Assembly (NCBI GenBank): GCA_963513935.1 | Contig: OY740772.1 | Location: 12,494,098-12,558,097 of the forward strand | Reading direction: 5' to 3' | Length of the DNA: 64,000 nt | Source: Aphrophora alni | Taxonomy: Eukaryota; Arthropoda; Insecta; Hemiptera; Aphrophoridae | In this document: piece after piece, positions 1-64,000 of the stretch | Position numbering within the stretch: the stretch's first letter is position 1 | Layout: every line of letters begins with the position of its first letter | Position numbers and translations under genes: made by a program | Notes under the pieces: generated by a model | Seen by the model: the letters and a program-made list of their open reading frames with translations, nothing else | Databases searched by the model: none | What the model was told of the DNA's origin: nothing

Positions 1-159
1 CATAAAAAATAATGCATTTTTCAATACCACTGTGTAATTTATTTTACAGCAAAACAATTAATTATTACTTGCATTCTAAATAATGAGTAATCGACTTGAA
101 AAAAAAAAAAGTATATATAGTAAGTAGCAATTAAACATATATAAATAAACGATGCAAAC
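1..159. other. A+T-rich DNA, nothing recognised
   Basis: A+T-rich sequence with homopolymer runs. I see no coding, RNA or repeat signal here. Confidence 0.5.
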
Positions 160-480
160 ACAATGCACAAACTTTCTTACTTGCAGAAAAAATATAATAA
201 AAATGAACCAAAACAATTCGGTAGACATCAATCAAAAAAATGAAATTAACCATGGATGCCATCTTAAAAAAAATTAATAAGGGCTGTCCTCAGCATAAAT
301 CTATTAAAAATCTACATTTTAATGAGACAACTGTCACAGCTCTTCTTCGGTTGCCAATAATTCCTGAACCATATATTTTCGATTGCGATTTTCCACAAGG
401 GTTTGTGTCATTACACTAAAATTTGAGCAAAATTGGTAGAGTTGATTTTGAGAAATTACGTCTTTTGTAAAACTCATTTA
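160..480 (+). repeat. Interspersed repeat family E, copy 1
   Basis: It shares an ordered set of blocks with 13192-13470 and 61610-61960: TGCACAAACTTTC, then TCAATCAAAAA, then a CATGGATGCC-type block, then CCAATTATTTCTGAA, then an AAAATTTGA...GAAATTACGTC block. The copies are diverged, so this is an old dispersed repeat. No reading frame is conserved across the copies. Its class (SINE, MITE or other) is not resolved. Confidence 0.6.
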
Positions 481-484
481 GGTT

Positions 485-1260
485 TTTAGGGCCTGCAGGT
501 TAAAAAAATCAAGGACCCTTATAATTTCCCCTATCCATCTATCTGTCTATAAGTCGCAATCCGTCTACACAGACAAGACGATAAATGCTTTATATTTCAA
601 ACTTTGCATTTATATTCTTTGTATTGTCCCACATATAGGAAAATTATAGTGGTAACAAAAAAAAAAAGATCTTGGGCTAGTTATGAGGCAAAAACTATCA
701 GGTTGAAAAAAAAACATTATGTGTGGGGTATCAAATAAAACTGTAAGCTATTCTGATTACAAATATGTGTGTTTATTAACGAAAAAAATTAATACGTTAG
801 AGCTATGGTAAATTTAATGTGTCCAACATCATATCCCCCCCCCCCCAACTAAACCACGGCATGACCTACAACTCTGGAAAAATAATTATTTAGATTTGAA
901 ATTAAATTTCAGTTCGAAATCATATATTATAGTTTTTTGTGTAACGAATACAATTTAATTTAAGCACAAAATGAGAAATTCTAAACGTATAAGTTTTAAT
1001 AGATGATTTGGATATTCTTTGATTTCACATTATTAGGGCCTGTAGGTAAAAACCAAGGACACTTATAATTCCACCCTGCACGTGTCTATAAGTCACAACC
1101 CATCCACACAGACATGACTTAATACCTATATATTTCAAACTTTGCATTTATACTCTTTAGTCCCACATATAGAGAAAATATAGTGGTAACAAAATAAATA
1201 ACCTTGGAGTAGTTAAGGGGGCAAAAGCTATCGATTTAACAAAAAAAAATATTTAACTGA
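485..1260 (+). repeat. Interspersed repeat family F, with internal duplication
   Basis: Two related blocks lie in direct orientation. One is at about 485-670 and the other at about 1030-1195; both contain GGGCCTG(C/T)AGGT, then TCTATAAGTC, then CACACAGACA, then TTTCAAACTTTGCATTTATA, then CCCACATATAG. The DNA between them (about 730-1000) contains TATTCTGATTACAAATATGT and CGAAATCATATATTATAG and matches 34410-34640. The layout suggests a composite or tandemly duplicated noncoding repeat. No coding frame is supported. Confidence 0.6.
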
Positions 1261-2287
1261 TAGCTCTGAAACTGGCGTTTTTGAGAGCTGGCGATCAATA
1301 CGTTTATAAAGCTTATTTAAAGAAAATCTTCTTTTTTTGTTTTTTTCTACTCCTAAAATTTGAATTAACAAAAACATTAAAAAATGTCGATATGTCCACA
1401 ATATATTGGAATTTTGATTAGAATTGGTCCACGCGTTTGGACTTTGAATATACGACAAATTACTGACAGATATCATTCCAAAAAAAACCACTTGTACTCA
1501 GTAATAAAGAAAATTATTTTATCTTTTTATTTATAAGAATAGTACAGAAGCAGTTTGTAAGTAAGGCAGTTGTTTTTTTGTGGCTGAAACAGTTACTGTA
1601 AAAATATAACTCTTTGATTATCATTCTGTGTTTAGTATTTTTCTCAAAATTCAATATTAGTATTACATTAAGTAGGATACTAAACTGTTATCTCCTAAAT
1701 AATTCTGCTACTACGCCGTTGTGATTGAGGTTTGCGGCGAATGTCGTACTTTATAATCTATTTCGTCTCCAGTTCAGAACAGGATGCCACAAAGGAAATC
1801 CGACCTGATTTTAAAACGTATCTTCCCTGTTTAGCATATCCAAGTATCATTGTAGCATTTCCGCTATAATAAACAATTATATGCTTCTAGTTGTAAAGTG
1901 ATTTGATGGTACTTTTCCTTTTTCCTCCCCCGTTATTGTTCAATTAGATTTGATTGGGAAGGGGGCCGCTGCTTCTGTGATAGCTCAGATAGGCCGCGTA
2001 GCGCCGCCGCGCCGGTCAGTTACCTCTACTCTTGATATGTAGTGAAAGTGGCCAATCATAGGAAGTTCCCAATAATGTATTCCAACTTTACGAATTTGAA
2101 AAAAAAAAAAAAAAAAAAAACCATTCGTTTTCCAAACTGAATAATATCAGGACTCTATTTGAATATCTAACATGGCTTAACCTAACCTATTCAAGGAGTT
2201 TTTGATACCTAGCCTAACTGAAACTATCCGCAGAGTTTAGGTTCGGAATTCGCGGAATCACCACAAATAGGTTAGGTTAAGAGGTTA
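1261..2287. other. Unassigned 1.0 kb segment
   Basis: There is no convincing gene. A short G+C-rich island at about 1960-2035 (GGGGGCCGCTGC, GCGCCGCCGCGCC) stands out in the A+T-rich setting, and a poly(A) run follows at 2099-2120. A minus-strand open frame of 87 codons at 1228-1491 overlaps family F at its end and has no recognisable domain, so I do not call it. Confidence 0.4.
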
Positions 2288-2808
2288 TGTACGGGTCTTT
2301 CCAAAACGTCAAGATATGGTTCCTTGGGTCAGAATAAGTAAAAAAAGTCTTATGAACATATGTCCTAAAATTTTTAGTCAACCAGTGTTTTTTTACAATT
2401 TTTTTTTTTTTAAATAAACAAGATACAGAGTCCAAATTTAGAATAAATATTTTTTTAACCTTTTATCAACGTATCAAAAACCAGGACTTTGTGTATATTT
2501 TCAAAATGTCGGCTTTTAAAGTTAAAGGTTTTTGATATATTCGACATTAAACATTTTTAAAACATGCAACATAAAATCGTGATTTTTGATACATTGTTAA
2601 AAAGGTTACATAAAAAACATGTATGTCCAATTTTGACATATCTAAATTATTTCCAAAAATAAAAAATGGCGGAACGATGGAAAACAAAATATTAAGGACA
2701 CGTGTTCATAGGAACGTTTTGGTTTATTTTGACCCAAGAAACCATATCCTGAAGTTTTGGAACGTACTTTTGAAACACTCCGTATATAATAATACTGATT
2801 TAACAAAA
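2288..2808. mobile_element. Fold-back (long-TIR) element
   Basis: The left end reads TCCAAAAC...AAGATATGGTTCCTTGGGTC. The right end contains GACCCAAGAAACCATATCCT followed by GTTTTGGA, which is its reverse complement with few changes. The arms continue to pair towards the centre. The right terminus is CACTCCGTATATA, resembling the CACCCTGTATA ends of the other fold-back elements in this window. An AAAATGGCGG block is at about 2663. There is no transposase, so it would be a non-autonomous element. Confidence 0.75.
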
Positions 2809-2854
2809 TATACCCTTGGGGAATAAAATATTCATTGGGGGGGGGGGATTTAAA

Positions 2855-2990
2855 AACCGATTTGATAATGATGGACTGTTTGTATTACTGAAATAGCATA
2901 GTCATACATCTGCCATCATTTGTGTAGAACTAACACACGACGTTTCGCAAGTTTGAATCAACTCGCATTATCAAGTGATAAACCTCGAAC
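2855..2990 (-). repeat. Repeat with decayed hammerhead-like hairpin
   Basis: On the minus strand, a stem GCGAGTT/AAACTTGC is followed by GAAACGTCG. This is the layout of the 3' half of a minimal hammerhead from a Penelope-like element. The expected CUGANGA box is replaced by a TTGATAA-like sequence, so activity is unlikely. The flank (about 2855-2940, with TAATGATGGA and CATTTGTGT) recurs at 19497-19585, which shows it belongs to a repeat family. Confidence 0.4.
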
Positions 2991-3035
2991 AAGAAAAGCA
3001 AGTTGATAGTACTACATCCAATCTTACAATATAAT

Positions 3036-3232
3036 AATGCCCAAAAGTTGATCTCTTAGGCCTTATTGTAAACGATAATAGTATTGGTAGATCAATGAGT
3101 AGGCTAAGTTTGTTTAAAACAGTTGTTTGATAAGTTTTCTGAATCTCGTAATTGTGTACATCGTTACTTTCTTGACGCCTGATAACGAGTCAGATAACGT
3201 CCCTAACGGGCCTCGAAGCTGTCAAAATCATT
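3036..3232 (+). repeat. Interspersed repeat family B, partial copy
   Basis: It contains the family B order: GCCCAAAAGTTG, CTTAGGCCTT, TATTGGTAGATCAA, AAGTTTGTTTAAAACAGTTG, TTTCTGAATCTCGTAATTG, TACTTTCTTGACG. It is truncated before the CACTCGCTTCGCTCG block. Confidence 0.7.
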
Positions 3233-3235
3233 AAA

Positions 3236-3800
3236 ACTATATTATACAAACTTGATCTGAAATCCACAAGTCACACAACTGCACAACACAAGGAATTCCT
3301 AACTCCAAGTTGACAAAAAGGATTTGTATGCCAACGGAGTAGTAAACTAACGGTTAACGGGGATTAACGGAATTTGACCCGTCTTTAAAAAAAATTCTGT
3401 GACCTTGTGATCACCCCTTGTGGAGATTTAACCGGAAAACATTCAGTCTTATTTAAAATAGGCGAATTTTAATAAGTTTTTAATAACGAAAGACATAATG
3501 GCTACAGTAATTTGTTCGCATTATATATTTTTTGTATATAGGATTGTTTCGGCCATCGGCCGTAATAAAAGACGTAATTTATCAAAATCAACCGCACCGA
3601 TTTCATTCAAATTTTAGTGAACTGTGAACATTAATAACCCAAACACGTATGTAAAATAGTCAAAAAATATTACGATTTGAAATAATTAGCAAAAAAACCC
3701 ACAAATTAACCTTGACCACTGTAACTAAAAGCTCAATTTTTATCAAATATGACTTACGCTGAGGGTTGTTTCTAGTACAAACGAAAGTAGTTTAAGTTTA
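3236..3800. other. Mostly unassigned; short family E fragment
   Basis: No gene is recognised. A short reverse-oriented match to the end of family E is at about 3555-3620: on the minus strand it reads CACTAAAATTTGAATGAAAT and then a GATAAATTACGTC block. Confidence 0.4.
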
Positions 3801-3804
3801 AGAG

Positions 3805-4070
3805 GCTCCTGCACTAGGGTCGAGACACTGACACGAGCGAAGCGAGTTGTAGACTTCTATGTCAGAAAGTATTGATATTCACAATTACGAGGATCAAAAA
3901 ACCTGTGTAACAAAATGTTTTAAAACAATTACCCTACTGGATAATGCCTTGATCTATCAATACAAGCATTTCCTACAAAGCCCAGAAAATTGACTTTACG
4001 GCATTACATTTAGAAAATCTGCTTCTATTACATTGTATGACGGGGCTGGGCAAGTACCATGACTTTTTCA
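3805..4070 (-). repeat. Interspersed repeat family B, copy
   Basis: It is reverse oriented. It contains CACTGACACGAGCGAAGCGA, CACAATTACGAGG, CTGTGTAACAAAA, TGATCTATCAATACAA, ATTTCCTACAAAG and GGGGCTGGGCAAGTACCATG. It runs from the palindromic CACGAGCGAAGCGAG block to the 5' end of the family, so it is nearly a full 5' half. Confidence 0.75.
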
Positions 4071-4080
4071 TTTCCACTGG

Positions 4081-4390
4081 ACAATATAACCGCACAGTAA
4101 TTTTTAAATTATGCTCGTGTTTTGTTCGGATTTCTTCACTGGACTGTGACAGGTGATTTCTAAGGTTTCTTTCAGTGTTTATTTGATTATAGATAATTCA
4201 CGCTGAAACCTTGGCATGCCTGTCGACTTTAAAACCGGCTTTGGTTAGGTTAGGTTAGGTCACTGTCATCTCGTAATTTTTTATATTTAGGTCATTCTAC
4301 TCTGTCTTTTCGTTTGTGTAGTGTGCAAAACAAATTGCACAAACTTTCTCACGGATCCGTGTAACAAAACTAAATTCTAACCAAAGAAGT
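4081..4390 (+). repeat. Short TTAGG tract in otherwise unassigned DNA
   Basis: A short insect-telomere-type tract (GGTTAGGTTAGGTTAGGT) sits at about 4243-4261. A family E start-like block, TTGCACAAACTTTCTCAC, follows at about 4335. Nothing else is recognised. Confidence 0.5.
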
Positions 4391-4392
4391 TG

Positions 4393-4918
4393 TTGGGCGT
4401 CATCGTGGTACTGAGCCAGCCCCAGTGTACAATGCAATACAAGCAGATCCTGTAGAGCAGATAACAGTCAGAAGCCAGACAACAGTCGATATATTTTAAA
4501 CTCAGGAGATCTCAAACAAATCCACAAAAATTCGACACGGATTTTTTAACCTAACATAACTTTCTCTATACTACGTATACACGAGAAAACTAAAAACAAA
4601 GACATAACATTTACCGAATCTAAAAAAGTAAGTTTTAAAATAGAACATACGAAATGTTTAGATTCGTTTTGAAGCGACCGAAGTGCGTAATTCGCAATGT
4701 CTGACGGAACCAGTAAACAGCTGTCTTTATCAATGACACTCTTTGAAGTGTTTATACAGAGTGTGTTGAAACTTTCGTTACGAATCGGTTTCCCATTTCA
4801 TTATCTATTGCTGTTTGATGAAAGCATAATTTGTACAAAACAAGTTGATTAGGCGGTACTTACCCAGCTCCATTACACAACAATGTAAGGAGCAGATCCT
4901 CCAAATGTACCTTCAGGG
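4393..4918 (+). repeat. Two truncated family B 5' ends
   Basis: At 4393-4460 the sequence reads GTCATCGTGGTACTGAGCCA and CAATACAAGCAGATCCT. At 4850-4918 it reads CGGTACTTACCCAGCTCCAT and AGCAGATCCTCCAAATGTA. Both match the start of family B and stop within about 70 bases. The DNA between them is unassigned. Confidence 0.6.
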
Positions 4919-4949
4919 ACTGGATAGAAACAGTACGGCTGTGACAAAC

Positions 4950-5081
4950 TACCTGGGATCTATACATTTTTTCATGTAATCTTAGGTTAGATCCTATTCT
5001 TTCATATTTTCTGTTGGGTCTTTCTTGACCAAATCATGTTCTTTACCGAACCCTAACAATAAATTAGAGTATTCGAGGCTG
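4950..5081 (-). repeat. Interspersed repeat family A, copy 1
   Basis: It is reverse oriented. Blocks include TTAGATCCTATTCTTTCAT, GGTCTTTCTTGACCAA, ATGTTCTTT and GAGTATTCGAGGCTG. These match the complement of CCCTCGAATACT, GAACAAGAGTTGGTCAAGA and GATCTA in the other copies. Confidence 0.7.
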
Positions 5082-5139
5082 ATATAATAATTGAGAGAGT
5101 TTTTAAGCAAAAACGGTAATTATTTACAGTGAAATTTAC

Positions 5140-5525
5140 AGGTATTTTAAAAATCATATTCTAAACGCCTTATTTCTTAATAATAAGAAATAAGTTTTCA
5201 ACGCGGAGCTACCTTTTTCACCGAAAAATGTATTTGCACGATAACGATAGGTCTGACCCCAAGTGCCAACATACAATCAATTATTTATCTTAATTCAACT
5301 GTAATTTTGAGCGAGAAAAAAAGAAGAAATTGTGCAAACAACCGAGGTCACCCATCCAAGTACTAACACGCCCAATGTTGGTTGCCTTCGGTGATCTATA
5401 AATGCGTTGAATTCTGTAATTTTGAAATTGTGATTTTTCGGTGAAAAAATTAACTCCGCGTTGAAAACTTATTTTATTATTAAGAAATAAGGTATGTAGA
5501 ACATGATTTTTTTATAATTTTCAAT
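5140..5525. repeat. Palindromic element with about 64-bp arms
   Basis: The left arm (about 5166-5229: TTATTTCTTAATAATAAG, TTTTCAACGCGGAG, TTTTTCACCGAAAAAT) is the near-exact reverse complement of the right arm at about 5436-5495. Weaker pairing extends outwards to AAAAATCATATTCTA and its partner. The roughly 206-bp loop holds a 5S rRNA-derived segment. The structure would fold into a long hairpin on either strand. No coding frame is present. Confidence 0.8.
5344..5397 (-). ncRNA. 5S rRNA-derived segment (pseudogene or SINE head)
   Basis: On the minus strand, GATCACCGAA is followed by GGGCGTGTTAGTACTTGGAT and GGGTGACC. These match, in order and spacing, the middle and 3' half of animal 5S rRNA (around nucleotides 43-96), including the internal-promoter part. 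The 5' and 3' ends of 5S are absent and there are several substitutions, so this is not a functional 5S gene. A 5S-derived SINE (SINE3-like) is the likeliest source. It lies in the loop of a palindrome. Confidence 0.7.
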
Positions 5526-5571
5526 AAGACGTGTAACTTTCTTTGTAAATAAATATCAGAAAAACACACAT

Positions 5572-5815
5572 ATATATACAGAGTGTTTCAAAACTCTTGT
5601 CGGATATTTTAGGGGATTGTTCCTAAGGAACAAGCATTTCATTTGTTTGAAACAATCATAGTTGTCCGTCATTTTATGTTTTGAACAAAAAAACATTATA
5701 TTTTTGGACATGTATTACATAACAAGTTCAAATTTGGTGTACATATTTTTTTTATGTGAGCTTTTATCAATGTACCGAAAACCACGACGTTGTTCTTCAT
5801 TTTTCAACATTTTCA
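5572..5815 (+). mobile_element. Left arm of a fold-back element, right arm missing
   Basis: TATACAGAGTGTTTC, AACTCTTGTCGGATATTT, TTTCATTTGTTTG and AACATTATATTTTTGG match, in order, the left arm of the element at 62892-63722 (TATACAGAGTGTTCGGGAAC and following). The match ends near TTTTTCAACATTTTC, where a 122-bp tandem array begins. No right arm follows, so the element is truncated or was replaced by the array. Confidence 0.7.
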
Positions 5816-7153
5816 AACACTCTCTTAGTACACGTCTACAGTCCTACCCCAAAACTTGTTAAAAAATGTATAGCTCTAGGCTTCTTGGATCCAGAGATAT
5901 GCTTTAGGGTAAAAAACAAACTTGTAGTGCAACATTTTCAAAACCCTTTCTTAGTACGCGTTTACAGACCTACCCCAAAACTTGTTAAAACATTTATAGC
6001 GCTAGGTTTCTTGGATCCAGAGATATGCTTTAGGGTAAAAAACACGCTTGGAGTGCAACATTTTCAAAACCCTTTCTTAGTACACGTCTACCTACCCCAA
6101 AACTTGTTAAAAAATGTATAGCTCTAGGTTTCTTGGATCCAGAGATATGCTTTAGGGTAAAAACACGCTAGGATTGCAACATTTTCAATACCCTTTCTTA
6201 GTACACGTCTACCTACCCCAAAAATTGTTAAAACATTTATAGCGCTAGGTTTCTTGGATCCAGAGATATGCTTTAGGGTAAAAACACGCTTGGAGTGCAA
6301 CATTTTCAAAACCCTTTCTTAGTACACGTCTATCTACCCCAAAACTTGTTAAAACATTTATAGCTCTAGGTTTCTTGGATCCAGAGATATCCTTTAGGGT
6401 AAAAAACACGCTAGGAGTGCAACATTTTCAATACCCTTTCTTAGTACACGTCTACCTACCCCAAAAATTGTTAAAACATTTATAGCTCTAGGTTTCTTGG
6501 ATCCAGAGATAGGCTTATGCTTTAGGGGTAAAAAACATGCTTGGAGTGCAACATTTTCAATACCCTTTCTTAGTACGCGTTTACAGACCTATCCCAAAAC
6601 ATGTTAAAACATTTATAGCTCTAGGTTTTTTGGAACCAGAGATATGCTTTAGGGGTAAAAAACACCCTTGGAGTGGAACATTTTCAAAACCCTTCTTAGT
6701 ACACGTCTACAGACCTACCCCAAAACATGTTAAAACATTTATAGCCCTAGGTTTCTTGGAACCAGAGATATGCTTTAGGGGTAAAAAAACATGCTTGGAG
6801 TGCAACATTTTCAATACCCTTTCTTAGTACACGTCTACAGACCTACCCCAAAACATGTTAAAACATTTATAGCTCTAGGTTTTTTGGATCCAGAGATATG
6901 CTTTAGGGTAAAAAACACGTTTGGAGTGCAACATTTTCAAAACCCTTTCTTAGTACGCGTCTACAGACCTACCCCAAACTATGTTAAAAACTCCATAGCT
7001 CTAAGCTTCTTGAATCCAGAGATATGCTTTAGTAGTAAAAAAACACCCTTGGAGTGGAAAATTTTCAAAACCCTTTATTAGTAGGCGTTTACAGACCTAC
7101 CCCAAACCATGTTAAAACATTCATAGCTCTAGGCTTCTTGGATCCAGAGATTT
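5800..7153 (+). repeat. Tandem array, about 122-bp unit, about 11 copies
   Basis: The unit contains CCTTTCTTAGTACACGTCTA, CCTACCCCAAAAC(T/A)TGTTAAAA, AGCTCTAGGTTTCTTGGATC and CAGAGATATGCTTTAGGG. The GGATCC block (or a variant) recurs at about 5888, 6013, 6135, 6256, 6377, 6499, 6632, 6758, 6887, 7013 and 7140, a period of 121-133 bp. Frames of 60-121 codons can be read through it on both strands, but they break between units and have no conserved stop or start, so it is not coding. Confidence 0.9.
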
Positions 7154-7180
7154 TGTGATCAGTCTGTGGGTTTTGACTTT

Positions 7181-7182
<2 letters not shown>

Positions 7183-7231
<49 letters not shown>
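7183..7231. repeat. (TA)n microsatellite
   Basis: About 24 uninterrupted TA dinucleotides, just past the 122-bp array. Confidence 0.95.
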
Positions 7232-7233
<2 letters not shown>

Positions 7234-9300
7234 TGTAATACAAAAACTTTTATATTGCCACAAAATTAAAATCTCATGCAATCACCCTGTAAATTTTACA
7301 CATCACATATTTTTGTGTGTGTCTAAAACGTGTTTTTAGTGGGAAGTAAATTTTTCAAGTTTAACTTAACTTATAAATAGAACATCATTGTCTAATTTAA
7401 GGGGGGAATTTTTTCAATCTGGTACCTAATAACAGCTACGTTTGCTGTTAATGTAGCGCTTCCAAATTTGTGTTTTGCTAATTTAAAACTGTAAAATTTA
7501 ATTAAATTCCTGGAACCATTTATTTGTTAACTGTTTAAGTCTATTAGTCTAACGTTTTATAGGATGTTGCCATTTATAACTCGATTTTGTGCAAAATAGA
7601 TTACGTTCTTTGCAATCAATGGATATCTGTGCATTGTTTTTTTCTTCTAAATTAAACCAATATTTTATATATTTTAGGTTCTTTTAATATATCATAATGC
7701 TAATACGTCATAATGTTGTTGTTTTTTTCCTGATACTGTATTGACTGAATCGCTACGAGGTTTCAGTTCAATAAAAGGAAGCAGTATGACCTTAAACAAA
7801 GGAAGTTTTAAGTCCTTTGTTTTTTTGCAATCTTTGTACATAATTGTTTTTGTGTGAATTTTAAGTCAGACAATATTTTCGACGACGTCTATGTAATTAT
7901 CCAATGCTGTTTTATCAGTCAAACGACAAATATATTTCTTTCTTTACTATTATACTTTTATTCATATTATTTCTCCCTTGTGTTTAAATTTTATAAATAT
8001 TCACATTTACTAGATACTTCTTAGCAATTAAGAAAGTTGTCTTTGCAACAAAATAATTTGCAGTGGGTGAGTCTCTATTAGGCAACTTGTCTGGAGCAGG
8101 ACGTATGTGAGTGTGAGTGCGTGAGAGAGGGTTTTAGCCAGTCACCGTTTTGCAAACTTTAAGGCATCCTTTAACCGATTTCACATTTTAAAAACACTAC
8201 TTAACATTTCTATTCCTTTACTTCTACTTTATTAAAGGAGTATTAAAGGAACAACATCATCAATATTAATTACGTCATCAATAAGAACCCATGAGAGTTC
8301 AGTAATCACTACAGCTGATTGTTTGTTAATCGTTAAACAGCTATTATCTCCGTGAGTTGGTACGTTTTGATTTATTTTTTCTTCGTTTGACGATGAATTC
8401 ACAATATCAAGGGGAAAAGGAAAAATATGTCAGCATGTTTTAACCTAGAAAAATATTTAGTTAAAAATATATAATATGAATTGAGAATAAAAACACAGGC
8501 AGTGCAAAGTCGAAGTAAAAAATGACGTTGCAAACACCAATTAAATATTTTGCTGTAATTGTGTACTGTACAACAGAATGTTTTAATTTCAGTAATTAAG
8601 TTTTTCCACGCAATGTTATTATTGCCTACAATATCTCTATTTTCTGCTACATTTATACCATCTGTTTATTTTATTATCGAAATTAACGGGTGCATATAAT
8701 AACGGGAAAATGTATTAACCTATAATATTTTACACCTTTGATCTTCGTTGTAAAAATCAAATGTCTTTTCATCATCACTCAGATATCTTCTCGATACTAG
8801 TAGTGGGCACCTCATTTACATAAATAATTCTATAAAATCGTCTTGTCCTTTCATCATATTCACAATATATAATAACAAACTGGGCACCGTTCAGCATTGA
8901 ACAAAATGGTTAAGGGAGGTTTAAGGTTGCTTTTAACTAACCTTAGTGCTAAGGAAGGATGACAAGTTAAATGATTAAGAAAATATTTAGCAATTTCTCT
9001 TCCTTAATAAAGGAAATACTAAAAGTACGTAAATAAAATAACAGATTGTTAAGGAAGCAGCGTGTAAGGAGACATTAAACAAAGGAAATCCTAGGGACGT
9101 TCATAAATGCGAGCCTTAATTTGAATCCAATTTTGGTGAAACTTTTGTACACCCAAACCCAAAGTGGAAATAGATTAAGCTCAGGAATAATGCTAAAATC
9201 CAAAATTGAACCTTGAATGGCATCATTGGAAGCTTTATTAATGAAATACGATTTAGCTGGGGACGCGTTTATACTAAAAGTTAAACAAATTTAGACGCTA
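7232..9300. other. Unassigned 2.1 kb A+T-rich segment
   Basis: No open frame with recognisable content and no repeat shared with the rest of the window that I could confirm. Short local motifs such as AAGGAAG and GGAAATCCTA recur between 8900 and 9100 but do not form a clear array. It could be intron or intergenic DNA. Confidence 0.4.
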
Positions 9301-9333
9301 TTTAAATATAAAAAAGATTGAAAGACTTCATTA

Positions 9334-9472
9334 ATGATCTTGTTCTTCGGGGTTCGAACGCGTCAATATTGTCTGCACGTTGAGTACAGCTGACGTTTCG
9401 GGCACTTTACAGATGTCCATTCTCAAGGCCAAATGTCAAGTAACGCGGTCGAACCCCGAAGAACAAGATCAT
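9334..9472 (-). repeat. Hairpin of 30-bp arms with hammerhead-like loop
   Basis: AATGATCTTGTTCTTCGGGG followed by TTCGAACGCG (9334-9363) is the near-perfect reverse complement of 9443-9472. The intervening 79 bases, read on the minus strand, contain CTTGAGAATGGACA and GTGCCCGAAACGTCAGCTG. That is the layout seen in Penelope-type terminal repeats (box, stem, GAAAC, GUC). The first box is TTGAGAA rather than CUGANGA, so a functional hammerhead is not supported. The arm contains a GGTTCGAA B-box-like string, but I find no tRNA fold. Confidence 0.65.
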
Positions 9473-9475
9473 AAT

Positions 9476-10354
9476 GGTGTTTGTGACTGTGGAAGTCTAC
9501 CGTTTAAAATCAGATTGAAAGACTATTCATTTTTATTTTTGAAAACTTCCTATGGGGAGTGAACGTAAGTTGGACCATCACGCTTGGGTCGGTTACTTTG
9601 AATCGGGTCTACTCGGTTCTACTCGACATCAAGCGCGCTCGGGTCGTTGACGCACTGAATCGTCTATACTCGGCTCCAGTCGTCATCAATGTAATATTTA
9701 AAGTGTTTAAAATTTGTGCTGAATTTTACTAATAGTGAAAAATTTATTTCGCATCAAGGTAGCTTCTCGCATTTCTCCAATAATATGACGGACTTGGACA
9801 TCAATTAGTATAAGTTAATAATGATATTAATAAATTTCTCGCAGAAATAAATAATACGTACAATAGTTTTTTAACTAAAAATCTCATGCACCCTTTTCCC
9901 CGTGAAATTTTCTTTTCTTTTTCTTTATTTAAATATTACAGTACTATTATTTATTTACATTTACACATTGATAAATCAAGTTTTCACTTCTATCGTGTGG
10001 TCATAAGCACAGACAGATTTTTTTTTGGCTGATATTTTTGGTGACAGATGGTTTTAGGTGGTTTTTATTTGGTTTTAGAGATGGGTGAGTGGAAGAATAT
10101 TGGTGAATCTGAAATCGGCAGTTTAAGGGATAGGCGGGTAATAATTTGGGGAGGTCCACAGACACGTACATTTAAAACAACAATCAAGATTTTCTTTAGT
10201 ATTTTTTATGAACGTGTGAAAAGCCGTGTGCACTTTTATTTATTTATTATTCATACTATACTTTATCAATGACGTAACAAACGAGAACAGCTGTATCTCT
10301 CACTCTTCACATTTATTGCATGCACGTGTGTAGTAACATAATGTGCATCAATAT
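9476..10354. other. Unassigned segment
   Basis: No gene recognised. The part at 9560-9690 has recurring TCGGGTC and CTACTCGG(T/C)TC blocks and is less A+T-rich than its surroundings. A 74-codon plus-strand frame at 10048-10272 has no recognisable domain. Confidence 0.35.
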
Positions 10355-10755
10355 TGTCTGCTATTATTTATATCCACATCTCTTGCAATGTGTGCGCGTT
10401 GCAAATATTAACAACTTAATGGACGCTATCGTGGTACTTACCTAACCCATCATACAATCTAATACAAAAGTAGATCCCCTAAATGTAATGCCCAAAAGTC
10501 GATCTGTTGGGCCTTTTAGGAAATGTTTAATTGTATTGAGAGAGCAAGTGATCTTACCCAGTAGGGTGAGTTTATTTAAAACGGTTCTTACGCAGGTTTT
10601 TGAACCTTGTAAAAATATATATATCCCTACTTTCTTGACGTCACGTCGGATAGGTCCTCGCAGATGTTCATATATTAAATATTCCCTCGCTTCGTTCGTA
10701 TGAACCTGTCGGGCCTCGATACTGTACTTATGTAAAGGAGTCTCCACTCGCTACG
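10355..10755 (+). repeat. Interspersed repeat family B, long copy
   Basis: It begins near TTATTTATATCCACATCTCT and TGCAATGTGTGCG, then GCTATCGTGGTACTTACCTA, GCCCAAAAGTCGATC, GGGCCTTTTAGGAAATGTT, TACCCAGTAGGGTGAGTTTA, TACTTTCTTGACGTC, CCCTCGCTTCGTTCGT, GGGCCTCGATACTGTAC and CACTCGCTACG. Overlapping chance frames on both strands (101 and 71 codons) lie in it and are not genes. Confidence 0.8.
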
Positions 10756-10889
10756 CAGCCGCGATTACCAACTTACCCTTCTTATATTGGATAAGTCATA
10801 AGTGAATTTAAAAAAAAAAAATTTTTGATCAAGTAGAATGAATAGAATAAAACTCGAACACAATATCTCACAAAAAATTACGTTTATTT

Positions 10890-10931
10890 AATCAAACGCG
10901 TTTCAACGACAAAGTCGCCATCTTCAGTAAT
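10890..10931 (-). ncRNA. Candidate minimal hammerhead ribozyme (copy a)
   Basis: On the minus strand: ATTA, then CTGAAGA (fits the CUGANGA core), then stem II GGCGAC/GTCGTT with a TTT loop, then GAAAC, a GC dinucleotide and GTTTGATT. The AC...GU pairs form a two-base stem III, and TGAT pairs with ATTA (one wobble) as stem I. Tiny stem III is characteristic of hammerheads in Penelope-like retroelements. Cleavage is inferred, not shown. Confidence 0.65.
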
Positions 10932-11002
10932 GCATGAGCTACAATAACTAAACTATAACTCCAAGTTTAGTTATACTGTAGTTTAGTTATTGTAGCTCAT
11001 GT

Positions 11003-11044
11003 ATCACTGAGGATGGCAACTTTGTCGTTGAAACGCGTTTGATT
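11003..11044 (+). ncRNA. Candidate minimal hammerhead ribozyme (copy b)
   Basis: ATCA, CTGAGGA, stem II GGCAAC/GTCGTT (one A-C mismatch), GAAAC, GC, GTTTGATT. Stem I ATCA/TGAT pairs perfectly. It is the mirror partner of copy a, so transcripts of either strand carry one ribozyme-like core. Confidence 0.65.
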
Positions 11045-11156
11045 AAGTAAACGTAATTTTTGTGAGATCTTGAGTTCGAGTTTTTTCTATTTAATATTAT
11101 CTCAAACTTAATATTTATTTATAAGTACAAGATCTCACAAAAAATACGTTTATTTA

Positions 11157-11197
11157 ATCGAACGTGTTTCAACGAAAAAGTCGTCATCCTCAGTGAT
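11157..11197 (-). ncRNA. Candidate minimal hammerhead ribozyme (copy c)
   Basis: ATCA, CTGAGGA, stem II GACGA/TCGTT with a CTTTT loop, GAAAC, AC, GTTCGATT. Stem I has one mismatch next to the core, so this copy looks weaker than copy d. Confidence 0.55.
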
Positions 11198-11255
11198 ACA
11201 TGAGCTACAATAACTAAACTATAATTCCAGTTAGTTTAATTATTGTAGCTCATGT

Positions 11256-11296
11256 ATCACTGAGGAGGGCGACTTTGTCGTTGAAACGCGTTTGAT
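11256..11296 (+). ncRNA. Candidate minimal hammerhead ribozyme (copy d)
   Basis: The best copy: ATCA, CTGAGGA, stem II GGCGAC-TTT-GTCGTT, GAAAC, GC, GTTTGATT. All invariant core bases expected for a hammerhead (CUGANGA, GAAA and a U before the cleaved base) are present, and stems I and II pair. Confidence 0.7.
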
Positions 11297-11330
11297 TAGG
11301 TAAACGCAATTTTTGTGAGATCTTGTGTTA

Positions 11331-12039
11331 AATTTCTATTGTATCTAATATTATCTGATAAGTCAAGCTCAATATTTATTTATAAGTAGAATGAAGACAA
11401 ATTAATTTTCATTATAAGATTAATTTTCCGACTGCTCGTTATGTTTCATACTTAAGAGCGCATAGTATAGTAACACCCGCGTCCATATTACGGAACTCTC
11501 AACATTACATAGCTTGGCCTAGTTGGAAACAACCTTATTCCCTAACTTTCACAACGATGGTAGACGAATTTAGCCTAAACTGTGTAATAAACACAAAAAC
11601 AAGGATACAGACGTATTCAACTTATCAAAATAAATTGTGCAAAACATTACACAAACCACTTTTAGATACGCAGAAAAATAATTTTCCACCAAAGTGTTCT
11701 TGGTTGAACGATTTAACTGGCACACTGCCTTTGCGAACCTTCCAGTCGTATACGTTTAGAATAGAAAGTTGGTAAAGAGGAACGCTGCCGCGTTACTAAA
11801 CAAAATATAAAATGGATTCCCTTGTATCGGCAATTTTTAAACTAGGGAAAAGTAAATTACAAAAGTATAAAAACAGTTAAAAAAGTTCCTACTTTTATCC
11901 CCATAAGAAATATATAGGAAATATTAAAACAAAAAATTACCCCTTTCAAACCATACATTTATTTGTCGAAAAAAAGTAGTCCTGTTTGCTTCACTACAGC
12001 TTGACAAATACAAAATTAGTTTCCAGTTCTAAATGTATG
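11331..12039. other. Unassigned segment
   Basis: A 72-codon plus-strand frame at 11557-11775 has no recognisable domain and A+T-biased composition like its flanks. No RNA or repeat is recognised. Confidence 0.35.
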
Positions 12040-12545
12040 TTGGTAGATACTTCATAACTGATTTTAAAGTTAAATATAATAAAACTTCTTATAAACATAA
12101 GTCCCGGAACATTTTGTTTTCCGTCTGTCGGCCATTTTGATTATTTTTCGGGGGGGAAAACGATAACTTTAGAAATTATAACGATTTCGAGTTTAAATAT
12201 GGAATACACATTTTTTTTACGCTACTTTTTACCGGTAATAGCAGGAACCAAAAGTTTATTATAGACATTTTCATAATTTAGTAACTGTAGACAATTAACG
12301 AAAAGTTGTTTTTTGTTTTTAGTCAATAACTCGGTTATTCTTCGACTTACAGAATTTTTTTAAAAACATCTTGTTTGTAGTTAAAAGGAAAATAGTTTGT
12401 CTCTTGTACATTTTTTTTACAACAATCGATTTTTCGAATTTTTAACATTTTAAACAGCCGCCATTTTAAAAATTTACATAACTTCATGGTTTCAAGAAAA
12501 CGAAAAAGTAATTCTGCATATAATGGTACCAACCCCACATAATGT
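12040..12545. mobile_element. Degenerate fold-back element remnant
   Basis: It contains the family blocks GGCCATTTTGAT, AGTCAATAACTCGGTTATT, GACTTACAGAATTTTTT, AAACAGCCGCCATTTTAAAA and TTACATAACTTCATGGTTT in the order of the right arms at 33480-33700 and 53800-54010. A left arm is only vaguely present. No transposase. Confidence 0.55.
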
Positions 12546-12549
12546 CAAA

Positions 12550-13190
12550 AATTTGCGGTTGCATTTCACACAAGCTTGTTATTTTTCATTTCTCTCTACA
12601 TGTTTTCATACGACCAGCTACGGAAAGGATAGTCCACCAGGCCAGACGCTTGCTTTAGCTAGGGTAATACTAGTACTATGAAAGTTCACCAAGTATCACA
12701 CAGGCAGGGTGTGCAAAACCTCTCCTGGGCTATTCACTCCATCAACACCGGGTCGCTTTAAACTTGGGTTAGGCTGGAAAACAGAAGAAAAGGAGGGTAT
12801 GAAGACATGTGGAGAGTTAAAGTGACAAATGGCTGACCTGTAGGAAATACTGTAGGTCAAAGGAAAGACCTTAGAACAACATGAAAAGTAAAGATCTGAG
12901 GAGGCCGTTTTGGGTTTGCCAATTCCCCCTCCACACACGCGTGTTTTATGTGTTTACTTAATTATCTGGCATACATTTTTTCAAGGTTATGTTTAACAGT
13001 TGACTCAAGTTATAGCTGTTGTTTATTGATTATAGATTGATTCTGTCTCTCAACCTTCATAATTAACACCAATGCATGGAAAAACACTAATTAGGTATTA
13101 TATAACTAATTAGTGATAGTGGCTAAGCCTGTGTGGCTAGGTTAGGTTACGTTTCCGACATGTGTATAGGTTTATATATTTAAAACAAAC
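12550..13190. other. Unassigned, moderately G+C-rich block
   Basis: 12600-12950 is less A+T-rich than its flanks (CCAGGCCAGACGCTTGC, ACCTCTCCTGGGC, CCCCCTCCACACACGCGTG). An 80-codon minus-strand frame at 12696-12938 shows no domain I recognise. It could be a 5' part of an old retroelement or a diverged exon; neither can be supported. Confidence 0.35.
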
Positions 13191-13191
13191 T

Positions 13192-13470
13192 ATGTGAAAC
13201 AATGCACAAACTTTCTTACTTCACCTATCCAAAAAAACCAAAAACTTGTAATAGCAAAAATGAAAATTCAGTAGTTGTCAATCAAAAAGATTGAACAAAC
13301 ACTTATATATTTAAATAAAGCCCTAAATTTGCGTCGCTTGTGCCGTCGGCGTAAATTGTGTTTAATTTAAATCGAGGTTTTCATGACAAAAGGTGTAGTT
13401 CAATTTTTGTTTTGCCAATTATTCGCCAACTGCCAACGGGTTTAAGGTCACTAAGTTTTACATATCTCTG
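13192..13470 (+). repeat. Interspersed repeat family E, copy 2
   Basis: AACAATGCACAAACTTTCTT, CAGTAGTTGTCAATCAAAAA and TGCCAATTATTCGCC are in the order found in copies 1 and 3. Confidence 0.6.
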
Positions 13471-13599
13471 AAATTGGAAGGAAATCCCTCTTTTTAGAAA
13501 TTCATTGAAATCCTTCAATAACTTCAATAGCCTATGGTAAAGCTTATCTTATATTTAATTCGCTAAGGAATTTCTGCTCCAGTCGCTTATTTCTTCACT

Positions 13600-14730
13600 A
13601 TGGGGCCGATTTTAATTATTATTGATGCGACAAATTAAACAGTGTTACCTGGAGATTTGCCGGAAATTATTCATTTTACCTGGAAACACTTATTTTGTAA
13701 TAAATTCATCTTTTAATAACATGTCTCTAATGGGTTTCACAACAAAAATAATTTGAAACAGCTGTTATAAAATTATTCTGGAATACGTTTTACGTTGTTG
13801 TTTTGTTTGAGAATTTGTAACAGCTGTTTTAAATTATTTTTAGGTTAACTTATAAAGTGCTAACTTTATTTGCGGAGTTTTCACGTTGTTTTGTGATTGA
13901 TTACTTACATCTTGCAAAACTAAACAGTTTATGTGGTTTATTGTTAATGTTTGACAATTGGTTGTATATTTGTTATCTCGCAAAAAATAACGACTTAAAT
14001 TTACGTACTGAATAGCGCTTACTTTATATTTTGTGATTGTTTGTTTACATCTCGCAAAAATTAACGGTTTAAGTGGCTTATTGTTATTCAAAACTGTTAA
14101 AATTATGAATTGGAAACAACTAGACTAAGAAATTTCTTAACTACAAGGCTGATTTTAATTATTGAGGAGACAAATTAAACAATGTTACCTGAAGATTTGC
14201 CGAAAATAACCCATTTTCCTTGGAGACACTTATTTTTGTTATAAATTTATCACTTCAATAACGTAACTGTTAAGAGTAAATTTCACAAAAAAAATCATAT
14301 GAAACAGTTGTTTTAATTCTCAAATACGTTTTATTTTGTTGTTTTGTTTGATAATTTATAACAGCAAGCTGTTTTAAATTATTTTTACGTTAACTTAACT
14401 TATAAAGTGGTTACTTAATTTGTGGGGAACCACATTAATAGCTTACATAATTTTGTAAAACTAAACAGTTTAAATGGCTTATTGTTAACGTGTGATGTAA
14501 ATGGTGGGCGCAGAAAGACCGCTTAGCCCATCATGAACCTCACATATCGACATTATTTTTAAATTGCACGTTTATTTGACATTAACAATCCATATTTTGA
14601 TGTAGGTGTGAATATTGCAGTGCTTTGATGTTTCATTGTGTTAATAAAACATGAATACATTTGATGAAACAACCACACAAATGTAGTTTTTCGAAACTGT
14701 TAAAATTCTTAACTGGAAACGGCAAGTAAT
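13600..14730 (+). repeat. Direct duplication, about 535-bp spacing
   Basis: Blocks of unit 1 (13607-14110) recur in unit 2 (14143-14720): GATTTTAATTATT, GACAAATTAAACA, GTTACCTG, GATTTGCCG, TTGTTGTTTTGTTTGA, AGCTGTTTTAAATTATTTTT, CTTATAAAGTG and CTGTTAAAATT. The copies differ at many sites and by indels. An 83-codon minus-strand frame at 13840-14091 is not conserved in unit 2, so I do not call it a gene. Confidence 0.75.
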
Positions 14731-14854
14731 TTATATTTTGTTATGAAAATTTAAAATGTGTTCATATATGTATAATTGTTAAATGTCTTGTAGTGTGTGT
14801 ATCTCATTCATCTTGGTCTTATGTAAAAAGGGGGGAAATAGAACATAAAATAAA

Positions 14855-15015
14855 GACACCCAGCCCTCGAATACTCTAATAGCGTTAGGGTTGTACAAGA
14901 ACAAGAGTTGTTCACCATGATGGAAGAGATGAATCAAATCCAAGACTAAGGGGGAAATGTATAGAATCAGCTAGATTACCTCGGGATTGCCAAGACCGTA
15001 TAAGTGAGCCGCCGA
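14855..15015 (+). repeat. Interspersed repeat family A, copy 2
   Basis: CCCAGCCCTCGAATACTCTA, ATAGCGTTAGGG, CAAGAACAAGAGTTG, then a diverged tail with CTCGGGATTGCCAAGACC and AGTGAGCC. The order is as in the other copies. Confidence 0.7.
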
Positions 15016-15520
15016 ACGGTGGTATTCATATTAATTTACAACAATAGCTAAGGCATAGTTAATTACCATGTGAGGTTATATTTGCAAACGCGTCTATTAA
15101 AATAAACGACTAGTTGTTTTAAATAGGCACGTGTAGGCCTAAATTTCGAGGTTATGTAACAACTTACTGAATAGGCCTATCAATTTCAAACCCATCTCAT
15201 TTTCTTTGTAATTTAATACGAAAAAAATGAACTCATAATTAGGTTTTTCCTAGAAGCTACAGAGAATGATATCTATAACTGATAAAAGATATGATTATGC
15301 ATTTAACACTAAATTACACTCATCACCGAATAAAGACCATTGATTTATTTTCACTTTTTCATTGACCACTTAACTGGTTTTTTTTTTTTTTTTTTTTTTT
15401 TTGATGACGTTAGTTTTGATTTGTAAAAGTTTTACAACATTTATTTAATTAACAACAAATATAATATTAAAAGTAATTTTAAAATTAAGCCTCTGTCTTG
15501 TTACTTCCCCAGTTACAAAG
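15016..15520. other. Unassigned segment with poly(T) tract
   Basis: No gene is recognised. A poly(T) run of about 24 bases at 15379-15402 may mark the reverse-oriented end of a retroposed copy, but I cannot identify the body. Confidence 0.35.
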
Positions 15521-15522
15521 TA

Positions 15523-15630
15523 TAGGTTAGGTTAGGTTAGATTATATTAGGTTAGGTTAGGCTAGGTTAGATTAGGTTGGGTTAAGTTAGGTTAGGTTAG
15601 ATTATATTATGTTAGGTTAGGTTAGGTTCA
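15523..15630 (+). repeat. Interstitial TTAGG-type telomeric repeat
   Basis: About 20 units of TTAGG with variants (TTAGATTATATTAGG, GGCTAGG, GGTTGGG). TTAGG is the canonical insect telomere repeat. Variant units show it is an old internal tract, not a chromosome end. Confidence 0.9.
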
Positions 15631-15639
15631 TATCACGTG

Positions 15640-15935
15640 TTTTAATCAACTTATCACAATAAATTTAAAAGGATAGCAGAGTTCATTTCTGTATTTAACG
15701 GTATCTTCGATGACAAATAGCGAAGTTATTGTCAAAAATGTAAATCCAAATCCTGACCTTTCCAAAAAAATATGATATTAGTGTAATTAAGAAGTGGACG
15801 CTGTTATATATATGTACAGTACCGATGCCCACTAAGGCAGAGTCACTGACTCGAGGATATATAGTTCTAGGAGGCTCGTTAGGACCCAGCCGATGTCACG
15901 AAAGTATTAGGCCCCTCGCTTTGCGGCGCTGCTGT
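15640..15935 (-). repeat. Interspersed repeat family B, degenerate 3' half
   Basis: GACAAATAGCGAAGTTATTG, AAATGTAAATCC, TGACCTTTCCAAAAAAATAT and GCAGAGTCACTGACTCGAGG follow the order of the 43.9-44.6 kb copy (reverse oriented). A 62-codon frame at 15825-16013 in it is by chance. Confidence 0.5.
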
Positions 15936-16261
15936 ACTGACAAAAGTAATCCTAAAAATGAAATAAGCGCACCATCGTGTTCCTTATTAAATTCCCTGTA
16001 TAACCGTATATAGTTTATAATTGTAAAATATTTTGTTAAATGCGAAAATAACGATGGAAGATAAGAAAAAAATGGTTTTGCAGACGTTTTTCATCAACAC
16101 GCGTATTTGAATTTGCGCAGTGTAAAAACTAAGTGTGCTAAAAAAAAATTTCCTGTTAGGAGTTTATTAACAGTATTGTTATTATCAACATACTCAAGTT
16201 TCGTAATAAAATAAACACTACAACAATTGTTATTAACGTTTTAGTGAATTATTAATATCTC

Positions 16262-16475
16262 AATAACGAAAGTACTTAGTGGTTACACAATTACGAGATT
16301 CAGGAAACCTGGTTAAACAACTCTTTTAAAACAAACGTATATTGGGTAAGACCCTTCGATCTACCAATGCGATTTAACATTTCCTACAAGAGACCAACTA
16401 GAGCATCACATTTAAGAGGATTTGTTTGAATTACATTGTATGACAGGGCTGGGTACGTGCTACGATGGCGTCATC
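16262..16475 (-). repeat. Interspersed repeat family B, 5' half
   Basis: CACAATTACGAGATTCAGG, TTTTAAAACAAAC, GGGTAAGACCCTTCGATCTA, CATTTCCTACAAGAG, GACAGGGCTGGGTACGTGCT and ACGATGGCGTC. It is reverse oriented and ends at the family start. Confidence 0.75.
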
Positions 16476-17030
16476 AATTTCTTTATTTTTTTAACTGATG
16501 ATTGACCTGCAATCTCAAAAGGATTTAAAACAGGGATCAGCTGACGTAAAGTTAAGATAACAATATTTAATATAGTCGTATATTCACTAATCCGAAGGAT
16601 ATAACGTTAACAATTTCGTATATTATTGTCACCTTTAGACAGACACGTGGAAGATAATTCTCATGGAGTTCACAATCTTCATGGACACTGAAAGTTAGGC
16701 CAACTACCCAAGACGAACCAGTCTGTCAGAAGAAGGAGGAGAGCTCAGTTTACAATAGACTACGCCAGGAGTGACGTTTAAGCAAGTCATAATGAACCAT
16801 TAAGTATACATTGATTTCACTTTTTAAAACAACTATCTACGGTAAAAGTAATTCCAGGTAGTCTAGATCTTGACCCAGTATAGCCTACCTGTTTAGCCTT
16901 GGAGCGTTATTTTGATAATGATATACTGTAATTCGCGTTTGCAAATCAAAGAATACAAGGCAAACCTTGTATACAGAGTGTTCAAGAATGACGTATGGGA
17001 TAAATTGTATCAAGATTCAAAATATAATGA
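16476..17030. other. Unassigned segment
   Basis: No gene or shared repeat confirmed. A less A+T-rich patch at 16640-16790 has no recognised content. Confidence 0.35.
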
Positions 17031-17690
17031 AAACACTGGCCATCATGGTACTTACCCAGTCTCATCATACAATGTGACACAAGCAGATTCACTAAAATCC
17101 AATTCAGAATATTTGATCCCTTCGTCCTTGTAGGAAATGTTAAATTATATTTGTAGTTCCAGAAGGTTTTACCCACTAGGGTAAGTTTGTTTAAAACAGT
17201 TGTTACACAGGTCTTCTGAGCCTCGTAATTGTAACCTAGCTCGTATCTATAAGTCACTACGATTATCAGATTTTCTCGAGAGAACTATTTTCTATTCGTA
17301 GAGATGTGGAATTGGTACCATCACCACTTATTTTCCTAATTTAGTGGGTTATAGCCTAAGTTGAATAAAAAGCGAGATATAAACCAAAAACCTTTTTTTT
17401 TAAATGGGAGCCATTTGACATTTTCGATTTATTTTCGGAATTTCTAAAGGTTTCTACTGAGCACACTAGTTCGCTACCCCAAATGTTGTGCTACTATTTT
17501 AATGTATCTTAAATCCGTTGTGCTTACGTACAGGCGACGGACGGACGGAATGTTGAAAATCAGTTTTTCGATTTCACGGACATAAAAACGTGAAGATTAA
17601 GGTCGACATTTTTCTAATTAGCAAATTTACACTAGATAAGTAAAAACATACAAAAATTTTGCGTTCCAAAAATTCGATCTGTTAACATGT
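17030..17690 (+). repeat. Interspersed repeat family B, long copy with 3' part
   Basis: The 5' part: GCCATCATGGTACTTACCCA, GCAGATTCACTAAA, TACCCACTAGGGTAAGTTTG, AAAACAGTTGTTACACAGG, TTCTGAGCCTCGTAATTG. It then jumps to the 3' part seen at 35.8-36.2 kb: TAGAGATGTGGAATTGGTAC, CTTACGTACAGGCGACGG, ACGGACGGAATGTTGAAAAT and AAACGTGAAGATTAAGG. The middle CACTCGCTTCGCTCG block is deleted. Confidence 0.75.
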
Positions 17691-18509
17691 TCTGATAACG
17701 CACATATTTACAGAGAGTAAACAGGAAAATATGACCTTGAAATCCTCCCCACTGCACAGGAAGGGTTATATTTTAGGTTTTTTAGAAGGTAAACTTTATA
17801 CTTTATTTCAGTTCTCGCACTGCCAGACTTCAATGCAAAATTTCGTTTATACATTTGTTTAAAAACTTTTTTTTTTTACACTATTTTTTTCATATAATTT
17901 CATTGGCTAAAGTTGCACATACAATAGGGACGGAAAAACGGTCAGTTGGAAATCGGTACAGACATAAACGGTTCACAGCTGTTCTCACTAATCTATTCAA
18001 ACACCAAACAAATTCATCAATTCAAGGAAGAAACTACCATAAAATCGAAAACTTAAAAATTACGTTGTAATTTATATCAAATGTAAACTCTGAAGGCGCA
18101 AAAAAAATTATCGCTCGTCAAAGAATGGTTTTCGAGTTGTTAATCAAAGTGTACAACGTCATGAGCGACGCCTTAGATCTCATATTTGGGGTAGATGGTC
18201 CCATTTGGGTATTTTCCAATTTACTCAAGAACAATTTTTGTAAGTTGGTATACTTGAAGATGTCGACAAATAGGCTTTATTTCGATTTTTACTCAAATCA
18301 AATTTGACGTCAATCAACGCGGAATTAAACGAGGAAAATTATTACAATAAAAAGGTTATTATTAATTTCATATTAACGTCAAAACTGTATGCATCGTTAA
18401 AAACTATGGTTTTGATTCGGCCAGGGAGCGAAGGCGAACGTGGCAACACCGCGGCGCACTACCAGAGACATTAACTCTTGAGTACTAAATGATTAACCCT
18501 CCGGCGCAC
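17691..18509. other. Unassigned segment
   Basis: Two short frames (17855-18070, 18125-18307) carry no domain I recognise. No RNA gene or repeat confirmed. Confidence 0.35.
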
Positions 18510-18940
18510 TCAACTACGCTGTTAAATAAAAATCTATATATAATACTGATTCAGAATTCTACTAAAAAGAGCTACATAACTCACCAAAAATCAAATTTGT
18601 AGGATATTAATATCATAAACTCAGTGATGACAAAAATTTATAGCAATTTTTTTTTTTTTTTTTTTATCACCAGCAACATTAACTAGTGGTTAAACAGCAA
18701 CTTTTGATAAAAATTAAGTGGATAAAGTTTATTAAAAATAATTGCAGGCTTTCAAAATTATCCTTTTTTGCTATACTGGTAAAAAAAAAGCATAAAAAAT
18801 GTGTATACCAAATCTTAATAATTTCTAAAGTTATCATTATTTTTGAAAAAACACAAAATGGCCGACAGACGGTAAACGAAGCGTCTGTGAAACAACCTCT
18901 ATATAGAACTGTTTGGGGGTCGAAGCTGAATTAGAAACGC
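18510..18940. mobile_element. Degenerate fold-back element remnant
   Basis: The right part holds TGTATACCAAATCTTAATAA, AAACACAAAATGGCCGACAG and CTGTGAAACAACCTCTATAT, matching the right arm-end pattern of the fold-back group. A poly(T) run lies at 18646-18665. The left arm is poor. Confidence 0.45.
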
Positions 18941-19889
18941 GGATGTATACCGTCTTCTGAAAGAAGCTAAAATCGTTTTGCTGTGTAGGTTGGGTATATC
19001 TTGAATACAGTCACCATTGACGACAGCAACTGCTGAGTCACGGAAGCAATGATATTTCTAACCTCACTTTATTATCGTAGCGTAAACATCAGAACGTGCT
19101 ATGTTTATAAACAGACGTATGTAGTCGTTAACACTATTTAATATTCTGTTTGGATCACTTCTTTATACAATGACTTGGGACTTTCTGCAGTGCTTGTCAT
19201 TGATCAAAATTGGATTTGAATTGATAGAACTAAGCGGAACACGACCATTTAGTATTTCCTTTGTACATTTATTTCCCCAATTAAACCCAAATGCGTCTAA
19301 TCGTTTTGAAATTTAGTAATAAGGTGTTGTGTAACTAGGCCGAATGAAGTATGTAGAGATAGCGCTAGCGATGGATGTGTCTGGGTAGCGCATGCGCTGT
19401 CGTCGTGTACCCCCACCAAGACCTACTGTGTCGATGTGAAGCGGTACAACCACCTCCCGTTGACCAAACAGCTTAAGTCTATTCTGGTTTTAAAGCTATT
19501 AGATAATGATGGATTGTTCATATTATTGATATGGCTTAATCGAACATTTGCCGTCATTTGTGTTTATAAAAACTAATAAGCTAAAGTTTTGTTTGGGTCC
19601 ATAGAAGCTACACTTGAGGGAAAAAATGATCAGGAAACCCAAAAAAGGTACTTGTAGGCATGCCACGAAAAAGAAGGGTGAATTCAATCGACAACCATAG
19701 CAAGGAGATATTCAATACAAGGAACTGAAGGACGGTGTTATTACGATTAATTACTAAACTCGTGTCTTGAAGGTCCTGAATATATCTCTCATAACTGTTT
19801 TGCACTTCTCGTATTAAACTATATATTTTTGTCTTTTGTGGATGTATATTCCCTGAACAGGTGGCTTTCCCAAGGGTACCCACAGTAGC
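18941..19889. other. Mostly unassigned; short repeat at 19497-19585
   Basis: 19497-19585 (GATAATGATGGATTGTTCAT, GCCGTCATTTGTGT) repeats the flank at 2855-2940. The rest, including 19340-19460 with GCGCATGCGCTG, has no recognised content. Confidence 0.4.
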
Positions 19890-20695
19890 CCAATACCAAC
19901 CAACGACGGGGAGGTATACGTCTCCTATGTTATCATAGCTACTCCACGCTGAAGGTATTGGAAGACGGTATGGCGTAATTATGACATTTGGAGGGAAATC
20001 ATTGAGGCATGGGCGCATATCCCCATAGACTAAAAAGAAGCCGTGATGTGGTTTTGGAACAATAACAACCAACGGGGAGGTATACGTCTCCTATCTACCA
20101 TAGCTACTCCACGCTGAAGGTATTGGAAAACGGTATGGCGTAATTATGACGATTGGAGTGAAATCATTGAGACATGGGCGTGAAGCCGTGATGTGGTTTT
20201 TGAACAATACCAACCAACGGGGAGGTATACGTCTCCTATCTACCATAGCTACTCCACGCTGAAGGTATTGGAAGAGGGTATTACGTAATTATGACGATTG
20301 GAGGGAAATCATTGAGGCATGGGCGCGTATCGCCATAGAATAAAAAGAAGCCGTGATGTGGTTTTTGAACAATACCAACCATCGGGTAGGTAGGTATACG
20401 TCTTCTATGTACCATAGCTACTCTACGCTGAAGGTATTGGAGGACGGTATGACGATTGGAGGGAAATCATTGAGGCATGGGCGCGTATCGCCATAGAATA
20501 AAAAGAAGCCGTGATGTGGTTTTTGAACAATACCAACCATCGGGTAGGTAGGTATACGTCTTCTATGTACCATAGCTACTCTACGCTGAAGGTATTGGAG
20601 GACGGTATGACGATTGGAGGGAAATCGTTGAGACATGGGCGCGTATCGCCATAGAAGAGAAAGAAGCCGTGATGTGGTTTTGGAACGATACCAAA
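19890..20695 (+). repeat. Tandem array, about 145-170-bp unit, 5 copies
   Basis: The unit contains ACCAACC, GGTAGGTATACGTC, CATAGCTACTC, ACGCTGAAGGTATTGGA, GACGATTGGAGGGAAATCAT, GGCATGGGCGCGTATCGCCA and GAAGCCGTGATGTGGTTTT. The CATAGCTACTC block recurs at about 19934, 20099, 20242, 20413 and 20571. Length differences are internal indels (for example a missing TACGTAATTATG). Minus-strand frames of 82-154 codons read through it but are not maintained from unit to unit. Confidence 0.85.
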
Positions 20696-21119
20696 CCACC
20701 TTTGACCTTTACTATTGATGTTATGACTCTAAAACTATTCATCAGCAGGTTAAATGTTTTGATTTCCCCCACGCATGCGCTGTGTAGTTTTGTTCTTGGC
20801 ATTAAAATTATTGTATGTTTCTGTAGCACGGAAGAGTGCTCAATCTACAAGCATGACGTGTTTAGTTCATGTCTTTGTTTGTTTGCTCGCTCTGTTATTA
20901 TGGCTATTAAAGTATTTTAGCGTTCCCAAAGACTTTGACACTTTACGTTTTACACTTAGAGACGCTTTATTATGCCAAGTCCCCCAAGTGCCAAGTGGAA
21001 CGTTTGACGTAAGTTTTAATCGTAGGGGAATTAAATCTTTATTCTTTGAAATAGCAAAACATACAAAATTTATAAATCAATAATCAATTGAACATTTCAA
21101 CGTACACAACAAAAAAAAC
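20696..21119. other. Unassigned segment
   Basis: Overlapping plus-strand frames of 83 and 102 codons (20669-20920, 20775-21083) look hydrophobic in places but match no domain I know. Low support for a gene. Confidence 0.3.
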
Positions 21120-21226
21120 AAGTATATGTGCGCCATCATATTACTAACCCAACTTGATCATTCAATATAATACTAACAGTTCCTCTAAATGTGATGCTCA
21201 AAAGTTGGTATCTTGAGCCTTGTATT
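21120..21226 (+). repeat. Interspersed repeat family B, 5' fragment
   Basis: GCGCCATCATATTACTAACC, CCTCTAAATGTGATGC and TCAAAAGTTGGTATCTTGAG, then it abuts a fold-back arm. Confidence 0.65.
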
Positions 21227-21227
21227 A

Positions 21228-21660
21228 TACAGGATGCCCCTTATAAAGTAAGCTGTTAAACTTTAGGAAATAATTCTGTGAATCAAGGAAATTTTTTTAA
21301 TAAGTTCAGATTTGGTATACGCATTTTGTATGTTACTTTTAATAAGTTTACCGAAAATCAAGACTTTATTTTGTGTATTTTCAAAATGGCGGCCGTTTAA
21401 ATTATTTAATTTGAATATCTCGAAAACCATTAACTTTACTAAACATTCACAAAACATAAAACCGTTTTCTTTTTTAATGACAAACAAAACTCTTTTTCTG
21501 TTACAAAATTGTTTGATAGTTGTCTACAACACCGAAGATTGACTTAAAAACAAAATATTTTGGAATTCTCAAATGTGGCCAACATGGCGGATATCAGGAT
21601 AACTAAGCGTTTTCGAAAAAAAAACGCCAATTAAAAATGGGGGGAGACGAGCTATAAACA
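21228..21660 (+). mobile_element. Fold-back element, left arm and degenerate right end
   Basis: TACAGGATGCCCCTTATAAA, GTAAGCTG, TTTGGTATACGCATTTTGTA, AGACTTTATTTTGTG, CAAAATGGCGGCCGTTTAAA, ATATCTCGAAAACCATTAAC and TTTTTTAATGACAAACAAAA match the left arm at 53371-53720 in order. Only the outermost right arm (CATGGCGGATATC, GCGTTTTCGAAAAA) remains. Confidence 0.75.
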
Positions 21661-22340
21661 CCCTAAATTAAGTAAATGGCTACATTAACAAAAACAAAAA
21701 TATTTACTTACAATATCTAATTAGAGAGAAAAAAATTAAAAAAGATAACATTACCTAAATGTAATGGAAGCAATGGAAGCAGTTTTTTTCATTTCGAAAA
21801 CAGCCTCCCTAATGACCTACATTAAATGAGACCACCATCGCATACAACAAAAACTTATATTTGATACCTTCGCAAACAAGCGGCGTATTTAGGGCGCACC
21901 TCATTTTAGACGAAATATAAGGCAGACTGCCAATGATAATGGCGGAATGCTAGACAGGTATCAACATTCAACACATAAACAAAATATAGTCGTGCGACGA
22001 AATTCCCCATGGACAATGTCTCTTTAAGAAAACCAAAAGATTCGTCCCCCACAACCCGTCAGAAGGGGGGGGGACGGATATTTTTTCTGTTAACTCTGCA
22101 AATTTCTACGTAAACAAAGCAAAGTCAAGACGTCTAATTTGTAATATATAAAAATATACAGTTTTGTTTCATCGATAAAAACAGACCGAAATATGGATGT
22201 TTTAAGTAGAGAAGAAAAAACGACATGCTAATTACACGAAAACAAAATTTAATTAAAAACTATCAAATCATTTTGGTACAGCATAAAATTTGTATAATTT
22301 TGCCCTCTTTATGAGAGAATCAATTTAGGTAAAAAAACCA
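21661..22340. other. Unassigned segment
   Basis: No gene or confirmed repeat. A G-run (GGGGGGGG) is at about 22065-22073. Confidence 0.35.
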
Positions 22341-22342
22341 GT

Positions 22343-22695
22343 TGATGCAGCGTCAACATGGTACTTACCCAGCCCCATCACACAATGCAATACAAGCAGA
22401 TCCTCTCAACGTAACGCCCAAAAGTTGGTTTCTTGAGCCTTGTACGAAATGTTAAATTGTATTGGTAGATCAAGGGGTCTTACCCAGTAGTATATAGTAA
22501 CTTTGCTTAAAACAGTCGTTACACAGATGTAACCTAACCTAACCTAAACGTACCTACATTACTGAATAAAACAACTTGATATACTAATACAATTAAACAT
22601 TTCCTACAAGACCTAAGAAACCAACTCTTGGGGGATTACGTTTAGAGAATATGCTTGTAATACAATATACGATGAGGCTGTGCACAGTTAACTTA
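22343..22695. repeat. Two family B fragments facing each other around a CCTAA tract
   Basis: The plus-oriented fragment (22343-22528) has GGTACTTACCCAGCCCCATC through AAAACAGTCGTTACACAG. A short TAACCTAACCTAACCTAA tract (22531-22547) follows. A minus-oriented fragment (22575-22695: AATTAAACATTTCCTACAAG, CTTGTAATACAATATACGAT) completes it. This is an inverted family B pair with telomere-like DNA at the join. Confidence 0.7.
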
Positions 22696-23299
22696 GTTTA
22701 TTATATTTTCATAAATACTAAAAGACGTGATATAAATCTGTATTAAACTAATTCTGTGGGAAACAAGGAAACATTAAGTGAACAGAAATTACATAAAACT
22801 GTTTGATACTTGAGTTCAATAGACAAACTATGAACAACTCAAAACAGCTGGCTAAAGATGTCATTGTTAGGGGTTGCTATGGTGATGTGTGTTATTTATT
22901 CCGTTGCTATGACGATACTGACGATGTTGACTTAGTAATTAAAACATCACCTCACTTTGTTGAAAATAACAATAGACTCGGTGCATTTTTTTAAATGTAA
23001 TTTGTGCTTAATAACTTTTAATTTAAATTAACGTAAAGGTTTTTCCTGGCTCAACCCGTATAATATAAAATATATAATTTTTAAAACAATGTTTTATAAT
23101 TTTAAAAAGGGTAGGTTTGCTTTAACTGCCCCGTAAACCATAAGCGTAATACATATTCCATTAAAATCGATTTTTTAATGAATCAGTAACAATTTTTTTT
23201 TATTCCCGAACTGTAAATTTCTTTCACTTGAAATTTACCACATTGATTTAAATAATTAATAGACTCGTTTCATCAAAATTTGAAGGAAATCATTAAAGT
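22696..23299. other. Unassigned segment
   Basis: A 63-codon plus-strand frame at 22803-22994 has no recognised domain. Remainder A+T-rich. Confidence 0.35.
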
Positions 23300-23470
23300 T
23301 GTACATACAAATTTGTAGATTACAATTCTGCATGTAATGGAACTATGACAAATAACGAAGTTATAATAAAAAATGTGAATTCCTTATACAAGATCCTGCA
23401 GGACGTAGTCGCCGACAGGCGTAGAGAGTATGACCTAGATACTGATACGAGTGAAGCTAGTGAAATATAC
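23300..23470 (-). repeat. Interspersed repeat family B, middle fragment
   Basis: ATTACAATTCTGCATGTAAT, GACAAATAACGAAGTTATAA and TGATACGAGTGAAGC match the 3' half of family B (reverse oriented). Confidence 0.55.
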
Positions 23471-24010
23471 AGGGTGATTTGTAAGTACTGTACTGCATAA
23501 CTGAGAGGTACTTGAAGGCAGAAACAAATGCGGATCTATGTTAGATACAAATAAAGCTTTTAAAGTAAAAAGATCTCCAAATATTTTAACTACCTTGAAA
23601 CATTAACTCGAAACGTGTTTCAATTTTTGCGCGGAAAAATAACGTGTCTAAATATGAGTTACCATTGGAAAAAAACTAAGTTCACGTTGAAGGTGAAAGC
23701 CTCCACCTGTTCGAAATGTCATAATATTGTTGTACCCCTCCCCCCCCCCATCAAACAGACAACTTTGAAAGCCGTTTTTTATACAATGTTCTAAAAGTGT
23801 TTTGCTGTCTCAACTTAAATGGAACATCCTATAATATAAGAATGAGAGGTTAATCTACAAAGACAAAAAAATATGTTTACAACTTACGTTATCAAAACAA
23901 CAGCATGCCGTCTCACCTGGAACATAACAACTTTTATTAGAAAATAAATTAAAACATGGCAAACGAAATCAAAAACATATAGAACAGTAAACAACATAAT
24001 ATGAATGACG
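23471..24010. other. Unassigned segment
   Basis: ACAGGGTGATTTGTAAGTAC at about 23470 and TGGAACATCCTATAATATAA at about 23820 resemble fold-back termini, so a decayed element of about 370 bp may lie here, but I could not pair its arms. There is a C-run at about 23740. Confidence 0.35.
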
Positions 24011-24011
24011 T

Positions 24012-24480
24012 CATTTTCAAAACGCCATCACGATACTTACCCAGCTCACACGATATCTAACGAGTTGATCTTCACGTTATTTCAGAGGGAAAGGTATGAA
24101 TGTGATGGGGTTTAGAGAGTATAAAGGATATGATGTTAAACAGTTCGTGCTAATGGGACAACCAACAAACCACGGTGAGGCAGTAGTTCTGAATGTGTTG
24201 GAAGAACAACCAACAGAAAAATCAGGACTATAGTAGAAAGGAATCCCGTTCTGGAAGGACAACCACGGTTAAGAGCAGAACTCCTTAATGTGCTGGAAGG
24301 TTCACCAACAATGTTAGCCAGAAGTCCTGGGAAAATAGACTATGGTTAGAATGACGAGCTTAATATGCCGTAGGGACAACAAATCACAATCAATTAGCGA
24401 AATAGAAACCACTGCTAGAAGTACAACCAACAGATCACAATCAGTAGGTAAGTAGGAAAGGAACCCCAAAATACTGGTTC
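24012..24480 (+). repeat. Family B 5' fragment then degenerate short repeats
   Basis: 24015-24075 has AACGCCATCACGATACTTAC and CCAGCTC. From about 24155 on, related phrases recur irregularly: AACCAACAAACCACGGT, AACCAACAGAAAAATCAG, CAACCACGGTTAAGAG, CACCAACAATG and AACCAACAGATCACAATCAG. This suggests an old, much decayed tandem repeat. Confidence 0.4.
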
Positions 24481-25764
24481 ACGCGCAGTGGCGTAAATAA
24501 GGAGGGGGTGATGAGGGTGATCAATCACCCCCCCCCCCCCATAGACTAATAATAATTAAAGTCTATTAATATTATTTATTTAATATTAATAAATAATTAA
24601 ATTTAGAAGAAAAAAATTTTATTCAAAAATAAAATCTAAAAGTTTTAAAATACTGCTGTTTTAACATATACCGTTAAGCTCTTATAAGTTCAGAAAAGCA
24701 ATAACTAAAAACGTAACAATTTAAAATTCAAAATAGTTTCAATGCTTGTTTGATCTTGAACCAAACAGTGAAACAAAAACGAAGCTAAACAGCTATTTAC
24801 CGCCACTGTTCACGCGTTTCATTCAAAAAGAAGTAATGGACTGCGTCGTAAACGTTCGAATATCTCACAAACGTCTCAAACGATGTTGATCGTGTTTCAG
24901 TGAAATGTGTAGGTTTATAGCTCAAAAAAAATGTCCCGAAACCCCATTTATATGTCGTGAGAGTTTTGGAAAAACGATTTTGGCTTTCCTTTAATTTGTG
25001 CTATATTCTCATTTTACCAAAATTTTATTTTAATTTCATCTTTTGATTTTAAAATATTAGTACGTTTACGACAGTGTGTGTCATAGCAACCAATATAGTT
25101 TCTTCAGGCCCTTCTAAGCTTCAATTTTAAACTAATTATGGGAACGTTGAGATTTGATCATATAGCATCTTCCTAACCTAAACTTTGAGTTTGATTGCTG
25201 TTTGGTTTTTGTGCGATAAAGTTTGTCCAGTAGAAGCTACACAGTCGAGAGAAGGTACTATAAAAATATCGAGAAAACTGAATGTGACACTTTTAGTTCG
25301 CCTCGAGATGGCCCGAAGTCTTAAGGATAAACAATTTTTTTAATTATTACCCGATTTTTATTCTATAAAATTGTTTGTTTAGCTATACAATAGGATTTTT
25401 TTTTTTTAATATTTGTTTTGTTGAAAAAAACTTTTTTTTCAGCATACTCGTACAGTGTATTTTGAACGATTATTGGAGTTCGGGCAAAACATAAAAGAAC
25501 CTTAACAAAAAACTTCAAAAATCGATCATTTTGACGAATGATCCTTACACACTAGCGTAAGGAACTAAAAACGAAATCTTCTTTAAAATATAAAACAAAT
25601 TAAAGGTTCTTATAGTTCTTGAAATATTGAAATGAGGTTAAGATTTAGTTTTAATGACGTTCAACTGCTTTTTTTTAAAAAAGTGTGTCTATTCTTAAAA
25701 GCTTTTTTTCATAAGTTATGTTTGCACTTAACCCTCATGAGCTCACTTTTAGTGGCAATCCCGA
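24481..25764. other. Unassigned 1.3 kb segment
   Basis: A C-run (about 12) at 24529-24540 follows a GGCGTAAATAAGGAGGGGGT block, which may be the start of a short interspersed element. GTGAAACAAAAACGAAGC and CCGCCACTG at about 24770-24805 could be its other end. No gene recognised. Confidence 0.3.
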
Positions 25765-25900
25765 AAGAAGCTAACTGGATCTACACTTTTTTATGTAATC
25801 TTTGGTTAGATCCCTCTCTTTCATCGTTCCTATCAACTTTCTCTTGACCAACTCTTGTTCTTTTCTACCCCTGATGCTATTAGGGTATTCGATGGCTAAG
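25765..25900 (-). repeat. Interspersed repeat family A, copy 3
   Basis: AGCTAACTGGATCTACACTT, TTAGATCCCTCTCTTTCATC, TCTCTTGACCAACTCTTGTT and TATTAGGGTATTCGATGGCT, reverse oriented. Confidence 0.75.
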
Positions 25901-27495
25901 CATTCAAATTTATATTGCTTAAGTGTTTGCGCGCTTTTATGTAAGATTTTAAGAATTAGTTAATTTCAGCTTGTTAAAAAAATTATACTCATAAAAACCA
26001 GGATAATAAAAAATATAATTCAGTTTTCCCCCATGGACATTCTTGAAATCGCCCATATTAAAAGAATGAGAGGAAAGTTTAATAGTAGTTTAATACCACC
26101 AAAAATTTAGCTCTAGCTTTTGTAAAAGCTTGGGAAAAGATACAAGAAAATGCTTATTTTTGATGAGGAAGATACAATCGTGCGAACCCCTTTGAAGAAT
26201 AGGTTGTTCAACCACCTGTAAGAGTATTTCAAAAAACTGGGCCTTAATTACTTTCTCGCACCTGAGAACTGTAAATTGACACAATTTCAATAACATCCTA
26301 CAACGATTTCTAAAATGAAATCTACAAACCTACAAGAATTGCTAGTTTTATGGAATTAAATATTAAAATTATGTCCCTTTCAACCACAATAATAGGACTA
26401 GTAGGGACAACTTATGCAATCGGGGTACATCCAACGTGTTGCCTAACTGCCCCTAGAGTGCAACATGTTATTTAAGGCATAGAAACAACTTCAATATACT
26501 GTACAGTAGGCCTACTTTGAATTTGTACGAACGCGAGTGCACGAATTGCTGCCAGGTTTAAATCAGTATTTACTTTTTTCACAAGCTGTGATTTGCATTT
26601 AGTTGCTGTTTTTCTCATTCTATGAGTTTTGTATTAATTTCACTAAAATTTAATCGAAATACGTCGCGCCGATTTTGAAATAATCCAGTACGACGACGTA
26701 TGTGGTTAGTTTCCTATTTTAAATCAATAATTCAAAAGTTTTTTGGGGGTTAAAACGTAACGGGCAGTTTTGTATTTTAGCTAGGCCACGTGGTTCATCT
26801 ATTACCCCAACCGTACGTATTTTAAGTATCAGGGGTGGATCCCTGACACTCTATATTGACTAATCACTTCAAAAACAAAACCTAACCAAACAACGCGTCC
26901 TCGTTTGATAATTTATAATCAGAGAACTTACAATATTTATGACTAGACATACAAAACCCTAGTCCGACGATAAATAGGCCCTGTTGTACCGTTTTAACTA
27001 TATTCACGCAATTTATCACATGACGGACTGTTCCAGTAATATATCGGCCCCCGGGGAAACCGGTCGCCACGATCGCTAAAACTAACCGGACATAGTTATA
27101 CTATACAACTCAAAAATATCCATAACCGGTTTGATCCAGAACAAGAAACAAGACGAACTTGACTGTTGTGGTTTCCGTGTGTCACAGATTTAGCAATCTG
27201 TAGAGTGAGAGGCTCAGCGATTCAACCGCAATCCCGACCGTGATCGTGAGCGCGTCACAAGGTTTTTAGAAGCAACATTTATACAAACTGTTTGCACCGA
27301 CAGTTTTAATAGTACGAGTAATATGTTTTCATGGGGGGGGAGAGCAATAATATTTATATAATATGTCATTTGATAATATTGCACAGGCCTATATTCTCAT
27401 AAAATCCAAACAGTTCGAGACAGTGATTTCATTAATACAAACAGATGCAAAGTACATTTTGATCTAATGTGTGCTCTTGTAAATCCAATATAAAA
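25901..27495. other. Unassigned 1.6 kb segment
   Basis: A plus-strand stretch near 26100 reads like part of a transposase tail but has stops and cannot be assigned. ACAAGAATTGCTAGTTTTAT near 26330 recurs near 46215, so a shared repeat is present. 26870-27260 is less A+T-rich (CCCCCGGGGAAACCGGTCGC) with no recognised gene. Confidence 0.35.
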
Positions 27496-27499
27496 ACGC

Positions 27500-28178
27500 C
27501 ATTTTGAAACGATGCGATCACTTTACTTACCTATACGAAGTATATGGTGATTGCAAAATTTTCGTCCATGGGTTTTTGACTGATCGTTACATTTCATGAA
27601 CTCAGGAAAACGAAAAAGTGATTATCGATATCCCGTCCATCCGTCTTCGATGTAGTCGTCTATACGTAAGCAAATATAGTGGTCACACATACTAACCTAG
27701 GAACATGAAATTTCCCATAGATGACTTATAGTGTCCACATATAAAACCAAATTGAATTTTTTTTTTTTTTAATCGAATTGAAAATATCAAAATGACGGTG
27801 ATTTAAAACAGTTCATATCTCGCGTTATAACACTGTAGTTTTTAAACCTGACTTCCCAATAAAATATGACCCGATAAAGCCCAATCACTGACACGAGCAT
27901 AGCGAGTGAAAACTCCTTCACACACAGCTTCAAAGTCGGGCAAAGCCGTGACACCGAAACCAATAAAACGAGTGAAGATTTTTTTAACTAACGGTTTGGG
28001 TCTCTCCGACGTCAAGAAAGGAGCAATATAAAACAGTCCGATGTTTTAAATAAACTTACTGCTGGGTAAAAATCTTTAACTACCAATACAATAACATCTC
28101 CTACAAGGCCCAAGGAACCAGTTTTGAGCGTTACAAAAGTTATGATTTCCTTGTAAGTACGATGTAAAAACCCCCTTT
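27500..28178 (-). repeat. Interspersed repeat family B, long copy
   Basis: Reverse oriented, 3' part first: TTTTTGACTGATCGTTACAT, GTCCATCCGTCTTCGATG, AAACCAAATTGAATTTT, TGACCCGATAAAGCCC; then CACTGACACGAGCATAGCGA, CCAATAAAACGAGTGAAG, GACGTCAAGAAAGGAG, TACCAATACAATAACATCTC and CTACAAGGCCCAAGG. It supports a full-length unit of about 1 kb. Confidence 0.8.
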
Positions 28179-28189
28179 AAGTTGTCACA

Positions 28190-28475
28190 ATCATTTTATT
28201 TATTCTATCTTGTAGACAATTGATTGATTTTTGCTAAAGATACGACAGTAAAGAAGTCAAATTTAAACACCCACCAAAAAAAACAAAAAAAAACAAACGT
28301 TACAATAAATTTAAAACAATTAATAATATTAACATTCAAACTCTTATAAAATAAAGTGCAGTCACACAATGCAATAAAAGAAAACCATGTAGACAGTAGC
28401 CTACATTGAGTACAATATATAAACTTTTCCTTTTTTTCCCTCTCTGTATCGTGCATTCCCACTCGATGCCCCATT
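28190..28475 (-). mobile_element. Remnant of LTR-retrotransposon leader with primer-binding-like site
   Basis: Directly next to the LTR end, two bases in, the minus strand reads TGGGGCATCGAGTGGGAA. That is the position and TGG start expected of a tRNA primer-binding site. The following bases (GCACGATACAGAGAGGG) look like a retroelement leader. The frame beyond shows no gag domain, and family B follows within 300 bases, so the internal region is truncated. Confidence 0.45.
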
Positions 28476-28919
28476 TGTTAGGAAGTCACTTAGAGAATCT
28501 TAATTATTCAAACAATCACAATAACTAAATACATTTATATCGTCACAATTTTGATTTCAATCTCTCTTAATCTTTGAATACATATAATCAAGTATAACAT
28601 GACAGAATGGTTCCCTGTGCCCTATGTATTCCCTGTTCCCTTACTTTTTGTATTAACAATTACAAGTTTCCAATACGCAATGATTTGCTCACATTTCTTG
28701 CAAAGTTGTTCTCTCGAACTATCGGGCTCTCTCGACAATTACTCGCTAAATATAGCTATCTTCCGAACACCCCTCGAGCAGCTATTCCTCCTGTAATCCA
28801 AAGACATCGTCTCCTTTTGTCCAAGAGCTTATATAGCCCCCTCTTGTTTGTGACGTTCACTGCCTTTGCAAGGTAAGCATTTCATCATAATAATTGTTCC
28901 ACTTTTGTCTTTCGCAACA
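28476..28919 (-). mobile_element. Probable gypsy-type LTR, 444 bp
   Basis: The block is bounded by TGTTAGGAAG and TTCGCAACA, giving TGTT...AACA on either strand (5'-TG, CA-3'). On the minus strand it has GGGGGCTATATAAGCTC about 80-90 bases in from the start, a canonical TATA box, and beyond the end a TGGGG primer-binding-like site. Length and layout fit an insect gypsy-like LTR. No second LTR is in the window. An endogenous gene promoter is the alternative. Confidence 0.55.
28828..28836 (-). promoter_or_regulatory. TATA box of the LTR
   Basis: The minus strand reads CTATATAAG flanked by GGGGG upstream and CTC downstream, a strong core promoter match. It would start transcription near 28800, leftwards. 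Confidence 0.55.
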
Positions 28920-29141
28920 GTTTGGTAAACATTCTGACTTTAATAATATTTTTATTTATCTATCCTTTAAATAAAATAATCCTAATTCCAAACACCTACA
29001 ATTAATAAACATCGCTATACAAAAAAATATCTATAATATAAACTACAATCTGAAAATCGATAAACAATATTTCATAATTTAATTTATAATATAATTCTTA
29101 AAAACGTTAATGATTCCCTTTAATATTGAGATATAATAACA

Positions 29142-29620
29142 TTAGAGCCTACCTTGGTACACAAACCTCTCAATCGAATAAAATGATCCAGACAACAGTT
29201 GTCTGAAGCTGCATTTAAAAGTCTTATTTTGTATAATATTGACTGGCGGCTTGTTTATCAAAACAGCACCAGCATGGGAAGGAAGTTTACTGCATACATC
29301 TGTACTGTTTAGCACGATAATTACCAGCTTGTCTGGTGCTATAATTGTGTATGTCCTTTTCTGGACGTAATCAGACTTGAATTTCAAATATAGAATCGTC
29401 TCAAGTATATACATACTTGGAAGTGTAAGAACTCCAAGTTCCCTAAACGCACTTTTACAAGGCTGGAATTTCCTTAGTCCTACTATACGCCTAATAGCTT
29501 TCTTGTGAAGGCAAATAATCTGAGTAAATTCTGAACAGATGAATTTTCCCAGAGTAAGATTCCATAACTCGGATGGGGATATTGCTAGGAATTAGGATAG
29601 TTTTAGTTAGCAATATCGTC
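29142..29620 (-). pseudogene. Non-LTR retrotransposon reverse transcriptase, C-terminal part
   Basis: Read on the minus strand, the region encodes in order a SYGILLW block (about 29590), a KKAIRRIVGL block, then ELGVLTLPSMYILETILY, and finally SGSFYSIERFV. This is the typical order of the region after the catalytic domain in jockey/CR1-type LINE reverse transcriptases (…LSYGI…WG, LQKKAIR, ILTLPSLYI, SFYS.EEF). At least one frameshift separates the first block from the rest, and the last 90 residues are an open frame (29142-29414). It is dead. The matching catalytic motif lies at 30738-30757, beyond a 53-bp satellite array. Confidence 0.8.
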
Positions 29621-29789
29621 TAAGTTCTTTTTAAGAAGCCAGAAAGACAACAATTTATTATTGTGACAGACCTGGAAAACGGACGAAATTACTTACTTTG
29701 TAAGCAAGGCAGACGACATTGATGTTACAATGATATATAAACCATGGGGTAGGAGGAAACGTGGTCAATGGGGCAAGATTGATCAAGAA

Positions 29790-30618
29790 AAGTTGCTGCA
29801 GGATTTCTTGAAGATAGCCAGACGAACTTGGCGAGTAGAGCTTCCTGGGAGAATAATTCTTGAAGATAGCCAGCCGGACTTGACGAGTAAGAGCTTCCTG
29901 GGAGAATAATTCTTGAAGATAGCCAGACGGACTTGGCAAGTAATAGCTTCCTGGGAGAATAATTCTTGAAGATAGCCAGGCGAACTTGGCGAGTAAGAGC
30001 TTCCTGAGAGAATAATTCTTGAAGATAGCCAGACGGACTTGGCAAGTAATAGCTTCCTGGGAGAATAATTCTTGAAGATAGCCAGGCGAACTTGGCGAGT
30101 AAGAGCTTCCTGAGAGAATAATTCTTGAAGATAGCCAGACGGACTTGGCGAGTGTGAGCTTCCTGAGAGAATAATTCTTGAAGATAGCCAGACGGACTTG
30201 GCGAGTAAGAGCTTCCTGGGAGAATAATTCTTGAAGATAGCCAGCCGGACTTGACGAGTAAGAGCTTCCTGGGAGAATAATTCTTGAAGATAGCCAGACG
30301 GACTTGGCAAGTAATAGCTTCCTGGGAGAATAATTCTTGAAGATAGCCAGCCGGACTTGACGAGTAAGAGCTTCCTGGGAGAATAATTCTTGAAGATAGC
30401 CAGACGGACTTGGCAAGTAATAGCTTCCTGGGAGAATAATTCTTGAAGATAGCCAGGCGAACTTGGCGAGTAAGAGCTTCCTGAGAGAATAATTCTTGAA
30501 GATAGCCAGATGGACTTGGCGAGTGTGAGCTTCCTGAGAGAATAATTCTTGACGATAGCCAGGCGAACTTGGCAAGTAATAGCTTCCTGGGAGAATAATT
30601 CTTGAAGATAGCCAGACA
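29790..30618 (-). repeat. 53-bp tandem array, about 15 copies, inside a LINE relic
   Basis: The unit on the plus strand contains CTTGAAGATAGCCAG, GGACTTGGC(G/A)AGTAA(G/T)AG and CTTCCTGGGAGAATAATT. Spacing is 53 bp (one unit 52). Variants (ACGGACTTGGCAAGTAAT, GCGAACTTGGCGAGTAAG, CCGGACTTGACGAGTAAG) alternate, which shows higher-order duplication. Because 53 is not a multiple of 3 and the unit has no stop in any minus-strand phase, long frames (346 and 278 codons) run through it. They are a by-product of the array, not a gene. Confidence 0.9.
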
Positions 30619-30830
30619 TTAAAATACATGTACTTAGCTTTATCCTGATTTATTGCCAAATTAATTCCAACAAAGTACTGGTTTGTGACGTTAACCAATA
30701 AGAAGGCCTTTTGCTCTAAGCTTTTACTTGGAAAGTCAAAGTTGTATCGTCAGCAAACTGTATATATATTCGACAAGTAGTACAATCTAGTTTACTGTCG
30801 CAATCATTATACAAATTGTTACAATGCGAC
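30619..30830 (-). pseudogene. LINE reverse transcriptase catalytic segment
   Basis: Minus-strand reading from about 30830 gives an ND, then CRIYI, then FADDTTL at 30738-30757 (the [F/Y]ADD catalytic motif), then, after a frameshift, a block ending NLAINQDKAKYMYFN. This is the usual spacing between the catalytic box and the next conserved block of LINE reverse transcriptases. It stops exactly where the 53-bp array starts. Together with 29142-29620 it forms one broken element. Confidence 0.8.
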
Positions 30831-31235
30831 ATGTAAAACATTGCCTACTATGCAAATCTAAACAAATAATTTAATTAAATGAATTCTAGTGCCTAGTAAA
30901 GGACGTAACTAGATGTAAATGGCTTAATTGTAGCGTCCCAAACCATAGGTTTTGCATATTTATAAGGTAGTTGTTTTTAGTGATTAAAACTGAACACATT
31001 GAGATGCATCCTTTCATTGTAGGAATTCAGTGATAACAGTATAACTTTATAGTTATTGTAGATATTAATAAACACTAACCTAACAGCTGACAAGGTGTCG
31101 TTTATTTTATGGCATTTATAGCCAATACGATTTCTCTCGAGGATACGCAAAGGCTATGAAATGTCCAATGATTTCTACCCACTGGAGTGATTTGGTACCA
31201 ATTTTGGCTTACAATATAAAGGAGACGCAAAAGTT
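30831..31235. other. Unassigned segment
   Basis: Possibly more of the LINE upstream, but no motif is legible. Confidence 0.3.
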
Positions 31236-32130
31236 GGTTGACACTTAATTTTTTTTTAACGCATTGAATTTATTTACACAAACAAAATGCAATACAATAA
31301 TTTTTGCCTATAACGTTGGCATTACAAAACCAATAATTTTGTTTTGACGGTAGGGGGTATAAAAAAAGTTTCGAGAAGGTTACGTAACTTGTAAACTAGA
31401 AAAGGTAGAAAGTTGAAACAAATTGTTTTTTTTAACGCATTGAATTTATTTATACCAACAAAATGCAATAGAATAATTTTTGCCTATAATGTTGGCATTA
31501 CAAAACCAATAATTTAGTTTTGACAGTAGGGGGTATAAGAAAAGTTCCGAGAAGGTTACGTAACTTGTAAACTAGAAAAGGTAGAAAGTTGAATTTTTTT
31601 TTTTTAACACATTGAATTTTTATTTACACCAACAAAATGCAGTACCGGTATAATAGTTTTTGCCTATAATGTTGGCGTGACAAATCCGATAATTTTGTTT
31701 TGACGGTAGAGGGGATATAAAATAGGCCTGAGGATGTTACGTAACTTGTAAACTAGAAAAGGTAGAAAGATGACACTTTCATTTTTGTTAACGCCTTGAA
31801 TTTATTTACATCAACAATACAACAGTACAATAATGTTTACCTATAATGTTGGCACGACAAAACCGATAATTTTGTTTTGATGGTAGAGGGGATATAAAAA
31901 AGGCCTTAGGAGGTTACGTAACTTGTAAACTAGAAAAGGTAGAAAGTAACACTTTAATTTTTTTTTTTTAACTTGAATTTATATACACCAACAAAATACA
32001 GTACAATAATAATTTTTGCCTATAATGTTGGCACGACAAAACCGATAATTTTGTTTTGATGGTAGAGGGGATACAAAAAAGGCCTTAGGAGGTTACGTAA
32101 GTTGTAAACTAGAAAAGGTAGAAACACTTA
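31236..32130 (+). repeat. Tandem array, about 180-bp unit, 5 copies
   Basis: The unit contains AACGCATTGAATTTATTTAC, CAACAAAATGCA, TTTTTGCCTATAATGTTGGC, AATTTTGTTTTGA, GGTTACGTAACTTGTAAACT and AGAAAAGGTAGAAA. The last block recurs at about 31391, 31569, 31749, 31925 and 32107. The units differ by about 10 percent. No coding content. Confidence 0.85.
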
Positions 32131-32149
32131 AAAAAAATTGTTGTTGTAA

Positions 32150-33073
32150 TATTAGATAATTCACTTCCAACGCAAAATGGGGGTTTGGGGTGAGGCTCAA
32201 AATTTTCATATGTAAAAACGTTCGAATTTGAAAGGTCTTGTTAAATAGAAAATAATTCTACAAACTAGAAGTCGTTACCTTACTCCAGTAAAAAATGGCG
32301 GCAGTTCAAATATTTAAAAAAAAAACTAATTTATTTCAGAATTTTCTCCATAAAAAATAATAAGAAGAAAATTATTGCAGCAAAAACTTTACTGTTATTT
32401 TATTCAAGTTTGACCAGAGGATTGTATTAACCCTACAATTTTAATTTTAAACTCAAAATGTATTTTTCCGTCACAAGTGAGAATAACTACAGATATCACC
32501 TTGTGTCCGAGTAGCTTATGACACGTCATGCCGACCGACTACTGACCGTGTACCATAACACAGAACACGTTGCGTTTTGATGTGAACGCATTACGTACTG
32601 ATGATGAAACACATGTTTTGAAACGCGTCATAATCTACGCAAACAATACACGACGGAAGCAAGGTAATATTCTCAATTGTTCTTGGTACAAGAGTTTAAA
32701 ATAATCTCGACAAAATAAATTTTCTGATTAAAATTAAAATTTTAGCACTACGCAACTTCCTGGTCAAATATGAATTAATAACAGTTTGTGTAATAATTTT
32801 TGTCTCGTTAATTTCTTTTAGATTCTGAAGTAAATTGAATTTTTGAATATTTTGATTGGCCGCCATTTTGGATTGAAAATAAGATAGCGACCGCTAGTTT
32901 CCGAAATTATTTTTAGTTTTTCCGAAATTATTTTTAAAAAAACATCATTTTGTGAGTTAATTTACTTTCAAATACGAAAACATATTTGTTTTATTCCAAA
33001 AAACATTTTAAAACTTTCAGCTTTCTACCTTTTAAAAAATATTTCACAATTCCGGGACTTTTTTTACAGCCAG
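32150..33073. other. Fold-back-like DNA with a hammerhead-like motif
   Basis: AAAAATGGCGGCAGTTCAAA (about 32290) and GGCCGCCATTTTGG (about 32860) sit in opposite orientation, as in the fold-back elements, but full arm pairing was not confirmed. A Penelope-type hammerhead-like motif is at 32590-32640. Confidence 0.4.
32590..32640 (+). ncRNA. Hammerhead-like motif (copy e)
   Basis: CTGATGA at 32598-32604, stem II AAAC/GTTT with an ACAT loop, GAAAC at 32620-32624, then GCGTC. All core boxes fit a minimal Penelope-type hammerhead. Stem I is poorly paired (ATTACGTA against ATAATCTACG), so activity is doubtful. Confidence 0.5.
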
Positions 33074-33848
33074 TATACAGGGGGTGATTCAAAATTCCAA
33101 GGCAATATTTACGGGACCTGGTTCTAGAGCTTATTTTTATTATTATTTTTTTTATTTTATTTATTTTTTTTAATGTTCATATATAGTCCGGAAAGCTTCT
33201 ATCGGCCATTTAGTGTTTTTAAAAAAATCTTTGGAGAACAGCTGATTGAGTTAATCAGCATCAATGATTAAATTATTCTGATAATTTTAGGTTAGACCTG
33301 GACTAAAATTATAAATAACTTGGAATTACCATAGCAACCATTTGCATAAAATAACTGATAAAACAGCTCATTGGCCATGGTGGTTACTTATAAAACCCCA
33401 GTATTTTGTAAAAAAGTTTTTTTTTTACTTTTCAAAATTATTGAATAAATATATTATTATTGACAATTATCATAATTCCATAATATTCTAGGCTCATCTT
33501 GCGTGTTGTAGACAAGTACCAAGAAATTATGTTTTTACTTTTTTTGTCGGTAACTCGTTTATAAGCATTTTGTTTTTCGTTAAAACAGGAAAATCTTTTG
33601 TTTCTTGTAAATATTTTGTAATGATAACGGTTGTCAAGATATTCAACATTAAACATTTTAAATGTCCGCCATTTTTAAAATTTACAAAACAAAGTCTTGG
33701 TTTTATGACATACGGGTAAAAGGTATCATAAATAATTCTAATACTAAAACTTCATTCAATATTTCTTCCAATTCCAAAAATAAAATATGTATTTCGGAAA
33801 AACACTTACGACAGACGATTTTTGCAATTTTGAATCACCCTGTATATA
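33074..33848. mobile_element. Fold-back element with clear termini
   Basis: The left end TATACAGGGGGTGATTCAAA and right end TTTTGAATCACCCTGTATAT are reverse complements. The right arm contains GTCCGCCATTTTTAAAAT, CAAGATATTCAACATTAAAC and GGTAACTCGTTTATAAGC, matching other members. About 775 bp, no transposase. Confidence 0.8.
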
Positions 33849-34229
33849 CATGTATTTATTTTTTTTAAATATACACTGACTACATGAAAATACATGACAT
33901 AATCCTGACTCTCAGCGACGAATCATAAGGAACATTTCAATGCAAGTTTATTTATAAGAGATGCCATTGCCCGCTGTTAATAAATAAATCCAATTGAAAT
34001 GTCAATAAATAGTGTTTGAAATGTTATTACAGTTTATAAACAACGTTGAAGAAACTTGTGGAAAGCAATTTTACTTTCCACTTACGCAGTAAGCAAAATG
34101 TTGTACACGCACCTGATAGGAGTGACAAGAAAGGGCGCGAACTGGACGTGTCTTGTACAGAGTGTCCCAAGAAGAGGTCCCTATTTTTAATTAGTAACCC
34201 GGACATATGGAACACTAAAAATTTCCACT
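33849..34229. other. Unassigned segment
   Basis: CAGAGTGTCCCAAGAAG at about 34155 resembles a fold-back terminus but no partner was found. No gene. Confidence 0.3.
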
Positions 34230-34740
34230 TTAGAGTTATATTACGTAATGCAGTGCGAAATCATATATTATAGTTTTTTGTTTTGTGCGACAAGTACAAC
34301 TTCATTACCCATGCAATGAGAAATGCGTAACAAAATCAGTTTTTGCGATATGTGAGACAAACAATTGAATAGCCATTAAAAGATGGATTGCTTTTTCATT
34401 GCTTTCTCAGAATAAAACTAGAATTATTCTGATTACGAATATGTATGTTTATTTGACGAAAAAATGTATATGTTTGTGCTAAGTCAAATTTTTAGTATCA
34501 GATATCATGTCCTTCCCCCTTAACTTGAACCTCGGCGTGACTCTCAAAACTGAATCAAAAGTATTGGTATTGAAATTAAATTGCAGTACGAAATCATATA
34601 TTATAGTTTTTGTGTGTGACGAAAACAACTGCATTACCCACGCAATGAGAAGTGCGTAACAAATCAGTTTTTGCGAGAAGTGAGACAAACAATTGAATAG
34701 CCATTAAAAGATGGATTGCTTTTTCATTGCTTTCTCTTTT
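34230..34740 (+). repeat. Interspersed repeat family F with 155-bp direct duplication
   Basis: A block of about 155 bp (CGAAATCATATATTATAG, CAATGAGAAATGCGTAAC, CAGTTTTTGCGA, CAATTGAATAGCCATTAAAA, GATGGATTGCTTTTTCATTG) occurs at 34253-34410 and again at 34585-34735. The DNA between them (TTCTGATTACGAATATGT, ATATCATGTCC) matches 750-850. It is the same family as 485-1260. Confidence 0.8.
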
Positions 34741-35282
34741 ACGCGCATGTCTATCTGTACAATTTAAACTGTAACTTAAACAACTGTTCCTATAATGCCT
34801 ACGGAACGTAATTAGCACACGCTTGGCCCATTCATTTGTTCTCTTGTGTGTAGTTGCGACATGAGCATACAAAAACAAATCAGCGCAAGTGTTAAAACTC
34901 TCGTCAGTCGGTCAATCAGAGTTGTATGAAGTGTTTATTTTAAATGTAATTGTAGATTGACATATCAGTCTGGAGTGACGCAAGTGGGTTAGCTATCTAT
35001 ATTCCAGTCATGCGCAACTGAGACTAAAAACAACCTAACCTATATTCTTTAAAAGGTTTAATGTAAATGTTGCTAATGTTATGTATACAGCCCAAGGCGT
35101 ACGATTAAACGTTCTGTAGTTGGTTCATTGCTATTGGAACAGTTTTTAAAAGGAAAAAATTGAAAATCATTTAATCAAAACTAATCTTTTTTTTAAAAAT
35201 TTTTCATCAGGACTAATTTCTAATTTATGTAGATTTAAAAACCTGAGTCTAACATTGTACTTCTTTTCTAAAACAATAAAAC
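34741..35282. other. Unassigned segment
   Basis: A minus-strand frame of 94 codons (34594-34878) overlaps the family F duplication and has no domain. No gene called. Confidence 0.35.
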
Positions 35283-36165
35283 ATGTTGATGTGGCCATCA
35301 TGGTACTTACCCGGATCTATCACACAATTTAAAACAAGTTGATCCTCTACATGTAATTTCCGAAAGTTGGTGTCTTGGGGGGATTGTAGGAAAAGCTAAA
35401 TAGTATTGTTAGATCAAGGAGTCTTTATTTATATCGACATCTCTTGCAGTGTGTGGATGTTGCAATATTAACGGGTACTTTGTTAATTGTGGTACTTAAC
35501 TCCATTATGCAAGCACATCCTCTAAATGTAATATTAAAAAGTAACTTTTAGGGAACGTTAAATTGTACTGATAGTAGCTCTTATCTAGTAGGGTGAATTT
35601 GTTAACACAGTTGTTACACAGTTTTCTGAGTTCTTAACACCGGATAGGCCCTAATGTGTACATATTTAAAAATCGGCAATCGCTTCGCTCGTGTCATTGT
35701 CTCGAAACTCTACTTACATCAAGGAGCCTTCACTCGTTACGGCGACGTGGCCTTCGACACCCATTCTCTTTGGAGGTTAGAGTTCTAAATTACATTTTTA
35801 ACACTAACTTCACTATTTCTCATCGTAGAAACGTCGGATTGCTACCATTACATGTAGAATTGAAATCTGCAAATATCTAACTAATGTATTGATAAGTTGT
35901 ATAATACAAAGATATATGAATTTAAAACTGTTTAAAATGTCCTCATTTTTATTAGATTTTTCTGAACTTCAAAAGGGTTCTACCGTAAGCACACTATAGT
36001 ACCCTACATTAAATATCATATTGCTATATCTATTTTTGTGGACGCTATCGTACTTATGTTCAAACGACAACGACCGCATGTTGAAAATCACTTTTTTTGG
36101 TTTCGTAAGGCTGTGAAACGTGAAGACCAATCAAAAACGGAGGTCAATTGTCTGTTGATTATAAA
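35283..36165 (+). repeat. Interspersed repeat family B, near-full composite copy
   Basis: A first start (GGCCATCATGGTACTTACCC, 35283-35440) is followed by a second unit beginning TTATTTATATCGACATCTCT. That runs through AGTAGGGTGAATTTGTTAAC, ATCGCTTCGCTCGTGTCATT, CACTCGTTACGGCG, GATTGCTACCATTACATGTA and GAATTGAAATCTGCAAATAT to ACGACAACGACCGCATGTTG, AAAATCACTTTTTTTGGTTT and AAACGTGAAGACCAATC. It defines the order of the family from 5' to 3'. Confidence 0.8.
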
Positions 36166-36179
36166 ACTGGGTAGGTAAA

Positions 36180-36320
36180 AAGGAAGAAAAAGAGCCATAA
36201 TCCTGGAATACTTTATTAGCGTCCGCGTCAGAAAAGAACAAAAGTTGGTCAAGAGATGCCGGATAGGAAAGATGAAAGAGGGATCATAACCCAAAACAAG
36301 GGATTGGCACACCCATAATC
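36180..36320 (+). repeat. Interspersed repeat family A, copy 4
   Basis: CCTGGAATACTTTATTAGCG, GAAAAGAACAAAAGTTGGTC, GATAGGAAAGATGAAAGAGG. It directly follows a family B copy. Confidence 0.75.
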
Positions 36321-36485
36321 ACTATAAGTTGTTCAAAGAAATGGTCAATTCGTATAAATTATATTAGGGAAAGAATGAAAAAATAAATCTACGTTTTTGG
36401 AGATAGAGATTTCCACAAGATAAAGAGTCTGTATTTTAATTATAGTTAATCTATATTAATGGAAGAAATCATGGCGTGAGTCTTC

Positions 36486-36506
36486 ATTATATATATATAT
36501 ATATAT
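36486..36506. repeat. (TA)n microsatellite
   Basis: About ten TA dinucleotides next to the tail of a minus-strand LINE fragment; LINE 3' ends often carry simple repeats. Confidence 0.8.
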
Positions 36507-36862
36507 GGCCGTAGACAAAAACAATTGCATAACCATAGTCAATTTAAAATATTACACAAACAATAAAACAAATAAATCAACAAAAACTATTCAATAGTCA
36601 GTCAATACACACTGGACAAAATACAAAACACAAAACAATTCCAATAATCAATTAACCAAATAAAATCAACAAAATAGTGACCAACAAAAGTAAATTAATA
36701 CTAACATACATAATAGAGACACATTTAATTATAATTACAACAATATAATCAGTCCAACAAATAAATTTTAGATAGAAATGAGAGAAAGAGACCACATCCA
36801 TCATGTCCCGGCATACAGTGCACAAACTCCTCCACAGAGTAAAATGATCTAGACAAAATTAC
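36500..36862 (-). pseudogene. LINE RT extreme C-terminus and 3' tail
   Basis: The minus strand encodes LSRSFYSVEEFVH near 36820-36860, matching the LSGSFYSIERFV end of the LINE at 29.1 kb. The rest towards 36500 would be 3' untranslated tail, ending in a (TA)n tract. Confidence 0.55.
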
Positions 36863-37170
36863 AAATCGGATGTAGAACATTTAAAATTAATACAAAAATC
36901 CATAATTAAATGGGCACCTGAAAGTGGCAAAAGTTTTTCTTCTGAAACAGTTTTTGATGAGATGGGAGTGCGGAACCTCAGACAGCTATTTGTAAAGCCA
37001 AGGAATGAGTGATTGACTCACTAAGACATCGTAACTCGGAGCCAAATTGGTCTCTCGTAACAAGAACTGTCCTTCTAAATACCAACCCCCATTTAAATTG
37101 TAACACGCAGCTTTGAACTCTAGTGGATAATTTAAAGTTTCTATGACACATATTACTTCCTATTTTTATC
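36863..37170 (+). pseudogene. LINE RT C-terminal fragment, opposite strand
   Basis: The plus strand reads HLKLIQKSIIKW, then FDEMGVRNLRQLFVK, then, after stops and shifts, PNWSLVTRT and NTNPHLNCNT. This is the order LQKSIIK / F.E.GVLN.RQLFVK of another LINE family's reverse transcriptase tail. It directly abuts the minus-strand fragment, so two different LINE remnants meet head to head. Confidence 0.65.
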
Positions 37171-37311
37171 TTATTTAAAATTTATTTAACTCTGCTTACG
37201 AGCACATAACGTTATTTTTTAATATAACGTTTTTCTCCAATAAAAAAAAAATAATAAAAAAAATAAAATCATGAACGTTTTCTAAATTAATACGCAAACA
37301 AAACAATTTGA

Positions 37312-37605
37312 CGGATGCCATCATAGTATTTACCCAGCCATTATACAATATAATACAGGAAAGGTTTCTAAATTTAATGATCAAAAGTTAGTCTCTTGGA
37401 CCTTTTAAGAAATATTCAATTGTATTGGCAGATCAAGGAGTCTTATACAGTAGGGTTTAAACAGTAGTTACACAGGTTTTCTGAACCTCGTAATTGTGTT
37501 TAACACTACCTTCGTTTAGGCTCTATTGGGCCTCGTATGGGCTCTTAAATGTGTATGTATTAACAGCTCCACTCGCTTCGCTCGTGTCATTGTTTCCGCC
37601 CTTGT
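37312..37605 (+). repeat. Interspersed repeat family B, copy
   Basis: GGATGCCATCATAGTATTTA, ATCAAAAGTTAGTCTCTTGG, AGTAGTTACACAGGTTTTCT, GAACCTCGTAATTGTG, CTCCACTCGCTTCGCTCGTG and TCATTGTTTC. Confidence 0.8.
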
Positions 37606-37639
37606 GTACATGTGTGAAGAAGTAGATATGTTCGGTAAT

Positions 37640-38023
37640 TTTTTGAGTGTTAATGTATGAATTTATTACTTACTAAGTTTGAGTACCGGAGGACCAGAGT
37701 CATTGAGTTTACCTTCCTTGAGGTTGTCGTTATATTGTGCCAACGAACGGTTCCACTTCTGATGTGCAGTAACTGGCCAGTACTTCTTCTTGCAATCACT
37801 TCATACCGACCGCACTTGACACTTACAAGATATAAAATGTTTAAAAAGAGAAATATAAAAGTATTTGAGGTAAAAAGTAAATTAATATGAGGTAACCGGA
37901 ACGTAAGTCCACGTGAAAAGGCTGAGGGAGCAGACAATGCATCTGACTCCAAGCAGAGATAGAATGAGAATGCCCAAAATGTGTACAGGTACAAAGTGAA
38001 AGTTGCTGTGGCATGTCACCCAA
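37640..38023. other. Unassigned block with overlapping open frames
   Basis: A 114-codon minus-strand frame (37650-37994) overlaps a 77-codon plus-strand frame (37657-37890). The block is less A+T-rich than its surroundings and shares no repeat I can find in the window. I do not recognise the protein. It could be a diverged transposon piece or a chance frame. Confidence 0.3.
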
Positions 38024-38029
38024 TTTAGA

Positions 38030-38440
38030 ATTTGAGAATTGTCGATTTTACCTTAAACACTATTACGTAACAAGATACATTTACATTTTTATAATAACTT
38101 CGCAATTTGTCATAATAGAGATATGGTATGGTACCATTACATGCAAAATTTAAATCTTTAAATTTGCATCTAATTTTGGGTGTGTAGTAAGTTGAACAAC
38201 ATGCGAGATGTGGTATCAAAGAGTCTTACCCAGTTTGTTTAAAACAGTTGTTACACAGGTTTTCTGAACCTTGTAATTGTGTATATCCCTACTTTCTTGA
38301 CTTCGTTTAGACCCTATTAGGTCTCGTAGATTTGTATATATTAAACAGCTCCACTCACTTCGCTCTTTGAGAGTTTCTCGACCCTTGGGGTCTCAAAACT
38401 GTACATAATATGAAGAAGCCTTCACTCACTACTCTTGAAT
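38030..38440 (+). repeat. Interspersed repeat family B, 3' tail then 5' half
   Basis: 38040-38170 matches the 3' part (AATAACTTCGCAATTTGTCA, GGTACCATTACATGCAAAAT). 38205-38440 matches the 5'-to-middle part (AAAGAGTCTTACCCAGTTTG, TTTAAAACAGTTGTTACACA, CTACTTTCTTGACTTCG, CACTCACTTCGCTC, CTCAAAACTGTAC). The order 3' then 5' suggests tandem copies. Confidence 0.7.
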
Positions 38441-38514
38441 TGGTAACTCAGCTCTGCCGTTCCTCGTAAACTATAAGAATATCACATTTTTATTGAGCGG
38501 TCAGAGTTAGAAAT

Positions 38515-39666
38515 TACGAGGGAAAGTCAAAAAGTAAAGGAAAATTTTGATTTCCCTCCGAATCACATGATGGCAGCACTGATTGTTTTGCTATGACTCA
38601 TAACATCTATCAGCTGTTCATTGAAAGTATTGTTCCATTGTTAGCGATTTGTGATTGTGTTTAAAACACTGTGTGAAATGAGTTCTTTGTTTGATTGCAC
38701 CAAGGAAGAAATGCTAGCAGTGATACGTTTCCTCAATTCAGAAGGTGTGAAACCAGCAGAGATTATTCGTCGAATGCAGCAGCTATATGGAGAGAGTTGT
38801 TTAAATGGAAGCAATATCTACGAATGGATTGATAGCTTTAGTGGTAGGATTTCTCTGTGTGATGAATAACGGCCTGGTAGGCTTTCCACTTCAAAGACTA
38901 ATGACAATATTCTCGATAATCGATGAATTAAAGTTGATGAAATTGCAAGTGAGTTAAATGTAAGTCATAGCTCAGCATTTTCAATCATCCACCATTTTTT
39001 AAACGTTCGAAAAAAGCCACGTCAATTGACCAGCATCCACAAGACAATCGTTTGAAAATTTCCCAGAAGCATTTGCAACGTTATGAAGAAGAATGAGACT
39101 CATTTTTTTAAGCGAATAATAACCGTTTTTGAAACGATATTCCGGGATGTGGAAGGTCCAATTTTGATTGACTTCAAACCTAGAGGTCAAACAATAAATA
39201 GTGACAGCTACTGTGAGCTACTGCGTTTATTGAAGCCAAAAATCAAATCCAAAAGACGTGGTAAACTTTCAAAAGGCGTGATTTAGCTTCAGGATGACGC
39301 TCGACCCCATACGGCCAAAAACACAGTCCTGTGCCTTCAAAGTCTTGGTTTTCAGCTGTTAGACCACCCTCCATATAGTCCGGGCCTATCTTCAGAGGAT
39401 TTTCATCTTTTTGACCCATTAAAAGAACAGTTGCGAGGGAATCACTATCGATCTGATGAAGAGATCATTGAGTGGTGCAAATTTTCTGAACACGAGACCA
39501 TAAACCTTCTTCGTGAAAGGAATTAAAATGCTCGTTAAAAGATGGACTAAGTGCATAGAAGCAGGAGGGAATTATGTTGAAAAGTAATGCTACATTTTAT
39601 TTTTGTAAGTACAATAAATAAATAGATTTTTTTCAATTTCACTTTACTTGTCAACTTCCCCTGATA
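38515..39666 (+). mobile_element. Mariner transposon, both TIRs present, internally deleted
   Basis: The left TIR CGAGGGAAAGTCAAAAAGTA (from 38517) pairs with the right TIR ACTTGTCAACTTCCCCTGA (to 39664), with about five mismatches over 25 bases. TA is present on both sides (38515-38516, 39665-39666), the mariner target duplication. About 1.15 kb, shorter than the usual 1.3 kb, which agrees with a deletion in the transposase gene. It sits between family B copies. Confidence 0.92.
38678..39590 (+). pseudogene. Mariner transposase, dead
   Basis: It starts MSSLFDCTKEEM at 38678 with the paired helix-turn-helix (VIRFLNSEGVKPAEI, then YGESC...YEWIDSF). A stop (TAA, 38867-38869) falls just before the conserved RPGRP linker. 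The second helix-turn-helix (VDEIASELNVSHSSAFSIIH) follows after another stop. Then the ISQKHLQRYEEE block is joined directly to FKRIITVFET, and the first catalytic aspartate region looks rearranged or lost. LQDDARPHTA holds the second aspartate, and the third (SSED) is 34 residues later, the D34D spacing of mariner. The C-terminus (PPYSPG, DFHLFDPLKEQL) is legible. Multiple stops and frameshifts make it non-functional. Confidence 0.92.
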
Positions 39667-39689
39667 CATTTTAACGTAGAGATGTGGGG

Positions 39690-39812
39690 TTGTAGAGCAA
39701 GGAGTCTTAAAACAGCTGTTGTTTTCTAAACTTCGTAATCGTGTGTATCACTACTTTCTTGACGTCGTCTAGACCCTAACGAGGCACATAGATAAATATA
39801 TTACGCTTGTGC
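39690..39812 (+). repeat. Interspersed repeat family B, fragment
   Basis: AGCAAGGAGTCTTAAAACAG, CTTCGTAATCGTGTGTATCA, CTACTTTCTTGACGTCGTCT and AGACCCTAACGAGGC, directly right of the mariner. Confidence 0.7.
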
Positions 39813-39954
39813 AATGTACACTGTTCATATACTTTATAGATACTTTTTTGGAAAAAAAAGTTTTACACCATTATGTCATGTTAAAGTTCCCGATATTTTA
39901 CGAGTAGAAAAAAAAATCGTCGACCGTTTTTATTTTATAAATTTATTTTTCTTC

Positions 39955-40150
39955 TACTTTAAAGACGACAAATTTCATCATCACATTCCTAAAAAAAGGA
40001 TAACAAAGATTTCAGTCCTTGAATATCGTCAGGGTCGGAAAAGAACAAGAGTTGGTCAAAAGAGACCTGATAGCAAAGGTGAAAGAGAAATATCTACACC
40101 AAGAATACAAGAAGAAAGGTGTTGATTCAGCTACGTCCTCCGTAATATTA
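39955..40150 (+). repeat. Interspersed repeat family A, copy 5
   Basis: TACTTTAAAGACGACAAATT, CTTGAATATCGTCAGGGTCG, GAAAAGAACAAGAGTTGGTC, AAGAATACAAGAAGAAAGGT and GTTGATTCAGCTACGTCCTC. It includes the 5' TTTAAAGACGACAAA block. A 103-codon frame crossing it is not conserved among copies. Confidence 0.8.
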
Positions 40151-40627
40151 TGAACGAACCAATGAGAGGGAAAAAATGTTTTAAGGTTTATATACGAGAC
40201 ATGGACTGATTATCTTGTGTATTTAATAAAACTAAAAATATTATAAGGAAGCCTTGTATCAACTTTACTCCTAAATATACAGTAGTAAAGGTTAATTTTA
40301 AAAAGATAAATAGTTATCTTCACAAATACTGATAATGTTCTAAGATTCTTGGCAACTACCTAGACACAATGATTCAGGAACAGAATAGCCGACATGTGGT
40401 TGCGTGGGTGAAATGTCTAAACAGCTTTCTTCTACGAGGTGATAATAAATTGCTCCAAGAAAAGAATCGGACATTATTAGTTGTGAGCATGCGCTAACGT
40501 GTTGATCGAGTTAGTGACGGAGAATTTGACGGCAAATAAATCAAACTAGTTGATACGTGCTTCGTATTACAGGACAGCTAAAGTAGGAAGCTAAGCAGAG
40601 TGGGGAAATGAAGGGATATCTCCTCTA
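40151..40627. other. Unassigned segment
   Basis: No gene or repeat recognised. Confidence 0.35.
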
Positions 40628-41925
40628 TACAGTAGCGTGCAAATTAATCCGAACATAGGGATTTTTTTTTTGTTTCTTCGTCGTGGCTGCACTGCTTGAC
40701 CTACGTAAGATCCTAACCTCGACCACACCTATCAAACAGTCAAAAGTATTACATAGTGTTTTGTGTTATGAAACGTAAATTAACCCTAGTCTAGTGACTA
40801 CAATTGTGAAAAGCGATACTAATATTGGCACATGTCCATTTCGAGGTCTAAATCGTTTACCCCAGGTCTGCCCATGCACCACAGAGCACAACTAATTAAT
40901 AAATGATTATCAAATTAGAGCTAATTACTAAATATCCACTCACACAACACTATCACTAATTAAGAGAAGAGCTGAAGTTGGACGATGCCCATTCTCAACT
41001 TCTCTCGTTTAAATAAAGAAATCAGGATTGGGCCCCGAACGCCATGCGCTCAATTAATTAATCACCCATGGTAAATTTAGTATTAAGTATCTAAACCAAA
41101 ATAAATACGTCACAACTTCTTGCGTGTACGTACTTATCACTTCTCCCTCTGGTAGTAACGTGGGCTGCTCAACATAGCTACGAAACAAGTTTCGATCAGC
41201 TGTTTTCTACAATAAGGCAAAGAGACCAAGCTCAAGTAAGTCCCTCATAACTACCCGACCCAAGCTTACGAGACCGTCACGATTATTTATTTCGTGCTTT
41301 ATTACACATTCATATTTTCACACGTTTTGTGTTTTGTGTAATGAATACAATAATAGACATCGTTTCTCTTTCCGAGTATCAACGACAAATAGCTTCCGAG
41401 TGTTCTGTTAGCATAGCTACTGTGAGTGTTATTTTAATACTATTTAAAGAAACTGGTTCCATTTCGCCTCAATGAAAGAGCAAATGTGGCAGTAGAAAAG
41501 CAACTACTTCAACACAGTATCGGTTATTGGTTAGATAAAATAAACTTGACCCAAAACTATCTAGTGTGGACTTTAATCGAGAATTAACAGTGTGACAACT
41601 TTTCGACACAGACTTCTTGCAGCTCGCCGGTCAGATAAAGAGCAGCTTTGAACACCAGCAATGAGAAAAAAAAGGCTCTTGTGGACTATATTTTAGCAGA
41701 TATATACGTTTTGGCGGAACCAGAGGATTAGAAAACGCCCATGCAGGTTTGTCGCCTATACAGCCTAAATACAAGGACCAACTTCAATCAAATTTGTTAT
41801 GTGAGCCATATTTTGGGACTTTTAACAAAAAATGTTTGAGGGTAGTTCCTACAAGAAAATCAAAACAAATCGACGATTTTCTCAAAACTGCTTTTAATTT
41901 TATTGGGCTCCAACTTTTTTGAACA
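40628..41925 (+). mobile_element. Tc1-like transposon, 3' truncated
   Basis: It starts with TA (40628-40629) and CAGTAGCGTGCAAATTAATC, typical of Tc1-family inverted repeats. A decayed transposase lies at 41341-41730. No right TIR is found; the element runs into a CTGTCT-type simple array at about 41930. Later blocks (about 41760-41840) may be further transposase but are illegible. Confidence 0.75.
41341..41730 (+). pseudogene. Tc1-like transposase, N-terminal part, dead
   Basis: Read with several stops and shifts: VSLSEYQRQIASECSVSIAT (first helix-turn-helix, YQRG-like), then ILFKETGSISPQ and a KCG/RKATT linker (the GSISPRKKGKCGRKRKTT-like region of the family), then NKLDPKLSSVDFNREL, then RHRLLAARRSDKEQL and TPAMRKKRLLW (the LLTPAMKKKRLLWA-like block just before the catalytic domain). 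The catalytic DDE part is not legible. Confidence 0.85.
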
Positions 41926-41929
41926 AAAT

Positions 41930-42745
41930 TTGTGTCTATGTCTCTTTATCTCTGTCTCTGTATCTCTGTCTCTGTACCTCTGTCTCTGTATCTCTGTCTC
42001 TGAGTCTATGTATCTGTATCTTTGTCTCTATATCTCTGTCTCTGTATCTCTGTCTCTGTCTCTGTATCTCTGTCTCTGAGTCTATGTATCTGTATCTTTT
42101 TCTCTATATCTTTGTCTCTATATCTCTGTCTCTGTATCTCTGTCTCTGTATCTCTGTCTCTGTACCTCTGTCTCTGTATCTCTGTCTCTGAGTCTATGTA
42201 TCTGTATCTTTGTCTCTATATCTCTGTCTCTGTATATATGTCTCTGTATCTCTGTCTCTGTACCTCTGTCTCTGTATCTCTGTCTCTGTATATATGTCTC
42301 TGTATATATGTCTGTTTCTCTGTGTCTATGTCTCTCTGTCTCTGTCTCTCTGTCTCTGTATCTCTGTCTCTGCGTATATGTCTCTGTATGTCTATGTTTA
42401 TGTCTCTCTACCTCTGTATCTCTGTCTTTATATCTCTGCCTCTGTGTATATGTCTGTTTCTCTGTGTCTATGTCTCTCTGTCTCTGTATCTCTGTCCCTG
42501 TGTATGTCTCTGTCTCTGTATCTCTGTCTCTGTGTCTGTGTGCACGCAAGTATATTATTATTATTATTCTGTTTCTCTGTCTTTATATCTCTGCCTCTGT
42601 GTATATGTCTGTTTCTCTGTGTCTATGTCTCTCTATCTCTGCCTCTCTGTCTCTGTACCTCTGTCCCTGTGTATGTCTCTGTATGTCTCTGTCTCTGTAT
42701 CTCTGTCTCTGTGTCTGTGTGCACGCAAGTATATTATTATTATTT
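41930..42745 (+). repeat. Polypyrimidine CTGTCT/CTGTAT simple-sequence array
   Basis: It is made of TCTCTGTCTCTGTATCTC-type units with ATATATGTCTCTG variants. A larger duplication places GTGTGCACGCAAGTATATTA and a run of ATT at about 42537 and again at about 42716, spaced about 180 bp. All frames are open on both strands (up to 251 codons of Ser/Leu/Cys/Tyr/Val-type repeats). These frames are an artefact of the repeat and not a protein gene. Confidence 0.95.
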
Positions 42746-43605
42746 TGTTAATTTCTTCGCTTAATCTTTCTTTTTAGTGTTTGTTCTTTTATAATTTAAT
42801 TACTCCCATAATACGTCTGATCTTTTATTTTAGTTGTTATTTCATTACTGCGTTTATGTACCCTCCTTTCGTTACCCTTGAAGCTGCATTTATTATTTTC
42901 ATTCTTGTAATTAAAATATTCCAATGTTATATATTTTCTTTTCAGTAGATATTTATCATGTATTATTTATCACATTATGTTTGTATAATTTATTTTGATG
43001 AATGTTAAATTTTAATATAATTACTTTTACACATAAGTCAATTTTTATTTCTTTCCATAAATTTCTAGTGTTGGATGAAAGAATTGTATTATTTGTTGTG
43101 TTGTATATTTTGAAAAAGGGAATAAAAATAAATTATTTTTTAAAAAATAAAAAACAGATTTTGTCGAAAACTCAATATTTGGGGACAGCTGCTATACAGG
43201 GTAAAAATACTTTAAATATCGTCTCTATAGGTTTCACAAATTTTACTACTTTGATGTAACAAAATTGGTTTTAATCCTCTCAAAAATGCCGGTTCAGAAA
43301 TTATTTGTAAAAAAAAACCTAGGAGCTCAATATATTGCGGCGCTCAACATCCATCCGGCTCCTAGTCAAAAGCGTGAACTCGTCTTATTAGCTACCTAAA
43401 TGTAGATAATATTCGTAAATCAGCTGACTTTTCTTTCAGTGACCTGGATATCAGCTCGTTAGCCGACCCTAATGCTGAGTTCTGTTGCACAAATTAACTA
43501 CTTTACGGTTCGTAGATAAGACGAACCGTTGCGACTTCTTTATTGAGTAACTATTGTGTAGCCTATCTAGGGCGTTCAACTTCTAAACCATAAGATATCG
43601 TATCA
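42746..43605. other. Unassigned segment
   Basis: A+T-rich, with an 85-codon frame at 43002-43259 that shows no domain. TACAGGGTAAAAATACT at about 43195 resembles a fold-back terminus; no partner found. Confidence 0.35.
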
Positions 43606-44021
43606 TTCCAGAATCTTTGTATATTTACCCAGTATACGAGGTATAAGGTAAGAATCGGGAACTGTCAAAAAATCTCGACCTCTGCTTTTTAACTGATCTT
43701 TACGTTTCATGGTCTCGGGAAATCGAAAAAATATATTTTCACCATGCCGTCCGTCCGTCGTTGTTGTTTGTACGATAGCATAAAAATTAAAATAGGAAAA
43801 TGATATTTGATATATGGAAGAGGGCACAAATAAACCCAATTGAAATTCAGAAAAATCGAATTCAAAATCTCGGTCATTTTAAACTGTTTTTCGTTCATAT
43901 TTCGTGTGTTATTCAAATTATACTAAATTAGATACAAATTTACAGATTTCAATTCTACACGTAATGGTAGACTACCCAATTCTAGTGTAATTACGATCAA
44001 ATATGTAATTTGGAATCCTAA

Positions 44022-44073
44022 CCTCTCAAGAAAATTTAATATTCGTACGTTTACGAGATCCAGGGTTGAATCA
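44022..44073. repeat. Left member of 52-bp direct repeat flanking the telomeric array
   Basis: CCTCTCAAGAAAATTTAATA ... ACGAGATCCAGGGTTGAATC. The right member at 44489-44540 reads CCTCTAAAGAAAATTTAATA ... ACGAGATCCAGGGTTGAGTC. Confidence 0.85.
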
Positions 44074-44490
44074 CCTAACCTAACCTAACCTATTCCAACC
44101 TAACCTAACCTAACCTAACCTAACCTATTCTAACCTAACCTAACCTCACCTAATCTAATCTAACCTAACCTAACCTAACCTAACCTAACCTAACCTAACC
44201 TAACCTAACCTAACCTAACCTATTCCAACCTAACCTAACCTAACCTAATCCAGCCTAACCTATTCCAACCTAACCTAACCTAACCTATTCTAACCTAACC
44301 TAACCTAACCTAACCTAACCTCACCTAATCTAATCTAACCTAACCTAACCTAACCTAACCTAACCTAACCTAACCTCACCTAATCTAATCTAACCTATTC
44401 CAACCTAACCTAACCTAACCTAATCCAACCTAACCTAACCTAATCCAGTCTAATCTAACCTAACCTAATCCAACCTAACCTAACCAAACC
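44074..44490 (-). repeat. Interstitial insect-type telomeric array (CCTAA)n
   Basis: About 80 CCTAA units (TTAGG on the minus strand) with recurring variants (CCTATTCCAA, CCTCACCTAATCTAATCTAA, CCTAATCCAG) that are themselves repeated in the same order. The array therefore expanded internally, not by telomerase at this site. It is flanked by a direct repeat of about 52 bp. Confidence 0.95.
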
Positions 44491-44540
44491 TCTAAAGAAA
44501 ATTTAATATCCGTACAGTTACGAGATCCAGGGTTGAGTCA
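44489..44540. repeat. Right member of 52-bp direct repeat
   Basis: Differs from the left member at about four positions. Confidence 0.85.
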
Positions 44541-44867
44541 CCGACACGAGCGTAGCGAGTGGCTTCAAGGTCCACTAGGACTGACACTGACACGGGCGAA
44601 GCTACTCTTGATCAACCAAAACATTACCTACAAGACTCAAGAAACCAACTTTGGGGCATTACATTATAGAGTTTCTGATTGTATGGTAGGGCTGAGTAAG
44701 TAACACGACGGCTCAATTCAGTTTCATAGAAGAGACATCAAATAAACAACTATATATGCGGGGACTTGATTATGTATAGGGAATAAGGAAATCCCTTTAA
44801 AGAGGATTTCGCACTAAAAATATTTCAACTTACAGACAATTATTTTGGTTTTTAAAATCTTCTATAT

Positions 44868-45992
44868 ACAGGATGATTGAAACTGGTGTGACCGCCCGTT
44901 CGATAAGTAAGAAAGTTACAAAAAAATTCAAAAGAATAACTCCAAGATGTTTTAGTTAAAACTAGAGTTATTACAGAATTCTCCATAGGCTATTTTTTCC
45001 AATATGGCAGTAAAGTCTAAATTTTCTTATGAGAATCCCTATTTTTATGGCGATTTTGGATAAAATTTACTATTTTAAGAATTTTTTATTTCTGGATATT
45101 TTTCGATATCGCTAACCATTTAGGAGCTATAAGCTCAAAGTTGTGAAAATACAAGGTTTAACGCGTTTTCACTTGGCAGGATTAAAAAATGGCAACATTT
45201 TTTTTGGAGAATAATTATTACTTTTCTGGATAAAATAATGTTGGCAATACACTTTATAAATATCAGGTTATTAATTATTGATACTCTTTTTACTCTAAAA
45301 CAGCTGTTATGCAAATTCTACAATGCAAATCAGTTTCGAATAATTATATTGACATTTTTCGAAGATTTTATCGACTTCCTTTTCTGGTAATTGTCTAGAA
45401 CACCTACTGGCTTACACCAGTTTGTAGGGCCTAATTATTACCAAATTGTATTAGACGTTGTAAATAAGATATTATAAGCGGAAACATATGTATTAACAGT
45501 GCTTAATAATACAATTTGTCCTTAATTCACAAGATGCGTAAGAAGAAAGAGCTAGGTGTAAGCCAGTGAATATTCTAGACAATAACCAGAAAATTATGAT
45601 TTATGTTTTCTATCGATAACTCTGTTATTACTCAGCCTACAGAACAAATAAAATAACAGTAATGTCACTACACTTTTTCCTTAGCTCCATTTTAAATTTA
45701 ACCTGAATTTAACTTTGAAAAAGAAAAATCGTCTTATTTAAGTGCGTTTAGCTCCTAAAAGGTTGGAGATATACAAGAATAAAAAGTCTTAAAATAATGT
45801 CTTGTATCCAAAATCGTTATAATACAGCTGATCGAAAATATACAGCTGATCACCATATTGGAAAAATGGCGTTATATAAAAAAATTGGTAATACCTCTAG
45901 TTTTAACTTTAAAACTCCTGGGGGTCACCTTATAAAGTTTTATGTAATTTGTGTAATTATTGAATAAACTTTTCAATCACACTGTCCATGAT
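44868..45992. mobile_element. Large fold-back element, 1.1 kb
   Basis: The left end ATACAGGATGATTGAAACTG pairs with the right end TTTTCAATCACACTGTCC. Inner arm pairs: AGTTAAAACTAGAGTTATTA with GGTAATACCTCTAGTTTTAA; TTTTTTCCAATATGGC with CCATATTGGAAAAATGGCG; CATTTAGGAGCTATAAGC with GCTCCTAAAAGGTTGGAG; TGGTAATTGTCTAGAA with TCTAGACAATAACCAGA; CACTGGCTTACACC type blocks near the centre. The loop around 45420-45540 is short. It has no transposase. Confidence 0.85.
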
Positions 45993-46890
45993 TTTTCCCT
46001 TTTTTACTGGCATCAACACAATTTACATTTTTGCAACAAAGAGTTGTGTTAGGTTAGAATTTCGATTGTGAATGTGTGTATGAGAAAGTTTATGCAATGT
46101 GTCACACAGTTTATTTAGTTTTTCTGAAGCCCTAACCTAGGTAAAACGTTTTCTGTGCTCACAAACAATAGTTTCATCAAAATAATTCAACTCGTTTACA
46201 AAATGTACAACATACACGAATTGCTAGTTTTATTATAAACATTAGAAAGATCATTACTTTCAAAATCCATTACCAGCAAACATTACAATGAAACTAATTG
46301 GTCCACTAAAACAAATGCAATGAGTGCAATTCTAAGCGTACAAAATATAAATTGCAATATCTAATTTTGTTTACGTAACATGTGCCAAGTGTATTCTGTT
46401 TCCGTGTTTACAAGAGGCTGGTTTACAACGTTATTATCTACTGGGATAAATGTTGCAGTACAGTTTGGTATATCAGAATATCTCTAATAGAAAGGATCTT
46501 TCAAAATGCACGGATAAACAACAAGAGGTGATTCTAGATATATAAAAATAGAAAAAATCTTAATATAAACATATAGATAACAGCAAAATAGGAAAGTCTG
46601 CGTAAAATCTTTGGACCCAAAAAAATGTCAACGGAGTTCACATATTTATAAATTCAGAAAAAATAGTAACTCTACGAGAAATTTGTAAAAAATACCAACA
46701 TCAATGGCCAGAGACTGTCTTTCTATGGGCAGGGAACGAGTTGCAAACTTCTACTGTACTAAAAAAATTTAAATGTTCAGATACCCTTGGAAAGAGGAAT
46801 TCATGAACTATAAACTGATGATAGAAACAGGGACAGTGCAAAGAGAGCAGACGTAAAAAGTAAGAGGCACGAAAAAAATCAAGAAAAGGA
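45993..46890. other. Unassigned segment
   Basis: GAGAAAGTTTATGCAATGTG at about 46082 resembles the start of family E reversed, and ACACGAATTGCTAGTTTTAT (about 46215) recurs near 26330. No gene recognised in 46300-46890. Confidence 0.35.
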
Positions 46891-46894
46891 AAAT

Positions 46895-47150
46895 GGAATT
46901 TTGTTTTTTTTGCTCTTTAAAGACGACAAAATCTTTTCGTCATCTTCGTCTTATAAAATAAATAAATAAAATAACAGAACCCTAGCCCTCAAAAAATATT
47001 CTAATAGCGTCAAGATTAGGAGAGAACAAACCCAAGAATACAAGAAGAAAGGTGTAGGATCCAACGATGTTTCTTGGGAGAACAGAAATATGAGAAGAAG
47101 AACGACAAAGAAGGATGAAGGAATACAACGCCAAAACATTCAATTCATCA
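46895..47150 (+). repeat. Interspersed repeat family A, copy 6
   Basis: CTTTAAAGACGACAAAATCT, TCGTCATCTTCGTCTTATAA, CCCTAGCCCTCAAAAAATAT, CTAATAGCGTCAAGATTAGG, AATACAAGAAGAAAGGTGTA and GGATCCAACGATG. A good 5' part; the GTTGGTCAAGAGAGACC block is deleted. Confidence 0.75.
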
Positions 47151-47339
47151 TCAATTATTTACAAGTACACACGCTTTGAGCAACTGCACTATCAAGACTA
47201 AGCCACAACCTCATCCATACAGCAGTGAGGCAAGTAAGTCAAGTCACCAAGACCAATGCCTTCACAACATAAAGAATCACATATTATTTAAGTCAATCCA
47301 ATATAACAACAATCGTATATTTCTTACTGCGAAAATTTG

Positions 47340-48120
47340 GGGATAAAAGGCCCAATTTTAGCCTTAGAAAATTCCTAGGAAAACCTCCATCCATATTTCA
47401 AGCTGAGATACATGAATAGAGTTCAGTACTAGAGAGAATATCAAAAATGTCTCAAATGCTTAGAGATCTATATCATGTCAGACAGTCAGACAAGCTGTAA
47501 GTTCATACATTTTTGAGTCAAGATTTGTCTGGAAATGTTTACAAAGTAATCAATCAACTGGCAACAAACAACAAAGTCTCCTGACTTTGGGTGCCAGGAT
47601 ATAAAGGAATACTAGGAAATGAAAACCGGATCACCTTGTCAAGGAGGATGCAGAGGCAGACATAGTTAAGCCCGAACCATTTTTTGAGGTGCCTAAAACA
47701 TATCTTCATAATATCAAGGAAATATGGGAAGAAGATCAAGTATTGGACCACCTACCCTGGTCTAAGACAAACCAAAAAGTTTACAGTCTAGAAGGGAGCT
47801 TAGGCTGATTATTGCCCTACTGTCTGGACACTGTCCAGTGAATTACCATCTAAAACACATGGGGAAGACTGCGGTGGATTCATGCCGTTTCTGCCTGATA
47901 CATACTGAAACAGCATACCTTACCTCAGCATTCCATTCCCCATCACTGCAGAGGTAACGATCATGTCCCCCATAACCATTTTAAGATTATTAGGAAGCTT
48001 AAATCTTGGCTAGCTCTAAAAAAATTAGTTGAGTAGTCACAAAAGATCCATTTGGATCGCAGTGACAAGAGGCTGAATAGCCTCGGACCCCTAAATCATT
48101 AATTACTGAGAAACATATTT
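47340..48120 (+). pseudogene. Non-LTR retrotransposon tail: RNase H, zinc knuckle, 3' end
   Basis: Plus-strand reading shows an RNase H domain: GKPPSIFQAEIHE at about 47378-47415 (catalytic glutamate), then VYKVINQLATNNKVS, then LWVPGYKGILGNEN at about 47585-47625 (the WVPGH.GI.GNE.AD signature). Then ELRLIIALLSGHCPVNYHLK and DSCRFCLIHTETA at about 47796-47914 give the conserved Cys/His block that ends jockey/I-type LINE ORF2 proteins. A 3' tail with AGATCCATTTGGATCGCAGT, GACAAGAGGCTGAATAGCCT and CGGACCCCTAAATCATTAAT is the sort of 3' end these elements have. Stops (for example in the RNase H) and shifts make it dead. No reverse transcriptase is legible upstream. Confidence 0.88.
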
Positions 48121-49430
48121 TGTCTTCTACTTTTTTTAAATTATTGAACTTAGAAACAGAAGTGGCCATAAATCATGAATCATAAAATACGTCATTTAAA
48201 AAAGTAATGTATCATATTTGTAACTATATCGAAATTCAAAGTTATAAGATCATACATTCATTATCACCAAGCAAAAACTGCTAATTATGTCACCGCCAGC
48301 AATACTTTTAAAAATGTCTTCCAACTAAATTCTTAATTACACAACACTTGTTTCGGTGATTAAAAACATTTAACATGAAAAAATAAACAATACAACAGTA
48401 TTTCATGACATTCGCGCACAAATAATAATGTTTACAATTCTCCTGGCCTGTGTTACATAGTGCACTGCGATTCAGCTGGCTTATCAGTTCAAAGGTGGGG
48501 GTTGTATCAAACAATTTTTTTTGTCATTTAAGTGTCCAGTTGGGTGTTCCATTCCATTTTAATAAATGTGATACTCTTCTACGCGGTTCATATAATTGTC
48601 TTTTATGCATTTTTTCAATATTTACACGTTTGTGATCTGTGCTACCAAGTGCTCTGGATTCTTCAGGTACCCTGTATATGTTCCTTATAACGCGTGATAA
48701 TAATCAATAATCAACGCAAAACCAAAAAACCAAAGTTGATGTAAAAGCTTTTTATCTTTGTCAATTATTCAATAAAATATTAAAAACATAATTAACGCGG
48801 CATTCAGAAAAGAAAAGAAATTTCCTTTATTGTTAATTAGTATTTTATTACTGTAAAATTCCTTAAGGGGACATCGTACCCCCTATCTTCGCCATGTTAA
48901 ATTTGTCAACTTTATGTTCCTTTTTCTCAGACATTACATGAGGTAATTTTTGGGGGATTTTATTGTTTTAAAAAATGCATATTTAAAAAATTTTGAATTT
49001 TGTGCCAATTAGTTATATTTAGCCCAAGAACACGTTGGTGATGATTTTGTTCTACTATTAATTTCATCACGGCTATGTATGATGAGTCTGGGTATGTACC
49101 ATAATGACTGTGGTACGTTTATATCAACATTATGAAAGATATGAGCGAAACAAATAATCACAAATAAATTTTCTGATTTTATTTACTTAAACTAACTATA
49201 TTATTATTCGTTTTGTTTTAAAGCTGAATTTAGAAAATAATTATATACAATATTTATCAACATTTAAATATTATTAGAGTGATTGCATTGATGATGATCA
49301 CTGATAATGTTAATATCCACATGTCAAAATTAGTCGCATAAATTGTATAACGTTATAATACATACCAGAACTAACTAAACCATTCAGTCTTATCACTTCT
49401 TTATCAAAATATGTTTTTAAAAAAACTAAT
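48121..49430. other. Mostly unassigned; short palindrome-like block at 48865
   Basis: AAGGGGACATCGTACCCCCT at about 48865-48890 is an imperfect palindrome that looks like the start of a small interspersed repeat. No second copy in this window. The rest is A+T-rich with no gene. Confidence 0.35.
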
Positions 49431-49499
49431 AGGCGGGAATTTCTACATAAACATCCACACTATCATTGGCATCTCAACCGATCGACAACGCGGTCCCTG

Positions 49500-49745
49500 C
49501 GGGAGGAACAGGTAATATACAGAATGAGTTTAAAGCCCCTCCCAACCTATCTTTTTTTTTTACATGGTTTAAGTTAGAAAATTGAAACTCCCCATATCCT
49601 TATTGGACCTAAATACCTTGGTCTTAGTGCGCCCACAGGGAGACGAACCACAGGAAGTCAGAAGAAAATCTTAAATATATAGGTCGATATGTACATAAAG
49701 GTCTTTGTTAGTAGAGCACATGGAAAAGGAAGGGGTTTTAAAGTT
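49500..49745. other. Possible small TIR element
   Basis: ATACAGAATGAGTTTAAAGC followed by CCCTCCC near 49514 pairs partly with GGAAGGGGTTTTAAAGTTAT near 49727. The terminal phrase resembles fold-back ends. Inner arms are not convincing. Confidence 0.35.
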
Positions 49746-50054
49746 ATTAAACGCTATTTTAGCTAGGGTTTTGAGGTCGGGTTTGCGGCATTGTGTTCTA
49801 CTCATAAAAGCCCTGTAATTCAATGTACAACTCGACTTATGTTCTCAATTAAGATTTCCTACTTACAGTACTTCTCGTGGGCCGTCCCCCTGGAAAGGTA
49901 GCGGTCCGCTGAAAACGTAATAAAATAGGTGTTGGTGTCCATTAACAATGTGCAAAGCTTTGTAGCTCTATCTGTAATGGTTGAAAAATATTAAGCCGTC
50001 CTTAACTTATATAACACGCGGTGTACATATACAAAGCCCATTAGCGCCTAGCCG

Positions 50055-50245
50055 ACCTTGAAAAATTAGTGATATACACAATTACGAGATTCGGAAAACT
50101 TGTGTACCAACTGTTTCAAACAAATTTACCCTCTTGGACAAGACCACTTGGCCTACAAGTCCCAAGATACCAACTTTTGAGAGCATTACTTTTAGACAAT
50201 CTACGTGTATTGTATGATGAAGCTGGGTAAGTACTATAATGGGCA
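50055..50245 (-). repeat. Interspersed repeat family B, 5' half
   Basis: CACAATTACGAGATTCGGAA, ACTTGTGTACCAACTGTTTC, CAAGTCCCAAGATACCAACT, TGTATGATGAAGCTGGGTAA and GTACTATAATGGGC. Reverse oriented. Confidence 0.75.
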
Positions 50246-50430
50246 AATCTACTTGTTTCCTTCCTCACATATACATAATATAGAGACATTTTTATGATGG
50301 CAATGGATATTATTTGGTTAGTAGTGTGTCCATAAAGTTACGACGTGATTTTAAATTGTTATAGCCCGCTGTAGGTGCGGTAACAATCTGTCACTTAACC
50401 ATATGAGTCCGTTTCATATAAACAATAAAC

Positions 50431-50605
50431 ATGAGAACCGATCAAAGGGAAATTCAGTGTTTTTTGTGGTTTTCAAAATTAAATTTTTGTGCAACTTTAC
50501 CGCAACGTATCGGCGTTCAGTCAGTCAGCAATAAAACTGTTGAGAACATACGAAAATTCTTTTTACGAAGTCCAAACATATTGATTTGAAAATTTGCTGG
50601 ACAAC
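50431..50605 (+). pseudogene. Mariner-like transposase N-terminal helix-turn-helix
   Basis: It begins MRTDQREIQCFLWFSKLNF, then LPQRIGVQSVSNKTVENIRK, then, past a stop, KFAGQLS. This follows the DUF4817-type helix-turn-helix found at the start of a common insect mariner-like transposase group (…VLWFAEF..., ...P..KTI..W..KF.ETGSV..K..GRP). The reading stops at a 22-26-base poly(A) run. Confidence 0.65.
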
Positions 50606-50637
50606 TAAGTATCCAAAAAAAAAAAAAAAAAAAAAAA
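50604..50637 (+). repeat. Poly(A) tract
   Basis: An uninterrupted A run at the junction between transposase DNA and the inserted family A region; possibly an expansion within the AAA of the coding strand or a retroposon tail. Confidence 0.8.
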
Positions 50638-50689
50638 CAGTTCCCAAAGTTTTGCAAAAACTATTGAGCTTCACAGGGTATAAAGTTCA

Positions 50690-50965
50690 GTTGTCTTCTT
50701 ATTGTTTGAAGGCGACAAACCTATTGTCATAGTTTTACAAACAAAAAAGAAGAAGAGTAAAAAATAAAGACTCCCAGCTCTCAATACTATAATAGTGTCA
50801 GGGTATCGGAAAAGAACAAGAGTTGATCAAAATAGACCTGATAGGAAAGATGAAAGAGCGGGATCTGCCCAATACTACATGAAACAAGATGTAGATTTAA
50901 CTAGGTACCATCGGAATTTCCAAGCCTGCACTAACTAAAGTGAGCCTCTGAGGGTAACTTCAGTT
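50690..50965 (+). repeat. Interspersed repeat family A, copy 7
   Basis: TTTGAAGGCGACAAACCTAT, ACTCCCAGCTCTCAATACTA, TAATAGTGTCAGGGTATCGG, AAAAGAACAAGAGTTGATCA, GACCTGATAGGAAAGATGAA and AGTGAGCCTCTGAGGGTAAC. One of the most complete copies. Confidence 0.85.
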
Positions 50966-51039
50966 ATTGCACCCTCTATGGCTAGGAGATAAGCTTAAAA
51001 GGTATATATTTGCCCTAAACAAGGCCCTTATGGCTTCGT

Positions 51040-51300
51040 TAAACACGAGCATTATTATTATGAAATATTATCCCCTTACTGTTTATTTTTTTCTTGTTTT
51101 TTTTAAACGCGAAAAACTTTCCGGTCCTCATCATCATAAAAAAAAAAGAAGAGAACGTAAAATGTATACCAGTTGCTCTAAAGTACGCCACAATCGGAAG
51201 AAAACAAAAGTTAGTCAAAGAGAAGAAAGATGAAACCCTAGACGGTGTGAAAAATAGGTGTAGATCCAGCTGGTATCGTCACTCCCGTTTGCAAGTTTTT
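51040..51300 (+). repeat. Interspersed repeat family A, copy 8
   Basis: CTTTCCGGTCCTCATCATCA, GGAAGAAAACAAAAGTTAGT, CAAAGAGAAGAAAGATGAAA, AATAGGTGTAGATCCAGCTG and GTATCGTCACTCCCGTTTGC. It lies about 75 bases after copy 7 in the same orientation. Confidence 0.75.
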
Positions 51301-51339
51301 CCTTTCTGAAAACACTGAAAGTGAAATTGTCTACCACAG

Positions 51340-51720
51340 GTTTGAACTACATTGCTCTTAAACAAATTGAGCCTAAAAACTTGGACGTCTCAGCAAGATG
51401 AGGCACCGCCTCACTCCAAATTTCGTGATTTTCTTAATGATTGGAGCGGTGATTTCCTTTTTATTTGAGATTGTAAGAGGTGAATGAAAATCTTGACTAC
51501 TACACTCTCCCAACATTTCAGCAATAAATATGGGGTATGGTTAATCAAAGTGTCTACATTGAAAGGATTCGGATTATCGAAAATTTGAGAGAACGAATCC
51601 AAGAAGCAGTGGTATCAGTTCGAGTGTGTGTGGTAAAGCTGGAATAACGTTTGGCCGTAAGCTGAACTACCTACGGGTCAATTAGAACTCGTTATCAAAA
51701 CGAATAAACTTTTGATCTAT
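51340..51720 (+). pseudogene. Mariner-like transposase catalytic and C-terminal parts
   Basis: QQDEAPPHSKFRDFLNDW at about 51390-51445 carries the second catalytic aspartate (QQDGAPPH signature). Near 51585-51680, LRERIQEAVVSV is followed by a region aligned to the EYRLDVCRATNGAHIE-like C-terminus of this transposase group, with stops and substitutions. The middle third (third catalytic residue region) is not legible. Dead. Confidence 0.7.
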
Positions 51721-51806
51721 TATTTAATTTTATTCATGTTTCCATATGTATTATCTGATAAATACATTTGATGAAAAGCCAGACCCATGTCTTTATAGAC
51801 AAACTG

Positions 51807-52179
51807 TACTTGGTTTCGTGTACGAGGAAGCTTTTTGCTTGTGCAACGTTTGACAGAAATTATGTAAACCGTTTCCAGGAAAACCGAGAGTTATTTGCCT
51901 TTTAGGAAAAGACTCGCTTGTTTGTATATTGTCTGGATAACCTTTATGAAGTTAGACTTGTAAGAGATGTAAACAATTACCATGCAAAGTGTTAATCTGT
52001 CGACACTTTAATCAAGTCATTGCTAATGGATTGTGAATATTGCACCACTGGCCGTTTTGTTAACAGAACGCATGTTTACAACCAAAGAGATCAAATAAAA
52101 CAGGATAAGATCGTTTCCAAGTAGGTGCTTTATGATCTTTTTTTTAATTTTATTTTTACTTTCTATCATCCTCCGGGGC
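51807..52179. other. Unassigned segment
   Basis: No gene or repeat recognised. Confidence 0.35.
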
Positions 52180-52393
52180 TCATATATAGTGAGTAAGACC
52201 GTCAGGGGCTCAACTTAGTGAGCTTAGAAATCACGAAGGTTAGAACAGCTTTTCATCCTTCCTATCCAATCTTCATTGACCTACTAGTGTTCTTTTCTGA
52301 CATGACGGTCTTTAGTGGTATTATATGTCTTTCCCTTATTTATTTTTTAAGGCGATGATGACAGAAGTTTTTTGCCTTTAAACAAAAAGGAAA
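52180..52393 (-). repeat. Interspersed repeat family A, copy 9
   Basis: Reverse oriented: CTTCCTATCCAATCTTCATT, GACCTACTAGTGTTCTTTTC, and the TTTGCCTTTAAACAAAAAGG end (complement of the TTTAAAGACGACAAA start). Confidence 0.65.
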
Positions 52394-53370
52394 AATATAT
52401 ACAGGATAATAGGTGTGCCGATTATTTTACATGGAAAGTATGATTTTTTTTTTTTTTATGGTTTTAGTTTCTACAAATAATTTTAAGACATTTTTATGTT
52501 TGTGTATTTTTTAATACATCCAACCATTTAGAAGCTACAGATGCTCAAAATAGGGGGAAACAAGATTTTAAGCGCCAGATGTCCATTTTCTGTACTTAAA
52601 ACAGTCGAACCGAGATTAAAATTGGAACGTAGAGTATGATGTAAAGAAAACTACTAGATATTTGAAAATCACACCTAAGGCTTCTTTTAGAATTATTTAA
52701 TGCAGGTTCTTTTTATGACAAAATAACTCCATACTTTGAATAAATCTAAATTATAAATAACTTTGAAACAAACATTTTTGTATTTACACTACAATAATGT
52801 ATAACGTTATTGGTGGACGATTCCTTTCACAAGTACTTATTACTATTATGATTATATTATTATTAAAAAAACACAAAACATAATAAACACATCGGATAAA
52901 AGAATCCATAAAAATTACTTTTACTTCAATTTTTAATCAATTCACTGAATATAACCAACCACAGCCTGAGTAACAAAACTGTTGATTTTCAAACTTCTAG
53001 TAATTTTTATTACACTATACACTATCTACGTTCCAATTTTAGACTGTTTAAATGGACCTATAAAAAAATCTAAAATCTTACTTCACTACTTTGAGTCTGT
53101 GTAGCTCCTAAACAGTTCAATATATCGAAAAATACACAAGAATAAAACAGCCGTGTGTAGAATTTAAAACCATTATAAAAAAATAGGTATTTCTATAAGA
53201 ATATTTAAATTTGGCCGCCATACTGGAAAAATGCCTGATGGTATCAACATTTTAAAAACCCCCAAATAAGACGACAAAAACTTCAGTGGAGTTGTCATTT
53301 GATTTTTTTAAATATATCAACTACTTTCCACGTAAAACCCTGGTACGCTTATATTAATTACCCAGAATAT
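52394..53370. mobile_element. Fold-back element, about 975 bp
   Basis: The left arm TATACAGGATAATAGGTGTG, TTTTACATGGAAAGTATGA, ATCCAACCATTTAGAAGCTA and AATTGGAACGTAGAGTATGA is mirrored by the right arm CTACGTTCCAATTTTAGACT, GTGTAGCTCCTAAACAGTTC, ACTTTCCACGTAAAACCCTG and CCAGAATATACAGTGTGTCC. Pairing extends almost to the centre (about 52870). GGCCGCCATACTGG is in the right arm only. Confidence 0.85.
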
Positions 53371-54178
53371 ACAGTGTGTCCTGTAAGTAAGCTGCTAAAC
53401 TTTAGGCAATGATTCTATGGGTCATGATAAAGAATAAATTAAGAATAACAATTTTTCGAAAACGCTTAGTTTCCAGATATCCGCCATTTTAAGTTTAAAA
53501 AAAAATTATAACTTTCGAAATAAAAAAGATACTGAGTTCGGAATTGGTATACGCATTTTTTACGTTACGTTTTATAAGTGTACCAAAAATAAAGATTTTA
53601 TTGTATATATTATCAAAATGGTGGCCGTTTAAAATATTTCATATCTCGAAAACTATTAACATTAAAAAAAAAATCGGATGAGACAAAAAGTTTCCTTTTT
53701 TAATGACAAACAAAACAGTTTTTTGCAATACAGAGCAATAATTTTTATTATTTTTATTTAAAATATTAGAATTAAAAAATAGTTCTTATTTTATGTTTCC
53801 AAGATTTTGTTTCCTGTTTTTTGTAAATAACTCGCTTATCCTTTGACCTACAGAAAAAATACAAAAACCACCTTGTTTGTCATTAAAAAAGGAAACTTTT
53901 GTGAATTTTTTGTAAGGTTAATGGTTTACGAGATATTGAATAGTTTAAACGGCCGCCATTTTGAAAATATACAAAATAAAGTCTTTATTTTCTGTACACT
54001 TATAAAACGTAACGTACAAAATGTGTATACCAAATCTGAAATCAATATCTTTTCTATTTCCAAAATTATAATGTTTTTTGTGAAAAAAACAAAATGGCGG
54101 ATATCTGGAAAGTGTTTTCGGAAAAATTATTATTCCTAATTTTTTCTATAAGCTCTCCATCATTCATCCCCTTATAAT
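53371..54178. mobile_element. Fold-back element, about 800 bp, directly adjoining
   Basis: Left: AATAACAATTTTTCGAAAAC, AGATATCCGCCATTTTAAG, TTGGTATACGCATTTTTTAC, CAAAATGGTGGCCGTTTAAA, TTTTTTAATGACAAACAAAA. Right (reverse complement): TTTGTCATTAAAAAAGGAAA, TTTAAACGGCCGCCATTTTG, AAATGTGTATACCAAATCTG, CAAAATGGCGGATATCTGGA, TTTTCGGAAAAATTATTATT. The same family as 21228-21660. Confidence 0.88.
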
Positions 54179-54189
54179 TTTTTAAAACA

Positions 54190-54370
54190 TGAAATGAAGC
54201 CCACCTAGCCCTCGAATACTATAATAACGTCAGGGTCGGAAAAGAACAAGAGTTGGTCAAGAAAGACCTGATAGGAGAGGGATCTACAGAAAAAAAAAGT
54301 GTGAATACGACTAGTATCCTTCAGGATTGTCACTCGTTATAAGTAATCCCCTGAGAAAGTTTTCCCTCCT
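54190..54370 (+). repeat. Interspersed repeat family A, copy 10
   Basis: ACCTAGCCCTCGAATACTAT, AATAACGTCAGGGTCGGAAA, AGAACAAGAGTTGGTCAAGA, AAGACCTGATAGGAGAGGGA and CTAGTATCCTTCAGGATTGT. Confidence 0.85.
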
Positions 54371-54625
54371 GTTCACGTATCAATATCATTAGATAGTATT
54401 AAACATTCAAATTTTGTGTATTGTTCAAAAAGTTTTGATATTTGTGAATAAATCTCCGTCTATTACTTAAGATTATCTTTAAATGTCGAAAAGAAAATCA
54501 ATTGATAAGATAGTAGGGACTTCAATCAATCAACTTCAATCAATCAATACTTCTCCATGGAGAAGTATTGCAGATCTTTAAAAAAAACGCGCGCTCCTCT
54601 AAAGCCTAGGTTAGCTAAGATTTAT
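54371..54625. other. Unassigned
   Basis: A short inverted TCAATCAATC / CTTCTCCATGGAGAAG motif is at about 54530-54570; CTTCTCCATGGAGAAG is a perfect 16-base palindrome. Nothing else. Confidence 0.4.
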
Positions 54626-55155
54626 AAAGGATGTTGCAAAATTGTGTTTACAAAATTCAAAAGGTGGTTTCCCACATGAAAACTGAGAAAAAATACCTTC
54701 CAGAATTGCCTAGTTTCTAGATATCCGCCATTTTGTTTTTATAACAATATATTTTTTATGTTACCTAATAAGGTAAAGAACTACGAGTATTTTGCAAAAT
54801 ATAACCAACCTAATCCAATAATCCGTTTCAAAATGGCGGCTCCTTAAATGTTTTAAATCTAAATCACGCAAAAACGGATTTTTTTGAAAAGTGTAAGCAG
54901 TCACCATTTTAAACTGTTTATTGGATTAGGTCGGTAATTTTTTTTCTATACCGTATGAGGTACCATGCCAAGTTTTAATTCAATCCGTCAATCCATTTTG
55001 GAGATAAAAAATATTTTGTGAAAAAGAAAAAAATCAAATAACTGGGAAATTAGGCAATTCCGTGTACATGCATACATAAGCAATTGTTCTTAGTTGTGGT
55101 GAAGGAAACCACCTCCTGAAGTTTGGAAACACAATTTTACACCACCCTGTATAAA
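54626..55155. mobile_element. Fold-back element, about 530 bp
   Basis: The left end ATAAAGGATGTTGCAAAATT, TTTACAAAATTCAAAAGGTG and GTTTCCCA pairs with the right end GGAAACCACCTCCTGAAGTT, TGGAAACACAATTTTACACC and ACCCTGTATAAA. Inner pairs include CCAACCTAATCCAATAA with TTATTGGATTAGGT. ATCCGCCATTTTG and CAAAATGGCGGCTCC are present. Confidence 0.85.
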
Positions 55156-55540
55156 TGTGTACTTGAAATATCGCTGTTTCAAAGCATGTTTGCCCTGCAA
55201 CATTTAGAAGCTTGTGGCTGGAATAAACCAATTTTAAACTTTTTAACTGATTTCAAAGATCTTGCAGCACTTACACTTCCATGAATATACTGGAAGTGAT
55301 CTTGTACTGAACAATCACGTAAACACTTCCAGCACCAGAAAGGCTTATGTCTATCGTGCTTAACAACTCAGGCTAACTTCCTTCACAAGCAGGTGCATTG
55401 TTTTAAATAAACAGCCTTATGCAACTACTATTGTTAATCATTTAATTCAGTAGATGAGTTCATCATCAAACAAAAATGTTTTGAGTAATCTGAGTAGAGA
55501 TGATCTCCTGCAAATTACCAGAGACATTAATAATTAATTA
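55156..55540. other. Unassigned segment
   Basis: CACTTCCATGAATATACTGG and CTTCCAGCACCAG near 55275-55340 form weak inverted phrases. No gene. Confidence 0.35.
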
Positions 55541-55544
55541 TATT

Positions 55545-58500
55545 TAATGTTTTCTGATATATTGTAGTGTTTAAATTGTTGTTAATATTATGTTTTCCAA
55601 TATATTGTAGTGTTTAAATTGTTGTTAATATTGTGTTTTCCAATATATTGTAGTCTTTATATTGTTGTTAATATTGTGTATTCTGATATATTGTAGTGTT
55701 TAAATTGTTGTTAATATAATGTTTTCCAATATATTGTAGTGTTTAAATTGTTGTTAATAAAGTGTTTACTGATATATTGCAGTGTTTATATTGTTGTTAA
55801 TATTGTGTTTGCTGATATATTGTAGTGTTTAAATTGTTGTTAATATTGTGTTTTCTGATATATTGTAGTGTTTAAATTGTAGTTAATATTGTGTTTCCAA
55901 TATATTGTAGTGTTTAAATTGTTGTTAATATTGTGTTTTCCAATATATTGAAGTCTTTATATTGTTGTTAATATTGTGTTTTCTGATATATTGTAGTGTT
56001 TAAATTGTAGTTAATATTGTGTTTCCAATATATTGTAGTGTTTAAATTGTTGTTAATATTGTGTTTTCCGATATATTGTAGTGTTTAAATTGTTGTTAAT
56101 ATTGTGTTTTCCGATATATTGTAGTGTTTAAATTGTTGTTAATATTGTGTTTTCCAATATATTGTAGTGTTTAAATTGTTGTTAATATTGTGTTTTCCGA
56201 TATATTGTAGTGTTAAAAGTGTTATTAAGATTGTGTTTTCTGATAAATTGTAGTATTTATTTTGTTGTTAATATTGTGTTTTCTGATATATTGTAGTGTT
56301 TAAATTGTTGTTAATATTGTGTTTTCCAATATATTGTAGTGTTTAAATTGTTGTTAATATTGTGTTTTCCGATATATTGTAGTGTTAAAAGTGTTATTAA
56401 GATTGTGTTTTCTGATAAATTGTAGTATTTATATTGTTGTTAATATTGTGTTTTCTGATATATTGTAGTGTTTAAATTGTAGTTAATATTGTGTTTCCAA
56501 TATATTGTAGTGTTTAAATTGTTGTTAATATTGTGTTTTCTGATATATTGTAGTGTTTAAATTGTAGTTAATATTGTGTTTCCGATATATTGTAGTGTTA
56601 AAAGTGTTATTAAGATTGTGTTTTCTGATAAATTGTAGTATTTATTTTGTTGTTAATATTGTGTTTTCTGATATATTGTAGTGTTTAAATTGTTGTTAAT
56701 ATTGTGTTTCCAATATATTGAAGTCTTTATATTGTTGTTAATATTGTGTTTTCCTATACATTGTAGTGTTTATATTGTTGTTAATATTGTTTTCCGATAT
56801 ATTGTAGTGTTAAAAGAGTTATTATGATTGTGTTTTATGATAAATTGTAGTATTTATTTTGTTGTTAATATTGTGTTTTCTGATATATTGTAGTGTTTAA
56901 ATAGTTTTTAATATTGTGTTCTGATATATTGTAGTGTTATAATATTGTTGTTAATATTGTGTTTTCCGATACATTGTAGTGTTATAATTGTTGTTAAGAT
57001 TGTGTTTTCTGATACATTGTAGTGTTATAATATTGTTGTTAATATTGTGTTTTCTGATATATTGTAGTGTTTAAATTGTAGTTAATATTGTGTTTCCGAT
57101 ATATTGTAGTGTTAAAAGTGTTATTAAGATTGTGTTTTCTGATAAATTGTAGTATTTATTTTGTTGTTAATATTGTGTTTTCTGATATATTGTAGTGTTT
57201 AAATTGTTGTTAATATTGTGTTTCCAATATATTGAAGTCTTTATATTGTTGTTAATATTGTGTTTTCCTATACATTGTAGTGTTTATATTGTTGTTAATA
57301 TTGTTTTCCGATATATTGTAGTGTTAAAAGAGTTATTATGATTGTGTTTTTTGATAAATTGTAGTATTTATTTTGTTGTTAATATTGCGTTTTCTGATAT
57401 ATTGTAGTGTTTAAATAGTTTTTAATATTGTGTTCTGATATATTGTAGTGTTATAATATTGTTGTTAATATTGTGTTTTCCGATACATTGTAGTGTTATA
57501 ATTGTTGTTAAGATTGTGTTTTCCGATATATTGTAGTGTTAAAAGAGTTATTATGATTGTGTTTTATGATAAATTGTAGTATTTATTTTGTTGTTAATAT
57601 TGTGTTTTCTGATATATTGTAGTGTTTAAATAGTTTTTAATATTGTGTTCTGATATATTGTAGTGTTATAATATTGTTGTTAATATTGTGTTTTCCGATA
57701 CATTGTAGTGTTATAATTGTTGTTAATATTGTGTTTTCCGATACATTGTAGTGTTATAATATTGTTGTTAATATTGTGTTTTCCGATACATTGTAGTGTT
57801 AAAATTGTTGTTAAGATTGTGTTTTCTGATAAATTGTAGTATTTATATTGTTGTTAATATTGTGTTTTCCGATATATTGTAGTATTTATATTGTTTTTAA
57901 TATTGTGTTTTCTGATAAATTGTGGTATTTATATTGTTGTTAATATTGTGTTTTCCGATATATTGTAGTATTTATATTGTTTTTAATATTGTGATTTCCG
58001 ATAAATTATAGTGTTAAAATTGTTGTTAATATTGTATTTCCTGATAAATTGTAGTATTTTTATTGTTGTTAATATTGTGTTTTCCGATATATTGTAGTAT
58101 TTATATTGTTGTTAATATTGTGTTTTCTGATATATTGTAGTGTTTAAATAGTTGTTAATATTGTGTTCTGATATATTGTAGTGTTATAATATTGTTGTTA
58201 ATATTGTGTTTTCCGATATATTGTAGTTTGTATTGTTGTTAATATTGTGTTTTCCGATATATTGTAGTATTTATATTTTTGTTAATATTGTGTTTACTGA
58301 TATATTATAGTGTTAAAATTGTTGTTAATATTGTGTTTTCTGATAAATAGTAGTATTTACATTGTGTATACTATCTCAGTTAATATTGTGTTTTCCGATA
58401 TATTGTAGTATTTATATTGTTGTTAATATTGTGTTTTCTGATATATTGTAGTGTTTATTAGTTGTAAATATTGTGTTCTGATATATTGTAGTGTTATAGT

Positions 58501-59190
58501 ATTGTTGTTAATATTGTGTTTTCCGATATATTGTAGTATTTATATTGTTGTTAATATTGTGTTTTCTGATATATTGTAGTGTTTATTAGTTGTAAATATT
58601 GTGTTCTGATATATTGTAGTGTTATAATATTGTTGTTAATATTGTGTTTTCCGATATATTGTAGTTTGTATTGTTGTTAATATTGTGTTTTCCGATATAT
58701 TGTAGTATTTATATTTTTGTTAATATTGTGTTTACTGATATATTATAGTGTTAAAATTGTTGTTAATATTGTGTTTTCTGATAAATAGTAGTATTTACAT
58801 TGTGTATACTATCTCAGTTAATATTGTGTTTTCCGATATATTGTAGTATTTATATTGTTGTTAATATTGTGTTTTCTGATATATTGTAGTGTTTATTAGT
58901 TGTAAATATTGTGTTCTGATATATTGTAGTGTTATAGTATTGTTGTTAATATTGTGTTATCCGATATATTGTAGTGTTTAAATTGTTGTTAATATTGTGT
59001 TTTCCAATATATTGTAATGTTTAAATTGTTGTTAATATTGTGTGTTCTGATATACTGTTATACTGTTGTTATATTGTTGTTATACTGTAGTGTAAATATT
59101 GTGTTTTTGATATATTTTAGTGTTTAAATTGTTGTTAATATTGTGTTTTCTAATATTTTGTAGTGTTTAACTTGTTATTAATTTACGTAA
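55545..59190 (+). repeat. 43-bp A+T-rich satellite, about 3.6 kb, about 85 units
   Basis: The unit contains TTGTTGTTAATATTGTGTTT, TC(T/C)GATATATTGTAGTG and TTTAAA or TTATAATA. The usual spacing is 43 bp. Variant units (CAATATATTGAAGTCTTTAT, GTTAAAAGTGTTATTAAGAT, TTTACATTGTGTATACTATC) recur in blocks, giving higher-order repeats: one block recurs 514 bp apart (56711 and 57225) and another 438 bp apart (58221 and 58659). No coding content. Confidence 0.95.
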
Positions 59191-60005
59191 TGTTATTGAG
59201 TAAATATTTTCAGTTAAAAGGTATTACTAAAAACAGTAGCAAATAAAATCATCTGTGATGTGTGATTGCTTTTCGTCACTGCCAGGACCTTGTCATTTTA
59301 AAATCTGCTTAATTTATATGTTAGGCCTATTTGTTTTTAAATTTTATTTTATTGAATTTGTTAAAAACAATTTGTTTGCGTTTTATATCTGTCAATCCCT
59401 CTAATTGTTTTGACCTGTTATTGTAAATACTAATAAAATGAATTAATGTATCTCATACAATTGTGTATTGTATTAAAGAATAATTTTAAATAAATGAAAA
59501 TCCCTTTTGGTCAGATACCGTTTAAATTACAAATGCGATATATCATAAAAAAGCAACTTATTTATTAACAACTGACTTTTATTTTGTGTTTGTGATCTAC
59601 ATATTTTTTAAACTATATGTAACTTAATTAAATTTGTACAATTTTTTTCTGAGGATGCAATAAATAACAGAGAATTTACACAAAGTTCTATAAATTTTGA
59701 ATCTAGGCCTTCCCATATCTCCCACTCTAAAAAATAACTCAAATTTTTCCTTAAAATACTTTAATTTGTTGAGTCATTTCTAGAGATAACCGATAAATAT
59801 TTCACCAAACTCCTATCTCGCTCACAATCCAAAAGCGATTTGTTACAAAATCTGTGATAACTAGTTATAGTTGAAATTATAAATTTGGAAATAACCCTAA
59901 AGGCACTAACTCATGAATAAATATATAAGTTTCATCAAAAACAGACAAATTTTCGTAAATTTTGGGCCTAATTCTCCCTCCACCACACACTCTCAAGAAC
60001 TTAAT
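59191..60005. other. Unassigned segment
   Basis: A+T-rich, no gene. 59700-60000 has CCCATATCTCCCACTC and CTCCCTCCACCACACACTC phrases that recur loosely as CCTTCACTCTCCCCCACGC near 60480, perhaps a much decayed duplication. Confidence 0.3.
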
Positions 60006-60009
60006 TTAT

Positions 60010-60215
60010 AGTGAGTACGGGATTGGCTATTCCAAGATACCCAAGCTGAATCTACTCCTTTTTTTACGTAGTTTTGTGTTAGATCTCTCTTTTTTATTTT
60101 TCCTATCAGGTCTCACTTGACTAATTCTTGTTCATTTCTTTTCTTTCTTTTTATTTTTTAAAAAGCTAAGATAACTGAAAGTTTTTAGCCTTTAAACAAA
60201 CATCACCCCCCCCAA
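60010..60215 (-). repeat. Interspersed repeat family A, copy 11
   Basis: Reverse oriented: GGGATTGGCTATTCCAAGAT, AGCTGAATCTACTCC, TTAGATCTCTCTTTTTTATT, TTCCTATCAGGTCTCACTTG, ACTAATTCTTGTTC and AGCCTTTAAACAAAC. Confidence 0.75.
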
Positions 60216-61609
60216 CACCCTATAAAGCAATTATTCAAAATCAAATTTTTCATATAGACGCCTAACATGTTAATCTTTTTTGTGACACCCTAATTTCATC
60301 CAAAACCAAAACGTTTATTACAAAATTTTATTTCATATATCCTGCATAAAAATACAAAGAGATATATTAAAAATTATAAAATAAAATTTAGATACAAATT
60401 TTAAAGACACTCAAATAGACACAATTACATCAAAAACAAAAATTAGTACAAATTTGCATATATTTTTTTGTCTGGCTTACCCTTCACTCTCCCCCACGCA
60501 AAATTCATTCATTCAAAACAAATATTTCATTGAAACACCTAATATTTAAATAAATTCCCGTATACAAGTGACACACAAATACCATATTTCCCAAATATAA
60601 AGAGCGGAAACCATACAAAATGTTGATATCGGAACACCCATTCATCAGGTAAAGCGTAACACTTTTTACGCCTTATTTTCACACCCTAATTTTACACAAT
60701 TTATTTCAAAAAATTTAACTTTTTTTCGTAGGAAACACAATTTGTCTTGAATATGTTAATTTAACTCCTAAACAATTTAACTCTAAAAATCGTGCGTTTC
60801 ACCAAAATTCAAAAAAAATTCTGAAAACGAAAGTATGCTGGGATTTAAAAACGTGACGAAAATACAATCAAAATTTTCACCCAATAATAAACTCATCATT
60901 AATACGTAACTAGTCAAATAAGCATACTGAAAGTAGATGCCTATAAATTTGATTGCGGAGGCAATATGTTAACCCATTTCAAATACAATTAAACAAAATA
61001 CAAACAAATACAATAAACTAAATATAAACTAAATACGTTTGTATTTAATAAAAAAACCAAAAAACTATTTTGTTTATAAAATTTGTAATATGTTTACCAA
61101 ACGCTATTCTATATTATAACCAAGAAATGACAACAACATATTTTACAAGTTCTTACCTTATATAACACAACACTAACATCCAAAACAACAATAACACAAC
61201 ACTAAACAAAACAAAACAGAGTTTTACTTGAATAACTGTTCTGTATATATCGTATAGCAGCAGGCATATAGCGATGTGTCCAGAGCGAGCAATGACTAGT
61301 GACTGTTCTGTAGGCGTAAGCAAGATAGCAGATCGCTGGGGAGGAGAGAACCAGGGCTTGCGCATGCGTATTAGCCAGTTGCCAAATGTCAAAGGTAACA
61401 ATTCTACCCCGGCCAACCCTTTATTCCGGCTATTTACTCAAATTTAAACCAAAAAAAAATCATTTGTGTATTAATATGCAGTTAAATTCCTTAAAGTTGT
61501 TTGTTTCTAGGAACTGGGCAAATATAAAGTACGGATCAATAGTTGGGGGAAAACTAAGTGAGAAAAACTTTTTTAGAAATTATATAAACGAAGAAATAAA
61601 TGTTGCAAA
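60216..61609. other. Unassigned 1.4 kb segment
   Basis: 61250-61400 is less A+T-rich (CAGAGCGAGCAATGACTAGT, GCGCATGCGTATTAGCC) and carries an 87-codon minus-strand frame with a hydrophobic end, no known domain. It could be a promoter-proximal region or old transposon DNA; not resolved. Confidence 0.3.
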
Positions 61610-61960
61610 ACATTGCACAAACTTTCACACTAACACATCCCCTAAATTAAACCCAGAACCAAAATTATTCGTCGTTAAAAATGTCAGTTTGTCAATCAAA
61701 AAGTAAAAACAAGCCATCGATGCCGTTTCTGAATATATTTATATATATCTTAAACTTGCTTCACTCGTTTAAAATTAAGCTTCTGATGACGGCTGTCAAC
61801 GTTCTTTTTTCCAATTATTTCTGAACGGTAATATTTTATTACTTGAAATCTTGCACACCTGTTTAATTCGTTAATATTCACATTTACAAAAATTTGAACG
61901 AAATTAGTTGATCTCATTTTGAAAAATTACGTCCTTTATAACAGAATTCCTGTTTTTACC
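61610..61960 (+). repeat. Interspersed repeat family E, copy 3
   Basis: AACATTGCACAAACTTTCAC, GTCAGTTTGTCAATCAAAAA, CCATCGATGCCG, CCAATTATTTCTGAACGGTA, ACAAAAATTTGAACGAAATT and GAAAAATTACGTCCTTTATA. A 106-codon frame (61386-61706) overlaps it by chance. Confidence 0.65.
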
Positions 61961-62890
61961 AATAACTCACGCACGGAATTTTGGGAGATAAGGCGATTAA
62001 TAAGTTTGGTTTGGGTCCTGAGAGCAATTTTTTTTCATGATCGTTGCAACCGATTTTGATAGTCGTTTTCTTTTTATGCCAACCAACCCCAAATTTTCAG
62101 TTGATTAAAAAAATGACAAGAAGGTCCAGAGATACCAAATTTCATTAAAATCAGTTCATTAGTTTGTGCTGTAGAGACCAATTTCCAAAAACCATCAAAA
62201 AACAAACCCGACATCAATTTTTGACTCGACCTGTTTTAGCAACAACTTCATTAATGCCGATTTTCATGCGGTTTATTTTAAATGAAAGAACATTTAATAT
62301 ACTTCTCAAATTTATTACCATATTAGTTTTTATTACTATAGTTGTTTTAAAAAAATTTGTTCTGTTTGAAGTTTAATTAATTAATTTCGTTTGTTATTAC
62401 AGTCACTGAAAGAAAACAATATTTGAAAAGCTAGGACTGTAATATTAAGGGAGCAATAAATTTAATATTCTATTTATACTACAACCTATATAAATATTTT
62501 ATTTTTATTTTTTTTAATACGAAATGCAAATATGAAAACAACGTCCATTGTCCTAGGACAATTTTATGTTGTTAACGCTTCCAAAATAGCCGACCTCGGA
62601 AGGCTTTGTTACCTGCTTCATAATATTAATGTTATTTTTCCCTATCTTATATTATGTCATTTGGTTATTGTGAAATTTTGTATAGTTTCAAATAAATTTT
62701 TTTTTTAAACAATTCTCAAAATCTGCTTTCGATAAAAATTTAGTGAATGATCCTTATCATCCTGAAGAATTAAGAATAATTTGTCAAAAAAACAAAAAAT
62801 GAAGCTTCACCACAGTCAAGCTGTGTTTTAAGCAAATAGAAATTATGAAAACGTGTTTATCCCATAAAGCAAACAAGTTCGGACCCTTAT
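61961..62890. other. Unassigned segment
   Basis: No gene. 61980-62230 has TTTGGTTTGGGTCC, CAGTTGATTAAAAAAATGAC and GTCCAGAGATACCAAATTTC, possibly the continuation of family E. Confidence 0.35.
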
Positions 62891-62891
62891 T

Positions 62892-63722
62892 TAAATATAC
62901 AGAGTGTTCGGGAACTCTTGTCGGATATTTGAGAGGATTATTCCTGCGGTTGAAGTAAACACAGAGCGAGCTTTCATTTGTTTGGAACAAGTTTGTTCAA
63001 CAATTTGTATTTTGTACAACATTATATTTTTGGTAGTAAATTGGACATCGAGTCAAAATTTAGTTAACATATTTTTTTATGTGATCGTCTAACAAATTAA
63101 ACCAAAAACCACAACTTTGTTTTGTATTTTTTTTCAAAATGGCGGACGTTCAAAATGTTTAACTAATATCTCGAAAACAGTTTAAAAAGTCAAAAACTTT
63201 TCCCCTTTTAAATAACAAAGAAAATGATTTTTGAATATTTAGTGTAGCTTGAAGGATAACTGTGTGTTGAAAGACTGAAAACATAATTTTTTCTTAACAA
63301 TTGTCTACAATACCCAATATAAATTTATTGTTATAATTGCTTTTTGTATCATTTACCTTGTAGTTTACTTGAATTATTGTAATTTACAATTATAATTTGT
63401 TTCTTGAATGAAAACTAAGCAGCAATGGATTTTTTATTTTTGCTATTGAAAAACATCAAAATTAAAAAATAATTTTGGTTTTAGTCTTATTTTGGGTATT
63501 GTAGTCAATTGCCAAGACATTATTTTTTAAGTTTTTTTTTTATAATAACTCGGTTATCTTTTTAAGCTACGGTAAAAATTGAAAACCCATTTTCTTTGTA
63601 ATTAAAAAAAGTGTAATTCTTTGTGTAATTTTTTTATAAAGTTACCCGTTTTCGAGATATTCGTCGTTAAACATTTTAAACCGCCATTTTGAAAAAATAC
63701 AGTTGAGTTCTGAAACACCCTG
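62892..63722. mobile_element. Fold-back element, about 830 bp
   Basis: The left end ATACAGAGTGTTCGGGAAC pairs roughly with the right end TTCTGAAACACCCTGTATAC. Inner pairs: CAAAATGGCGGACGTTCAAA with TTTTAAACCGCCATTTTGAA; ATATCTCGAAAACAG with CGTTTTCGAGATATTC; ACAATTGTCTACAATACCC with GGGTATTGTAGTCAATTG. The left arm matches 5572-5815. Confidence 0.85.
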
Positions 63723-63835
63723 TATACTCAAAGACGGCGTACATGGTTCAATTTCACTTTTTTGATTGACAACAAACGAACTGACATTCTTTATTTGGTT
63801 TTGGGGATCACTAAATGAGAAAGTTTGTGCCACAG
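63723..63835 (-). repeat. Interspersed repeat family E, 5' fragment
   Basis: On the minus strand: GGCACAAACTTTCTCATTTA, AATGTCAGTTCGTTTGTTGT, CAATCAAAAAAGTG and ACCATGTACGCCGTC. It directly adjoins the fold-back element. Confidence 0.65.
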
Positions 63836-64000
63836 ATTTAGTAACAGAAACAAAACAGACTTCTAGGACTTAATTGACCAACACAGATTAGGTGTTTACA
63901 ACGGATTTCATTAATAACAGAAATATTTCACAATCACCAGTTTTCCTTGACCTCACAATCATGTTTAGACTGACTTTGCCAATTTACTTTCTGAAATTCC

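Follow-up and report, generated by a model that had tools for sequence, protein, structure and literature searches.

Penelope-like elements (PLEs) are already known to carry hammerhead ribozymes (HHRs) (PMC6155905, PMC7229834). Poseidon_Ac (PAc) is a PLE of the Penelope/Poseidon clade from the green anole, and PMC11167929 reports that its protein cuts and extends both DNA strands, with reverse transcription initiating inside the RNA at two adjacent sites. The genomic 'tail' of PAc corresponds to the 30-40 nt stretch between these two start sites, and its insertion in vitro is reported to be unaffected in ribozyme mutants. In the account of the Adineta vaga Penelope element (PMC3846280), inverted pLTRs are described, most frequently head-to-head, with a 31-bp tail optionally present on one of the inverted pLTRs, target-site duplications (TSDs) of 8-10 bp and a putative TATA box within the pLTR; HHRs are without mention (0 occurrences) in the main text of that paper. 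Metazoan retrozymes, as presented in PMC7229834, are small non-coding retroelements with type I HHRs, for which PLEs have been proposed as helpers.

The window, i.e. the whole stretch of 64,000 nucleotides from Aphrophora alni that was analysed, includes two head-to-head palindromes at 10842-11385 holding four HHR cores, a to d. All four had been recognized in the initial annotation and are present with a length of 41 nt each. The arms of palindrome a/b measure 83 nt with a complementarity of 94%, and those of palindrome c/d 95 nt with 89%. Positions within the arms refer to a 158-nt unit (U1-U158) defined from genomic copies, and the predicted cuts are placed according to the HHR consensus.

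10831..10842, no strand: left TSD AAGTAGAATGAA, a 12-bp exact repeat at the outer edges of the a-d cluster
10842..10959, minus strand: arm a, pLTR-derived unit U1-117 with short 3' end, from alignment to the 158-nt unit
10891..10931, minus strand: HHR core a, predicted cut 10895/10894 (model R1, E 5.5e-9)
10960..10978, no strand: 19-nt a/b junction with a partial copy of the 5' end of the unit, from reading of the sequence
10979..11124, plus strand: arm b, unit U5-158, long 3' end with tail
11003..11043, plus strand: HHR core b, predicted cut 11039/11040 (model R1, E 4.5e-8)
11127..11224, minus strand: arm c, unit U2-99, abutting the tail of b
11157..11197, minus strand: HHR core c, predicted cut 11161/11160 (model R1, E 7.5e-8)
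11232..11385, plus strand: arm d, unit U5-158, long 3' end with tail
11256..11296, plus strand: HHR core d, predicted cut 11292/11293 (model R1, E 9.3e-8)
11384..11395, no strand: right TSD AAGTAGAATGAA, its first bases overlapping the end of arm d

Arm c is probably a second insertion, nested into the tail of arm b.

The inverted-pLTR arrangement of the window is one known for PLEs from the accounts cited above. Like the Adineta vaga Penelope, the family combines head-to-head inverted pLTRs, a one-sided tail, TSDs and a TATA box in the pLTR; unlike in that account, the pairs consist here of parts of pLTRs only, and the tail rule derives from counts over numerous copies. The likeness with PAc, as far as it is described in PMC11167929, lies in an HHR located at the pLTR-ORF junction with an ATG opening stem II, the cut falling 26 bp after the ATG in PAc and, in the present family, 27 nt from the first base of the ATG. 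Unlike in PAc, the frame starting at this ATG reads as closed by a TGA after nine codons, so that the ATG in stem II is not clearly the start codon of a PLE; moreover, nearly all scored copies are promoterless pieces, and most genomic pairs use two 3' ends, one per arm. Whereas metazoan retrozymes are described as units of about 300 bp that are repeated in tandem and bear canonical HHRs (PMC7229834), the family consists of dispersed 158-nt units with minimal HHRs, mostly arranged head-to-head, and no tandem 150-450 bp units with a type I HHR were found in the flanks of the 40 loci picked by arm b.

The CTGANGA..GAAAC motif occurs five times in the window for 0.57 expected, a number reached in 0/100 shuffles, and four of the five occurrences are cores a-d. 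The cores display the CUGANGA and GAAA boxes, stems I and II and H17 before stem I, with mismatches in b and c. Stem II comprises 6 standard pairs, two of them G.U, in cores a and d, every stem pair of core d being standard, whereas core b has a single A x C mismatch in stem II and core c has one C x U mismatch in stem II and another mismatch at the first pair of stem I. Stem III has two pairs capped by a loop of two bases. CTGANGA is separated from stem II by an extra base, which is T in a, b and c and G in d. The boxes and stems of the initial annotation are borne out, but not its placement of stem II directly after CTGA(A/G)GA, and a strict structure scan imposing this placement found none of the four cores because of the extra base. 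Small HHR variants of PLEs were reportedly described by Cervera and de la Pena in 2014 and by Lunse, Weinberg and Breaker in 2017. These variants reportedly have the same minimal hammerhead core, from which the family of the window may differ in the extra base that separates A9 from stem II and in UU instead of UC before the cut.

The initial annotation had also named the lack of any covariance-model hit as a result that would count against it, and this is literally what Rfam returns: its hammerhead families do not match the window cores even at E up to 10, give nothing at gathering score in six loci holding six other cores of this type, and, around the core of L057, detect no hammerhead even when E-values up to 10 are allowed. 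The two-base loop of stem III and the extra base probably fall outside the Rfam hammerhead models. A lineage-specific covariance model, R1, does match; it was built from five of the seven non-window cores aligned below, all from the same genome, with the closest relatives, L041 and L075, excluded. Its best hits are the four window cores, with rough E-values from 5.5e-9 to 9.3e-8, the next hit standing at a similarly rough 6.5e-5.

Pairing was assessed in an alignment of the four cores with seven cores outside the unit of the window, retrieved as CTGANGA..GAAAC motifs from 80 loci. Among the 12 hits, five variants of the window's own unit, arm c included, were left out. Two further motifs, in L019 and L021, escaped this stricter pattern and are likewise outside the alignment. 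In this alignment, 86.7% of 128 cells are paired vs 70.2% after shuffling (0/500), 9/12 pairs change on both sides (1/500 shuffles), and slid versions reach at most 51.3%. As the search pattern imposed the boxes on the seven non-window cores, only the stem pairing is independent evidence. As a monomer, the unit folds no better than its shuffles (z 0.28).

Further HHR-like cores are found in the window and elsewhere in the genome. A fifth one, at 32594-32634 (+) of the window (CTGATGATG..GAAACGCGTC, R1 E 6.5e-5), has a stem II of about 5 bp and an unpaired stem I, and is possibly the remnant of a different PLE family. Other families are represented by the cores of L057 (2176-2216, -), L051 (223-263, -), L015 (800-839, +), L011 (2027-2064, -) and L021 (2075-2115, +), in which an extra T after CTGANGA gives an ATG. 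In the cores of L041 and L075, a G replaces this T. Besides these cores, the window also includes, at 29658-30698 (-), an open frame made of a tandemly repeated segment of about 50 aa (WLSSRIILPGSYY...) and, at 42022-42777, a low-complexity repeat with several open frames.

Used as a query against the 1.70-Gb genome, arm b gives 54 matches, and the best 40 of 1486 first-look candidates were scored. These copies define the dispersed unit of about 158 nt, in which the CTGA stands at U33 and the predicted cut follows U65. Two kinds of 3' ends are observed, short ones mostly at U111-130 and long ones mostly at U151-158, separated by an optional tail of about 38 nt, a size within the 30-40 nt expected of a pLTR tail. 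At 52882-52930 (-), the window shows a further, weak match, to U68-113, which may be an old fragment of the unit; its score is 42.5, whereas the best control on the reversed window reaches 39. An A at U44 (CAAC) was considered as a subfamily marker and rejected, as it fits CpG loss among copies selected for their resemblance to arm b; in the promoter loci, U43 is T in 5/39 and U44 is A in 5/39.

A TATA promoter precedes the unit in L006 and L007, and a query made of it gives 42 matches, L007 itself included, the unit-containing promoter loci being L031-L060. In two of the 17 promoter loci measured, L039 and L053, U1 lies 33 nt after the TATA box, a usual distance for a transcription start site. 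In the remaining 15, an extra GTTA-type 5' end is absent and the match to the unit begins at about U5-7, roughly 26 nt after the TATA box. Among the 40 anchors picked by arm b, the promoter continues upstream of the unit in only 2, the other 38 being promoterless.

The pLTR of a PLE thus includes this unit. The initial annotation had called the cores minimal hammerheads of a version known from Penelope-like retroelements and had advised searching the genome for a full element with RT and GIY-YIG domains. At L038, a frame of this kind is open beside the unit and displays the YVDD motif of an RT together with a GIY-YIG motif, and part of one, with a GIY-YIG motif, is found at L034. Both frames lie on the same strand as the pLTR and end upstream of it, with 79% identity to each other over 187 aa. 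They have 179 homologues and, among the 120 listed, many carry PF00078 (RVT_1), PF01541 (GIY-YIG) and PF26215, the named sources being mostly insects such as Homalodisca, Aromia and Molorchus. The Pfam matches of the frame fragments themselves are below curated cut-offs, and a comparison by sequence with solved structures gives no match. An ORF with telomerase-like RT and GIY-YIG adjoins the pLTR at L038, and the GIY-YIG part of one does so at L034, both outside the window. Inverted copies with TSDs are also observed, the TSDs in a minority of pairs. As the unit with its TATA promoter adjoins PLE coding sequence, the arms of the window are PLE pLTR fragments, and the unit is presumably the 5' part of the PLE transcript.

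Head-to-head pairing was counted in three sets of loci. The first set includes the 40 loci picked by arm b (L001-L030 and L061-L070), 28 of which hold 29 head-to-head pairs while 12 have no detected partner. The tail is confined to one of the two arms in 25/29 pairs (3/20000 permutations as extreme), the exceptions being L005, L010 and L018, with both arms short, and L009, with both long; the arms counted as short include some ending well before the short site (L001 c at U99, L011 at U78, L018 at U20, L019 at U70 and L020 at U103). The second set consists of 39 promoter-query loci absent from the first, of which L033 and L046 share flanks, and displays one long and one short arm in 12/12 pairs found (36/20000 permutations). 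Altogether, the tail is on one arm only in 37/41 head-to-head pairs of these two sets. In the third set, 39 anchors were retrieved with a query located inside the 3' portion of arm d, their tails being present by selection. A partner at a score of 36 or more was found for 27/39 anchors; 25 of these partners lack the tail, although six of them end well before the short site, one has it and one is between, and 19/27 end at U111-127. Two loci stand apart: L103 has an end at U139 matching neither class, and in L098, upstream of the unit, an apparent short end of a unit is fused to a copy that begins at U62 and has the same orientation, a junction that contrasts with the head-to-head rule.

A second rule concerns arm length. 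In 11/12 pairs of the second set, the short 3' end belongs to the arm that is longer and bears the promoter, with L077 as the exception. This rule is less sure, as the 15 truncated arms of the first set are divided into 8 long-ended and 7 short-ended ones. The geometry of the first-set pairs is variable, since an arm starts beyond U8 in 15/29 and spacers extend from slightly overlapping alignments to 173 nt. TSD scores of at least 10 are reached by 7/29 pairs vs 14/810 mismatched pairs, although among these seven, L001 c/d is confounded by the tail of arm b itself, and in L020 and L063 the repeat is partly inside the called arm end. The identity between arms is 0.896 within pairs vs 0.894 between pairs (310/2000 permutations as high), and 0.921 vs 0.917 without CpG sites (86/2000). 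The arms of one pair being hardly more alike than arms of different pairs, this comparison gives no clear sign of a common template.

The locus probably results from two insertions, one nested in the other, of 'strong-stop' cDNAs derived from the 5' end of a Penelope-like retroelement. Transcription would start at about the 5' end of the unit, and the PLE protein would nick both target strands. Each of the two internal RT sites on the RNA would then start one cDNA, one per target strand, and both cDNAs would be extended toward the 5' end of the RNA and joined there with short filler, generating a head-to-head palindrome in which the HHR would be copied as part of the cDNA template. This strong-stop reading fits the fact that so few anchors reach the promoter. 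The pairs with one long and one short arm suggest two cDNAs begun at two RT start sites, one per target strand, an interpretation that combines published two-site initiation and two-strand extension with inverted pLTRs, its move from counts to a mechanism being inferential. An argument against it is that PMC11167929 reports no strand difference in start site in vitro. More tentatively, the inner RT site may prime one strand and give the longer cDNA, the outer site, about 38 nt downstream, giving one that is more often short, with cleavage or the folded HHR limiting the template; the suggestion that the HHR limits template length in vivo comes from cDNAs ending near the cleavage site.

These 5' ends were examined in the third set, in which any 5' end up to U66 is equally eligible. 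The 39 anchors start at U1-U9 (23), U11-U38 (9) or U62-U65 (7), and none starts between U39 and U61. Seven of the 17 anchors starting at U9-U66 fall at U62-66, for which p is 0.0003 under a uniform spread and about 0.013 when any 5-nt window is allowed. The clustered ends precede the predicted cut by 1-4 nt, none being exactly on it. A weaker excess is seen in 33 partner arms, with 3 in U62-66 (p 0.12), 5 in U61-70 (p 0.10) and 7 in U62-71 (p 0.01), these windows having been chosen after the data were seen. L010 (overlapping arms), L019 (other subfamily) and L046 (flank common with L033) were dropped from this count, and L118 (U7) was treated as not truncated. The cluster near the predicted cut is a possible footprint of the ribozyme and as such a lead, but the ends could have been placed instead by filler bases, by RT stalling at the folded ribozyme or by a short hairpin at U62-79. 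For PAc, PMC11167929 reports no RNA-seq reads beginning or ending at the HHR cut.

Other origins of the pairs can be weighed against the same counts. Self-priming, already proposed for the head-to-head repeats of the rotifer Penelope (PMC3846280), would make the second arm a copy of the first, through fold-back of the cDNA or a self-primed antisense transcript. The arms of L096, which meet around a short perfect hairpin from U65 to U73 with no spacer, are in keeping with it, as is the marginally higher likeness of same-pair arms once CpG sites are removed. However, a fixed 3' end of the second arm is not expected from such a process, and short ends cluster mostly near U111-130 in all three sets; over all sites, same-pair arms are not clearly more alike, even if the age of the copies may blur this signal. 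Self-priming is rather unlikely here. Still less probable is a non-autonomous retrozyme-like element with its own self-cleaved or circular RNA, using PLE proteins only for mobilisation. Promoterless units are indeed numerous, with 877-1486 unscored first-look candidates per search in addition to the scored anchors, the unit includes a complete small HHR, and animal retrozymes with HHRs exist (PMC7229834), but the 1-1.5 kb flanks of the 40 first-set loci hold no array of whole units. Moreover, in the two loci whose 5' duplication matches, the fixed 5' end fits run-off at the start site of the pLTR, and such run-off makes a separate element unnecessary. One partial direct copy of the unit is seen in L066.

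The initial annotation had imagined the locus as a regulatory RNA switch or processing unit in which hairpin formation competes with ribozyme cleavage. Any transcript crossing the window locus would indeed contain complementary arms, but the pair geometry varies among copies in spacers, in truncated arms and in loci with no detected partner, and no head-to-head ribozyme switch was found in the literature on PLEs, hammerheads and inverted pLTRs searched by title and mainly outside subscription journals. This idea is accordingly unsupported and highly improbable. A fold-back DNA transposon or MITE carrying the motif by chance would account for inverted arms and TSDs, yet the outer ends of the two arms are usually unlike, one long and one short, the arms are 5'-truncated, and PLE parents exist in which the unit is the pLTR beside an RT/GIY-YIG frame, so that such an origin is highly improbable. 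The head-to-head pairing is most likely a footprint of the insertion of the element rather than an RNA switch.

In the literature represented by PMC11167929 and PMC3846280, as far as these sources go, both the role of the HHR in PLEs and the origin of inverted inserts are unsettled. Genomes rich in short paired inserts make both questions testable by counting. Any PLE-rich genome would be predicted to show the rule of one long and one short arm, as well as a clustering of 5' ends close to the predicted cut.
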